Shown here piece by piece: positions 1 to 43,496 of a DNA stretch of 43,496 bases. Origin of the DNA: Candidatus Calditenuaceae archaeon (GTDB lineage Archaea > Thermoproteota > Nitrososphaeria_A > Caldarchaeales > Calditenuaceae); the NCBI GenBank assembly GCA_025058225.1, contig JANXEE010000007.1:1-43496 (forward strand). The letters run 5' to 3'. Within the stretch, counting starts at the first letter, position 1, and the number at the start of each line of letters is the position of its first letter. A program made the position numbers and the translations under genes. The notes under the pieces were generated by a model that saw only the letters and a program-made list of their open reading frames with translations, ran no database searches and had not been told where the DNA came from.

Positions 1-678
1 AGAGTATTAGAACTATTAGAGAGGCGAATAGAACAATTCACCAAAGACCCGATAGACATCCTAGCAAGAATACTCAACGAGAAGGGGCTAGATTGGATAA
101 AAGAAATCCCAGAGGGCATAGGATCAATAAAGGACGGAGAATTCGAGGGGATATTTGTACTGTTTACTGACGGGGAGAACTTCTATTGGAGACTTCACCG
201 CTATGATAACAACAAAATCATCACATCACCGACAGAGATCGTCGACCTCCTCTTAGAAGGAGATAGCCAGAAGAAAGGCGAGAACATAGACTACGAGATC
301 ATAATACCGCTACTGAAAATGACCAAAGAAAATCTCTCGAAGGAACTTGAAGAGCAAGTGAAGAGAGCAAAAACAATGACAGGGCCTCTTAGACCCGACA
401 AAAAAGTAAGGCAGATTTACGAGACGCTATCAAGTCATGGCCAAGATGGAGAGAAGCTGGCAGCCATGTTTAGGAAGGTCTCGGAGAGCAAAATGATTGT
501 CGACCAGCTATGGAGGGCCTTGCAACAGGGTAAACTGATGGAGGAGGCTTGGAAAATACTGCCTAAGGCTGTGGAAAATCACAGCAAAGAAAGCGAAAAG
601 AAACTACCCGAAAAGCTAAAGAGGATCTGCTGGTGTTATTTCAGAAGAAAATCCTCTTCGTCTCTAAGTGGAACTTAA
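1..678 (+). CDS. C-terminal part of a large protein, possibly helicase-like; 5' end outside window
   Basis: The frame is open from the first base to the TAA at 676-678, giving 225 visible residues and no start codon inside the window. The visible part has a mixed alpha/beta stretch (GIFVLFTDGENFYWRLHRYD, residues 51-70) followed by a long charged helical segment from about residue 100. This arrangement reminds me of the C-terminal region behind the motor domains of archaeal SNF2/RapA-type helicases, including some defence-associated ones, but no helicase motif is visible, so the assignment is weak. Codon use differs from the rest of the window: AGA, ATA and AAA are common here, while later genes use AGG, ATC and AAG. 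That suggests a foreign or differently evolving segment. Confidence 0.55.
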   Translation, partial: RVLELLERRIEQFTKDPIDILARILNEKGLDWIKEIPEGIGSIKDGEFEGIFVLFTDGENFYWRLHRYDNNKIITSPTEIVDLLLEGDSQKKGENIDYEIIIPLLKMTKENLSKELEEQVKRAKTMTGPLRPDKKVRQIYETLSSHGQDGEKLAAMFRKVSESKMIVDQLWRALQQGKLMEEAWKILPKAVENHSKESEKKLPEKLKRICWCYFRRKSSSSLSGT

Positions 679-764
679 CGAACACACCCCGTGCGATATG
701 CTGGAGGCCAGACAGCCCCGATTGTCCGGTCGTACACTGAGCTATACGCCAGTGATTTTGTCGT

Positions 765-785
765 TCCTGGCTGAGCTACGGGCCC
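765..785 (-). other. fragment resembling the 5' end of an archaeal tRNA
   Basis: Read on the minus strand from 785, the sequence GGGCCCGTAGCTCAGCCAGG plus one A matches the acceptor strand and the first half of the D arm typical of archaeal tRNA-Arg genes. The match then stops: there is no D-stem partner GAGC, no anticodon arm, no T arm and no complementary CGGGCCC downstream. It is therefore not a functional tRNA as it stands. It could be a scar of integration or recombination at a tRNA gene. A point against this is that archaeal integrases usually use the 3' half of the gene. Confidence 0.35.
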
Positions 786-908
786 CATCACGTGTTCTCA
801 TCGATTAATATCAAGTGAACGCTGGTTTAACCAATGTATGCTTCGGGTCCGCGCTGAAACATTCACGGAAGGTCTTGGCTCAGTTCCTCTTGTTCACATT
901 AAAATATA

Positions 909-918
909 GGAGGTGAGG
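909..918 (+). promoter_or_regulatory. ribosome binding site of the acidic microprotein
   Basis: GGAGGTGAGG is a strong Shine-Dalgarno sequence. It lies 9 bases before the GTG at 928 and just after an in-frame TAG at 907-909. Its presence is the main reason to treat the following 38-codon frame as a real gene. Confidence 0.55.
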
Positions 919-927
919 AGTGCAATT

Positions 928-1044
928 GTGCAGCTCGTAAAGCGGATCTCAGAAGAGGAAGAGGAGTGGGAGGACTGGGAGGAGGACTTCGACGAAGAGT
1001 GGGAGGAGGAAGAGTGGGAGGAGGAGGAAGAAGAGGAGTTCTGA
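928..1044 (+). CDS. extremely acidic, tryptophan-containing microprotein (38 aa)
   Basis: A GTG-started frame of 38 codons follows a strong Shine-Dalgarno sequence. The product begins MQLVKRIS and then becomes almost purely acidic: 24 of 38 residues are Glu or Asp, with Trp at 14, 17, 25 and 30 and Phe at 21 and 38, the last residue. The spaced aromatics in a Glu background look like a designed binding surface, not random purine-rich DNA. Acidic tails of this kind can bind basic proteins or mimic nucleic acid, but no family is recognised and the role is unknown. An alternative GTG at 913 overlaps the ribosome binding site. The gene ends 18 bases before the convergent Lrp-like gene. Confidence 0.55.
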   Translation: MQLVKRISEEEEEWEDWEEDFDEEWEEEEWEEEEEEEF

Positions 1045-1062
1045 AGCGTCTCGAGACACATC

Positions 1063-1368
1063 CTAGAGCCGGTTATTTTGGTGTGATAGGTCAACCGTCT
1101 CACCAACGGCGAACCTCTCTTCAAGCACGATCGATGTCGTGGCACCCTTGATGCCTCTGAGGTTCATTACGTTTGACCTGAGGAACCTGTGAAGCTCATT
1201 GAGGTCCCGAACCTTTACTATCGCGATCACGTCGTATTCGCCCGTTACTCCGTAGACCCTCGTGACCCGCTGACACGAACAGAGGTTCGAGATGATATCG
1301 CTCACGTGGTTCGGCTCCACGCACAAGTGGACAAAGGCAATCAGTTCTTTCCCCTCTCCCATCGGCAC
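1063..1368 (-). CDS. stand-alone Lrp/AsnC ligand-binding (RAM) domain protein
   Basis: The 101-residue product is a single Lrp/AsnC C-terminal effector domain. It shows the typical run IAFVHLCVEP, then VYGVTGEYDVIAIVKVRDL, then a helix and a terminal strand. The DNA-binding helix-turn-helix that precedes this domain in full Lrp proteins is absent. Proteins of this type form oligomers that bind amino acids or other small molecules and may associate with full-length Lrp regulators. The GTG at 1368 (ATG at 1362 is the alternative) lies about 24-30 bases after a TATA-like box at 1387-1395, so the mRNA is probably leaderless. The gene is divergent from the AbrB-PhoU gene at 1436. Confidence 0.85.
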   Translation of the reverse strand: MPMGEGKELIAFVHLCVEPNHVSDIISNLCSCQRVTRVYGVTGEYDVIAIVKVRDLNELHRFLRSNVMNLRGIKGATTSIVLEERFAVGETVDLSHQNNRL

Positions 1369-1386
1369 ATAACCCCAATCGCACGC

Positions 1387-1421
1387 TAAATATTGATCGC
1401 CACCCCGAAACTATTTTTTAT
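1387..1421. promoter_or_regulatory. divergent promoter region
   Basis: A minus-strand TATA-like AATATTTA at 1388-1395 serves the Lrp-like gene, and a plus-strand TTTTTATA at 1414-1421 points to the AbrB-PhoU gene. The plus box predicts a transcription start near 1444. This fits the TTG at 1445 better than the ATG at 1436. Confidence 0.5.
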
Positions 1422-1435
1422 AGACGTTATAGGGA

Positions 1436-2374
1436 ATGGTAGGGTTGCCCCGCTTTCACGAACGCAGGGTTCAGCAGCTGAGGGGTAGTTCCTTTGTAAT
1501 CACGCTACCGAAGGAGTGGGTGGAGGAGAGCGGCCTGAAGAAGGGGTCTGCGGCGACTGTGATCTCCGAACGCGACCTTTTACGGGTCGTCCCTTCAGGG
1601 AGAAGGCTAACCGTTCAGTTGACCATCGACGCTGATCTGCTGGGCGATCTGGTGGAGGACGTCATGGTAGCGTGCTATGAAGCAGGGGTCTCATCGTTGA
1701 GGGTCCTGACGAGGCGCGGCAGGGCTGATGAGCTGTTGGTGAGGACGAGGCGGCTGAGGGAGAGGTTGCAGGGCATGTTCACGACCATGGAGTCTGAGGG
1801 CTCTGTAGCTGTCGAGATCTCCGGCGACCCCTTCAGGTCCGTCGAGCAGGCGCTCTCGGTGACGCTTCAGTCCCTAGTGAGGGCCCTCAGGCGCGTCGAG
1901 TCCGATCTGAGTACCGGAGGAGGCGTTAGCCACGAGCTGGAGGAGCTCCTCAAGGACTGCGCCGGTCACGCGTCGTCACTCAAGAGGATGGTCTCACAGA
2001 TGGTGGCACTTCCCGACGAGCAGAGTCCCTTTTATGCGATACCCGCACTGATGGAGGCGGCTTCGAACCTAGTTTACTTGGTCAGAGACGTTGAGGAGTC
2101 TGTGGCGTCCATTGGGAGGCAGGAGCTCATGTCGTTGATCCACCTCGCCGAAGTCCTGGAGCAGCTCAACACTCTCGTCGTCGAGTTGAGGAACTCCGTG
2201 GTCATAGACCAGCTCCACGACCTCGCACAGTCTTTGCGCGAGGCCGGTCGGAGGGGAGGTCAGAAATCGTTGCTGAGGGGGGCTGAGGATTTCATAAAGT
2301 CCCTGATCAGGCTCAATGCGTTGATGACCTCGTCGGAAAGCAGAACAAGTCTAGGACCATATGGTCCGACCTAG
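1436..2374 (+). CDS. AbrB/SpoVT-PhoU domain regulator, paralogue 1
   Basis: The N-terminus (RRVQQLRGSSFVITLPKEWV, then GLKKGSAATVI) is a swapped-hairpin AbrB/SpoVT DNA-binding domain. It is followed by a long helical region of about 200 residues in the manner of PhoU. Archaeal proteins with this layout are annotated as phosphate uptake regulators. They combine DNA binding with the PhoU module that senses the state of the phosphate transporter. No Pst transporter gene is nearby. A second copy with the same layout lies at 35181. The start may be the TTG at 1445, which sits where transcription is predicted to begin. The 3' end overlaps the convergent Taw2 gene by 62 bases. Confidence 0.8.
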   Translation: MVGLPRFHERRVQQLRGSSFVITLPKEWVEESGLKKGSAATVISERDLLRVVPSGRRLTVQLTIDADLLGDLVEDVMVACYEAGVSSLRVLTRRGRADELLVRTRRLRERLQGMFTTMESEGSVAVEISGDPFRSVEQALSVTLQSLVRALRRVESDLSTGGGVSHELEELLKDCAGHASSLKRMVSQMVALPDEQSPFYAIPALMEAASNLVYLVRDVEESVASIGRQELMSLIHLAEVLEQLNTLVVELRNSVVIDQLHDLAQSLREAGRRGGQKSLLRGAEDFIKSLIRLNALMTSSESRTSLGPYGPT

Positions 2375-3098
2375 CCGAGTACGACTTCACACGGCCCGTC
2401 CTCAACACCATCACCTCGTGACCCCTCTCCTTAGCGACCCTCACCACTTCAGAGGAATAGTCTTCCTCGGAGCCCTTCCTCACGAGGTCGTGTAGGTGAA
2501 CGACGCCTCCGCAGGGCCTCAGCAGCTTAAGCCCGACGTCGAGATATTTGAGCGTCCCTGGGAAGTATCCCAGCACCACCCTGTCTGCGATGCCCGCGAG
2601 GTGTCTGGCCACGTCCCTACAATCGCCCAAGTATGCCGATACGCGGCCACCCAGCCCGTTCCTCTCGATGTTCCTGACGAGGAACTCATAGGCCTTTGGG
2701 TTCAGCTCGATAGCGTGCACCGCCTTCGGTCGACCGAACACCGCGATCGGGAGTGAGAACTGACCTATGCCTGCGAAAGCGTCGACAACGACCTCCCATT
2801 CACGAACCAGCGCAGCTACCCTAATCCTCTCGAACTTGTTGCCGAGTGAGAACATCGTCTGCTCAGCGTCAAGCTCATAGATGACGCCGTGCTCGGTGTA
2901 GGTCGTCACGACTGGCCTCTCGCCGTAAAGGAGCCTCACCTTCGGGAGCCTGAGGTCTCCGGACACTCCCTCGTAGGCGAGGACCGCCTTGAGGTGTGCG
3001 AACCTTTTCGTCAGCTGCTTCACGACCTCGTCGGGATCGTCGTCGAGACCCAGCCTGACCAAAACGACGTTGCCGATCAGCTTGTAACGCGCTCTCAT
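2313..3098 (-). CDS. taw2: tRNA wyosine-pathway methyltransferase-fold enzyme Taw2 (aminocarboxypropyltransferase)
   Basis: The 261-residue protein has the Trm5/TYW2 fold. An N-terminal region is followed by the SAM-binding motif VVDAFAGIGQFSLPIA, the acidic loop AIELNPKAYEFLVRNIERN, and the motif LGYFPGT where Trm5 would have NLP. The LGYFPGT form is typical of TYW2/Taw2, which transfers the aminocarboxypropyl group of SAM to 4-demethylwyosine at position 37 of tRNA-Phe. Trm5 itself is at 26287 in this window, so both steps are represented. The gene starts inside the end of the glycosyltransferase gene (4-base ATGA overlap), which implies co-translation. Confidence 0.82.
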   Translation of the reverse strand: MRARYKLIGNVVLVRLGLDDDPDEVVKQLTKRFAHLKAVLAYEGVSGDLRLPKVRLLYGERPVVTTYTEHGVIYELDAEQTMFSLGNKFERIRVAALVREWEVVVDAFAGIGQFSLPIAVFGRPKAVHAIELNPKAYEFLVRNIERNGLGGRVSAYLGDCRDVARHLAGIADRVVLGYFPGTLKYLDVGLKLLRPCGGVVHLHDLVRKGSEEDYSSEVVRVAKERGHEVMVLRTGRVKSYSARSDHMVLDLFCFPTRSSTH

Positions 3099-4243
3099 TT
3101 TCCGGCCAGTTCCACCAACCTAGTTGCGACCCTGATCTTTCCGTTGAGTTCCCTCGAAAGCTCGCTGTACATCCGAATTACCTTAGAGTCCACCTCAATA
3201 GCCCTGTCCACCCCCGCCCTCAACGACTCAGGTGTCAGCTCACTCACGTTGAGAACGACGGCCGCACCTCTCTCAGCCAGGGATTCGGCGTTGCCGAGCT
3301 GCTCGGTGTGATTGGGTGTCGGTAACAACACTAAGCTGCATCCGTATGCGAGCGCCTTCGAGATGGTCGAGTGACCCGCCCTTGACACGACGACGTCCGC
3401 GGCAGCCATCGCGATCGTTTCATCAGGCAACCATGAAACCAATAGGTGTCTCCCACTTCTGTTGGAGAAGTTGTGGCCCGGCTCTCCCGATGAAAAGACG
3501 ACCTGATAATCAGCGAGGCCTTCAAGGGACCCGGTCAACCTCTCCCTCGACGCTCTCCTTTCAGACTCGGGGCCGGTGTTCAGAATTAGGATCAGCGGCT
3601 CGTCAGGATCGAAGCCCAGCATCTCCTTTGCCGTCCTCCTATCGGGAAGCTCGTTGGGGTAGCGGTCCAAGACGGGCCCAACGAACTCGACCTTCTTCAG
3701 CTCTGCGTCCCTGAAGAACAGGTTCCTGTTCGAGATGGTGAGGGGAGGAGGGTAGTCTGCAATGAGTACTGCGTCTGCGAGCGACCAGACCCTCGCAACT
3801 ACGTCCGCGAAAGCGTTCGTGAAGGCGGAAGCGGTACGATGGCGTTCACTCTCGACGACCAGCCTGAACTGGTTCAGCAGTACGGCTACGGGCAGCCCGA
3901 GGAGTTTCGCCGCAAGCAGGGTGGATCCCCTGGTGTCTGAAAGTACCACGTCGGCACCGAAACCGTCCGAGACGGCCATCTCCTGGAGGATCTGAGTCGT
4001 CACCCTCAGCGGCAGAACCGAGCCCTTGAGCAGTGACCACCTGAAGCTCACGCTGCCATCAGGGGAGTTGCCGTAGTCAACCCTTTGGACGTCGATGGTC
4101 CGCACACCGTTGGCCCTGAGGTAATTCAGGCCCTCCGAGTAGGAGGTCGCGATGACCTCGTGTCCCATCGCCGAGAGCGTTTCGATCAGTCCCTTGCATC
4201 GCGCCGCGTGACCGAAACCTATCCCGCAGACACCAACGTGCAC
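3095..4243 (-). CDS. glycosyltransferase family 28 / MurG-like
   Basis: The product of 382 residues starts MHVGVCGIGFGHAARCKGL. This is the glycine-rich N-terminal motif of MurG/UGT-like GT-B enzymes. A second Rossmann half contains ILILNTGPESERR and the nucleotide-sugar binding stretch SRAGHSTISKALAYG, close to the GT28 C-terminal signature. It probably transfers a sugar from a nucleotide donor to a lipid or surface acceptor; the substrate cannot be read from sequence. I set the start at the GTG at 4243, two bases after the AMMECR1 stop codon. An upstream open stretch in the same frame lies inside AMMECR1 and has no family similarity. It belongs to the leftward run AMMECR1 - GT28 - Taw2. Confidence 0.78.
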   Translation of the reverse strand: MHVGVCGIGFGHAARCKGLIETLSAMGHEVIATSYSEGLNYLRANGVRTIDVQRVDYGNSPDGSVSFRWSLLKGSVLPLRVTTQILQEMAVSDGFGADVVLSDTRGSTLLAAKLLGLPVAVLLNQFRLVVESERHRTASAFTNAFADVVARVWSLADAVLIADYPPPLTISNRNLFFRDAELKKVEFVGPVLDRYPNELPDRRTAKEMLGFDPDEPLILILNTGPESERRASRERLTGSLEGLADYQVVFSSGEPGHNFSNRSGRHLLVSWLPDETIAMAAADVVVSRAGHSTISKALAYGCSLVLLPTPNHTEQLGNAESLAERGAAVVLNVSELTPESLRAGVDRAIEVDSKVIRMYSELSRELNGKIRVATRLVELAGK

Positions 4244-4245
4244 CC

Positions 4246-4881
4246 TCAACCGCTGCACCTGGCCCCGAGGTCCTCTAACCTCAGCCTCCTCACCGGACCG
4301 TAGGGCCGCTCTTCGATGTACAGCTCCGCCTCGAACCTGTAGACGTTTGACTCCGGGTCGAGGTAGGTGGTGGGTGGAAGGCCTGCCTTGAGGCATACGT
4401 TGATGAGGAACTCGTGAGCGTCCCATCCGTGCTCGACGGCCACCTGCGGCAGAAGGAGGCCCGATGCGTCCCCATACTCTATAATGAGTCCGTGCCTACC
4501 GACCGTAACTTCTTCGGCGATCCTGCGCCTGTCATCGACTCGGATGAGCTCGAGGGGTGAAAGCACGCTCAGCTCCAACACGACCCTTTTCAGCTCATCG
4601 ATCTCTAGGGGCGGGAAACGCGGGTCGTAGAAGGCAGCTGCGATCGCGGCCCTTGCGGTGATGACCTCCAACCTATCAACGGGTCTCGGGTAGCCTATGC
4701 AACCCCTCAGTTCCATCTCCGGATACGTGTAGAGCGTGACGAAAACCCCTCTGCGCACCACCTCGCTGAACACGGCGGGGAACCGTAATTCGTCAGGGCC
4801 TGCGCCTTTAAAGACCGACTCTATCGCACCCCTTGCAACTCTGATCAACCCCGCAGCCGCCTCCTCTCCTATCTCACCCAT
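4246..4881 (-). CDS. AMMECR1 domain protein
   Basis: The whole 211-residue length matches the AMMECR1 family. Visible hallmarks are the central LRGCIGYPRPVDRL, a following AFYDPRFPPLEIDEL, and the C-terminal LLPQVAVEHGWDAHEFL. The family is nearly universal in archaea and eukaryotes. Its biochemical role is not settled; links to radical chemistry and to MEMO-type proteins have been proposed. The ATG at 4881 follows a GGAGG ribosome binding site at about 4891-4895 on the minus strand. The gene runs directly into the glycosyltransferase gene. Confidence 0.9.
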   Translation of the reverse strand: MGEIGEEAAAGLIRVARGAIESVFKGAGPDELRFPAVFSEVVRRGVFVTLYTYPEMELRGCIGYPRPVDRLEVITARAAIAAAFYDPRFPPLEIDELKRVVLELSVLSPLELIRVDDRRRIAEEVTVGRHGLIIEYGDASGLLLPQVAVEHGWDAHEFLINVCLKAGLPPTTYLDPESNVYRFEAELYIEERPYGPVRRLRLEDLGARCSG

Positions 4882-4933
4882 CGAGCCTCCACAGTTGGCC
4901 CGTCCCTTTTACCCTTAGCACGGGCACGTTCCG

Positions 4934-5434
4934 CTAGGACCTCTTTAAGGAAGCGTTTTTGCTGACGGCCAGCTCCTTCGCGGATTTCAACGTCCGTTCG
5001 ATTCTGCTCCAGTGGCTGCCCTCCCAGTACCTCTGTCCGCAACTCAGGCATACGTAATGACGGCCGTCGCCCTCGTCGACCAGTTCGCCGTTGCAGATCG
5101 AACATCGGGTTGCCCTTGGCTCAAGGAACTGCGCGACCTCTATGCCGAACATCTTCGAGGCTCCCTCTGCCACGACCGCGAGCTGCTTCTCTATCCCCTC
5201 CAGCGGCACCAGTATTGACCTGATGTCCCTTCTGATGGCGAGCCTATGCAGTTCGATATCCGAGGTCACCAGTACCCTTCCGGAGGACTTTGCCTCCAAG
5301 AGGAGCTGGTCGTCATCGGACTTGGAATAGACAGCGTCGTACCCTAATAGCCTCAACCACCTAGCGAGCTTGCCGTGCATGGAGTCAGCGATGAACTGTG
5401 GCCTCTCACTCGACGGTCTCCCTTCCGGTCTCAA
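4934..5434 (-). CDS. Mut7-C (PIN-like) RNase domain with zinc ribbon
   Basis: The conserved start of the Mut7-C/DUF82 domain is clear: FIADSMHGKLARWLRLLGYD, then LLEAKSSGRVLVTSDIEL. A C-terminal zinc ribbon has CSIC and CLSC pairs. The domain is a PIN-like fold found in the Mut7 exonuclease and in small archaeal proteins thought to be RNases; the conserved Asp residues are present (D in IAD, DDD, TSD). No ATG or GTG lies just before the domain. The best start is the TTG at 5434, which follows a GAGGAG-like ribosome binding site and overlaps the CBS gene by 29 bases. The next start inside the domain, the ATG at 5380, would remove conserved residues. Confidence 0.72.
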   Translation of the reverse strand: MRPEGRPSSERPQFIADSMHGKLARWLRLLGYDAVYSKSDDDQLLLEAKSSGRVLVTSDIELHRLAIRRDIRSILVPLEGIEKQLAVVAEGASKMFGIEVAQFLEPRATRCSICNGELVDEGDGRHYVCLSCGQRYWEGSHWSRIERTLKSAKELAVSKNASLKRS

Positions 5435-5990
5435 GCCTGCACTCCTCACAGAGGAAGTGGTCGTCGATGCGGCGCAGCATGTCGCTCCACTCACCGCAAG
5501 AATCGCAGTATCCCTCGAAGTATGGTTCAGGTCTCCTCACTATCCCCCTTATCTTCAGCTGCTCCCTGACGATCTCTATGATGTCAGGCGTGAACTTCAG
5601 GATGTCCTTCATGCTGATGATCCCGGCGATCCTGCCCCTGTGGGCTACGACGAGCCTGCTCACGTTTAGTTTGTTCATCGTCCTCAACGCCTCCTCGATG
5701 GTCTCCTCCGGTCTCACGGTTATGATCGGACTGGACATGATCTCCCTCAGCTTCACCTCGCTCGGCTTGAGGTCCTTCGCAACCACCTTCTCAACCAGGT
5801 CACGCTTTGTGACTATCCCGACCGGTGAGCTGTCCCTCATCACAAGGACGCTGCTTATCTTGTACTTTGCCATCTGCTGCGCCGCGTCTGCGGCGGTGTC
5901 CTCCACGCTCAACTCAATGATCGGGCTGGTCATCACGTCACGGACCAGTATTTCGCTTGTCAGCGGAGTCTCTTTCAATCCACCATTCAA
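5406..5990 (-). CDS. CBS-domain pair protein with C-terminal zinc ribbon
   Basis: Two consecutive CBS domains fill residues about 15-135. Their repeated hallmarks are VRDVMTSPIIELSVEDT and IMSSPIITVRPEETIEEAL, with strands such as GIVTKRDL and GIISMKDIL. A zinc ribbon follows (CDSC, then CEEC). CBS pairs bind adenosyl ligands such as AMP, ATP or SAM and act as energy or metabolite sensors. The zinc ribbon suggests a nucleic-acid or protein contact. The TTG at 5990 is the first usable start, with a TTTATT box about 20 bases upstream. It lies upstream of, and overlaps, the Mut7-C RNase gene, so the two may act together. Confidence 0.85.
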   Translation of the reverse strand: MNGGLKETPLTSEILVRDVMTSPIIELSVEDTAADAAQQMAKYKISSVLVMRDSSPVGIVTKRDLVEKVVAKDLKPSEVKLREIMSSPIITVRPEETIEEALRTMNKLNVSRLVVAHRGRIAGIISMKDILKFTPDIIEIVREQLKIRGIVRRPEPYFEGYCDSCGEWSDMLRRIDDHFLCEECRLETGRETVE

Positions 5991-6043
5991 CGTGGATCGG
6001 TGTCAATAAACTTTGACCTCCACCAGTCCGGAGCTCTGACCAC

Positions 6044-7303
6044 TCACTCGAACTCCTTCTGAGGGTTGATCTTGCTGAAGACAGCCCTCATCCTCCTCAG
6101 ATCGACGTTCCTCCTTAACAGCTCAGCCTCGATCTCGTCCACGAACTCGGTACCCACCCTTCTCGGGAGGGAGACGAGGTCGTCCACGACGTCGAGCGCC
6201 AACGGTAGGCCGGTTGCTGGGTTGTGGGACTCCAATACGTAGGTGATCGCGATGTCCTTCAGGTCGCTTCCCGCACCCCTCGGCAACTCCAAGCATACCG
6301 GGGGCTGGGCCTCGACCGTCCTCACGAAGACCCTCTCCGTGGAGCTGATCAGTCTGATGAGCTCGTCGCTGCGTTTGTCGTCCCTGTGCCTTCCGAGGTC
6401 TGACACGACCTGCAGCCTGAACCTCCTCTCGGCCCCCTTAAGGGCCCTCTCCACGTCCACCGACCTGCCCTTCCGGACGTACTCCTCCATCTGGCTGCAG
6501 AAGAGCGAAAAGACGTCGTGGTAGTACCCCTCTGGGAAGATCTCGGAGTACGCGATGACATCGCCCGGGCTCGTCGTCAGCAAGAGTATCGACCTGTCGG
6601 AGAGGCCTAGCATCCTCCCGGGGCCGTAGGTGTATCCGATGAGACCGTCCAGAGCCGACGTGGGGACCCTCTTGACGATGCCAAAGGCCCTCCCCGAGTC
6701 GAGGAGCTTCTCAGTCGACCTCAGCAGCTCTTCGATCAGGCCGTAAACCGATTTGAACTCACGACGGCTCACCGGGTCGACCCAATTCAAACTCTTAGTC
6801 TTCACCCTACTGCATCCCGCCCTGAAGCCGAAGAAGCTGCCGTCTATGACGACGTAATCAGCCTCCTCCAACGCCCTGAGGGCGAGGGCCCTCTCCAAGT
6901 ACGTCGTCACCAAGTCCAGCTTCTTCAGGAACTCTTCCTTGCTGTCGTTGACAGACCCCTTCAACATGTCCCCAACGTAGAGCTCACCGTCCTCCAACGG
7001 CTCGAGGCCCCTGAACGCCTTAACGCCAGCTGTTGAGAGGCCGTACTTCACCCCGATCCTCTCGTCGATCGCCGGCGTGTCGGAGCCGTCCACAACAGCG
7101 AAGGTCCTCTCCTTCCACTCGACCCTGTTCAGACCGCGCCTGGCCCTCTTCACCAGGTCCTCGAAGGGTTTGAGGAACTCCACGTCGACCTTCGTCAGGT
7201 AGTTGAGGATCGACTCGACCTCCCTCCTCGCTAAGTCGTAATACCTCTCTTGGAGCGGTTTGGGGATCTTCTGAAGGTCCGGAAGGTCTTCCTCAGCGCC
7301 CAC
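6044..7303 (-). CDS. nurA: NurA nuclease
   Basis: The 419-residue product has the NurA domain. AVVDGSD (residues 69-75) is the first catalytic motif with its essential Asp, and VVIDGSFFG contains a second conserved acidic site further on. NurA is a 5'-3' nuclease that works with the HerA translocase in resecting DNA ends for homologous recombination. The GTG start at 7303 lies inside the last codons of herA (11-base overlap), so the two proteins are made together. It is somewhat longer than many NurA proteins. No mre11 or rad50 gene is present in this window. Confidence 0.85.
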   Translation of the reverse strand: MGAEEDLPDLQKIPKPLQERYYDLARREVESILNYLTKVDVEFLKPFEDLVKRARRGLNRVEWKERTFAVVDGSDTPAIDERIGVKYGLSTAGVKAFRGLEPLEDGELYVGDMLKGSVNDSKEEFLKKLDLVTTYLERALALRALEEADYVVIDGSFFGFRAGCSRVKTKSLNWVDPVSRREFKSVYGLIEELLRSTEKLLDSGRAFGIVKRVPTSALDGLIGYTYGPGRMLGLSDRSILLLTTSPGDVIAYSEIFPEGYYHDVFSLFCSQMEEYVRKGRSVDVERALKGAERRFRLQVVSDLGRHRDDKRSDELIRLISSTERVFVRTVEAQPPVCLELPRGAGSDLKDIAITYVLESHNPATGLPLALDVVDDLVSLPRRVGTEFVDEIEAELLRRNVDLRRMRAVFSKINPQKEFE

Positions 7304-8786
7304 CTCTTCGCTCCTCCTCTGGGATCTCGAACGTGATCAACAGCGGAACAGGTGAGGGGTTGAGCTTGCCTATGAGGAAGAAGTAGCCCTCGGGAAGTCT
7401 GAGGAGCTGATCGCTCTGAACTAAGGACGTCGCGAAGAACTTCTCCGCCTCCAGCGCGTCAAGCGGATGTATCCTGCCGATGAAGAGCGTGTTGAGGTTT
7501 CGCCTGACTGCAGCGTTTATGCCAATCTCACCCGCGATGCCCTGTGATATCAGGGTCAACGCCAGTCTGTAGGACCTTCCGAGCGCCGCGAGCTCCGTCA
7601 GCATCTTCGTCGTCCTCTCCTCTAGTCCCTTTGGCTGCCACGGGCAGTACTGAGGTGCCTCGTCGATCACCAAGGCGATCCTCAGCTCCTGTTTCTCCTC
7701 CATCAACCTCTTCAGGTATCTCGCGATCGAGAGGAACATGCTCAGCTTCTGCTCCTTGGCGCCGTAACTCAGGTCAAGGACCAAAAGGTGCTTCTCCCTG
7801 AGCTCCCGTATGATCTCGTCGGGCCTCTTGGTCCCCATCACCGGCCTCAGTTCTGCAGCGTCGAGTTTGTCGAAGACTCTCTTGACCTTCCTCAGGTAAA
7901 TCTCTCCCCATCTTGAGAGCCTCCCGTACTGGTCGGTGTTGTCGGCCCTGATCACGCTCTCGAGGTTTCTCAGCAGGTTCGACTTGGTCTCGAGCTCGTC
8001 GATGCCCCTCCAGTTGGTGGTGGCGATCACCTCGTCCAAATAGTTCACGAGCCTCGAACCCGTGTCACCACCTCCGAACTCGTTGAGTGCGGATGCCAAG
8101 TAATCCTTGACTGAGGCGTCGTCTAGCTCAACGTCACCCATGTTTATCACGCGATCGGAGTAGTAGGGTGCGTAGTCGGAACCTTTCCAGTCAAGTATCA
8201 ACACGTCGTATCCGTTCCTCATCAGCAGCGGTATCACTTGATGTCTGCAAAGGTAAGACTTACCTGAACCGGTGACGCCGAAGATCCCTATGTGCGATGA
8301 GATGTACTCGGCCTGCACAGGGACCTCCCAAGTCTTGAAGCCGGTCGCGTAGTAACCCACTCTCTGCGTCGAGGTCGAGAGGAACTCCATGGGGTTGGTC
8401 CGGACGTTGAACCTGTAGACCTTGGACCCCGGGGCCACGATGGTCATGTTCTGGTGGATCTTGCCGCTGGTCACGTCGCCGATCACGACTAGCCTGAAGG
8501 CGTAGAACTCCTTCGCGGTGCTGGCGGTCCCACCTCTCCTCGCGTATGCCACGCCGGGTGTGTAATTGACGGCTCGAAGGGCGTCGTTGACCCCGAATCC
8601 GCCTCTGCAGATCGCGAGGACCTTGTTGCCGTTACGGTTGTCGATCAGGACCAGCGTCTCGTTCGTGACGAGCTTCTCCATACCCTCGTAGAGAATAACG
8701 AGGCTCTCGTTCTCCCTCGATCCGCTCGCGACCACCCCGATCTCCTCGAGCTCCCCGGTCATCCGGGCAAGGTCTGTGACCTCCAA
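7293..8786 (-). CDS. herA: HerA hexameric DNA translocase/helicase
   Basis: The protein has an N-terminal beta-barrel-like HAS domain (about residues 1-150) and then the FtsK-HerA ATPase core. The Walker A motif GVTGSGKS is at residues 170-177, and the Walker B region LVIDEAPQY lies about 200 residues later. HerA pumps DNA for NurA in end resection. The TTG start at 8786 has GGAG 6 bases upstream on the minus strand. The gene is divergent from lysK, and TATA-like sequences for both genes lie in 8787-8883. Confidence 0.88.
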   Translation of the reverse strand: MEVTDLARMTGELEEIGVVASGSRENESLVILYEGMEKLVTNETLVLIDNRNGNKVLAICRGGFGVNDALRAVNYTPGVAYARRGGTASTAKEFYAFRLVVIGDVTSGKIHQNMTIVAPGSKVYRFNVRTNPMEFLSTSTQRVGYYATGFKTWEVPVQAEYISSHIGIFGVTGSGKSYLCRHQVIPLLMRNGYDVLILDWKGSDYAPYYSDRVINMGDVELDDASVKDYLASALNEFGGGDTGSRLVNYLDEVIATTNWRGIDELETKSNLLRNLESVIRADNTDQYGRLSRWGEIYLRKVKRVFDKLDAAELRPVMGTKRPDEIIRELREKHLLVLDLSYGAKEQKLSMFLSIARYLKRLMEEKQELRIALVIDEAPQYCPWQPKGLEERTTKMLTELAALGRSYRLALTLISQGIAGEIGINAAVRRNLNTLFIGRIHPLDALEAEKFFATSLVQSDQLLRLPEGYFFLIGKLNPSPVPLLITFEIPEEERRGGR

Positions 8787-8883
8787 CTTCGCTCCTTCAC
8801 GTTAACTCAAAACCACCGGTAAATATCTGAGGCCCCTTCAGGGGTTACCGGGTTAATAAGAGGCTCACGATGTTGATCTGGGG
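8787..8883. promoter_or_regulatory. divergent promoter region between herA and lysK
   Basis: On the minus strand GATATTTACC (about 8818-8829) can serve herA. On the plus strand GGTTAATAAG (about 8849-8858) can serve lysK. Between them CCCC-TTCA-GGGG forms a short hairpin-like inverted repeat that could be a regulator site. Confidence 0.4.
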
Positions 8884-9927
8884 TTGAGGGTAGAGGAGGT
8901 CTTAATAGAACTGTTGAGGGTCTACTCTCCAAGCGGCCAAGAGAAGGCCCTCGAACCCGTCATGAGGAGGTTCCAGAGGGAGCTGGGATACAACGATCTC
9001 GTGATCGACTCTGCGGGCAACTACCTCTTCGTCAGGGGGAGCGGAGACCGTAGGGTGCTGCTGGCGGGGCACGTCGACACCGTCCCGGGTCAGATCGAGG
9101 TCTCCAGAAGGGGCGACAGGATAAGGGGCAGGGGTGCGGTCGATGCGAAGGGACCGTTCGCGGCGATGCTCTTCGCCGGATCGAAGTGCGAAGTCCGGTC
9201 CGGTTACAGTGTCGTTGTCGGAGGACTAGTGGATGAGGAGGGCGAGGGCTCCGGTGCTAAGGAGCTACTCAACTCGGCGTTCAAGGCCGACCACATCGTT
9301 ATCGGCGAGCCGACAGGCACTACCGGGGTCGCGATCAGCTACAGGGGCAGTGTAACGCTGGCGCTCACCAGTAAGGGAAGGGGCGGTCACAGCTCAGCGC
9401 CCTACATGGGTGACTCGGCCCTCGACAGGTTGCTGGATGCGATCGAGACCATAAGGTCAGTCTTCAACGGAAGGAGTTACGACGAACCAACTTCAGCGGT
9501 GACCGTGATTAAGGCGGGAGACTGGCCGACCAGGCTGCCTGAGCAGGCTGAAGCGATCGTCAACGTGAGGTTCCCTCCTTCGATGGAGACCAGATCGATA
9601 CTGGAGAGGGTGGAGGCGATCTGCTCGCTCTACGGCTGTTCGTTCGTGGTGAGGGACGTCACCGAGCCGTTCCAGACTAGTGTCTCGCAACCCGTGCCGA
9701 GGGCCCTCATCAGGTCGATGCTGAAGTTGGGCGTCAGGCCAAGAGTGGTCAAGAAGACAGGCAGCAGCGACATGAACGTCCTCTGGAAGCTGACGATGAG
9801 CATCTCGGCCTGCGGCCCCGGGAACTCTCTATTGGCTCACACCTCAGAGGAGGAGGTGAGCGTCGGAGACCTGGAGCTCGCTTCCAAGATCTATGCGGGC
9901 GCCATCAGTGAGCTTCAGTCCAGGTGA
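8884..9927 (+). CDS. lysK: LysK-type hydrolase: [LysW]-lysine/ornithine carrier release
   Basis: This is a 347-residue M20-family metallohydrolase. The metal sites are in GHVDTVPG, GRGAVDAKGP, DEEGEGSG and IGEPTG, and the RGSVTLALTSKGRGGHSSAP stretch marks the dimerisation domain. The short form with RGAVDAKGP is typical of LysK, which frees lysine (and in some archaea ornithine) from the LysW carrier protein in the AAA-type lysine/arginine pathway. The TTG at 8884 is required because the nearby ATG at 8873 opens a frame that stops at once. The rest of the lys cluster is not here. The gene converges on argH, a neighbour that fits an arginine role. Confidence 0.85.
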   Translation: MRVEEVLIELLRVYSPSGQEKALEPVMRRFQRELGYNDLVIDSAGNYLFVRGSGDRRVLLAGHVDTVPGQIEVSRRGDRIRGRGAVDAKGPFAAMLFAGSKCEVRSGYSVVVGGLVDEEGEGSGAKELLNSAFKADHIVIGEPTGTTGVAISYRGSVTLALTSKGRGGHSSAPYMGDSALDRLLDAIETIRSVFNGRSYDEPTSAVTVIKAGDWPTRLPEQAEAIVNVRFPPSMETRSILERVEAICSLYGCSFVVRDVTEPFQTSVSQPVPRALIRSMLKLGVRPRVVKKTGSSDMNVLWKLTMSISACGPGNSLLAHTSEEEVSVGDLELASKIYAGAISELQSR

Positions 9928-11360
9928 GTTCGTTCTTTGGCTTTGCCCAACAACTTCATCCTGACCTGCTCCCTGGCCTCCAGTTCGGCCTCGGCCCACT
10001 TCCTCAGCGACTCGACTTCGAGCACCAAGAGGTCGCAAGCCCTCCGGACCTCGTCGGGGTGGGAGGAACCCAGTACCCTGTAGCTCCGAACTACCTTCTC
10101 TGGCTTGAGGAAATCGCTGAGCGCAGAGAGCGACTCGTCGTCCAGTCCGAGCGCCCTACCCTCCGCTATCACCTCAGAGATCCCCGACCCTGAAGCAAAG
10201 AGCCTCGAAAGCCTCGCGGCGATGCCATGAGCCCTCCTGAAGGTCATCTTGCGGTTGAGAGCCAAGTGCGCGGCGAACTCCGTGATCCCCGCTATCGGAT
10301 GAACCGCGCGCACAGCTTCCTCCGTAACCCTCATACCCGCTATCAAGCCCTTCATCACCCTCATCGAGTCAAGTGCTGCGGCAGATGGAGGCCAGATGTG
10401 CCTTGTTGACTCCTGAAGGTCGAGAACGTAGCCCCCGAACCTGCGGGCTAGGGTCGCCGTGAGACTCGTCAGACCGCCGAGGGCCTTCGCTGCGATCGTC
10501 CTCGCAACTTCTGCCACCACCGGGTTACGTTTGTGGGGCATGATGCTGCTCGTGGAGCAATACTCGTCACCTATCTCGATAAGCTGCATGCTGACGTACC
10601 TCACGATCTCCTCTGCCAGATCAGTCAGTGCGACCGATAATCTACACAGCGCCCCAAGATATGTTATTATGAAATCTCTAGAAGAGCTCGCCTCGAGTGC
10701 GTTCAGGAGAGGTCCTTTGAACCCGAGCAGCTCCGAGAGGGCCGAACGGTCGTGGGGTACGGAAGTGCCTCCAACGGGGCCCGCTCCCAGCGGCGACTCG
10801 GCGACGTCGTCGTAGAGGCTTTTGAGAGCCCTCAAGGATTTCAGGATCCTAGATGCGTGGTAGGTGAGGACGAACCCGAACGTTCCAGGGGCAGCGACCT
10901 GCTCGTGTGTGAACAAGGGAAAAACGGTCTCGGCGTGATCCCGAGCCTTAGAGATCAGCGCCTCCGCCAGACTTGATCCCTCGCTGACCAACTCCGCGAT
11001 GTACTTCATCAACCTCAGCCGAATCGCTGCGGCGACCGCATCGTTCCTGCTCTTTCCAAGGGCCAAGTTCTCACCGGCCTCTGGAACGGCCGACTTCAGG
11101 TACTCCTCGATGACCATGTGGACGTCCTCAAGCTTGTAATCCGTCATGGGGAGCGTTGACGGATGCGCGCTCCTCAGGGCCTTGATAGCCCTATCCAGTG
11201 TCTCGCTGTCTATCAGACCCATCCTCTCGAGTGAGGTCAGATGGGCCGCGTTCACAAGGACTACCTCATCGAAGATCTGGAGGTCTACGTCGAGCGATGA
11301 GATGAACTTCGCCACGTCCTCAGGCATCTCCCTCTCTAAACGCCCGGACCTGAACGACAC
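9915..11360 (-). CDS. argH: argininosuccinate lyase
   Basis: The product of 481 residues belongs to the fumarase/aspartase superfamily. Visible signatures are LEDVHMVIEEYL, LALGKSRNDAVA, SPLGAGPVGGTSVPHDR and the catalytic loop SSIMPHKRNPV. The combination with PLGAG and TSVPHDR fits ArgH better than adenylosuccinate lyase. It splits argininosuccinate into arginine and fumarate. The start is set at the GTG at 11360, just after a GGGGGAAC ribosome binding site; the upstream open frame runs antisense through the LSm gene and is not coding. Its 3' end overlaps lysK by 13 bases. Confidence 0.85.
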   Translation of the reverse strand: MSFRSGRLEREMPEDVAKFISSLDVDLQIFDEVVLVNAAHLTSLERMGLIDSETLDRAIKALRSAHPSTLPMTDYKLEDVHMVIEEYLKSAVPEAGENLALGKSRNDAVAAAIRLRLMKYIAELVSEGSSLAEALISKARDHAETVFPLFTHEQVAAPGTFGFVLTYHASRILKSLRALKSLYDDVAESPLGAGPVGGTSVPHDRSALSELLGFKGPLLNALEASSSRDFIITYLGALCRLSVALTDLAEEIVRYVSMQLIEIGDEYCSTSSIMPHKRNPVVAEVARTIAAKALGGLTSLTATLARRFGGYVLDLQESTRHIWPPSAAALDSMRVMKGLIAGMRVTEEAVRAVHPIAGITEFAAHLALNRKMTFRRAHGIAARLSRLFASGSGISEVIAEGRALGLDDESLSALSDFLKPEKVVRSYRVLGSSHPDEVRRACDLLVLEVESLRKWAEAELEAREQVRMKLLGKAKERTHLD

Positions 11361-11435
11361 GGGTCGAGTTCCCCCATGCCCGTTATCACTGTTTCCTCTG
11401 ACCAGCACGTTAATATGGATCGACCCGGGGAGGAA

Positions 11436-11687
11436 ATGCGTACGGGCATGTCGGCTGACATAACACTCAAGCTGCTGAACAAGAGCCTCGGGAACCAGGT
11501 GCTGATCAAGCTTAGGAGCGGCAGGATGATAAGGGGGGTGCTGGTGGGCTTCGACCAGCACATGAACGTCGTCCTCAACCCCGCGGAGGAGGTCCATCAG
11601 GACGGCAACTCGAACAGGCTTGGCACCGTAATCCTCAGAGGGGACAACATCGTCATGATCTCCCCAGGTCAGTTGAAGGGGGAGTGA
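11436..11687 (+). CDS. archaeal Sm-like protein (LSm)
   Basis: The 83-residue product has both Sm motifs: LGNQVLIKLRSGRMIRGVLV with GFDQHMNVVL (Sm1), and VILRGDNIVMI (Sm2). LSm proteins form heptameric rings that bind U-rich RNA. I prefer the ATG at 11436 because a TTAATAT box lies about 23 bases upstream. The ATG at 11448 is also possible, and the longer frame upstream lacks family similarity. It is followed after 6 bases by the L37e gene, a pairing well known in archaea. Confidence 0.9.
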   Translation: MRTGMSADITLKLLNKSLGNQVLIKLRSGRMIRGVLVGFDQHMNVVLNPAEEVHQDGNSNRLGTVILRGDNIVMISPGQLKGE

Positions 11688-11693
11688 GACCTG

Positions 11694-11870
11694 ATGACGA
11701 AGGGCACGCCCTCGATGGGGAAGTTCAAGACCCCGACGCACGCGAGATGTAGAAGGTGTGGCAGGAGGTCCTTTCATTACAGATCTAGGAGGTGCGCCCA
11801 CTGCGGGTTCCCTGACACCAAATGGAGGAGGTACAGGTGGTTGAAGAGCCTGAAGGAGAGGGCCAGTTAG
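11694..11870 (+). CDS. rpl37e: 50S ribosomal protein L37e
   Basis: This 58-residue gene is easily missed by length filters. The product starts MTKGTPSMGKFKTPTH and contains the zinc-binding CRRCGRRSFHYRSRRCAHCG, with four cysteines in two CxxC pairs, then a basic tail (WRRYRWLKSLKERAS). This is the L37e zinc-ribbon protein of the large ribosomal subunit. It sits directly behind the LSm gene in the conserved archaeal order. Its stop codon overlaps the end of the convergent winged-helix gene by 4 bases. Confidence 0.93.
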   Translation: MTKGTPSMGKFKTPTHARCRRCGRRSFHYRSRRCAHCGFPDTKWRRYRWLKSLKERAS

Positions 11871-12448
11871 ATCTTCGCAAGCTCCTCCAGCAGTTCAAGG
11901 ACCCGTCTGCCGTTCTCCGTCAACCTGTAGTTCCAACCCTGATCGTCGACGCGTTCTATCAGTCCGTACCTGCTCAGTATCTCGACGTGTCTGTCGACCG
12001 ATTTCCAGTCCATCTTCAGCTCCTCAGCTAACTGGTTCCTGTTCATGGGCTCTTCCAGCCTCCTGAGGATCTCCACCCGGGTCTTAGCACCCCTCATCCT
12101 CACTAGAAGTCTGAAGACGTCGTAGTCGAAGTAGCTCCGGGTCCACATCCTCCTGACGTATCCCTTGAAGGCGACCGTACCTATGAAGCCGATCCAGGCA
12201 CCTACAGCGGCCAGCAACAATGCATTCGACGCTCCTGATGGGCTCAGGATCTCACCTCTGGTCCGAGCACCTGCAATCTCGGGTTCGCCTTCGCGGAGGG
12301 GCTCACGCGTGATCACGACTTCAGAAGTGTCCTGGGGCCATGAGATGTACCAGAGGATCGTAAGGGTGACACCCGTGACCGCTAGGGTTACCGCGACGTA
12401 GTCGTACCACCTATTGGTCACAGCCGTAACGGCCCTCTCTAACTTCAT
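11867..12448 (-). CDS. membrane-anchored winged-helix regulator
   Basis: The protein has a transmembrane segment near residues 17-37 and a second near 76-95, with an extracytoplasmic or loop region of about 40 residues between them. An ArsR/MarR-like winged-helix domain follows at the C-terminus: LLVRMRGAKTRVEILRRLEE, then NRNQLAEELKMDWKSVDRHV and GLIERVDDQGWNYRLTENGR. It may therefore report a membrane or surface signal directly to DNA. The ATG at 12448 lies 27 bases from a TATA-like box centred at 12475. It is divergent from the SIMPL gene, a plausible target. No closer family is recognised. Confidence 0.75.
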   Translation of the reverse strand: MKLERAVTAVTNRWYDYVAVTLAVTGVTLTILWYISWPQDTSEVVITREPLREGEPEIAGARTRGEILSPSGASNALLLAAVGAWIGFIGTVAFKGYVRRMWTRSYFDYDVFRLLVRMRGAKTRVEILRRLEEPMNRNQLAEELKMDWKSVDRHVEILSRYGLIERVDDQGWNYRLTENGRRVLELLEELAKI

Positions 12449-12470
12449 TCCCCTAGGGACTTCCGTAGAT

Positions 12471-12538
12471 CGTATATTTCTGAGTTTATCCGAATCGTGA
12501 GGTGGGAGGTCTTCACTCTGGTAAAAGTTGACATATAC
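12471..12538. promoter_or_regulatory. divergent leaderless promoters
   Basis: The minus-strand TATA-like AAATATACG (12471-12479) is 27 bases from the ATG at 12448. The plus-strand ACATATAC (12531-12538) is 26 bases from the ATG at 12561. Both distances predict leaderless mRNAs. Confidence 0.6.
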
Positions 12539-12560
12539 ACCACTCGAATGAACCTGTGAG

Positions 12561-13325
12561 ATGGGTCAAACTGGTACAACAAGTGTGACAAACCTTGCAC
12601 TTGTAGCAGCGGTCGTAGCCCTTGCGATTGGTTTCGTCTTGGTCTCGACGAACAGCAGGACCATAAACGTGAACATGGGTGGCCCAGGAACGGAGTACAA
12701 CGTCATCACCATCACGGGCTCAGCATCGATGAAGGTCGTCCCAGATGAGGGGAGGCTGCAGGTGGGAGTCCTCACGAGAGGACAGACCGCGTCGGAGGCG
12801 ATGAGATCGAACTCGGAGGTCTCCAACAGGGTCGTCTCGGCGTTGAAGGGTATAGGGTTAGCAGATCGGGACCTCCGGACCAGTGGCGTGTCCGTCAACC
12901 CGGAGTATGACTGCAGTTCGGGACAGTGTGTCCTCAAGGGATACGTGGCCACGAACACGCTTGAGGTAACTCTCAGGGGGGAGTTCGTGAGGAGGGCCGG
13001 CGAGGTGATCGACGAGGCAGTTGAGGCCGGATCTAACTTGATCTACGGCATCTCCTTCACGGTATCAACCGAAAGGAAGCGCCAACTTAGTCAAGATCTG
13101 ATGAGGGCTGCTGTCTCGGACGCCCGCTCAAAGGCCGAGCTCCTGACCAGGGAGTTAGGTCTCAGGATAGTTGGGGTTGCAAGCGTATCCGTTAACCTCC
13201 AGGAACCCATGCCAGTCGTCCCTACTGCCGTTGAAGCGAGGGGTGCCGAGTTGAGGTCTACGCCCGTATCGCCCGGTGAGCTGACCGTATGGGCTCAGGT
13301 GACTGTCTCCTTCAAAATCGAGTGA
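12561..13325 (+). CDS. secreted or anchored SIMPL (DUF541) domain protein
   Basis: An N-terminal hydrophobic segment (about residues 10-27) acts as signal or anchor. The rest is a SIMPL/DUF541 domain: ITGSASMKVVPDEGRLQVGV, then the helix with AMRSNSEVSNRVVSALKGIG, SGVSVNPEYD and a C-terminal AEL-rich helix. This family is found in the cell envelope or periplasm of bacteria and archaea; its biochemical role is poorly understood, although stress links are reported in bacteria. The start at 12561 is exactly where transcription is predicted to begin. The stop is one base from the convergent aconitase stop codon. Confidence 0.85.
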   Translation: MGQTGTTSVTNLALVAAVVALAIGFVLVSTNSRTINVNMGGPGTEYNVITITGSASMKVVPDEGRLQVGVLTRGQTASEAMRSNSEVSNRVVSALKGIGLADRDLRTSGVSVNPEYDCSSGQCVLKGYVATNTLEVTLRGEFVRRAGEVIDEAVEAGSNLIYGISFTVSTERKRQLSQDLMRAAVSDARSKAELLTRELGLRIVGVASVSVNLQEPMPVVPTAVEARGAELRSTPVSPGELTVWAQVTVSFKIE

Positions 13326-13326
13326 C

Positions 13327-16053
13327 TCATGAACCCAGCAACTTCCTCAACACGTAATTCAGAATTCCTCCGTTTTTGTAATACTCGACCTCTATGGGTG
13401 TGTCAAGTCTTGCGATCGCTCCGAACTCGATCGTGGAACCGTCGGTTTTTCTCGCTCTCACGAGGAGCCTCTTCCTGGGGCGAAGTCCCTCCGATATTCC
13501 TAAGATGTCGAAGGTCTCCGTTCCGTCGAGTCCAAGTCCCTTCCAGCTCTGCCCGGTCTCGAACTGCAGCGGGAGCACCCCCATCCCCACTAGGTTGCTC
13601 CTGTGGATCCTCTCGAAGCTCTCCGCGATCACCGCCCTCACCCCGAGCAGATGGACCCCTTTGGCAGCCCAGTCCCTAGAGCTCCCAGCGCCGTACTGCT
13701 TCCCTGCGATGACAAGCAGCGGTACCTCCTCGGCCTTGTACCGCATCGCGGCCTCGTAGACGCTCGTCATCTCCCCCGATGGCAGGTGCCTCGTCCACCA
13801 CCCCTCACGGCCCGGGACCAGCTGGTTCTTCAGCCTCACGTTGGCGAAGGTCCCCCTCATCATCACTTCGTGGTTGCCCCTCCTTGCGCCGTAGGTGTTG
13901 AACTCGTCAGGCGACACGCCCAGCGACCTCAGGTACTCTCCCGCTGGACTGCCGGGTAATATGGCGCCCGCTGGCGATATGTGGTCGGTCGTGATCCTGT
14001 CCGTGAGCAGCACCAGAACCCTTGCACCCGTGATGTCCTCAGGCTCCTCGGCCTTCAGGGAGAACCTCTCGAAGAAGGGTGGCTCCTTGACGTAGGTCGA
14101 GCTCGGGTCCCAGTGGAAGACCTCACCGGTCGGCGCGTCGAGGGCCCTCCAGCGGTCATCGCCCTTGAAGACGTCGGTGTATTTGAGCTTGAAAAGCTCG
14201 GGGCTGATCGACCTCTCGATCACCTCGGCGATCTCCTTCATGTCCGGCCAAATCTCCCTGAGATAGACGGGTCTGCCTTCCCTGTCCCGGCCGAGCGGCT
14301 CCTCCGTCAGGTCGATGTCCACCCTACCGGCGATCGCGTAAGCGACCACGAGCATCGGCGAGGCAAGGAAGTTGCCCTTGACCTGCGGATGGATCCTGCC
14401 CTCGAAGTTCCTGTTGCCGCTGAGGACGGAGAAGGTCGTGAGGTTGTGCTTATCGATGGCCTCCGCGACCGGTTGAGGCAGCGGACCGCTGTTACCGATG
14501 CAAGTAGTGCAACCGTAGCCCACTAGGGAGAACCCCAGCTTCTCGAGGTAAGGGTAGAGCCCCGATCCCTTCAGGTACTCCACCACCACCTGAGAGCCCG
14601 GCGCGAGGCTCGTTTTTACGTACGCCGGTACCGAGAGCCCCCTCTCGATCGCCTTCTTCGCGAGGAGGCCCGCTCCTATCATCACCGTCGGGTTGGAGGT
14701 GTTCGTGCAGCTGGTTATTGCTGCGATAACGAGGGACCCGTCGCCGATAGCGTAGGTCTCACCGTTGAACTTCACCTCCACCGAGGCTGATCTGCCGGTA
14801 ATGGATCCACCTTCTCCCTCCCACCTCGTGACGTTGTTGGTCGCACCGCCCTGACCCAACAAACCCTTGGATCTCCTGATGTAGTCGAGGACGGTTCTCT
14901 TGAGGTGCTTCAAGGCGATTCTGTCCTCCGGGTTCGCGGGGCCGGCGAGGCTCGGCTCGATGTCGGTGAGGTTCAGCTCCACCACTTCTGTGTATCTCCC
15001 CTTCCACTCGTAGTCCTCAAGGAAGAGGCCCTGTTCCTTCGCGTAGGCCTCAACGAGTGAAATCCTCGACTCGCTCCTGCCGGTCAGTCTAAGGTACACC
15101 AATGTGTGGTAATCGATCGGGAAGAAGCCGGCCGTTGCACCGTACTCCGGCGCCATGTTGGAGACGGTGGCCCTGTCTGGGACGGTGATGTGTTTGAGAC
15201 CCGGACCGAAGAACTCGACGAACTTCCCAACGACGTCCTTCTTCCTCAGCAGCTCAGTCACCTGAAGAACTAGGTCTGTAGCGGTGACACCCTCCTTCAG
15301 TTCGCCGGTCAGTCTCACCCCTACCACCTCCGGGACTGTCATGTAGTAGGGTTGTCCGAGCATCACCGCCTCAGCTTCGATGCCACCAACTCCCCATCCG
15401 AGTACTCCGAGGCCGTTCACCATCGGGGTGTGGGAGTCCGTTCCTATCAGGGTGTCAGGAAACGCAACGCGAGCTCCGTCGAAGGCCCTGTCGTCCACAA
15501 CGGTAGCCAGGTACTCGAGGTTCACCTGATGCACTATGCCGGTCCCCGGAGGGACCACTTTGAAGTTCTCGAAGGCGGTCTGGGCCCATTTGAGCAGCTG
15601 GTAACGCTCCCTGTTCCTCTCGTACTCGAGCTCGAGGTTCAGCGCGAACGCGTCAGCTCGCCTGAAGTAATCCACTTGGATCGAGTGGTCGACGACCAGA
15701 TGCACTGGCACCTGCGGGTTGATGAGCTTTGGGTCCCTGTTCAACCTCTTCGCTACACCCCTCATCGCCGCGAGGTCGACTATCAGCGGCACTCCGGTGA
15801 AGTCCTGAAGGAGCACCCTGCTGGGGTAGAAGGGTATCTCCTCGACCGAGGCCTGTCCGATTCCCCAGTGCCCGACAGCTCTGACCTCCTCCTCCGTGAC
15901 GATACCGTTGCCTAGATGCCTGTAGAGGTTCTCGAGGAGCACCTTGATCGAGAACGGCATGCTCTCTATGTTCTGTGCGAGCCCTACCTCCTCGAGCTCC
16001 TTGAGTGGATAGATCGTGTAGGTACCGGAGGACAGTTTCAGTTCCCTCGGCAT
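13327..16053 (-). CDS. acnA: aconitate hydratase (AcnA/IRP1 type)
   Basis: The 908-residue product is a full-length aconitase of the IRP1/AcnA branch. The 4Fe-4S ligands are in SCTNTSNPT and GCTTCIGNSG. Also visible are GTDSHTPMVNGLGVLGWGVG, TDHISPAG and the swivel-domain motif GSSRDWAAKG. It interconverts citrate and isocitrate. An isocitrate lyase-family gene lies at 34032. I chose the ATG at 16053 because it is 27 bases from the TATATAAA box at 16077-16084, and homologues start with this PRELKL region. Confidence 0.95.
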   Translation of the reverse strand: MPRELKLSSGTYTIYPLKELEEVGLAQNIESMPFSIKVLLENLYRHLGNGIVTEEEVRAVGHWGIGQASVEEIPFYPSRVLLQDFTGVPLIVDLAAMRGVAKRLNRDPKLINPQVPVHLVVDHSIQVDYFRRADAFALNLELEYERNRERYQLLKWAQTAFENFKVVPPGTGIVHQVNLEYLATVVDDRAFDGARVAFPDTLIGTDSHTPMVNGLGVLGWGVGGIEAEAVMLGQPYYMTVPEVVGVRLTGELKEGVTATDLVLQVTELLRKKDVVGKFVEFFGPGLKHITVPDRATVSNMAPEYGATAGFFPIDYHTLVYLRLTGRSESRISLVEAYAKEQGLFLEDYEWKGRYTEVVELNLTDIEPSLAGPANPEDRIALKHLKRTVLDYIRRSKGLLGQGGATNNVTRWEGEGGSITGRSASVEVKFNGETYAIGDGSLVIAAITSCTNTSNPTVMIGAGLLAKKAIERGLSVPAYVKTSLAPGSQVVVEYLKGSGLYPYLEKLGFSLVGYGCTTCIGNSGPLPQPVAEAIDKHNLTTFSVLSGNRNFEGRIHPQVKGNFLASPMLVVAYAIAGRVDIDLTEEPLGRDREGRPVYLREIWPDMKEIAEVIERSISPELFKLKYTDVFKGDDRWRALDAPTGEVFHWDPSSTYVKEPPFFERFSLKAEEPEDITGARVLVLLTDRITTDHISPAGAILPGSPAGEYLRSLGVSPDEFNTYGARRGNHEVMMRGTFANVRLKNQLVPGREGWWTRHLPSGEMTSVYEAAMRYKAEEVPLLVIAGKQYGAGSSRDWAAKGVHLLGVRAVIAESFERIHRSNLVGMGVLPLQFETGQSWKGLGLDGTETFDILGISEGLRPRKRLLVRARKTDGSTIEFGAIARLDTPIEVEYYKNGGILNYVLRKLLGS

Positions 16054-16076
16054 CCTTTTCCACCTCACTCAGTCGT

Positions 16077-16084
16077 TATATAAA
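16077..16084 (-). promoter_or_regulatory. TATA box of aconitase
   Basis: TATATAAA (minus strand TTTATATA) is centred 27 bases before the ATG at 16053. This supports that start and a leaderless transcript. Confidence 0.65.
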
Positions 16085-16117
16085 TTGAGTCCCGGGTCCC
16101 GTGATGACGTGGCTCCT

Positions 16118-16726
16118 CTAGCGCCGGACGCAGAGCCTCACGAAGTTCTTCAGGATCTTCTTCCCCGTCTCTCCGGACTTCTCGGGATGGAACTGGGTCC
16201 CGAATAGGTTGTTCGAACCCACAACGGACGGGAACTCGACATCGGAGTAACGCGTCAGGGCTAAGACCAGTGAGTCGTCGAGGGGGTCAGGAGCAAACGT
16301 ATGCACGAAGTAAACCCATTCGCCCGACGAGACGCCCTCCAGAAGCTCCGATCTCCTAACCACGTATAGCTTATTCCACCCTATGTGGGGAAGCTTCGCT
16401 GAAGTCCTCAGCCTGATCACCCTTCCACCGAAGACCCCCAGCCCCCTGCCCTCGCCCTCCTCGCTCTCATCGAAGAGCAGCTGCATCCCGAGGCATATTC
16501 CGAGCGTAGGAGTCCCCGCGCCCACTAAGTCGATGATCTTCTCCCTGTGAGCGTGAATGTTCTTCGAACCTTCGGTGAAGTTCCCGACTCCGGGAAGCAC
16601 CAGTCCGTCCAGTTCGACACCGTTTAATGACGACAACAGCTCCACCTCCGCGCCGAGGCGCCTCAGCGCGCTGACCACGCTGAACAGGTTCCCCACACCG
16701 TAGTTGAGGACGCCTATCTTGCTCAA
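16118..16726 (-). CDS. hisH: imidazole glycerol phosphate synthase, glutamine amidotransferase subunit
   Basis: The 202-residue product is a class I glutamine amidotransferase. The nucleophile Cys78 is in GICLGMQLLF, and the partner His and Glu are in QFHPEKSG. The opening NYGVGNLFSVVSAL and LPGVGNF are specific to HisH and differ from the LALQG start of PdxT. HisH gives ammonia to HisF in histidine synthesis. HisF and other his genes are not in the window. The gene stands alone between aconitase and a divergent YjbQ gene. Confidence 0.92.
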   Translation of the reverse strand: MSKIGVLNYGVGNLFSVVSALRRLGAEVELLSSLNGVELDGLVLPGVGNFTEGSKNIHAHREKIIDLVGAGTPTLGICLGMQLLFDESEEGEGRGLGVFGGRVIRLRTSAKLPHIGWNKLYVVRRSELLEGVSSGEWVYFVHTFAPDPLDDSLVLALTRYSDVEFPSVVGSNNLFGTQFHPEKSGETGKKILKNFVRLCVRR

Positions 16727-16812
16727 CCTCTCCGAAAACCCCTCCGGGATCTAAAGAGGTTTCTCAGGGGGAGCCTGTGGTTCATATTCTTCAGCAACTT
16801 CTCAAATCCGCT

Positions 16813-17241
16813 ATGGGGTTCAAGGTTGCGACGTATGAGTTCAAGCTCAGGACTAAGGGTGAGGGAGACGTCCTCGACGTGACAGACCAAGTCATAGACG
16901 CGGTGAACAGGTCAGGCGTCAGGGAGGGCGTCGCAAACGTGTTCGTTACCGGCTCCACGGCCGCGATCTCGACCATGGAGTACGAACCCGGACTCGTGGA
17001 AGACCTTCCCAGAATGCTCGAGAGGATCGCTCCGAAGTCCGAGACGTACAAACATCACCTGCGCTGGGGTGACGACAACGGCCACTCGCACGTCAGGGCT
17101 ACTATCATAGGCCCCAGCGTGACGATCCCGGTCAACAGGAACAGGCCAGTTCTGGGGACCTGGCAGCAGGTCGTATTGATCGAACTCGACACCCGGTCGC
17201 GTGAGAGGGCTCTGGTTGTGACTGTTATTGGAAGTGAGTGA
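16813..17241 (+). CDS. YjbQ/UPF0047 family protein
   Basis: The 142-residue product matches the YjbQ/UPF0047 family along its length. Hallmarks are GVREGVANVFVTGSTAAIST, the middle part YKHHLRWGDDNGHSHVRATI and the end RPVLGTWQQVVLIELD. The family folds as a trimer with a conserved His-rich site; weak thiamine phosphate synthase activity has been reported, and the true role is uncertain. The ATG at 16813 is 27 bases from the TTCATATTC box at 16781-16789, so I reject the longer frame from 16777. Confidence 0.85.
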   Translation: MGFKVATYEFKLRTKGEGDVLDVTDQVIDAVNRSGVREGVANVFVTGSTAAISTMEYEPGLVEDLPRMLERIAPKSETYKHHLRWGDDNGHSHVRATIIGPSVTIPVNRNRPVLGTWQQVVLIELDTRSRERALVVTVIGSE

Positions 17242-17288
17242 AGAGACCTACTCGTGTCCACCGGGGGTCAGTTGATAGGTGCTGCGTC

Positions 17289-17957
17289 CTACCAAATCGA
17301 CAAAGTCCTCATGATTAGAATTGCAATGAGCGCTGTGATCGGGACAATGACGTTGTCGTCTATCACGCCGAACTCGAACCTCTCGACCAGCGATGCTAAG
17401 AGCCCCGCAAGAGCCCCGGGAAACCCGAGGACCAAGTAGCCGTATGGGACGCAGAACCCCATCATCGCGATGTTGCCGATGAACGCCTTAGTCCTCTTTC
17501 GATGGACGGCGTTCCTCACAAATCCAGTAATTCCGTCACCAACCGCCATAAACATTATCGGCACGACAGCAAGCCATACGTCGTCGATTAGGAAACCAAC
17601 GAACATGATCAATCCCCACATCAGGATGAAGTTAACCTCGTACATGTTCTCCTTCACCTGATACCAGTATAACAGCTTGCCTCTAAGGTGGGGAAGGAGG
17701 TTTCCGATCGCCAAAACACCTACCATTAATCCTATCATCGTGTAAGATTTGAAGAGGTAGGGAACCAATATCGCCACCAGACCGCCCGCCAGCACGTGTA
17801 TGACCTTTCGGTTGTAATAGACCGCCACGTGATGGTCAACACCCCTCGACCTCATTGCGTTGTATGTCCACTTGGTCAGGAGCATCGCCACAAAAAGGAC
17901 CCACGACAGCAGGACTACTGTGTAAAGAACCTCCACAGTCGAAGGCGGAGTTAACAT
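17289..17957 (-). CDS. dolichol/phytol kinase-like CTP:polyprenol kinase family membrane protein
   Basis: The 222-residue protein has about six hydrophobic segments. It also carries the family motifs of the SEC59/VTE5 polyprenol kinases: YYNRKVIHVLAGG near residue 50, GDGITGFVRN near 140, and KAFIGNIAMM after it. It probably phosphorylates an isoprenoid alcohol with CTP or a related nucleotide at the membrane, for lipid or glycan-carrier metabolism; the substrate is unknown. The ATG at 17957 is 26 bases from the TTTATATA box centred at 17983. Confidence 0.78.
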   Translation of the reverse strand: MLTPPSTVEVLYTVVLLSWVLFVAMLLTKWTYNAMRSRGVDHHVAVYYNRKVIHVLAGGLVAILVPYLFKSYTMIGLMVGVLAIGNLLPHLRGKLLYWYQVKENMYEVNFILMWGLIMFVGFLIDDVWLAVVPIMFMAVGDGITGFVRNAVHRKRTKAFIGNIAMMGFCVPYGYLVLGFPGALAGLLASLVERFEFGVIDDNVIVPITALIAILIMRTLSIW

Positions 17958-17979
17958 AGAATATCAGTATTTACATATT

Positions 17980-17987
17980 ATATAAAT
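17980..17987 (-). promoter_or_regulatory. TATA box of the polyprenol kinase-like gene
   Basis: Minus-strand TTTATATA is centred 26 bases before the ATG at 17957. This predicts a leaderless mRNA. Confidence 0.65.
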
Positions 17988-18004
17988 CATTAGTTGACTT
18001 GTGA

Positions 18005-18970
18005 TCAGGCTGTGCCTCGTTCCTGCATTCTCAGCTCCAAGTTCTTCAGGTCGAGTCCGGTCATTGATTTGGTCTCCGAGACCATTCTCTGTGCCTCCGA
18101 GACCACGTCGGGCCTATCCCAGTAGGTGGTCGCTAAGACGATCGCCTGGGCCCTCTCGAGTGGGTCGCTGGACTTAAAGATCCCGGAACCGACGAAGATG
18201 CCGTCACAACCGAGGCTCATCATCAACGCCGCGTCCGCAGGCGTGGCTATACCCCCAGCGGCGAAGTTCACCACTGGCAGCCTGCCCAGCTTGGCCGTCT
18301 CCACGACGACCTCGAAGGAGACGCGGAGCTCCCTCGATGCCCTCACCATCTCCTGCTCGTCGCCCTCTTCCCAGATAGCCTTGACCCGCCTGATCTCGGC
18401 CTTCACAAGCCTCATGTGCTTGACCGCTTCTGCCACGTTCCCGGTGCCCGGCTCACCCTTGGTGCGGATCATCGACGCCCCCTCCTCTATCCTCCTGAGT
18501 GCCTCTCCCAAGTCCCGAGCGCCGCAGACGAAGGGCGTGGTGAAGTTCCACTTCCAGATATGCCTCTCCTCGTCGGCTGGTGTGAGGACCTCAGACTCGT
18601 CAACCATGTCGACACCTATGTCCTCCAGGACCCTCGCCTCCCACGTGTGACCTATTCTGCACTTGGCCATCACAGGTATCGTGATGTGGTCCATGATCTC
18701 CTCGATTACTCTGAGCGATGCGGTCCTCGCGACGCCACCGGCCTTCCTCACGTCGTAGGGCAGCTTGTCCAGCACCATCACCGCCACCGCGCCGGCGTCC
18801 TCCGCGATTTGGGCCTGCTCCACGTTGGTCACGTCCATGACAACTCCGTGCTTCAGCATGTGCGCGAAGCCCCTCTTCACCAGCGTCGTTCCCTTCCTGA
18901 TCAGGGCTCCGTAACCCCCGACCGATCTGACGCCGGGCTCCTCCCTCTCCGACAACACGAGGGAAATCAT
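18005..18970 (-). CDS. pdxS: pyridoxal 5'-phosphate synthase subunit PdxS
   Basis: The 321-residue product is a typical Pdx1/PdxS barrel. Signatures are [20 protein letters not shown], the catalytic-lysine region [49 protein letters not shown] and the phosphate loop [17 protein letters not shown]. It makes PLP from ribose 5-phosphate, glyceraldehyde 3-phosphate and ammonia. The glutaminase partner PdxT is not adjacent and not elsewhere in the window. The ATG at 18970 is the first methionine and gives the usual N-terminus. Confidence 0.95.
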
Positions 18971-19026
18971 TTTTCCCTCGATGACTCCGAGGCCCTACAA
19001 TAATAGTTTACGCAGCTCAGCTTGCC

Positions 19027-19587
19027 TTAAACCGGTCCAAGGCGCTTAGCCTTCCCGGAGGCGATGAGGTTCCTGGCCATGTCGTAAGGCAACGTGGCGA
19101 CGCTGCCCCTCTTGAAGGGCCCTCTCTTCCGTCCGGAGACGTCCATTAGGGCCGGCAGGTCCTCGAGCACCGAGACCGTGACCGTGGCTTTCCTCGTGAA
19201 ATCCTTCGAGAGATCGAGCGATCTGGAGCAGAAGTCCAAGAGTTCGAGGTACTGCTCTATGATCGTGCGGAGTTCGAGGTAAAGGCTCTGCTCGAAGGGG
19301 AGGGCGTCACCCGGATCGGTGCCGGATTGCGCTGCCCATATTAGCATCCTCATCCTCGCCTTCAGCAGGTTCGAGACCATCTCCTGATAGGCTCGGAGTT
19401 CTGACTCTTTCAACTTGTACCCGACCGACCTCTTGTCGGATATCGTCCTCAGCGAGTGCCGGAGCAGAGAGGCCCTATTCCTGAGCTGAGACGCTACGGC
19501 CTGCGGTATGCGGACCAGCTTCGTGCTTCTCCGCTGATCCTCCAACACTTTGAGCAGAGCCTCGTACGAGTTCCACGCATCTCCCAT
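19027..19587 (-). CDS. gins15: GINS complex subunit (Gins15/Gins51 type)
   Basis: The 186-residue protein is mainly helical in the first 130 residues. It ends in a small beta domain, VTVSVLEDLPALMDVSGRKR followed by GPFKRGSVATLPYDMARNLI. A helical A domain followed by a C-terminal B domain is the layout of Sld5/Psf1-like GINS. The archaeal complex bridges MCM helicase, the RecJ-like Cdc45 protein and primase at replication forks. A TAATATTA box centred about 27 bases upstream of the ATG at 19587 suggests a leaderless transcript. No second GINS gene is seen here. Confidence 0.8.
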   Translation of the reverse strand: MGDAWNSYEALLKVLEDQRRSTKLVRIPQAVASQLRNRASLLRHSLRTISDKRSVGYKLKESELRAYQEMVSNLLKARMRMLIWAAQSGTDPGDALPFEQSLYLELRTIIEQYLELLDFCSRSLDLSKDFTRKATVTVSVLEDLPALMDVSGRKRGPFKRGSVATLPYDMARNLIASGKAKRLGPV

Positions 19588-19672
19588 GACGTAGGTATAA
19601 CTGACTGCTGTAATATTATCCTGCCAGCCGTAAAGAGTTGAGGGTTTTCAATTCGATGAGCACCAGCTCGGT

Positions 19673-20245
19673 GTGATCGGGGCCTCACTGAGACTGAAGT
19701 TCGTTACGTCTAACGAGGGGAAGTGGTTAGAGGTCTCAAGACTGCTGAGCTCCCTCGGCGTTGAATGTGATCGGGTGAACGCCAGTTTGACGGAGGTCCA
19801 GTCTGATGACCTCACGGAGATCGCAAGGAGGGCCGCTGTCGAGGCCTACGGGCTCTTCGGTGGTCCGCTGGCCGTGGAGGACGCAGGGCTCTTCGTTGAG
19901 GAGCTCGGTGGTTTTCCAGGCCCCTACAGCTCCTACGTTTACAGAACGATAGGCGTCTCGGGACTTCTCAAGCTCATGACCGGAGTGCAGAAGAGAAGAG
20001 CTTACTTCTTGTCAGCGGTGGGCTACGCCGACCTTCACGGGTCCGTCAGAGTATTCGTCGGTAAGGTAGAGGGGAGAATTTCGGAGGAGCCAAAGGGATC
20101 CGGAGGCTTCGGGTTCGACCCTGTGTTCGTGCCGGAGAACGAGACGAAGACGTTCGCAGAGATGTCGACCGATGAGAAGAACCTTTACTCCCACAGAGCG
20201 AGGGCCTTCAGGTCACTTGTGGAGTCTTTGCAGAGAGGGCTCTGA
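19673..20245 (+). CDS. XTP/dITP pyrophosphatase (RdgB/HAM1 family)
   Basis: The 190-residue product has the HAM1 fold markers: KFVTSNEGKWLEVSRLL at the start, AVEDAGLFVEELGGFPGPYS with catalytic residues, and GSGGFGFDPVFVPE with KTFAEMSTDEKNLYSHRARA. It hydrolyses non-canonical purine triphosphates to monophosphates and so cleans the nucleotide pool. The GTG at 19673 is the only reasonable start, because an ATG at 19656 is out of frame. The family usually starts about 6 residues later, so the first residues may be a short extension. Confidence 0.9.
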   Translation: MIGASLRLKFVTSNEGKWLEVSRLLSSLGVECDRVNASLTEVQSDDLTEIARRAAVEAYGLFGGPLAVEDAGLFVEELGGFPGPYSSYVYRTIGVSGLLKLMTGVQKRRAYFLSAVGYADLHGSVRVFVGKVEGRISEEPKGSGGFGFDPVFVPENETKTFAEMSTDEKNLYSHRARAFRSLVESLQRGL

Positions 20246-20289
20246 TGTCAGGGTGTCTCAGAGTTCACGGGTGCATCCGCGCAAGGGGC

Positions 20290-21402
20290 TTATTGTTCAG
20301 GATCGGCTATCGCGAACTTAGTCACGTACAGGCCATCCTCTCCCGGCATCACGTAGACCTTGTCGCTGTAGATGAGCGTCAGACCGTTTATGAAGTTGTG
20401 GAGCTCCTTCGGGGTCATGAGGTAGTTGTTCTCCAAGAGCGCAAGTGCGGCTGCAACCTCTAAGGACCTCATCTCCACCGGCTCCCTGCCCCCACCCGAG
20501 AGTGACTTGAAGGACCTGGAGAGCTCTTGAAGTACCACCTGCTTAGCGGGTGATTTGACGTATTTCATGTAGATGGGTGCCACGCTGGAGAATAGAACGT
20601 CTACGCCCGATGAGGGTGGAAACTCCATCACCTTCTTGAAGGCCTCAGCATTGGATTTCAGAAACGCGGTTGTGGCGTACCTGCCCCTGCCGACCTTCTC
20701 GATCAAACCCAGGTCGACCAGCCACTCGATTCTGGGCGGCGCTATGTGTCTGTACTTCGCGTAGAGGCTGCTCCTGATCCACTCGGACTTCTTGCTGAAT
20801 CCGAGCCTGATCTCCCTGAACCTCATCGCCTCCTCAAGCTTCTGGACGTACTCGGCCCTCTTCCTCTTCCCGACGCTAGACGCCGCAAGCCTCAGTGCTT
20901 CCGGGTAGACCTCCTCCATCAAGTAGTTCATGCAATCGTTCCTGCTGAACTCCTCCCTCTCCGTCACGAACTGTATCAACCTCTTGAGCGCCAAGTGGTC
21001 CTTCGTGTAAATCACGTAGAGCATGAAGAACCGCTCAAAGGGGTTCAGTGCGATCAGGTCTCTGTGAGCAAGCTTCGTGTCGCCCTTGACGAGCGCTACG
21101 AACTTCGCCGAGGACCTCATGGAGATGAACAAGTTGCCGACCGGTCCAAGCACTCCGGCCCTTGATCCCACGAACCCCAGCTCCTTTGCAAGCGTTACGT
21201 AGTTCCTCGCAGTGATTGGGTTCCTGATGACACCTGTTGATTTGGCCTCGGCTGAGCTCGAGAACGGAGCGTTCTTTGCGATGTTGTGAAGGACCGCCGC
21301 TACGTACTCCAACGAAGCGCTGGCGTCAAGTGATGCGACCACTGCAGCTACTACCCTCAGGTACCCTAACCTGCAGACCTCACCATGAGTCTCAACCAGC
21401 AA
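20290..21402 (-). CDS. unrecognised protein with winged-helix segments, coupled to the DNA methyltransferase
   Basis: I do not recognise a family for this 370-residue protein. It is mostly helical. Segments that resemble winged helices are at about residues 63-95 (NPITARNYVTLAKELGFVGS), 218-250 (PPRIEWLVDLGLIEKVGRGR then YATTAFL) and 320-362 (TPKELHNFINGL, then YVMPGEDGLYVTKFAI). A basic helix, VGKRKRAEYVQKLEEAMRFR, lies in the middle. I see no clear PD-(D/E)XK, HNH or GIY-YIG nuclease motif. The gene starts within the last codons of the methyltransferase gene (11-base overlap), so they are co-translated. It may be a specificity, regulatory or effector partner. Confidence 0.7.
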   Translation of the reverse strand: MLVETHGEVCRLGYLRVVAAVVASLDASASLEYVAAVLHNIAKNAPFSSSAEAKSTGVIRNPITARNYVTLAKELGFVGSRAGVLGPVGNLFISMRSSAKFVALVKGDTKLAHRDLIALNPFERFFMLYVIYTKDHLALKRLIQFVTEREEFSRNDCMNYLMEEVYPEALRLAASSVGKRKRAEYVQKLEEAMRFREIRLGFSKKSEWIRSSLYAKYRHIAPPRIEWLVDLGLIEKVGRGRYATTAFLKSNAEAFKKVMEFPPSSGVDVLFSSVAPIYMKYVKSPAKQVVLQELSRSFKSLSGGGREPVEMRSLEVAAALALLENNYLMTPKELHNFINGLTLIYSDKVYVMPGEDGLYVTKFAIADPEQ

Positions 21403-22576
21403 CCGTAATCATCCCGCAGCGATCGACTGGCAGTACGGGTTGTGAGATCGAATCGGCCTTCCGCAGCTCCAAGACGACCTCTCTCTTGACGCCCTGTTCT
21501 CCATCGAGGTACATCAGGTACTTCTTTTCCTTCGGGATCTCGTCGGTGATTATTCTTACCGGCTCGAAGCCTGTCCTGTAGGCCACTCGGAGCATCAGCT
21601 CGGCCATGTTCACCGTGTTGCCCCTGAGCTTCACCACCCCCAGCACCAGGAAGCACGAACCGCCCGGCTTCAGGACCCTCTGAAACTCACGGAGGAACTC
21701 CTCGGAGAACCTGAGGAACCTGCTGACGGAGTCGGTGTGGAAAAGCCTCTTCGCAACTTCCCTGTAGTCATGTCCTAGAAACCACAACCTCAGCCAGTTG
21801 TCCCACGCGTAGGTCTGCATGTTAAAGTACGGCGGTGATGTCAAGATGAGGTCGACCGACTCGTCGGGAAGGGGGAGCGTTCGGGCGTCGTCGTTGGTCG
21901 CAATTCCCCACGTCGGAGGGAGGCCGTCGGCTAGGACCTTCGCCGTCCGTCTCAGGATGCAGTCCGGGACGTTTCTGTCGGGTTTCCTGAGACCGAACTC
22001 ACGTACCGATCTGGCGACGTACCACGGTGACATTGAGAACGAGTGGGAGCACCTCACCGATAACGAGTCCGAGGAAGAGCCGTGAAGTATTCCCAGCATC
22101 ACCGCGGTCACGAAGTAGTCCACGTCGCTCACCGGGTCCGACAGCAACTCCTTAACCGCGAGTACCTGCTTTAGAGTGCTCTTGCTGTAGAAGACCCTGA
22201 CCTCCTCAGGCGCGTCGGAGCCGTCATAGGACTCGATGTACGACCTGTTCCTTCTCACCCACTCATGCACCTCCTCGATTCCAACGGGCTTAACCTTTGC
22301 CCTACTGAGGACGTATGCCTCCGGCGCCAGGTCGTTGGCTATTCCTCTTCGTCCCGCCAGACAGGCCTCAAGGGGTGCTGTACCTTTTCCTGAGAACGGG
22401 TCTAACACGGTGGAGCCCTTATTGGAAAACCTCTCAATGAAGTATCGCGCCAGTGCCGGTGGAAATGAACCAGTCCTCGAACAGAGCGTGTGGAGAGAGT
22501 GCCCCGCAGACCTTCGAGTGCTCTTCCACGTTCCGTCGAGCTCCCAAGCGGATACGCATTCGACCTCTCTATACAT
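21392..22576 (-). CDS. site-specific DNA methyltransferase (amino-methylating, TSPPY type)
   Basis: The 394-residue protein has the SAM-binding motif DPFSGKGT at residues 59-66, with the preceding FPPALARYFIERF, and the catalytic motif TSPPY at 246-250. Motif I therefore comes before motif IV. TSPPY is most common in N4-cytosine and some N6-adenine DNA methyltransferases. About 180 residues lie between the motifs and may recognise the target. The ATG at 22576 is followed by family-like sequence, and a TTATAGG box lies about 30 bases upstream. The overlapping unknown protein could complete a restriction-modification or other defence module; no nuclease is evident. Confidence 0.85.
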   Translation of the reverse strand: MYREVECVSAWELDGTWKSTRRSAGHSLHTLCSRTGSFPPALARYFIERFSNKGSTVLDPFSGKGTAPLEACLAGRRGIANDLAPEAYVLSRAKVKPVGIEEVHEWVRRNRSYIESYDGSDAPEEVRVFYSKSTLKQVLAVKELLSDPVSDVDYFVTAVMLGILHGSSSDSLSVRCSHSFSMSPWYVARSVREFGLRKPDRNVPDCILRRTAKVLADGLPPTWGIATNDDARTLPLPDESVDLILTSPPYFNMQTYAWDNWLRLWFLGHDYREVAKRLFHTDSVSRFLRFSEEFLREFQRVLKPGGSCFLVLGVVKLRGNTVNMAELMLRVAYRTGFEPVRIITDEIPKEKKYLMYLDGEQGVKREVVLELRKADSISQPVLPVDRCGMITVAG

Positions 22577-22724
22577 CTTCGCATCCTTTTGGCCATAACC
22601 TCCTATAACGCTAATGTAATTTCCAGCTGAACAACATATTTTGAGAATCTGCTCGAAATCGATGTAAGAGTTGTACGTCTTATTATAAAATTACCTCTGG
22701 ATTGTTTAGAGTACTACGTTGATA
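22577..22724. other. AT-rich intergenic region between the surface-protein and methyltransferase genes
   Basis: This 148-base gap is AT-richer than its surroundings. On the minus strand a T-rich stretch near 22680-22692 (ATTTTATAATAAG) can end the surface-protein transcript, and TTATAGG near 22604-22610 can start the methyltransferase transcript. A GGAGG at 22599-22605 precedes a 64-codon frame (22596 to 22402) that overlaps the methyltransferase in another frame; I consider it non-coding. Confidence 0.4.
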
Positions 22725-25304
22725 TCACTTAGACTGGCGACGTCTGGTGAGGTAAATCATTATGGCAACAGCAACGATTATTGCTGCGATCGATCCGAAA
22801 ACTACTACCACCATGTTTAAAGGGACTGCTACACCTGCGACGTTAAGGAAAGGCGTTGGGACCGATAAATCTCGTTGAGCCGTGAGGAAGAGCACGTATT
22901 CCCCCATCTCGATCCTGACATCGTAGGGCAGCAAGTTCCTCGGCAGATTCTGGAATTTAGCCTCTCCTAGGACATCGGTGACCGCGCTTCCGTACTCTCT
23001 GCCTTGTTTTGAGACCGATACTCTCGCACCCTGCAGAGGCGTTCCGAACTGATCGGTGACGCGTATCGATAAGGAAGTAAGCGGGATCCTCAGCTCATGG
23101 GGTCCTCCACTATGAGACAACTCTCCTCGGAGGACCTCCAAGCCCCGTGCATCGATGACGCTGTACCCGTAATCACCGAAGGGCAACGCTGGTGTAGACG
23201 GCAGGTTCCCGGCCCTAACAGTCAATCTGTGCTGCAATCCCCCGACGTTCAAGGCGATCGAACCGTCAAACCTAGAACCGTCGTCCCAAAGAATCGACAG
23301 GCGCAAACCGCCGACCGGTAACGTGAAGTTCTTCACGGGCCAGGCCTCTGAGACCCTGAAAGTCTGTGAGAGCAACGGAGTTGTCACGTTCCACGCTCTG
23401 TATGTGACGTCCAGCCTCAGCTGAACGTCTGGAACAGTCGTCAGTCTGACCGAGGAGCCAAGGCCCTCCTGCTCTGAACCGAGATAGGAGAGACGCCAGG
23501 AGACGTTGAGTGGTCTGGACGTTGCATCAAGGAACCTCAGCTCGACATCGTATACGTTGGTTCTGAGCCGGATGGTCTCATCGGTCCTGACGGTGATGGT
23601 CGACTCGTACACAATCACCCCCCTGAACTCCACTGATATTGGGTAGTTCCCCGACGGGAAGAGGTCCAACGAGAGTTCGCCCGACCGGGCCGGCAACTCC
23701 CTACCCCTTAGCTTCAGAATCGCCCCGGGCAGCGTCGCTCCTTCATGGGTCAAGAGGACGATCGAGACCTTGTATAGAGGAAACGAGATCCTGATGCTCT
23801 CCCCGGGCGTACCCCTTACGTCCAAGAGATGCTCCTCTCCGAGAGAGTCGACCGCGGCAGCCCTGATCGAGTATTGAAGTAAGGGCAACTGAACGAAGGT
23901 AATTGAACCGTTACGCGTCCTTCCCGCAGCTGCCTGCCTTCCTAAGGGGTCAACGACCCGCACGTGGGCCTCCAGCGGCCTCCCCATGCCCTCGACGACC
24001 AACACCGTGATGTCATCCAGCGCTACGGTCATCGTGACCTCTGGTGGCAGTTGTCCGTATGTGGGGTGATAACCCACATACCTAGTTAACCTCCCGACCT
24101 CAAAGTCGGAGACCTTGAGCGTAAGGGTGTAGTTGCCTGTAGGGACTAGGGGGAACTCGGCCCTCCCTTCGGAGACGGTCGACTCGGCTGCGAGCGTCGC
24201 GGTTGCGTAAATCACGTCGATCGGGGTCAGCTTAGCTACTCCCTCCCGAACCGGTCGTCCCTTCAAGTCGTTTGCGGTCAACCTGAACGTGTAGAGCTCC
24301 GTCATCAGCGATCCCGACCTTGCCAGCTCAAGAGCAGAGGTGTCGAAGACAGCCACCGGGATCGGTTCGGTGGTGTACGGCGTCCTATAGAGGACTTTCA
24401 GGCTGTAGATGTACCTGTCCGGCAACCTCCTGAAGTAGACGTACCCCTCTCCGTCCGAGCTGACCCTCACGTTGAAGATGACGTAGACGTATGCCTGCAG
24501 ATGGACCTCTGCGCCCGCTAACGGCAGCCTTCCCTCTCTATCGAGCAGCCTCAGCCTGAAGGTCCTGAACGGTGCCACCTCGACCTCACCGCTCACGATC
24601 ACCTCCGGAAGCCCGAACGGCCTCCCGAAGGTGTAGGTGGTACCTGCGATCGTAGCGTCGATCTCAATCACCGGCGAGTGCGTCTTCAACAGCTCTGATG
24701 GCAGGTCCTTAGGCACCGCGAACTCAAAGTTCAGGTCCAGACTGAAGGCTGAGGTAGAACCCGTGGCGATGTAGCTCGCTACGTCGAACGGGAGTAGCGT
24801 CCTCTCCACCGCCCTCTCAGCGTACAGGGACCTCCCGTAGCCCGGCCAGGGGAACCATATCCTCGATGCCTTGACGTGGACCTGTCTCCCGATGCAGACG
24901 TTCGATAAAATTAGCGTGTAATTCGAGACGATGGTCGACCCGGAGAACGTCGATGAATTCAGGAGGAGTGAGTGTCCGCTGATCAGCTCCAGGTCGCGCA
25001 GATAGGCCAACCTGCCCTCCAACACCTGGACCTGAGTCTCGTTGAGGTTCCGGAGGAATGCGTGAGTCCGGTAGTTGAACGCGAGGCGCGGGTTCCTCGA
25101 GGCGCAGTCGACGTTGAAGACTGACGCGGTTAGCGTTCCGGTCTCTCCCGGGTACAGCGGACCTCCCGAGACCTTGACGAAGAATTTCCACGTCGGCTGC
25201 GAGAGGGCCGGCTCTGGAAGCGCAAAACTGACGGCGAGGGCACCTACCAGCAGACAGAGTGTAAGGGCACGCGTCATCACGCCATGAGAGGGGCCGAAGA
25301 TCAA
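22725..25304 (-). CDS. large surface protein with repeated Ig-like/carboxypeptidase-regulatory-like domains
   Basis: The 859-residue protein has a signal peptide (LTLCLLVGALAVSFALP), a long beta-rich ectodomain, and a C-terminal transmembrane anchor (about residues 829-852) with the basic tail RRRQSK. Repeated segments such as LRLLDREGRLPLAGAEVHLQ, VRVVDPLGRQAAAG and IRVTDQFGTPLQGARVSVSK resemble carboxypeptidase-regulatory-like or bacterial Ig-like modules. There are many N-glycosylation sequons. It is probably part of the cell envelope. The ATG at 25304 overlaps the stop of the preceding gene by 4 bases; the ATG at 25277 would give a more usual signal peptide. The gene follows trm5 and the cyclodeaminase gene in one leftward run. 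Confidence 0.8.
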   Translation of the reverse strand: MIFGPSHGVMTRALTLCLLVGALAVSFALPEPALSQPTWKFFVKVSGGPLYPGETGTLTASVFNVDCASRNPRLAFNYRTHAFLRNLNETQVQVLEGRLAYLRDLELISGHSLLLNSSTFSGSTIVSNYTLILSNVCIGRQVHVKASRIWFPWPGYGRSLYAERAVERTLLPFDVASYIATGSTSAFSLDLNFEFAVPKDLPSELLKTHSPVIEIDATIAGTTYTFGRPFGLPEVIVSGEVEVAPFRTFRLRLLDREGRLPLAGAEVHLQAYVYVIFNVRVSSDGEGYVYFRRLPDRYIYSLKVLYRTPYTTEPIPVAVFDTSALELARSGSLMTELYTFRLTANDLKGRPVREGVAKLTPIDVIYATATLAAESTVSEGRAEFPLVPTGNYTLTLKVSDFEVGRLTRYVGYHPTYGQLPPEVTMTVALDDITVLVVEGMGRPLEAHVRVVDPLGRQAAAGRTRNGSITFVQLPLLQYSIRAAAVDSLGEEHLLDVRGTPGESIRISFPLYKVSIVLLTHEGATLPGAILKLRGRELPARSGELSLDLFPSGNYPISVEFRGVIVYESTITVRTDETIRLRTNVYDVELRFLDATSRPLNVSWRLSYLGSEQEGLGSSVRLTTVPDVQLRLDVTYRAWNVTTPLLSQTFRVSEAWPVKNFTLPVGGLRLSILWDDGSRFDGSIALNVGGLQHRLTVRAGNLPSTPALPFGDYGYSVIDARGLEVLRGELSHSGGPHELRIPLTSLSIRVTDQFGTPLQGARVSVSKQGREYGSAVTDVLGEAKFQNLPRNLLPYDVRIEMGEYVLFLTAQRDLSVPTPFLNVAGVAVPLNMVVVVFGSIAAIIVAVAIMIYLTRRRQSK

Positions 25305-26254
25305 TCGCTGCCTACCCTCCTGAGCAGTATTGAGGCCACGGCGGCGTCCTGCACCGCGAGGCCCACGCTCTTGAAGACCGTGATCTCGTCGTCACCCTCC
25401 CTCCCCCTCTTAACGCCGGCGACGATCTCTCCGAGCTCTGCGTGCACGTCCTCCCACCTCATCAAACCTCTCTGAACGGCTTGTATGATGTCTCCTGCCT
25501 CAGCGGCCGCCGCCTCCCTCGAGTCCACGACGACCTTAGCCGACGCGACGAGCTCTGCCTCCAGCTCTGCCATCTGGGGGGTGAAGGCGCCGATGGCCGA
25601 GATGTGTGTGCCCGGTCTCACCCACTCCGCCCTCAGGAACGGCTCGGTAGACGTCGTCACCGTAACGATGACGTCGCTGGTCGTTGCGAGGCTTTTGATG
25701 TCCTCAGCGACCTCGGCGTCCAACCCGTGCCTCCTGGAAGCCTCCTCGGCGAAATCGACGGCCCTCGATCTCACAACGTCGTGCACCACCAGCCTCTCCA
25801 CCCTCATCACCTCAAGGGTCGCCCTGAGCTGCCACCTAGCTTGATACCCGCATCCCACTATGCCGAGGGTGCCGTCCTTGGACCTAGAGAGGTGCTTTAT
25901 CGAGACCGCCGTCGCGGCGCCCGTCCTCATCCCTGTGGCCGCCCGAGCATCAGCGAGGACCTTCGGCTCCCCCGTAGCCGGGTCGGAAACGAGGAGCGTC
26001 GCGGATATCGTCGGTAACCCCTTCGAGGGATTATTCGGGTAGACGGTGACGTATTTGACCGAGAAGACGTTCATTTCCGGGACGTAACAGGGCATCAGGA
26101 GAATCGTGCCGTTGTGCTCGTGAACGGGGACGTGTACCCTCGGTGGCATCTGGACCTTCCCGGTGCTGTAGAGGGCGAAGGCTCGCTCCACGGCCTCTAT
26201 CGTCTCCCTCAGGCTCACGGTCCGCTCGACGTCCTCGTCGGTGAGGACCCTCAT
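25301..26254 (-). CDS. ornithine cyclodeaminase / alanine dehydrogenase family enzyme
   Basis: The 317-residue product belongs to the OCD/mu-crystallin family. It has the N-terminal catalytic half with PPRVHVPVHEHNGTILLMPC and KYVTVYPNNPSKGLPT, the ADARAATGMRTGAATAVS segment, and the NAD-binding GIVGCGYQARWQL. Family members reduce imines or dehydrogenate and deaminate amino acids; archaeal ones include alanine dehydrogenase. The exact substrate cannot be decided here. TAGGAGA lies upstream of the ATG at 26254, and the gene follows trm5 by 32 bases. Confidence 0.88.
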   Translation of the reverse strand: MRVLTDEDVERTVSLRETIEAVERAFALYSTGKVQMPPRVHVPVHEHNGTILLMPCYVPEMNVFSVKYVTVYPNNPSKGLPTISATLLVSDPATGEPKVLADARAATGMRTGAATAVSIKHLSRSKDGTLGIVGCGYQARWQLRATLEVMRVERLVVHDVVRSRAVDFAEEASRRHGLDAEVAEDIKSLATTSDVIVTVTTSTEPFLRAEWVRPGTHISAIGAFTPQMAELEAELVASAKVVVDSREAAAAEAGDIIQAVQRGLMRWEDVHAELGEIVAGVKRGREGDDEITVFKSVGLAVQDAAVASILLRRVGSD

Positions 26255-26286
26255 CGCTTCGTCTCCTACCCAACGAAATTTATCAG

Positions 26287-27381
26287 TTACTTGAGGTTGA
26301 CCGGTCTGCTCGAGTGCTGGTTACCCACCCGTACGTCGGCTACGGCTATCACCCTCGCAGCCGAGACCTCTCTCACCTTCCTCACCGATATGTCGTCGAC
26401 CTTGACCGATAGCTCAGAGAGCCTCTCCGTGACCCTCCACCTCCAATCGTCAGGGCTGGAAGCGAAGCCGTAGACGTGAAGCGTCGAGCCCCGCGCGGAG
26501 ACGTCGATCGCGGCCTCCAAGAAGTCGAGAGATCCCGACGGGTAGTTCATGACGATCCTGTCGTAGGAGCCCGGGAGGTACTTCGCAGCCCTTCTGGCGT
26601 CGTCGTTGATCGCTTCGACGAGCTTCGAGACCTTGTTGCGTTCGATGTTTCTGAGCAGGTACGAGTAGGCTTCGGGGTTGAGCTCAATCGCGGTCACCGA
26701 GGCTCTGCGGTGCTTGGCTATCTCGATAGCGAAAGGACCGACCCCCGCGAACATGTCGAGAACCCTCTCCTGGCACCGAACCAGCGACACCACCCTCCTC
26801 CTCTCTCCGGAGAGTCTAGGAGAGAAGTACACCCTAGCGACGTCGAGCTCGAACTCACAGCCGTTCTCCCTGTGGACCGTGAACGTCCTCCGCTCGCCGG
26901 CCAACCACTCGAACTGCCTCAGCCTGAACTCCCCGCTGATCGGACCGGCCTCTCCGAGCACCACCTTGATGGACCTGTTGACGCGCGTGATCGCCTCACC
27001 CAGCGTCAGTCGGTAGGGCCACAGCAGCTCGGGGACGTGAACCAGCGCTATATCGCCAACGACGTCATAAGAGGACGGTATCAGGTCTCTCAGCTCCTCG
27101 GGGACGTCCTTGAGTGCCTCCTTGATGTCCCTGGGCCTCTCCTCCACCTCGAACTTGAAAGACCCCAGCCTGGCTCCGAACCGTTCCGCGAGCTCAGACG
27201 CCCTGTCGGGGTTCACCACGGGGAAGAGTACGGCCTCCCCCTCCCTCCGGGGTCTCGCGCCCCTCACCAGCAGACCCTCCCTGATGAGGGCCCTCCTCAG
27301 CTCCTCCGCCCTCTCGCGTCCGACCGCGACGCAGGCCATTTCGAGCTCCCTCGTCCGGTGTTCCAAGTCGCCGAGGCCCAA
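26287..27381 (-). CDS. trm5: tRNA (guanine37-N1)-methyltransferase Trm5
   Basis: The protein has the full three-part Trm5 layout. A small N-terminal domain is followed by the linker domain with YDVVGDIALVHVPE, and then the methyltransferase core with FSPRLSGERRRVVSLV, MFAGVGPFAIEIA and AIELNPEAYSYLLRNIERN. The catalytic-loop motif reads MNYPSG where many Trm5 proteins have NLP. It makes m1G37 in tRNA, the first step toward wyosine; Taw2 is also in the window. The TTG at 27381 is about 27 bases from a minus-strand TATA-like box, whereas homologues usually begin at the ATG at 27339 (MACVAVGRERAEE). Either start is possible. Confidence 0.88.
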   Translation of the reverse strand: MGLGDLEHRTRELEMACVAVGRERAEELRRALIREGLLVRGARPRREGEAVLFPVVNPDRASELAERFGARLGSFKFEVEERPRDIKEALKDVPEELRDLIPSSYDVVGDIALVHVPELLWPYRLTLGEAITRVNRSIKVVLGEAGPISGEFRLRQFEWLAGERRTFTVHRENGCEFELDVARVYFSPRLSGERRRVVSLVRCQERVLDMFAGVGPFAIEIAKHRRASVTAIELNPEAYSYLLRNIERNKVSKLVEAINDDARRAAKYLPGSYDRIVMNYPSGSLDFLEAAIDVSARGSTLHVYGFASSPDDWRWRVTERLSELSVKVDDISVRKVREVSAARVIAVADVRVGNQHSSRPVNLK

Positions 27382-27403
27382 GAGACCGAAGCTACGCCCC
27401 CTG

Positions 27404-27419
27404 TGTTATACGTTATATC
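27404..27419. promoter_or_regulatory. shared bidirectional promoter of trm5 and nop5
   Basis: This 16-base stretch reads TGTTATACGTTATATC. On the plus strand GTTATATC (27412-27419) is 27 bases before the nop5 ATG at 27443. On the minus strand CGTATAAC is about 27 bases before the TTG at 27381 of trm5. One AT-rich island in GC-rich DNA therefore appears to fire both ways. Confidence 0.6.
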
Positions 27420-27442
27420 ACGCCGGGATGTGCAGAGGATCG

Positions 27443-28633
27443 ATGCGGGCTACGCTGATGCTGGCGCCGACCGGCGTTATCGTGCTGACCGAAGACGGCC
27501 GTTGTGAGCATTTCCAAGCGTCTGAAGAGGTTGGTGAGCTGTTCGCGCGGCTTCGTTCGCCCGGTGCAGCTGGCTGGCTGAAGGGGATAATCGAGGGCCT
27601 CAGGGCGCATGGCGTAGAAGACCTCGCGACTCCAGATCCCCTCCTCCACGAGTCTCTGCGCTCCTTGGGTTACGGCTGTCGGCTGTTAAGCCCCAACGAA
27701 CTTGAAAGGGACAGAGTGGAGTTAGCGTTGAGCTCGGGGCTGTTCCCTTCGCTGGAGCGTTACGAGCAGAAGCTCCGTGAGGTGGCCCTCAGGGTTGCGG
27801 AGGCGATGATCAAGGAGGCCGTCGTGAGGAGAGACCAGATGATCGTTCAGGCCGTCAGGGCCCTAGACGAGACCCAAGAGACCGTCAACTCTTTGTACTC
27901 GAGGCTCGCGGACTGGTATGGCATACACTTCCCCGAGCTCAGGGACTTGGTCGGCGACCCCGAGAGGTACGTGAAGGTGGTGCTCGCAGTAGGACCGAGG
28001 TCAAATTTCTCGGTTGAGGTCCTCTCGGATGTCCTCGACCGGAGAGAGGCAGAGAGGGTGTCGGAGGTCGCGAAGAGGAGCCTCGGCGTCGAGATAGCGG
28101 AGGTCGACATGAGGGAGGTGCTCGAGCTGGCGAAGACCGTCGACGACCTCATAGCGTACCGCAACAGGCTTCAGTCCTACGTCAGACAGCTCATGGCTGT
28201 GGAGGCTCCCAACGTATCCGCTATCGCCGGGCCCATGGTCGGGGCGAGGCTCATCACGCTAGCCGGTGGGCTTGACAGGCTCGCCAGAGCCCCTGCAAGC
28301 CTGGTCCAGCTGCTGGGTGCGGAGAAAGCGCTCTTCAGGTTCCTGAGGACCGGAAGGGGCGCACCCAAGCACGGCGTGATCTTCCAGCATCCGTACGTTC
28401 ACGGGTCGCCCAAGTGGCAGAGGGGGAAGATGGCGAGGGCTCTGGCGGCCAAGATAGCGATAGCTGCGCGGATCGATTACTTTTCAGGTGAGGACAGGTC
28501 CGCACAGCTCAGGGAGGAGCTCGAGAGGCGGGTGAGGGAGATCAGGGAGAAGTACACCGCCCCGCCCGCAAAGGAGAGGGTTGAGGTCAGAAGGCCGCCG
28601 AGGGTCACCAGGCGGGGCAGGAGGCGCAGGTGA
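27443..28633 (+). CDS. nop5: Nop5 (Nop56/58), C/D box sRNP scaffold
   Basis: The 396-residue product has the Nop5 N-terminal domain, the coiled-coil (LQSYVRQLMAVEAPNVSAIA), and the NOP domain with GAPKHGVIFQHPYVHGSPKW and ALAAKIAIAARIDYFSGE. It ends in a basic tail. It holds fibrillarin and L7Ae on guide RNAs for 2'-O-methylation of rRNA and tRNA. The ATG at 27443 lies 27 bases from the TATA box; the longer upstream frame runs antisense through trm5 and is rejected. Fibrillarin follows 40 bases later, the conserved archaeal order. Confidence 0.93.
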   Translation: MRATLMLAPTGVIVLTEDGRCEHFQASEEVGELFARLRSPGAAGWLKGIIEGLRAHGVEDLATPDPLLHESLRSLGYGCRLLSPNELERDRVELALSSGLFPSLERYEQKLREVALRVAEAMIKEAVVRRDQMIVQAVRALDETQETVNSLYSRLADWYGIHFPELRDLVGDPERYVKVVLAVGPRSNFSVEVLSDVLDRREAERVSEVAKRSLGVEIAEVDMREVLELAKTVDDLIAYRNRLQSYVRQLMAVEAPNVSAIAGPMVGARLITLAGGLDRLARAPASLVQLLGAEKALFRFLRTGRGAPKHGVIFQHPYVHGSPKWQRGKMARALAAKIAIAARIDYFSGEDRSAQLREELERRVREIREKYTAPPAKERVEVRRPPRVTRRGRRRR

Positions 28634-28673
28634 TCGCTGACTTCCCGGGAACCAGCGCGCTGTCGAGGGTTTT

Positions 28674-29411
28674 ATGTCAGGGCATCGGCCGATCGTAAAG
28701 GTGGAGGAGTTGGTACTCGAGGTCGAGCCCCACGAAGTCGCTGAGAACGTTTACTGGGTCTGGGACGGGGTGAAACGGTACCTCTGCACAAAGAACCTCG
28801 ACAGAGGGTTTTCTGTCTACGGCGAGCAGCTCTTCAGGTCCGAGGGTGACGAGTACCGCGAATGGGTGCCCTACAGGAGCAAACTCGCTGCGGCCTTGAT
28901 CAAGGGAATGAGAGCCGTTCCGATACGACCCGGGACGAGGACGCTCTACCTCGGCGCAGCCTCGGGTACCACGGTCAGCCACGTCTCCGACATCGTCGGT
29001 GCTGGTGGGATGGTCTACGCAGTGGAGTACTCCCCGAGGGTCCTCTCGCAGTTCATCGAGCGGGTTGCCAAGCGGAGGAGGAACGTCGTTCCCATCTTCG
29101 GCGACGCCAGGCTGCCCGAGCGCTACGCCTTCCTCGTGGGGACGGTCGACGTGATCTACTGCGACGTGGCCCAGCCTGATCAGGCCCGCATAGTTGTTGA
29201 CAACGCTCGGCTCTTCTTCCGGAGGAGGGGAGGGAGGGTGTTGGTCGCGATAAAGGCCAGGAGCATCGACAGTACTGAGGACCCCGAGAGGGTCTTCAGA
29301 AGGGAGATCGGGATCATGGAAGAGGGCGGACTGACCGTCGAGCAGAGGATCGAACTGGAGCCTTATGAGCTCGACCACGTGCTGGTCGCTGCGAGGTTCA
29401 CGGGCGGATGA
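28674..29411 (+). CDS. flpA: fibrillarin-like rRNA/tRNA 2'-O-methyltransferase
   Basis: The 245-residue product is a typical archaeal fibrillarin. It has the N-terminal beta domain, the SAM motif LYLGAASGTTVSHVSDIVG, VYAVEYSPRV, PIFGDARLPERY, VDVIYCDVAQPDQA and the end KARSIDSTEDPERVF. It transfers methyl groups to ribose at sites chosen by C/D guide RNAs bound to Nop5 and L7Ae. Its stop overlaps the start of rnhB (ATGA). Confidence 0.95.
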   Translation: MSGHRPIVKVEELVLEVEPHEVAENVYWVWDGVKRYLCTKNLDRGFSVYGEQLFRSEGDEYREWVPYRSKLAAALIKGMRAVPIRPGTRTLYLGAASGTTVSHVSDIVGAGGMVYAVEYSPRVLSQFIERVAKRRRNVVPIFGDARLPERYAFLVGTVDVIYCDVAQPDQARIVVDNARLFFRRRGGRVLVAIKARSIDSTEDPERVFRREIGIMEEGGLTVEQRIELEPYELDHVLVAARFTGG

Positions 29412-30049
29412 GGGGGCGCCTGATCGCTGGCATCGACGAGGCCGGGAGGGGGTCCCTCTTCGGGCCGATGGTCGTCGCCCTCTTCGCGATAGAGGGACAG
29501 AGACTACGGGAGCTGAGCGAGCTGGGTGTCAGGGACTCGAAGGCCTTGACCCCCAGAGCCAGGGAGCAACTCTTCGACCGGTTGAGGTGCATGGGGGCGC
29601 TGATTAGGGAGAGGTATGTTTCTCCCGAAGTAATAGACAACAGCTCCAAGTTCCGGGGAGGACGGGGCCTCAACGAGCTCGAGCTGAAGGTCATGAGAGA
29701 CCTGATAGAAGACGTGAAACCCGACGTGGTCTACATCGACTCACCGTACAGGAACGCGAGGAGGGCCTCCGAATTGATGGGGAGTGTGCGTGGAGTCAGG
29801 GTGTTCTTTGAGGTGCGTGCTGACGCCAAGAGGTCTGTAGTTGCGGCTGCCTCGATCGTGGCGAAGGTCCTCAGGGACAGGGCCGTCACGCAGTTGGGGG
29901 AAGTCGGATCCGGATACCCCAGCGATCCGAAGACGATAAAACACCTCGAGCTGCTCATCTCCTCCGGTCACCTGCCCGAATACGTGAGGAGGTCGTGGAA
30001 GACCGTCAGGTCCGACTCGAGGCTCGACGTTTTCCTCGAAGGGCTATGA
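29408..30049 (+). CDS. rnhB: ribonuclease HII
   Basis: The 213-residue protein starts with the RNase HII catalytic motif AGIDEAGRGSLFGPMVVA (first Asp-Glu pair). It continues with RDSKALTPRAREQL, VVYIDSPYRN with a catalytic Asp, and ADAKRSVVAAASIVAKVLRD. It removes RNA from RNA-DNA hybrids and single ribonucleotides from DNA. It overlaps both the fibrillarin gene and the THEP1 gene by ATGA junctions, so it is part of one tightly coupled operon. Confidence 0.95.
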   Translation: MRGRLIAGIDEAGRGSLFGPMVVALFAIEGQRLRELSELGVRDSKALTPRAREQLFDRLRCMGALIRERYVSPEVIDNSSKFRGGRGLNELELKVMRDLIEDVKPDVVYIDSPYRNARRASELMGSVRGVRVFFEVRADAKRSVVAAASIVAKVLRDRAVTQLGEVGSGYPSDPKTIKHLELLISSGHLPEYVRRSWKTVRSDSRLDVFLEGL

Positions 30050-30573
30050 GGAGGCTGATGGTCGTCACGGGCCCTCCGGGTTCAGGGAAGACCAGCGCTG
30101 CCCTCAGGGTCGCGGAGGAACTGAGATCAAGGGGCATCGAGGTCAGCGGCTTCGTGACGAGGGAGGTTAGGGAGGGAAAGACGAGGGTGGGCTTCGACAT
30201 CGTGGAGCTTCCCACTCTCTCGAGCTTGCCCCTAGCGAGGAAAGGCCAGCCCAGTCGATACAGGTTGGGAGCGTACGCGGTTTATCCCGACAACCTCGAG
30301 AAGTGCGGGCTGCCAGCGATACGTCTCGCTCTCGAGAGGGGGGTGGTGCTGGTCGTGGACGAGGTGGGGCCCATGGAGCTGATGTCACAGAAATTCGTGG
30401 AGGTCGTCGGGTCCGCGGTGTCCTCGGTTAGCAGGGCGCTCTTCACGGTCCACTTCAGGGCCAGGCATCCGCTGATCGAGAGGTTGAACGGGCTAGCGAC
30501 GCTGAGGGTCGTGATGAAGTTCGGTGACGCGGAGTCGGTCGCGCGACAGGCCGTCGATCACCTCATCGGGTGA
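30046..30573 (+). CDS. nucleoside-triphosphatase of the THEP1 family
   Basis: The 175-residue product has Walker A GPPGSGKT at residues 9-16, SGFVTREVREGKTRVGFDIV, a Walker B region VLVVDEVGPMELMS, and a short C-terminal HPLIERL segment. This matches the THEP1 NTPase family found in archaea and eukaryotes, enzymes that hydrolyse several NTPs and whose cell role is not settled. The ATG at 30046 overlaps the rnhB stop by the ATGA pattern; the longer upstream frame lies inside rnhB and is rejected. Trm1 follows 6 bases later. Confidence 0.9.
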   Translation: MRRLMVVTGPPGSGKTSAALRVAEELRSRGIEVSGFVTREVREGKTRVGFDIVELPTLSSLPLARKGQPSRYRLGAYAVYPDNLEKCGLPAIRLALERGVVLVVDEVGPMELMSQKFVEVVGSAVSSVSRALFTVHFRARHPLIERLNGLATLRVVMKFGDAESVARQAVDHLIG

Positions 30574-30579
30574 GAGGCG

Positions 30580-31740
30580 GTGGAGATCGGTTTTCCGGTG
30601 AAGGAGGTCGTCGAGGGCAAGGCTAGGCTCATCGTGCCTGAAGGTGTGGGGAGGGTGGAGCCCTCCAAGCTTCCCGCGTTTTACAACCCCGCCTCAAAGA
30701 CGTCGAGGGACATAGCGGTTCTGGTCACGAAGGCCTTCTTCGACTCTGGTGAGAAGACCTTCGCGGAGCCGTTGGCGGGCCTCGGTGCTAGATCGGTGAG
30801 GTTGATGCTCGAGACGTCGAGGTTCGTCAGGGGATACGCTAGCGACATCAACGAGAACTCGGCTAAGCTCATCGACATCAACGCTCGGGTCAACGGCCTC
30901 GAGGGCTCCCTGAAGGGCTTTCACACAGACGGTAACCTGCTTTTGGTCGAGCTGGCCGCGAAGGGCTCAAAGGTCGACTACGTGGACCTGGACCCTTCAG
31001 GATCGCCGGCGAGGTTCCTCGAGAACGCAATCAGGGCCGTCAGGAGCGGCGGCATGGTCGGCGTATCGGCGACGGATCTCGCGGCGCTGACAGGGGCCTC
31101 TCCTAGGACCGCGAGGTGGAGGTACTCCTTGGTCCTCTCGAGGACCGTCTTCGGTAAGGAGGTGGCACAGAGGGCCCTCGCGGCTTTCTGCGCGGTCACC
31201 GCCGGCAGGCTCTCGAAGTCCGCCGTGCCGGTGGCCTCTATCTGTCACGGCCACTTCGTCAGGGTCTTCGCGCTCGTGGAGAGGGGGAAGCTGAAGGCCT
31301 ACGAATCGATCGTGAAGGTCGGCTACCTGAGATACTGCGACGCGTGTCTCCGGGTCGATCAGGTCAGGGAACTCTCTGAACCGCAGGACCGGTGCGGCTC
31401 CTGTGGGTCCGTGACGCGTCTCCTAGGTCCGATCTGGTTGGGCCCTCTGAAAGACGACACCCTCATCGAGAGGGCTCTCAGGCTCGACCTGGCCGAGGAC
31501 CCAGTCTACAAGGTGGCTGTTAAGGTTCTGAGGAGGGGCCTAGAGGAGCTGCCGGACGTGCCCTACGCCTACCCGGTCTCCGAGCTCTCGAGGAGGGGCA
31601 GGTGCTCCCCACCGAAGGTATCGACGTTGATAGATGAGCTCAGGTCAATAGGATATCGCGCATCGCCGGTCCACTACGACGGATCCTCGATCAAGACCGA
31701 CGCCCCCATCTCTGAGATAATGCGGCTCCTCAGGGCCTGA
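30580..31740 (+). CDS. trm1: tRNA (guanine26-N2)-dimethyltransferase Trm1
   Basis: The 386-residue product matches Trm1 along its length. It shows FYNPASKTSRDIAVLVTKAF, the SAM-binding PLAGLGARSVRLMLE and YASDINENSAKLI, and the catalytic DLDPSGSPARFLENA. It continues with VGVSATDLAALTG and a zinc-binding pair of CxxC motifs (CDAC and CGSC). It methylates G26 at the base of the D arm of many tRNAs. The GTG at 30580 is the only start with the full N-terminus. The 3' end overlaps the convergent reductase gene by 11 bases. Confidence 0.95.
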   Translation: MEIGFPVKEVVEGKARLIVPEGVGRVEPSKLPAFYNPASKTSRDIAVLVTKAFFDSGEKTFAEPLAGLGARSVRLMLETSRFVRGYASDINENSAKLIDINARVNGLEGSLKGFHTDGNLLLVELAAKGSKVDYVDLDPSGSPARFLENAIRAVRSGGMVGVSATDLAALTGASPRTARWRYSLVLSRTVFGKEVAQRALAAFCAVTAGRLSKSAVPVASICHGHFVRVFALVERGKLKAYESIVKVGYLRYCDACLRVDQVRELSEPQDRCGSCGSVTRLLGPIWLGPLKDDTLIERALRLDLAEDPVYKVAVKVLRRGLEELPDVPYAYPVSELSRRGRCSPPKVSTLIDELRSIGYRASPVHYDGSSIKTDAPISEIMRLLRA

Positions 31741-32734
31741 GCACGAACCTGCCGAGGGCCGACCCCGACTTCAGGGCCTCGAACGCCTGCCCGAACTCCT
31801 CGAGCCTCAGCGTCCTCACCACGGGTCTGACTTCCCCCCGTGCCATCATCTCAAGGGCCTCTCGCAGGTTCGCTAGGGTGCTTCCCACCACTCCCCTGAC
31901 GCTCAGGCCCTTCAGTATCACCAACCCCAGTGGCAGGGGGAAGGTGCCGACTGTTACGTTTCCTATCAGCACGATCCTGCCCCCGACGCGCAGGGACCTC
32001 ATGCTCTCGTTGAAGGTGGGTTCACCGACGCATTCGACAGCGATGTCTACTCCGTTCCAGAGCTTCCTCACCTCATCGGAGAACGCGCTTCCTACGATCA
32101 CCTCATGAGCTCCGACTCTCCTGATCTCCTCGGCCTTCGATTCGGATCGCGTCACGGCGATCACTTTGCAGCCTATCGCCCTCGCGACCTGAACAGCGTG
32201 AATTCCCACTCCGCCCCCCGCACCGGTCACGAGGACCCTGTCGCCCCTGTTCGCTTCTCCGACGTCCCTGATGCCGTAGAGGAGCATCCCCACGACGCAG
32301 CTCGCTATCGATGCCGCCTCAGGTGAAACTCCCTCGGGCACCTTCACCGAAGACTTGAGGTCCACCACCGCGACCTCGCTGAAGGTACCGTCAACGGTCT
32401 CGCCGTAAGCCCTTTTGTTAGCGCAGAGGTTCTCTCGCTGGGTCAGGCAGTACTCACACGAGTCGCAGATCGTGTGAATCAGCCCTGTGATGAGGTCGCC
32501 TTCCTCGATGTCGGACTCGCCGTTCACCTCGAGCACCCTGCCCGAGTACTCGTGGCCCAGGACGACCGGTAGCCTGGCCCTTGGGAACTTGCCCTGGGTG
32601 ACCAGTAGGTCCCTGTAGCAGACGCCCGCGGACTTCACCTCCACAAGAGCATGTCCAGACGGTGCGTGAGCTGGACGCTCGACTTCCTCGAGCTTAGGGG
32701 CCTCGCCGAACCCCCTGAGAACGACCGCTCTCAT
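31730..32734 (-). CDS. zinc-type medium-chain dehydrogenase/reductase (alcohol dehydrogenase family)
   Basis: The 334-residue protein is a medium-chain dehydrogenase/reductase. It shows catalytic-zinc residues AGVCYRDLL and GHEYSGRV, a structural-zinc lobe with cysteines in ICDSCEYCLTQRENLC, and the NAD(P)-binding motif VTGAGGGVGIHAVQVARAIG. Similar archaeal enzymes are annotated as alcohol dehydrogenases. Some crenarchaeal members act as acryloyl-CoA reductases, which would suit the neighbouring thiolase, but that is inference. The ATG at 32734 is 28-29 bases from the CTATAAAG box at 32759-32766. Confidence 0.85.
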   Translation of the reverse strand: MRAVVLRGFGEAPKLEEVERPAHAPSGHALVEVKSAGVCYRDLLVTQGKFPRARLPVVLGHEYSGRVLEVNGESDIEEGDLITGLIHTICDSCEYCLTQRENLCANKRAYGETVDGTFSEVAVVDLKSSVKVPEGVSPEAASIASCVVGMLLYGIRDVGEANRGDRVLVTGAGGGVGIHAVQVARAIGCKVIAVTRSESKAEEIRRVGAHEVIVGSAFSDEVRKLWNGVDIAVECVGEPTFNESMRSLRVGGRIVLIGNVTVGTFPLPLGLVILKGLSVRGVVGSTLANLREALEMMARGEVRPVVRTLRLEEFGQAFEALKSGSALGRFVLRP

Positions 32735-32758
32735 TTCCCGAGATCAAATAGGATCGCG

Positions 32759-32766
32759 CTATAAAG
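32759..32766 (-). promoter_or_regulatory. TATA box of the reductase gene
   Basis: Minus-strand CTTTATAG is centred 28-29 bases before the ATG at 32734. This is consistent with a leaderless or nearly leaderless mRNA. Confidence 0.55.
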
Positions 32767-32799
32767 GCACCTCGCGCTCGACGGTGGGCGCGGTGGTCC

Positions 32800-33978
32800 T
32801 CAGTCGATCGAGTAGACCGTGACGTAGGCGTAGTGACCTGTCCCGCCGACGTTGTGGGCGAGGGCGACGCCGTTCTTCACGTCAGCCTGCCTTCCGCGTT
32901 CAGCCTTCCTCCTCAGCTGCTTGACGGCTTCGACAGCCATACCGACACCCGTTGCACCGATCGGATGCCCCTTTGACTTGAGTCCGCCATCCAAGTTAAC
33001 GGGTATAAGGCCTCCTATGTGAGTCTGGTGCTCCTTCAACAGCATGTAGCCCTCTCCCCTCCTCGCGAACCCCAGGTCCTCATAGGCCAAGATCTCCGCG
33101 ATCGAGAAGCAGTCGTGTACCGTCGCGACGTCGATCTGCTTGTAGGGCCTGGAGGGGTCTATGCCTGCCTGGGCATAGGCGGCCTTGGCGGCCCTGCTGG
33201 CGGGCTCAAGCCCCAAGAAGTCGGCCCTTTTGGAGAGGTTAGCGGTGCCAGTCGCGTAACCCATGCCCTTGATCCAGACCGGCGAGTCGGTGAGTTTCCG
33301 GGCGACCTCCTCGGACGCCAAGACTGCCGCGGCTGCACCATCAGTTATCGGAGAGCACTCCAAGAGCTTGAGGGGCCAAGCGATGTACCTCGACGACATG
33401 ACCTCCTCCAACTTCACCGGCTTCTGGAACTGGGCGTAGGGGTTCATGGAGCCGTAGTAGTGGTTCTTGACCGCCACTTCGGCGATGTCCTCCTCCTTCG
33501 CACCGTAACGGTCCATGTAGGCCGTGGCGTAGATCGCGTAGTAACCCGGGAACGTCAGGCCGAAGTTCTCGAACTCCCAGAAGTAGTTCCCGGCTCGTCC
33601 TATGAGCTCAACGACCGTAGGTGTGGGCGACTCGTTCATTCTCTCGACCCCGAGGGCCATCGCTACATCAACGGATCCCGATGTGATCGCGTCGTATGCG
33701 ACCTTGATCGCTGCGCTGCCGGTGGCGCACGCGGCCTCCACCCTGAGCGAGCCCGGCTGGTCCAGCCCGAGGTACTCGGAGATCAAGACTGCCGGCAACG
33801 CCTCGGCGCTCCAACCTCCGGCGTTACCCACCGCGAGGAAGCCGATGTCCTTCGCATCGACACCAGCGTCTCTGATGGCCTCCCTTCCTGCCTCAAAGGC
33901 GAGCTCGCTGATCGACGCGTCTGACCTCTTCCCGAAGGGAGTTAATCCTATGCCTACAATCGCTACCCTCCTACTCAA
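32800..33978 (-). CDS. thiolase-family acetyl-CoA acetyltransferase (archaeal/SCP-x type)
   Basis: The 392-residue product has the thiolase fold. The nucleophile Cys is in VEAACATGSAAIKVAYDAI, followed by LECSPITDGAAAAVLASE, NLDGGLKSKGHPIGATG with the catalytic His, and the final VALAHNVGGTGHYAYVTVYS. This subfamily lacks the usual late-Cys motif of bacterial thiolases and in archaea often pairs with HMG-CoA synthase and a small DUF35 protein. Neither partner is adjacent. It may condense acetyl-CoA or act in acyl-CoA breakdown. The TTG at 33978 is the start that keeps the conserved RRVAIVGIG. Confidence 0.88.
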   Translation of the reverse strand: MSRRVAIVGIGLTPFGKRSDASISELAFEAGREAIRDAGVDAKDIGFLAVGNAGGWSAEALPAVLISEYLGLDQPGSLRVEAACATGSAAIKVAYDAITSGSVDVAMALGVERMNESPTPTVVELIGRAGNYFWEFENFGLTFPGYYAIYATAYMDRYGAKEEDIAEVAVKNHYYGSMNPYAQFQKPVKLEEVMSSRYIAWPLKLLECSPITDGAAAAVLASEEVARKLTDSPVWIKGMGYATGTANLSKRADFLGLEPASRAAKAAYAQAGIDPSRPYKQIDVATVHDCFSIAEILAYEDLGFARRGEGYMLLKEHQTHIGGLIPVNLDGGLKSKGHPIGATGVGMAVEAVKQLRRKAERGRQADVKNGVALAHNVGGTGHYAYVTVYSID

Positions 33979-34002
33979 CTCAATTTATTTTAAAGTTAAG
34001 CG

Positions 34003-34014
34003 GGATATTAATCC
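34003..34014. promoter_or_regulatory. AT-rich box between thiolase and lyase genes
   Basis: The stretch around ATATTAAT lies about 26-30 bases from both the thiolase TTG (33978) and the lyase GTG (34032). One box may therefore serve both directions. A GGAGG sequence at 34023-34027 supports translation of the lyase. Confidence 0.45.
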
Positions 34015-34031
34015 TATGCCACGGAGGCTGA

Positions 34032-35045
34032 GTGGTGCGTAGGGGCAGAAACGAATCGAGACCCTGCGGTGAACTCTTAATTCGGTGGAGGCGACCTATC
34101 GACGTGAACGGCAGCAGGGAGCTCCGGAGGCTCCTGAAGACGGAGAACTACATCTGGACAACAGGCGTCTATACGCCGATTCAGGGAAGGCTCGCTGAGT
34201 TGGCCGGTCTGAAGGCGGTTTATGTCAGCGGCTACTCGTGCTCCGTGGGTTACTTGGTGAGGCCGGACATAGGATTCCTGACTTTGCCCGAGATGGTAGA
34301 GTTCGCGGGGAGGGTCGCGAGGGCCGTGAGGATACCCGTGATCTCCGACGCCGATGACGGCTACGGGAACGCCGTCACGGCGACCAGGGCCGTGGAGGAG
34401 TTCGTCGCGGCCGGTGTGGCAGCGATACACGTAGAGGACCAGAAGTTTCCGAAGCGTTGCGGTCATCTGGCAGGCAAGAGGGTGTTGAGCTTCGAGGAGG
34501 CGGTCCTCAAGGTCAAGTCGATCGCCAAACGGCGCGACGCGGTGGACCCAGACTTCCTGCTGATCGCGAGGACTGATGTCCTGGGAACCAAGGGCGGCAC
34601 CCTCGACGAGGCCGTGAGACGTGCTGTTGCCTTCAGGGACGCCGGAGCCGATGCCCTTTGGGCAGAGTTCAGGAGGCCTGACGACGAGGACGCCTGGGAG
34701 TTCGCCGAAAGGGTCAGGAGGGAGCACCCGGATGTCCCTCTGGTCTTCAACTACTCGTCGAGCTTCAGGTGGACAAAGGCCAGGAGACCCCTGAGGTTCT
34801 CGGACATAGCGTCGAGGGGATACAGGTTGATCATCGTGAGCATGGGGGCGCTGCACGCTGAGATGATGTCCGTGTACAGGTTCGCGAAGGCGCTCGCCGA
34901 GAGGCAGGAGGAGGCCCAATGGGATCTGGAGCGCCAAGAGGAGGGCCTCCCTACCGCAGACCACCACACCTTGGTCGGGATCGAGGGTTACCGGCGAATC
35001 GAGGAGGAGTTCTTGCCGCCAGATCAGCTAAGGGAGATGTATTGA
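34032..35045 (+). CDS. isocitrate/methylisocitrate lyase family enzyme (PEP mutase superfamily)
   Basis: The protein of 337 residues carries VYVSGYSCSVGYLVRPDIGF, the metal-binding VISDADDGYGNA, and the lyase signature HVEDQKFPKRCGHLAGKR, whose Cys is the catalytic acid in isocitrate and 2-methylisocitrate lyases. KRCGH argues against PEP mutase or oxaloacetate hydrolase. The length is nearer to methylisocitrate lyases than to classical isocitrate lyases. It could serve a glyoxylate bypass with aconitase, or propionate use; no malate synthase or methylcitrate gene is seen. GGAGG precedes the GTG at 34032, but the GTG at 34104 would give a family-like N-terminus too. Confidence 0.8.
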   Translation: MVRRGRNESRPCGELLIRWRRPIDVNGSRELRRLLKTENYIWTTGVYTPIQGRLAELAGLKAVYVSGYSCSVGYLVRPDIGFLTLPEMVEFAGRVARAVRIPVISDADDGYGNAVTATRAVEEFVAAGVAAIHVEDQKFPKRCGHLAGKRVLSFEEAVLKVKSIAKRRDAVDPDFLLIARTDVLGTKGGTLDEAVRRAVAFRDAGADALWAEFRRPDDEDAWEFAERVRREHPDVPLVFNYSSSFRWTKARRPLRFSDIASRGYRLIIVSMGALHAEMMSVYRFAKALAERQEEAQWDLERQEEGLPTADHHTLVGIEGYRRIEEEFLPPDQLREMY

Positions 35046-35180
35046 GGCCGAGTCGGATGCACAGCGTCGCCTCCTCGCTGGAATGAGAGACCATCGCCGC
35101 CAGAACGCGACCTCACGGGACCGATGGGTTACGTCGCGTCACCCTAAAATATTATATATGCAGCATATACCGAGGTGGTT
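35046..35180. other. intergenic region with a strong promoter
   Basis: Apart from the AT-rich promoter box at 35146-35160 this 135-base gap is GC-rich. It shows no tRNA, no C/D-box pattern and no open frame that I can support. Confidence 0.4.
35151..35158 (+). promoter_or_regulatory. TATA box of the second AbrB-PhoU gene
   Basis: ATTATATA, with A-rich bases just before it, is centred 26 bases before the ATG at 35181. This is the strongest TATA-like box in the window. Confidence 0.65.
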
Positions 35181-36221
35181 ATGGAGATAAGGAGGGTCCA
35201 GAGGCTCGGGTCGACGACCTTAGTGGTATCTCTGCCCAGGAGGTGGGTGGCTGAGCGGGGTCTGAAAGCCGGAGACCAGGTCTACGTTGAGGTCTCGGAC
35301 GAGGGTGTACTCGTCAGGACGGCCTTAAGACCGGAGAGGTATCTGGTCGCACGGATTGAGGCCGACAAGCTCCAGAAAGTTGACTCGCTCCAGAGGATAG
35401 TGACTGCCTGTTACCTTCAGGGCGTTGATAAGATAACTGTGAAGTCGACGAGCGGTGCCAGTTCTTGGATGTTTAACGAGGTCCTCATGGAGTTGGACAG
35501 GCTCCCCGGGCTGGAGGTGACTAAACACGACGACTTCGAGCTCGAGTTCAAGGTGATCATCGACTCCAGCAGGTACACCATCGAGGAGCTCCTGAGGCGG
35601 ATGCAAGCACTGATCGTCTCGATGCTTGAGTCAGCGATCGACTCCTTCGTCGAACGACTTCCGGAGAAGGCTGCGGAGGTCGCTAGGGCGGAGCAGAAGA
35701 TAGACGGCTACTACTTCCTCGGTCTCAGGCAGCTCCTGATGGCGGGCAAGGACAAGTCGCTGATCAAGGAGCTGAGGATCGAGTCGCCGCTGGCCCTGTT
35801 GGGGTTGAGAGTCGTCCTCTCAGCGGTTGAGGAGGTCGCCGATCAGGCGTTGCAGATCTCCCGTGAGTCGATGAAGTGGGTGGGGACAAAAGAGAGGGAC
35901 CCGAAGGTGTTAGCGTCCGAGCTGACTCACCTCTCGACGTCCATAACGACAGCCTTCGGAATGGCCTTGAACGGTTACCTCGTCGGAGACCTGAAGCTGC
36001 TCGAGGAGTCGATGTCGCTCATCCCCAAACTCATCCAGGAGATCAATTCGCTGGAGTACAAGGTGATCGAGACCGTACGGGACCAGGACAGGGCCCTCTC
36101 CTACAGGGTGGTTCTCAGGGGTCTCATGGACGTCATCGACAACTGCCGGCTCATTGCGATGACCGGCATCAACAAGTTCGTCAGGATACAGAACGACGTC
36201 GTGACCATCGATTACGAGTAG
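35181..36221 (+). CDS. AbrB/SpoVT-PhoU domain regulator, paralogue 2
   Basis: The 346-residue protein opens with the AbrB-type hairpin EIRRVQRLGSTTLVVSLPRRWV, split here as EIRRVQRLGSTTLVV and SLPRRWV, then GLKAGDQVYVEVSDEGVLV. Helical PhoU-like repeats follow (AIDSFVERLPEKAAEVARAE, LRGLMDVIDNCRLIAMTGIN). It shares the layout of the protein at 1436. The ATG at 35181 sits at the predicted transcription start; a GTG two codons earlier is unlikely. A role in phosphate-dependent or stress regulation is likely, but no phosphate transporter is nearby. Its end overlaps the convergent glycosylase gene by 10 bases. Confidence 0.83.
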   Translation: MEIRRVQRLGSTTLVVSLPRRWVAERGLKAGDQVYVEVSDEGVLVRTALRPERYLVARIEADKLQKVDSLQRIVTACYLQGVDKITVKSTSGASSWMFNEVLMELDRLPGLEVTKHDDFELEFKVIIDSSRYTIEELLRRMQALIVSMLESAIDSFVERLPEKAAEVARAEQKIDGYYFLGLRQLLMAGKDKSLIKELRIESPLALLGLRVVLSAVEEVADQALQISRESMKWVGTKERDPKVLASELTHLSTSITTAFGMALNGYLVGDLKLLEESMSLIPKLIQEINSLEYKVIETVRDQDRALSYRVVLRGLMDVIDNCRLIAMTGINKFVRIQNDVVTIDYE

Positions 36222-36904
36222 CCCGCTAATTCGATCGCCCTCCTGAAGACCGCGACGAACATCTCCCTGGTGAGCCTTCCGGTCTGTGTGTTCTGCCTCG
36301 ATGGGTGATAGGACCCCAGCAAGAACACCCTCCTGCCTTGAACGTCGGTGTAGACTAGCTCGACTCCGTGTTTGAACTTCGGTTTTCTCTCCGGGCTGAA
36401 CCCGAGGTCTTTCAGCGACCGCGCTGACGCTCTGAAACCGATCGCGCCCAGTGCTACTACGACCTTCAGTTGAGACAGCAGTTTCGCCTCTTCCAGAAGA
36501 AACGGATAGCAGTTCTCCATCTCGACCAGGGAGGGTTTGTTCTCAGGCGGGGCACACCTCACCGCTGCGGTCAGGTATACGCCAGTGAGCTGAAGACCGT
36601 CGTCCGCGCTCTCCGAAGTCGGTTTGTTGGCTAGACCTAACTCATGAAGCACCGAAGCGAGGAAGTTGGCCGAAGAGTCGCCGGTGAACATCCTCCCTGT
36701 CCTGTTGCCGCCATGTGCAGCTGGCGCCAACCCGACGACCAATATCCTCGCAGACCTGTCACCGAACCCAACCAACGGTCTTGACCAGTAGCTCTGTCCC
36801 CTGAACCTCCTCGGGGGGTTCTTCGCAACCTCCTCCCTATGGGATACAAGCCTTGGACACTTCCTGCAGGAGACTATTCTTACGGTCAGGTCTTCGAAGT
36901 CCAT
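36212..36904 (-). CDS. uracil-DNA glycosylase, family 5 (UDGb)
   Basis: The 230-residue product has the iron-sulfur cysteines starting at C13 and C16 (SCRKCPRLV). It also has the family 5 active-site loop VVGLAPAAHGGNRTGRMFTG, where the usual Asp/Asn of other families is replaced, and the C-terminal GSYHPSRQNTQTGRLT. The enzyme removes uracil and other deaminated bases from DNA, important at high temperature. It stands between the AbrB-PhoU gene and the surface island. Confidence 0.9.
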   Translation of the reverse strand: MDFEDLTVRIVSCRKCPRLVSHREEVAKNPPRRFRGQSYWSRPLVGFGDRSARILVVGLAPAAHGGNRTGRMFTGDSSANFLASVLHELGLANKPTSESADDGLQLTGVYLTAAVRCAPPENKPSLVEMENCYPFLLEEAKLLSQLKVVVALGAIGFRASARSLKDLGFSPERKPKFKHGVELVYTDVQGRRVFLLGSYHPSRQNTQTGRLTREMFVAVFRRAIELAGYS

Positions 36905-36961
36905 GCGACTTCACCCCTCAACGGGGAGATGGCTCGCGGCACGTTTTCGTTGGTCTGCGCT

Positions 36962-39184
36962 CTATTGTATCACTCGCGGCTTGGAACTGCTCTTTATGAC
37001 CCGCGTGAAGACAACTGCGCCGATCGCCGCCGCGAAACCGACGACCGTGAGCAGCATGAAGGTGCTGGCCTCAGCACGTGCAGCAGAGAGCGCGTTCCGT
37101 GACGCTTCAAGCTCACTTCTGGTCCTTTGGAGTTCACCCCGCGTCGCCTCGAGCTCCTGTTGGGCCCTGAGCTTCTCCTGGGTCTCCGAATTCAGAGACC
37201 TCTGCAACTGATCTATGCGCGCGTTTGCGGTGTTCAGCTGTCCTCGCAGCCCTTCAAGCGCTGACCTCAATGACCCGATCTCGTTCTCGAGCTGAGCGAT
37301 CCGCGGCCTAACAGACTCTATCGCGAGCCTTGCACCCTCAACCTTGTCGTAGAGTTCGATGATATCGCTAAAGGCCTTCCACGCGAAGTCAAAGGCCGTC
37401 TCCAGCTGCGCGCCGAGTCCCGCAAAGCCGAGCCTGTCGAAGTAATAGTGTTCCCTGAACCTCGCGACCGCCATGACAGCCGCCTCATCAGCCTCCCTCA
37501 GGAGTTGTTCCGCCTCAGGTATCTCCTCCAGTTTCAGGTCGGACTCCTTGAGCTTGGTGATGATCTCCTCCCTATACTGCAGATAATAACTCAGCAGTAA
37601 CGTCACAACGGCCCTGTCTATCGCGTCCAGATCAAAGGCGCTGAAGTAGGACCTCAGGGGATAAACTCCCTGGTAGAGCATCCGTTGGTTGATGACCTGA
37701 GGTGCGTCGGCGTAGGCCATAGCGGTCTCGATCCAGCTGTAAACCCACCTGTTGGTTATCTTGGGCTTGAACTTGCCTGGGCCCAGTATCTCCTGGTCAG
37801 TCTCATCCATGTCGTTATGTGGGTGAGCTAACCCCAGGGTGTGAGCGGCTTCGTGTATTGTGACCAACGTCAGCCCCTCCCGTTCTACGAATCTGTAGGA
37901 GAGCCCAACCACAACACCCCTCGGGTATCTCGGATCCCTCGAGTCAGGCCACGCGATACCTAGGGTGCCTGGTGAGTCGGGATAGATGTCACCGTCCGCG
38001 AGGAAGATCAGCATCGGGATCCTGATTACGCCTTCAGGTGAAGGCGGTATCAGCCCCGTTCTCTCAGCCAATGTGAATGCCCTCTCCACGTCTATTATCT
38101 GATAACCTCTATAGGTGAGCACGGCCTGTCTCATCACAGCGGCCTCCGCGATCGTCTTGTAGTGGAACCTAGTCGTGTAAACGTTGTACGGCATCAACCA
38201 CCTCATTGACGCCTCGAATATCTCAGGAATGAAGTTGTTCGCTATGAACGACAGTCCACCTCCTGTGGTAGTAAAGTCTATTACTACTATATCGAAGAGA
38301 AGAGTTATCTGATATCTGGGCACGTAGAGGAGGCTCTTCACGAAAAGGTTGTCAATTATCTCGTCGATGTACATAGCAATCGCGTTTATCTGATCGCGTG
38401 GGTTAGTATAGAACGCCGGAGGTATGTACTTCACCACATCATCCTCCGTCTTGGGTGCAAAGTTCCCCGCTGGATTAGGTATTGCGCATATGTCAAGAAC
38501 CACGTACCTGAAGGTCCCTATCCCGCCGTAAAGGTTCATTCCCACCATGCCTATGTTGTTTCCGCGCTCGACCGTCGTGCCCGCACTGAAGTAAACCGGT
38601 ATTTTGTTACCGGTGAACGGTAGACCGCAGACTAGGTAGATGTTATAACCATCAGCAATCCGCGGGAGGGAAGCATAGGTTAGCCTGATAAGGTTCATCG
38701 TGAGCTTTGATATGTCTGTGAGTTTGTCGCTCATTCTGATGACCGTCGAGGTGCCGTAAGCGTTCCTGATGAAAGAGAGGTACTGATTGTAACCGTTCCT
38801 GACGTCTACCGGTAACTGAGCCGGGTCGTAGGTCACCTGTTGGTAAAGTGAACGTATCTCAGCGTTCAGCCGGGCATCAGCCTCTATTACGGAGAGGGTC
38901 ACGTCGAAGGTCGCAACCAAGTAGGGTTCGTCCATGAAGAACCCGGCGTAGGCTGTCGCCTCTCTCCTCACGAGCTCCGACAGCAACCTCTGGAACTGTG
39001 CGGTGGTGAGGCCGAAATCCCTACTTGAGAAACCGGCGATTATCACGTTGACCTCTAACGGTGCATTGATAGGGAGCTCGATGGGTGGTTCACCCTCCTC
39101 CGCTCTCGATGGAGCACTGGAAAGCGTGATGATCGCGATTAGCATCTGTGTCAACAGAATCGCCGAGAGAGAACGTTTCACCAT
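36962..39184 (-). CDS. membrane-anchored metzincin-like metalloprotease on a coiled-coil stalk
   Basis: The 740-residue protein has a signal peptide (SLSAILLTQMLIAIITLS) and a large ectodomain. The zinc motif HEAAHTLGLAH is at residues 444-454, with a likely Met-turn MAYAD near residue 489. A long coiled coil at about 609-707 (IAQLENEIGSLRSALEGLRG is part of it) leads to a C-terminal transmembrane helix at about 708-728 and a short basic tail. The catalytic head would thus stand off the membrane on a rod. I chose the ATG at 39184 because an AT-rich box at 39206-39217 lies about 27 bases upstream; a TTG at 39193 is the alternative. No named family is recognised beyond the zinc motif. Confidence 0.8.
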   Translation of the reverse strand: MVKRSLSAILLTQMLIAIITLSSAPSRAEEGEPPIELPINAPLEVNVIIAGFSSRDFGLTTAQFQRLLSELVRREATAYAGFFMDEPYLVATFDVTLSVIEADARLNAEIRSLYQQVTYDPAQLPVDVRNGYNQYLSFIRNAYGTSTVIRMSDKLTDISKLTMNLIRLTYASLPRIADGYNIYLVCGLPFTGNKIPVYFSAGTTVERGNNIGMVGMNLYGGIGTFRYVVLDICAIPNPAGNFAPKTEDDVVKYIPPAFYTNPRDQINAIAMYIDEIIDNLFVKSLLYVPRYQITLLFDIVVIDFTTTGGGLSFIANNFIPEIFEASMRWLMPYNVYTTRFHYKTIAEAAVMRQAVLTYRGYQIIDVERAFTLAERTGLIPPSPEGVIRIPMLIFLADGDIYPDSPGTLGIAWPDSRDPRYPRGVVVGLSYRFVEREGLTLVTIHEAAHTLGLAHPHNDMDETDQEILGPGKFKPKITNRWVYSWIETAMAYADAPQVINQRMLYQGVYPLRSYFSAFDLDAIDRAVVTLLLSYYLQYREEIITKLKESDLKLEEIPEAEQLLREADEAAVMAVARFREHYYFDRLGFAGLGAQLETAFDFAWKAFSDIIELYDKVEGARLAIESVRPRIAQLENEIGSLRSALEGLRGQLNTANARIDQLQRSLNSETQEKLRAQQELEATRGELQRTRSELEASRNALSAARAEASTFMLLTVVGFAAAIGAVVFTRVIKSSSKPRVIQ

Positions 39185-39187
39185 CGC

Positions 39188-39203
39188 ACTCAATATATTG
39201 AGT
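39188..39203. promoter_or_regulatory. 16-base perfect palindrome at the metalloprotease start
   Basis: ACTCAATATATTGAGT equals its own reverse complement. It lies between the putative TATA-like box (39206-39217) and the ATG at 39184, so it covers the transcription start. Its position is that of a repressor site that would block transcription initiation, although it could also be a second AT-rich promoter element. Confidence 0.45.
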
Positions 39204-39292
39204 CCTCAATTTATGATTTGTTACCGTGTGCAGATCCAAGGAGATCCTCAAAACGTTTAATTAAAGCCATCACGAATTCGGTTTGAGAACCT

Positions 39293-40129
39293 TTGAACTT
39301 CAAGCGGGTCCTGAGACAGGACATATCTTTAGTGGTCTTCGTGGCGTTGCTGACGTCAACAGCTTACTCCACCGGTGGGCTGCTGAGCCTCGTGTTATCG
39401 CTGATCCTGATCGGCGTCCTAGCGGCCTTCATCTCCATGGTGAAGGGTGTGGACGTTCTGATAATCTATCTGACGTTCTCGTTGTTCCTCGTGGCGATAG
39501 CGCAGATTGCCTCTGGCTGGGCGGGCATCGCGATCATTCTGACCCTAGGGGTGTTCTTGGCGATCAGGGGTTTGGTGAACCTCCCCATCAACAGGAACAA
39601 CATGATCAAACTGGGCGTCATCGTCGCTATACTGTCTGCGATATATGCTCTGGTACCGCACCCGTTCGGGCTGATAGGGTTCGGTGTGGCCTCAGCGGTG
39701 TTGCTCGGTCTGCTCGCTTGGAGTGGTGTAATCTCTCTCTATGTCGTTTACCTCCTGATCACGAAGCCAAAGATGGGTCTCAGTGTCTTGGTCTCAAGGA
39801 TAAGGTCCTCTTGGGAGATGGGAATGCAACGCGTAGCCGAAGAGGCGGCCGCGAGGGACGTTGAGATGTCTAGATCGGTGGAAGAGGCCAGATTTCCCCA
39901 AGAGGAGACGATGCCTCAGGAGCCCGCCATGAGGGTTACGACACCCGGACAACCTCAACCCGCGCAGCAGCTGTCCGTCGAGGTGATGAGGTACTTGAAC
40001 TTCTTGAGGTCATTAGAGGAGAACTACAAAACCGGTAAGATAAATGAGGCAGTGTATAACCGATTGAGGAACGAGTACGTCAACAGGTTGATGGAGCTCG
40101 GCTATCAAGTTGAGGGCTCATCTAGGTGA
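39293..40129 (+). CDS. multi-pass membrane protein with SHOCT-like C-terminal tail
   Basis: The first 160 residues of this 278-residue protein form about six or seven hydrophobic segments. A Gln/Pro-rich linker (about residues 195-232) follows. The tail, YLNFLRSLEENYKTGKINEA then VYNRLRNEYVNRL, resembles the SHOCT oligomerisation motif. An in-frame TGA at 39284-39286 forces the TTG at 39293 as first possible start; TTTAATTAAA at 39256-39265 is the likely promoter box. It is divergent from the metalloprotease gene and convergent with the gluzincin gene. Its function is unknown; a scaffold or transporter-like role for surface assembly is only a guess. Confidence 0.7.
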   Translation: MNFKRVLRQDISLVVFVALLTSTAYSTGGLLSLVLSLILIGVLAAFISMVKGVDVLIIYLTFSLFLVAIAQIASGWAGIAIILTLGVFLAIRGLVNLPINRNNMIKLGVIVAILSAIYALVPHPFGLIGFGVASAVLLGLLAWSGVISLYVVYLLITKPKMGLSVLVSRIRSSWEMGMQRVAEEAAARDVEMSRSVEEARFPQEETMPQEPAMRVTTPGQPQPAQQLSVEVMRYLNFLRSLEENYKTGKINEAVYNRLRNEYVNRLMELGYQVEGSSR

Positions 40130-40142
40130 CCTGAAGGGGCGA

Positions 40143-41645
40143 TTACTTCAGATTCTGTCTCCAAGTGGAGCGCGCCTCTAAGGCCAGAAGGACTGCCATC
40201 AAAACCGCAGCGGCCGTCACCGTAAAAAGCAAGAGGCCCCCGTCGATCTCAATGAGCTCCGTGTTGAGGTCATCTGTTCGGGAGGGCGTCTCCTCCAAGG
40301 TAGTCCCCGAGCGGGTCGCAGGGTTGCTCGATTGGGTCCGTATTTTGCTGCCTGTGAGTCCGACCTTCGAGAGCGTCTCGATGGCCTCCTCATTCAGGTA
40401 CTTGGAAAGGTGCGCTATGACCTGTTCACTGGAGGACAGTCCCCCTTCAAGGCTCTTCAGGTCGCTGATCGCCTTCAACATGCCTGGTCTGTCGAGCTTG
40501 AACAGCTCATCGATCACTGTGTACGCCGCTGCGTACCATGCCCTGTCCCTCATCTCTCCAGACCTCCACTCTCTTAAATCGATTTGATCCGAGTGGGTCG
40601 CTGTCCTGCGCAACTCCTCCTCGAGGACCTCTGCAGCCCTCAGACCCAAGCGCTTTCCCAACTCCACCGATAGGTAAACCGCAAGTCCCTCGTGGAACCA
40701 CGTAGCACCCGCTCCCACCCCGACCGCGAAAAGGTAGTGATGCACCAGCTCGTGAAGCGCAGTTACCTCCAGCGATCCTTGAATCCTCCTGAGGAGTATG
40801 AGGTTAAGCTTTATCGAACCGACCTCGCCGACCGGTACGGGCGCGTATCCCTCTGGACCTGACCTGTGGTCGCGGGGCAAGAAGAAATCCACGACCAAGG
40901 CGGAGACTTCCACACCGAACAGCTCCTTGAGAGTTCCGGTGACGTTCGTGAAGGTATCGATGATCGTTCTGGCGTCATTGCTGTACCGTTGCTGAGCCCT
41001 CACCGTAAACCCTTTCGAGGTAAAGAGCTCGATCGGCTCTTCGATCGCCCGGAAGTTCACCACGACCCTGTTGATGAACGATGGCAGCTCGTGCCGGAAC
41101 TCGAACGACTCGTTTGAGGCTCTTAGTCGGGTAGCGGGTGGGTCAACCGAGATAACCCTCAGCGCTACGTCGGTCAGAGAGATCTCCAGCTTACCCCTCA
41201 CGGGAGGGCCGTAGACGATTAACGGGGTTATGAGAAGCCCCCGATCCCCCATCAAGAGACAAGCGTGCTTGAAACTGTAGGACACTTTCAGTTCGCCCTT
41301 TAACGGCCTGAGATCGAAGGTGACGTTGCTGTAGACCAATCTCCCCTCAAAGTCCTCCGGGAGGTCAGACGTCCTCGTGACCGCGTCAGGCACCACAGAC
41401 CACTTCACCGGTTCCTTCGGAAGCAAAAGCCAGAACTCGTTGATGCTCAAGTCCTTGAGCGCTTCGACGTTGACTGTGAACCTAACATCACCCACGCAGG
41501 ATCGATCGACCTCGATGAGCGCGGTTACGTAGACAGGGTCATCGACCGCGGAGACGGGACTGACAGCATAACACGTCACAAACAGAGCAAGTGATCCGAG
41601 TAGAACCGCTGACAACAGCTGATACATTCTCCTCAGCGGAAGCAC
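40143..41645 (-). CDS. membrane-anchored gluzincin-type metallopeptidase
   Basis: The 500-residue protein has an N-terminal signal peptide (LLSAVLLGSLALFVTCYAVS) and a beta-rich ectodomain. The zinc motif HELVH is at residues 298-302, with the third ligand Glu in FHEGLAVYLS near residue 319, the spacing of M1/M61-type gluzincins. A C-terminal transmembrane helix lies at about 468-490. It should act outside the cell while tethered to the membrane. The GTG at 41645 overlaps the stop of the pilin-like gene by 13 bases; the ATG at 41627 is an alternative start. It is the last gene of the leftward pilin operon. Confidence 0.8.
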   Translation of the reverse strand: MLPLRRMYQLLSAVLLGSLALFVTCYAVSPVSAVDDPVYVTALIEVDRSCVGDVRFTVNVEALKDLSINEFWLLLPKEPVKWSVVPDAVTRTSDLPEDFEGRLVYSNVTFDLRPLKGELKVSYSFKHACLLMGDRGLLITPLIVYGPPVRGKLEISLTDVALRVISVDPPATRLRASNESFEFRHELPSFINRVVVNFRAIEEPIELFTSKGFTVRAQQRYSNDARTIIDTFTNVTGTLKELFGVEVSALVVDFFLPRDHRSGPEGYAPVPVGEVGSIKLNLILLRRIQGSLEVTALHELVHHYLFAVGVGAGATWFHEGLAVYLSVELGKRLGLRAAEVLEEELRRTATHSDQIDLREWRSGEMRDRAWYAAAYTVIDELFKLDRPGMLKAISDLKSLEGGLSSSEQVIAHLSKYLNEEAIETLSKVGLTGSKIRTQSSNPATRSGTTLEETPSRTDDLNTELIEIDGGLLLFTVTAAAVLMAVLLALEARSTWRQNLK

Positions 41646-42106
41646 GAGCTCGGGCTTTCTGTGATGATGGCTCCTTCCCTCGTGATCGTTACAAGCTTAA
41701 CGGTCACCCTCCCTCCGGAGAACTCTGCCATTACGGTGACGGAATCACCCCCGGAGCCTGACTGGAAGTACTCGACGTTCGAGACCCTCGGGAGAGGCCG
41801 TTCATAGGTCAGGCCCATGGCCGCGACGCAAAGGGCCATGTCTCCGGTCCTAGGACTGATGCCTATCTCAGCCCTAAGGGGGAAACCTACCGATACCGAC
41901 TTCAGCTCCCTTCCGGACTCGGTGAGCTTGGCCTCTTCAACGGCACTCCATATGCCTGAGAGGACGTGTGAGGACGCGACTGAGAGGGCCGACCTCTTAG
42001 CGATGTAGTCGGTCGTGTTCAACTGCTGAAAGAATAGAACTGAAGTGGAGAAGGCCACCAACATTATGACGCCGATCGTGATTATGTAGGTGTAGGAGAC
42101 GGTCAT
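41633..42106 (-). CDS. pilin-like or archaellum-accessory-like single-pass protein
   Basis: The 157-residue protein has one N-terminal hydrophobic helix (YIITIGVIMLVAFSTSVLFF) followed by a beta-rich domain of about 120 residues. No classical class III signal site (K/R-G before the hydrophobic stretch) is seen. It looks like the accessory stators or minor subunits of archaeal type IV pili or archaella. One Cys near position 88 and one near the C-terminus could pair. The stop overlaps the gluzincin gene start, and the start lies 6 bases after the next pilin-like gene. Confidence 0.6.
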   Translation of the reverse strand: MTVSYTYIITIGVIMLVAFSTSVLFFQQLNTTDYIAKRSALSVASSHVLSGIWSAVEEAKLTESGRELKSVSVGFPLRAEIGISPRTGDMALCVAAMGLTYERPLPRVSNVEYFQSGSGGDSVTVMAEFSGGRVTVKLVTITREGAIITESPSSCFR

Positions 42107-42111
42107 TCAGC

Positions 42112-42915
42112 TCACCTCGCCCAGACAGTCACGGTAACGTAATCGACGAAAACTCTGAGGACTACCTTCTCATTGGTCGAGAAGGTAATTCGGGGAACCG
42201 GCTGGCCGTCAACTAAGACCCTGAGCGATCCGCCGTCGATCGACTCGGGGAGCTGGTAGAAGGTCCTCCGGGTCGAGTTTAGCCTGAAGGTCAGCATGTC
42301 GCCCGGTGGGACGACGTACCCGGTCTGAATCACTTGCCTCAACGCCTCAGCGTCAGATGCGTACGGTGAGACGAAGACTGTCCTAACTGTCACGGTCACG
42401 ACGACGTCGTTGTAGATTCTGTCCACGGAATACGAGACGTACGGCAGCGCCTTTGTGATCACCCTGACTTCCCTGTCGGTGTAGATCGCGTAGGTCACCA
42501 CGTCTACACCCTCGGTGGTGTAGTTCAGCTTGTTGTTCGCGATGTAATTGCCCAGAACATCGACCTCCCCGCGATCCAAGTAATAGATCCCCGGAATCCT
42601 CTGCTTCGGACCGGCATACTCGATGGTGCTGACTACAGCCGGGACGATGATGCTCCTCCCATTCCACTCGATCGCTACTGCGTGCACCTCCGCGAATGGT
42701 CTGATGATAACGGGATGGGCGAGGTTGGTCGCTCCCTCTCTCCTGAGGAGGAGGTCGTGAACCTGCTGTATGCCCGTACCCATTGCCGCCAACTGAGCCT
42801 GGCCGGAGGCCTCCCAAGGCCTCCAAAGCGCTACGACGGTGACAGCGAGGGCCGCGGTTATCGCGATGAGGGTTGCCGTTTGAACCGCGGTGCTGAGCCC
42901 TGCCATGGACCTCAA
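42112..42915 (-). CDS. pilin-like surface protein with class III-type N-terminus
   Basis: The 267-residue product begins MRSMAGLSTAVQTATLIAIT. A glycine before a long hydrophobic helix is the pattern processed by archaeal prepilin peptidase. A large beta-rich head (about 220 residues) with several Tyr- and Val-rich strands follows. It is probably assembled in, or anchored to, a pilus-like structure. The TTG at 42915 lies just after GGGGGTGAG; the ATG at 42906 is an alternative that shortens the leader. It is in one operon with the repeat protein upstream and the small pilin-like and peptidase genes downstream. Confidence 0.65.
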   Translation of the reverse strand: MRSMAGLSTAVQTATLIAITAALAVTVVALWRPWEASGQAQLAAMGTGIQQVHDLLLRREGATNLAHPVIIRPFAEVHAVAIEWNGRSIIVPAVVSTIEYAGPKQRIPGIYYLDRGEVDVLGNYIANNKLNYTTEGVDVVTYAIYTDREVRVITKALPYVSYSVDRIYNDVVVTVTVRTVFVSPYASDAEALRQVIQTGYVVPPGDMLTFRLNSTRRTFYQLPESIDGGSLRVLVDGQPVPRITFSTNEKVVLRVFVDYVTVTVWAR

Positions 42916-42919
42916 GTCC

Positions 42920-43496
42920 TCACCCCCTGGCGGTCTGCTCGATCGGTAACGGGGAGAACGGTGATATCAAGACCGGTCCGGTCATGGTGTCGGCGGGCAC
43001 GAGGATCCTCGGGACGGCCCTAGCAGATGGGTCGTTATAGGGCGTCTCAAGGACTCCGACCGAGTACTCGATCGGGAACGGGGAGAACGGCGAGAGCAAC
43101 GGGCCGCCCTCGATCGGGCAGGGGGAGAAGGGGGCGATCAGCGTCTCCCGCTCTATCGGGCACGGCGAGAAGGGCGCGATCACCGGGCCCTGTTCTATCG
43201 GGAACGGGCAGAACGGTGCCAGAAGCGGGTTGTTCTCGATCGGGAGTGGACAGAATGGTGCGATGAGAGTCCCGGTGAGGTCGCCGAGTCCCTTCACCTC
43301 AACGGTGCCGTCGGACTTCACGACGAAGAGCCTCGCGGTGGCCGATGCTCCAGGAACCACCGGCCTCTTCGGGTCGCCCAATATCACGACGTCAACGCTC
43401 CAACCCCTCAGCGCCGGGCCGATCTCATTGACCTTAACCGGGACGACGCTCGGCGGAGGAGCATCGAAGAGCTCCCTGATCTCCTCCAGAGGTCCA
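42920..43496 (-). CDS. 3' part of a protein with six PF-P-PIE repeats; 5' end outside window
   Basis: The frame is open to the right edge, so only the last 191 residues are visible; the GTG at 43387 is internal. Six copies of an 11-residue motif, hydrophobic pair-A/S-P-F-C/S-P-x-P-I-E, are present. Five are spaced exactly 14 residues apart (43067-43267) and one lies near the C-terminus (42938-42970). Four copies contain one Cys, at two alternative positions. A small segment with SATARLFVVKSDGTVEVKGL precedes them. No transmembrane anchor is visible at the end. No family is recognised. It lies 4 bases from the pilin-like gene and heads that operon as far as seen. Confidence 0.75.
   Translation of the reverse strand, partial: GPLEEIRELFDAPPPSVVPVKVNEIGPALRGWSVDVVILGDPKRPVVPGASATARLFVVKSDGTVEVKGLGDLTGTLIAPFCPLPIENNPLLAPFCPFPIEQGPVIAPFSPCPIERETLIAPFSPCPIEGGPLLSPFSPFPIEYSVGVLETPYNDPSARAVPRILVPADTMTGPVLISPFSPLPIEQTARG
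43067..43267 (-). repeat. coding tandem repeat, five units of 42 bases
   Basis: Each unit encodes 14 residues with the core A/S-P-F-C/S-P-x-P-I-E. The copies vary at the third codon position and at a few residues, so the repeat is kept by protein selection and is not a recent DNA duplication. Confidence 0.85.

Follow-up and report, generated by a model that had tools for sequence, protein, structure and literature searches.

The window, the whole stretch of 43,496 nucleotides analyzed here, is an entire contig of a Calditenuis genome (G000, contig C9; 33 contigs, 73% complete) and ends within an open reading frame on the reverse strand (42920-43495, stop codon 42920-42922). This frame is truncated N-terminally by the contig edge, so that only the last 191 codons of a gene for a large surface protein remain; its full-length homologue, in Candidatus Calditenuis fumarioli, has 1482 residues. 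The fragment opens with a domain (43268..43495, reverse strand; DAPPPSV..VKVNEIGP.LRG.S.D..I.GDP.RP) that is conserved in the C. fumarioli alignment and is possibly a beta-sandwich, with strands in low-confidence models; AlphaFold2, given three sequences per run, reached pLDDT values of 32 for the window fragment and 34 for the C-terminus of C. fumarioli. The domain is followed by six copies of the unit (hydrophobic)2-[AS]-P-F-x-P-x-P-I-E-x3, all on the reverse strand: copy 1, LIAPFCPLPIENNP (43226..43267); copy 2, LLAPFCPFPIEQGP (43184..43225); copy 3, VIAPFSPCPIERET (43142..43183); copy 4, LIAPFSPCPIEGGP (43100..43141); copy 5, LLSPFSPFPIEYSV (43058..43099); and, beyond a strongly conserved 29-residue spacer, GVLETPYNDPSARAVPRILVPADTMTGPV (42971..43057), which matches C. 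fumarioli at 21 of the 31 positions compared, the solitary copy 6, LISPFSPLPIEQTA (42929..42970), near the C-terminus, a position that is kept in C. fumarioli.

The units start at fragment residues 77, 91, 105, 119, 133 and 176, with spacings of 14, 14, 14, 14 and 43, and the 42-bp array was detected by Tandem Repeats Finder. Self-matches at period 14 numbered 45, compared with at most 31 at any period from 5 to 39 in 5000 residue shuffles, and the motif [AS]PFxPxPIE occurred six times in the fragment but never in 20,000 shuffles. The repeat described in an earlier note made from the DNA letters, namely, five units at an exact 14-residue period and a sixth after a gap, is thus real, and so is the single cysteine that moves between two positions (PFC in copies 1 and 2; PC, as PxC, in copies 3 and 4), these four residues being the only cysteines in the fragment. 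The two or three prolines per unit given in that note should, by contrast, read three or four.

A search of relatives recovered the complete homologue, of 1482 residues, in the same-genus genome Candidatus Calditenuis fumarioli 146_bin.25 (G001; species description, PMC10547907). The order of its parts is a signal peptide, an N-terminal domain, a threonine-rich linker, a membrane hairpin, a helical rod of ~500 residues and a C-terminal domain with the array. In the hydropathy profile, the signal peptide spans residues 3-21, and two strong transmembrane segments (375-393 and 406-424) lie past the threonine-rich linker, whereas N-glycosylation sequons are confined to the N-terminal part (59-306). 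Given the signal peptide, the positions of the transmembrane segments and the restriction of sequons to the N-terminal 306 residues, the protein fits a topology with the N-terminal domain outside, a membrane hairpin and the C-terminal part outside as well. Weaker hydrophobic stretches (about 503-521, 599-625 and 1055-1080) would also permit other topologies of this protein, the topology being read from the hydropathy of one full-length sequence. The earlier assignment to the cell surface is supported: the signal peptide and hydropathy indicate a protein that is probably extracellular and probably membrane-anchored, encoded in a type IV-filament locus. At its C-terminus, the pre-array domain is kept and is followed by the unit LLSPYLPFPPEITP, three times in tandem, the spacer PYQDPSARGVPQVLVPADTATGTV and one further copy near the end. 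The C. fumarioli unit is 36% proline, from which we infer an extended conformation of the array; its location outside the cell is likewise deduced from the signal peptide and hydropathy.

Residues about 739-1234 of the C. fumarioli protein form a long amphipathic helix that matches tail tape-measure profiles (PHROG 58 and others; E values down to 3.5e-17). The likeness lies in helical, amphipathic composition, and the match probably reflects that composition in a long helical rod. Membership in the phage tail tape-measure proteins was rejected: the 1482-residue protein differs from them in its signal peptide, transmembrane hairpin and pilus-gene neighbors, has no tail genes beside it and is matched by no phage records. 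A 329-residue protein resembling a fragment of a phage tape-measure protein is encoded some kilobases downstream of the pilus locus in C. fumarioli (L017:6608-7597) and is possibly a provirus remnant.

Upstream of the 1482-residue protein gene in C. fumarioli lie adjacent genes for a T2SSE ATPase (PF00437, E 2e-23) and a T2SSF membrane protein (PF00482, E 8e-11), as well as genes for two further proteins of 518 and 193 residues; downstream, among others, are two genes for proteins whose N-termini resemble those of pilins and one for an M61-like peptidase. The downstream gene order is the same in the window, where, all on the reverse strand, the repeat frame is followed after 4 bp by a gene for a genus-restricted, 267-residue protein with a pilin-like N-terminal hydrophobic helix (42112..42915), a gene for a 157-residue protein with a similar pilin-like helix (41633..42106) and a gene for a 500-residue membrane protein with an HELVHHYLF motif and a C-terminal transmembrane segment (40143..41645), an M61-like/gluzincin peptidase with a sub-threshold match to Peptidase_M61. 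The hydrophobic helices of the two small proteins are evident, but a Pfam search gave no pilin match for either. The earlier designation of the locus as a pilin operon is supported by synteny, with TadA/TadC-like genes upstream in relatives, and not by family matches to pilins. Farther along in the window (36962-39193, reverse strand), a 743-residue secreted protein carries the metzincin motif HExxHxxGxxH and a C-terminal coiled coil with a transmembrane segment; it is conserved beside the locus in C. fumarioli and in the Calditenuis genome SKYB91 (G003), too.

The adjacency of the T2SSE ATPase and T2SSF protein genes, followed by genes for small proteins with N-terminal hydrophobic helices, is shared with archaeal Tad-like type IV filament loci, and the T2SSE-T2SSF pair that marks such a locus is also present in the other three Calditenuis genomes (G000 contig C28, G002 contig C59 and G003 contig C29). 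A TadC paralogue found across the order is only about 25-28% identical to the TadC-like protein of the repeat-protein locus, and its own locus in C. fumarioli is without the 1482-residue protein; near this paralogue, C. fumarioli encodes a 193-residue, very threonine-rich secreted protein (L064:1982-2563, reverse strand). The repeat-protein gene sits in a second Tad-like pilus locus, found only in Calditenuis, which differs from the widespread one in being genus-specific, in holding the 1482-residue protein and in having ubiquitin-like system genes nearby. These genes, which flank the pilus genes, encode a ubiquitin-like domain fused to an E2 (Pfam UQ_con and Rad60-SLD/ubiquitin) and a JAB/MPN protease, joined in C. 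fumarioli by a ThiF-type E1 (L016:5232-6047 and 5986-6528, and L017:428-1276); in the window genome, the fusion and JAB genes are on contig C28 (L053:10237-11058 and 9741-10232, reverse strand). The ubiquitin-like domain ends in ..RPVGG, immediately before the E2 begins, an arrangement as if JAB could release it. All four Calditenuis genomes carry the fusion, whereas in three relatives of another family both parts are matched with stops between or inside them; a second E2-like match occurs elsewhere in G000, G001 and G003.

The family was unrecognised in the earlier note, and the searches agree: the repeat fragment matched no Pfam family at E<=1, no NCBIfam family and no PHROG; its best PDB hit by phmmer (E 0.66) was spurious, and a profile of two-unit blocks found nothing in the PDB at E<=10. 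Neither a relative of the repeat protein nor the array was found in viral collections, and a narrow full-text literature search returned no description of such a repeat. The 14-residue repeat and the genus-restricted 1482-residue surface protein are undescribed, although proline-rich repeat tails as such are already a known kind of thing.

Among 101 relatives, the repeat protein was found in three, all Calditenuis, and was absent from the other 98; the adjacent pilin-like protein likewise occurred in three of the 101, again all Calditenuis. A scan of 398 genomes from the phylum that allowed at most two mismatches found the tandem pattern, at the DNA level, in 3 and not in the other 395. The array is present in SKYB91 at the edge of its own contig, so that both relatives with sequence across this point, C. 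fumarioli and SKYB91, keep the repeat together with the operon, the check that the earlier note had proposed. The remaining Calditenuis genome, G002 (57% complete), is without the repeat protein, but its contig stops upstream of the array point; indeed, all three fragmentary Calditenuis genomes break between TadC and the array, and the missing N-terminal part of the protein was not among the assembled contigs of the window genome. Several candidate matches were rejected: weak fragment matches in G008, G045, G069 and G077 were to unrelated proteins or out-of-frame low-complexity regions, single-motif matches in G002 were unrepeated and at chance level, and a lone unit-like peptide in G022, from the two-unit profile, lies in a 72-residue frame that other frames overlap and, at E 3e-4 per genome in a search of 398 genomes, is attributed to chance.

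At the DNA level, copies 2-5 of SKYB91 hardly differ from those in the window (dS of 0.02 across 70 codons; Fisher p 2e-9 compared with the next 34 codons). Positions 1-140 of the SKYB91 contig C37 equal window positions 43095-43234 exactly, the contig name marks a k=141 assembly, and the end of contig C28 of G000 likewise has exactly 141 bp in common with G002 (C59:108121-108261). These exactly shared 140- and 141-bp contig ends look like common nodes of a k=141 assembly graph, and because the match in C37 suggests such a node, SKYB91 copies 2-4 were not counted toward conservation. Since the similarity between the two genomes runs past 140 bp to 212 nt, with two mismatches, it suggests real exchange or recombination between the two related Calditenuis species in this gene. 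There are two independent versions of the array, those of the window genome and C. fumarioli.

Within each genome, the copies are uniform as protein yet old as DNA: residues are shared, whereas the synonymous codons are near independent draws. The C. fumarioli copies share 87% of residues, and where a residue is shared the codon differs in 59% of cases, compared with 60% expected from independent draws under window codon usage; in the window genome, 61% of residues are shared and 44% of their codons differ, with 55% expected. The earlier observation of drifting synonymous codons under constant amino acids is thereby confirmed. The unit core, P4, P7, P9 and E11, is invariant across both species, and four columns are fixed differently between the window species and C. 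fumarioli in all copies (F/Y, [SC]/L, I/P and variable/I). The solitary last copy, the orthology of which is set by the conserved spacer, is closer to its own array (8-9 of 14 positions in one species, 12-13 of 14 in the other) than to its orthologue (7 of 14). Over the spacer and last copy (overlap codons 71-104), the window and SKYB91 are separated by 17 changes, all of them synonymous (dS 1.26), a count from a single genome pair and 34 codons, whereas four neighboring genes show dN of 0.11-0.33 and dS of 1.0-1.5; the contrast is significant compared with the adjacent gene (Fisher p=0.002) and with all four genes (3e-5). The spacer and last copy are under purifying selection. The agreement of copies within a genome, the different residues fixed between species, the near-saturation of synonymous codons and the 17-to-0 count together support selection acting on the unit itself.

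Such a pattern bears on what the array does. Co-evolution with a partner would give joint change of all copies, which a plain spacer would not need. Our preferred reading, held tentatively and at close to even chances, is that the array is a C-terminal multivalent docking tail of a genus-specific surface protein in a Tad-like filament locus, with a putative partner. The transmembrane hairpin would hold the protein in the membrane, the long helical rod would carry the C-terminal domain outward, and the array, of five plus one or three plus one copies, would display a short, extended, proline-rich motif many times. Each copy would then offer the same docking site to one surface partner, itself repeated or multimeric, candidates being the filament subunits, a co-encoded secreted protein or the coat of a neighboring cell, and the role might be adhesion or filament capture.

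The proline richness, the exact 14-residue period and a copy number that varies by species would also suit a structural spacer or rod, a polyproline or turn spiral in which length matters and nothing specific is bound. A pure spacer, however, should tolerate residue changes, whereas the solitary last copy and the core columns have barely changed and, within a genome, no copy departs from side chains such as F/Y and E. We regard this explanation as unlikely, albeit the most serious competitor. The units might instead be processing, glycosylation or sorting sites, recognized by the pair of metallopeptidase-like proteins encoded alongside or by an export factor; several copies would then mean several processing events. 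The M61-like gluzincin and metzincin-motif genes are close by and conserved in C. fumarioli, and a near-C-terminal copy is kept in both array versions; yet the C. fumarioli units contain no sequon, and we are aware of no cleavage or sorting signal that looks like this, which counts against such sites and makes them improbable.

That the uniformity of the copies merely reflects recent duplication or gene conversion without function could draw on the near-identical 212-nt tract, which suggests that exchange occurs here. Within one genome, however, DNA identity between copies is only 60-79% and synonymous sites have reached saturation or come close to it, so the copies have not been recently homogenized; together with the constraint evident from the absence of nonsynonymous changes, this renders the explanation very unlikely. 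Old gene conversion followed by synonymous drift would yield species-specific copies, too, and is a weaker alternative, near-saturated synonymous sites excluding only recent conversion. Finally, a disulfide cross-linked rod, as the earlier note proposed from the one cysteine, at unit position 6 or 8, in four of the six copies, is highly improbable, since all four C. fumarioli copies are without cysteine and the cysteine codons are one base from serine or phenylalanine codons at the same positions in sister copies, although a local addition in one species is conceivable.

Under the docking-tail reading, the closest parallel in working is found in eukaryotes, where multivalent arrays of proline-rich linear motifs exist, such as PxxP- or EVH1-type ligands, likewise built of a short proline-rich unit with an aromatic residue in exactly spaced tandem copies. 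The likeness is in working only: the Calditenuis array is archaeal and predicted to be extracellular, and no SH3, EVH1 or WW partner is known for it. The Calditenuis lineage is known for filamentous hot-spring streamers. A bolder proposal, which we consider rather unlikely, is that a filament-locus stalk protein with a 14-residue proline-rich multivalent ligand tail represents a new class of archaeal surface recognition, in which the tail consensus shifts jointly in every copy from species to species and co-evolves with a species-specific receptor, for example, in the recognition of like cells within streamer filaments. Joint residue change across every copy, against freely drifting codons, is a testable signature of co-evolution between the array and a partner; that partner, if found, would yield a peptide-receptor pair of natural, high-temperature origin and assign a function to a second pilus-like locus in archaea.
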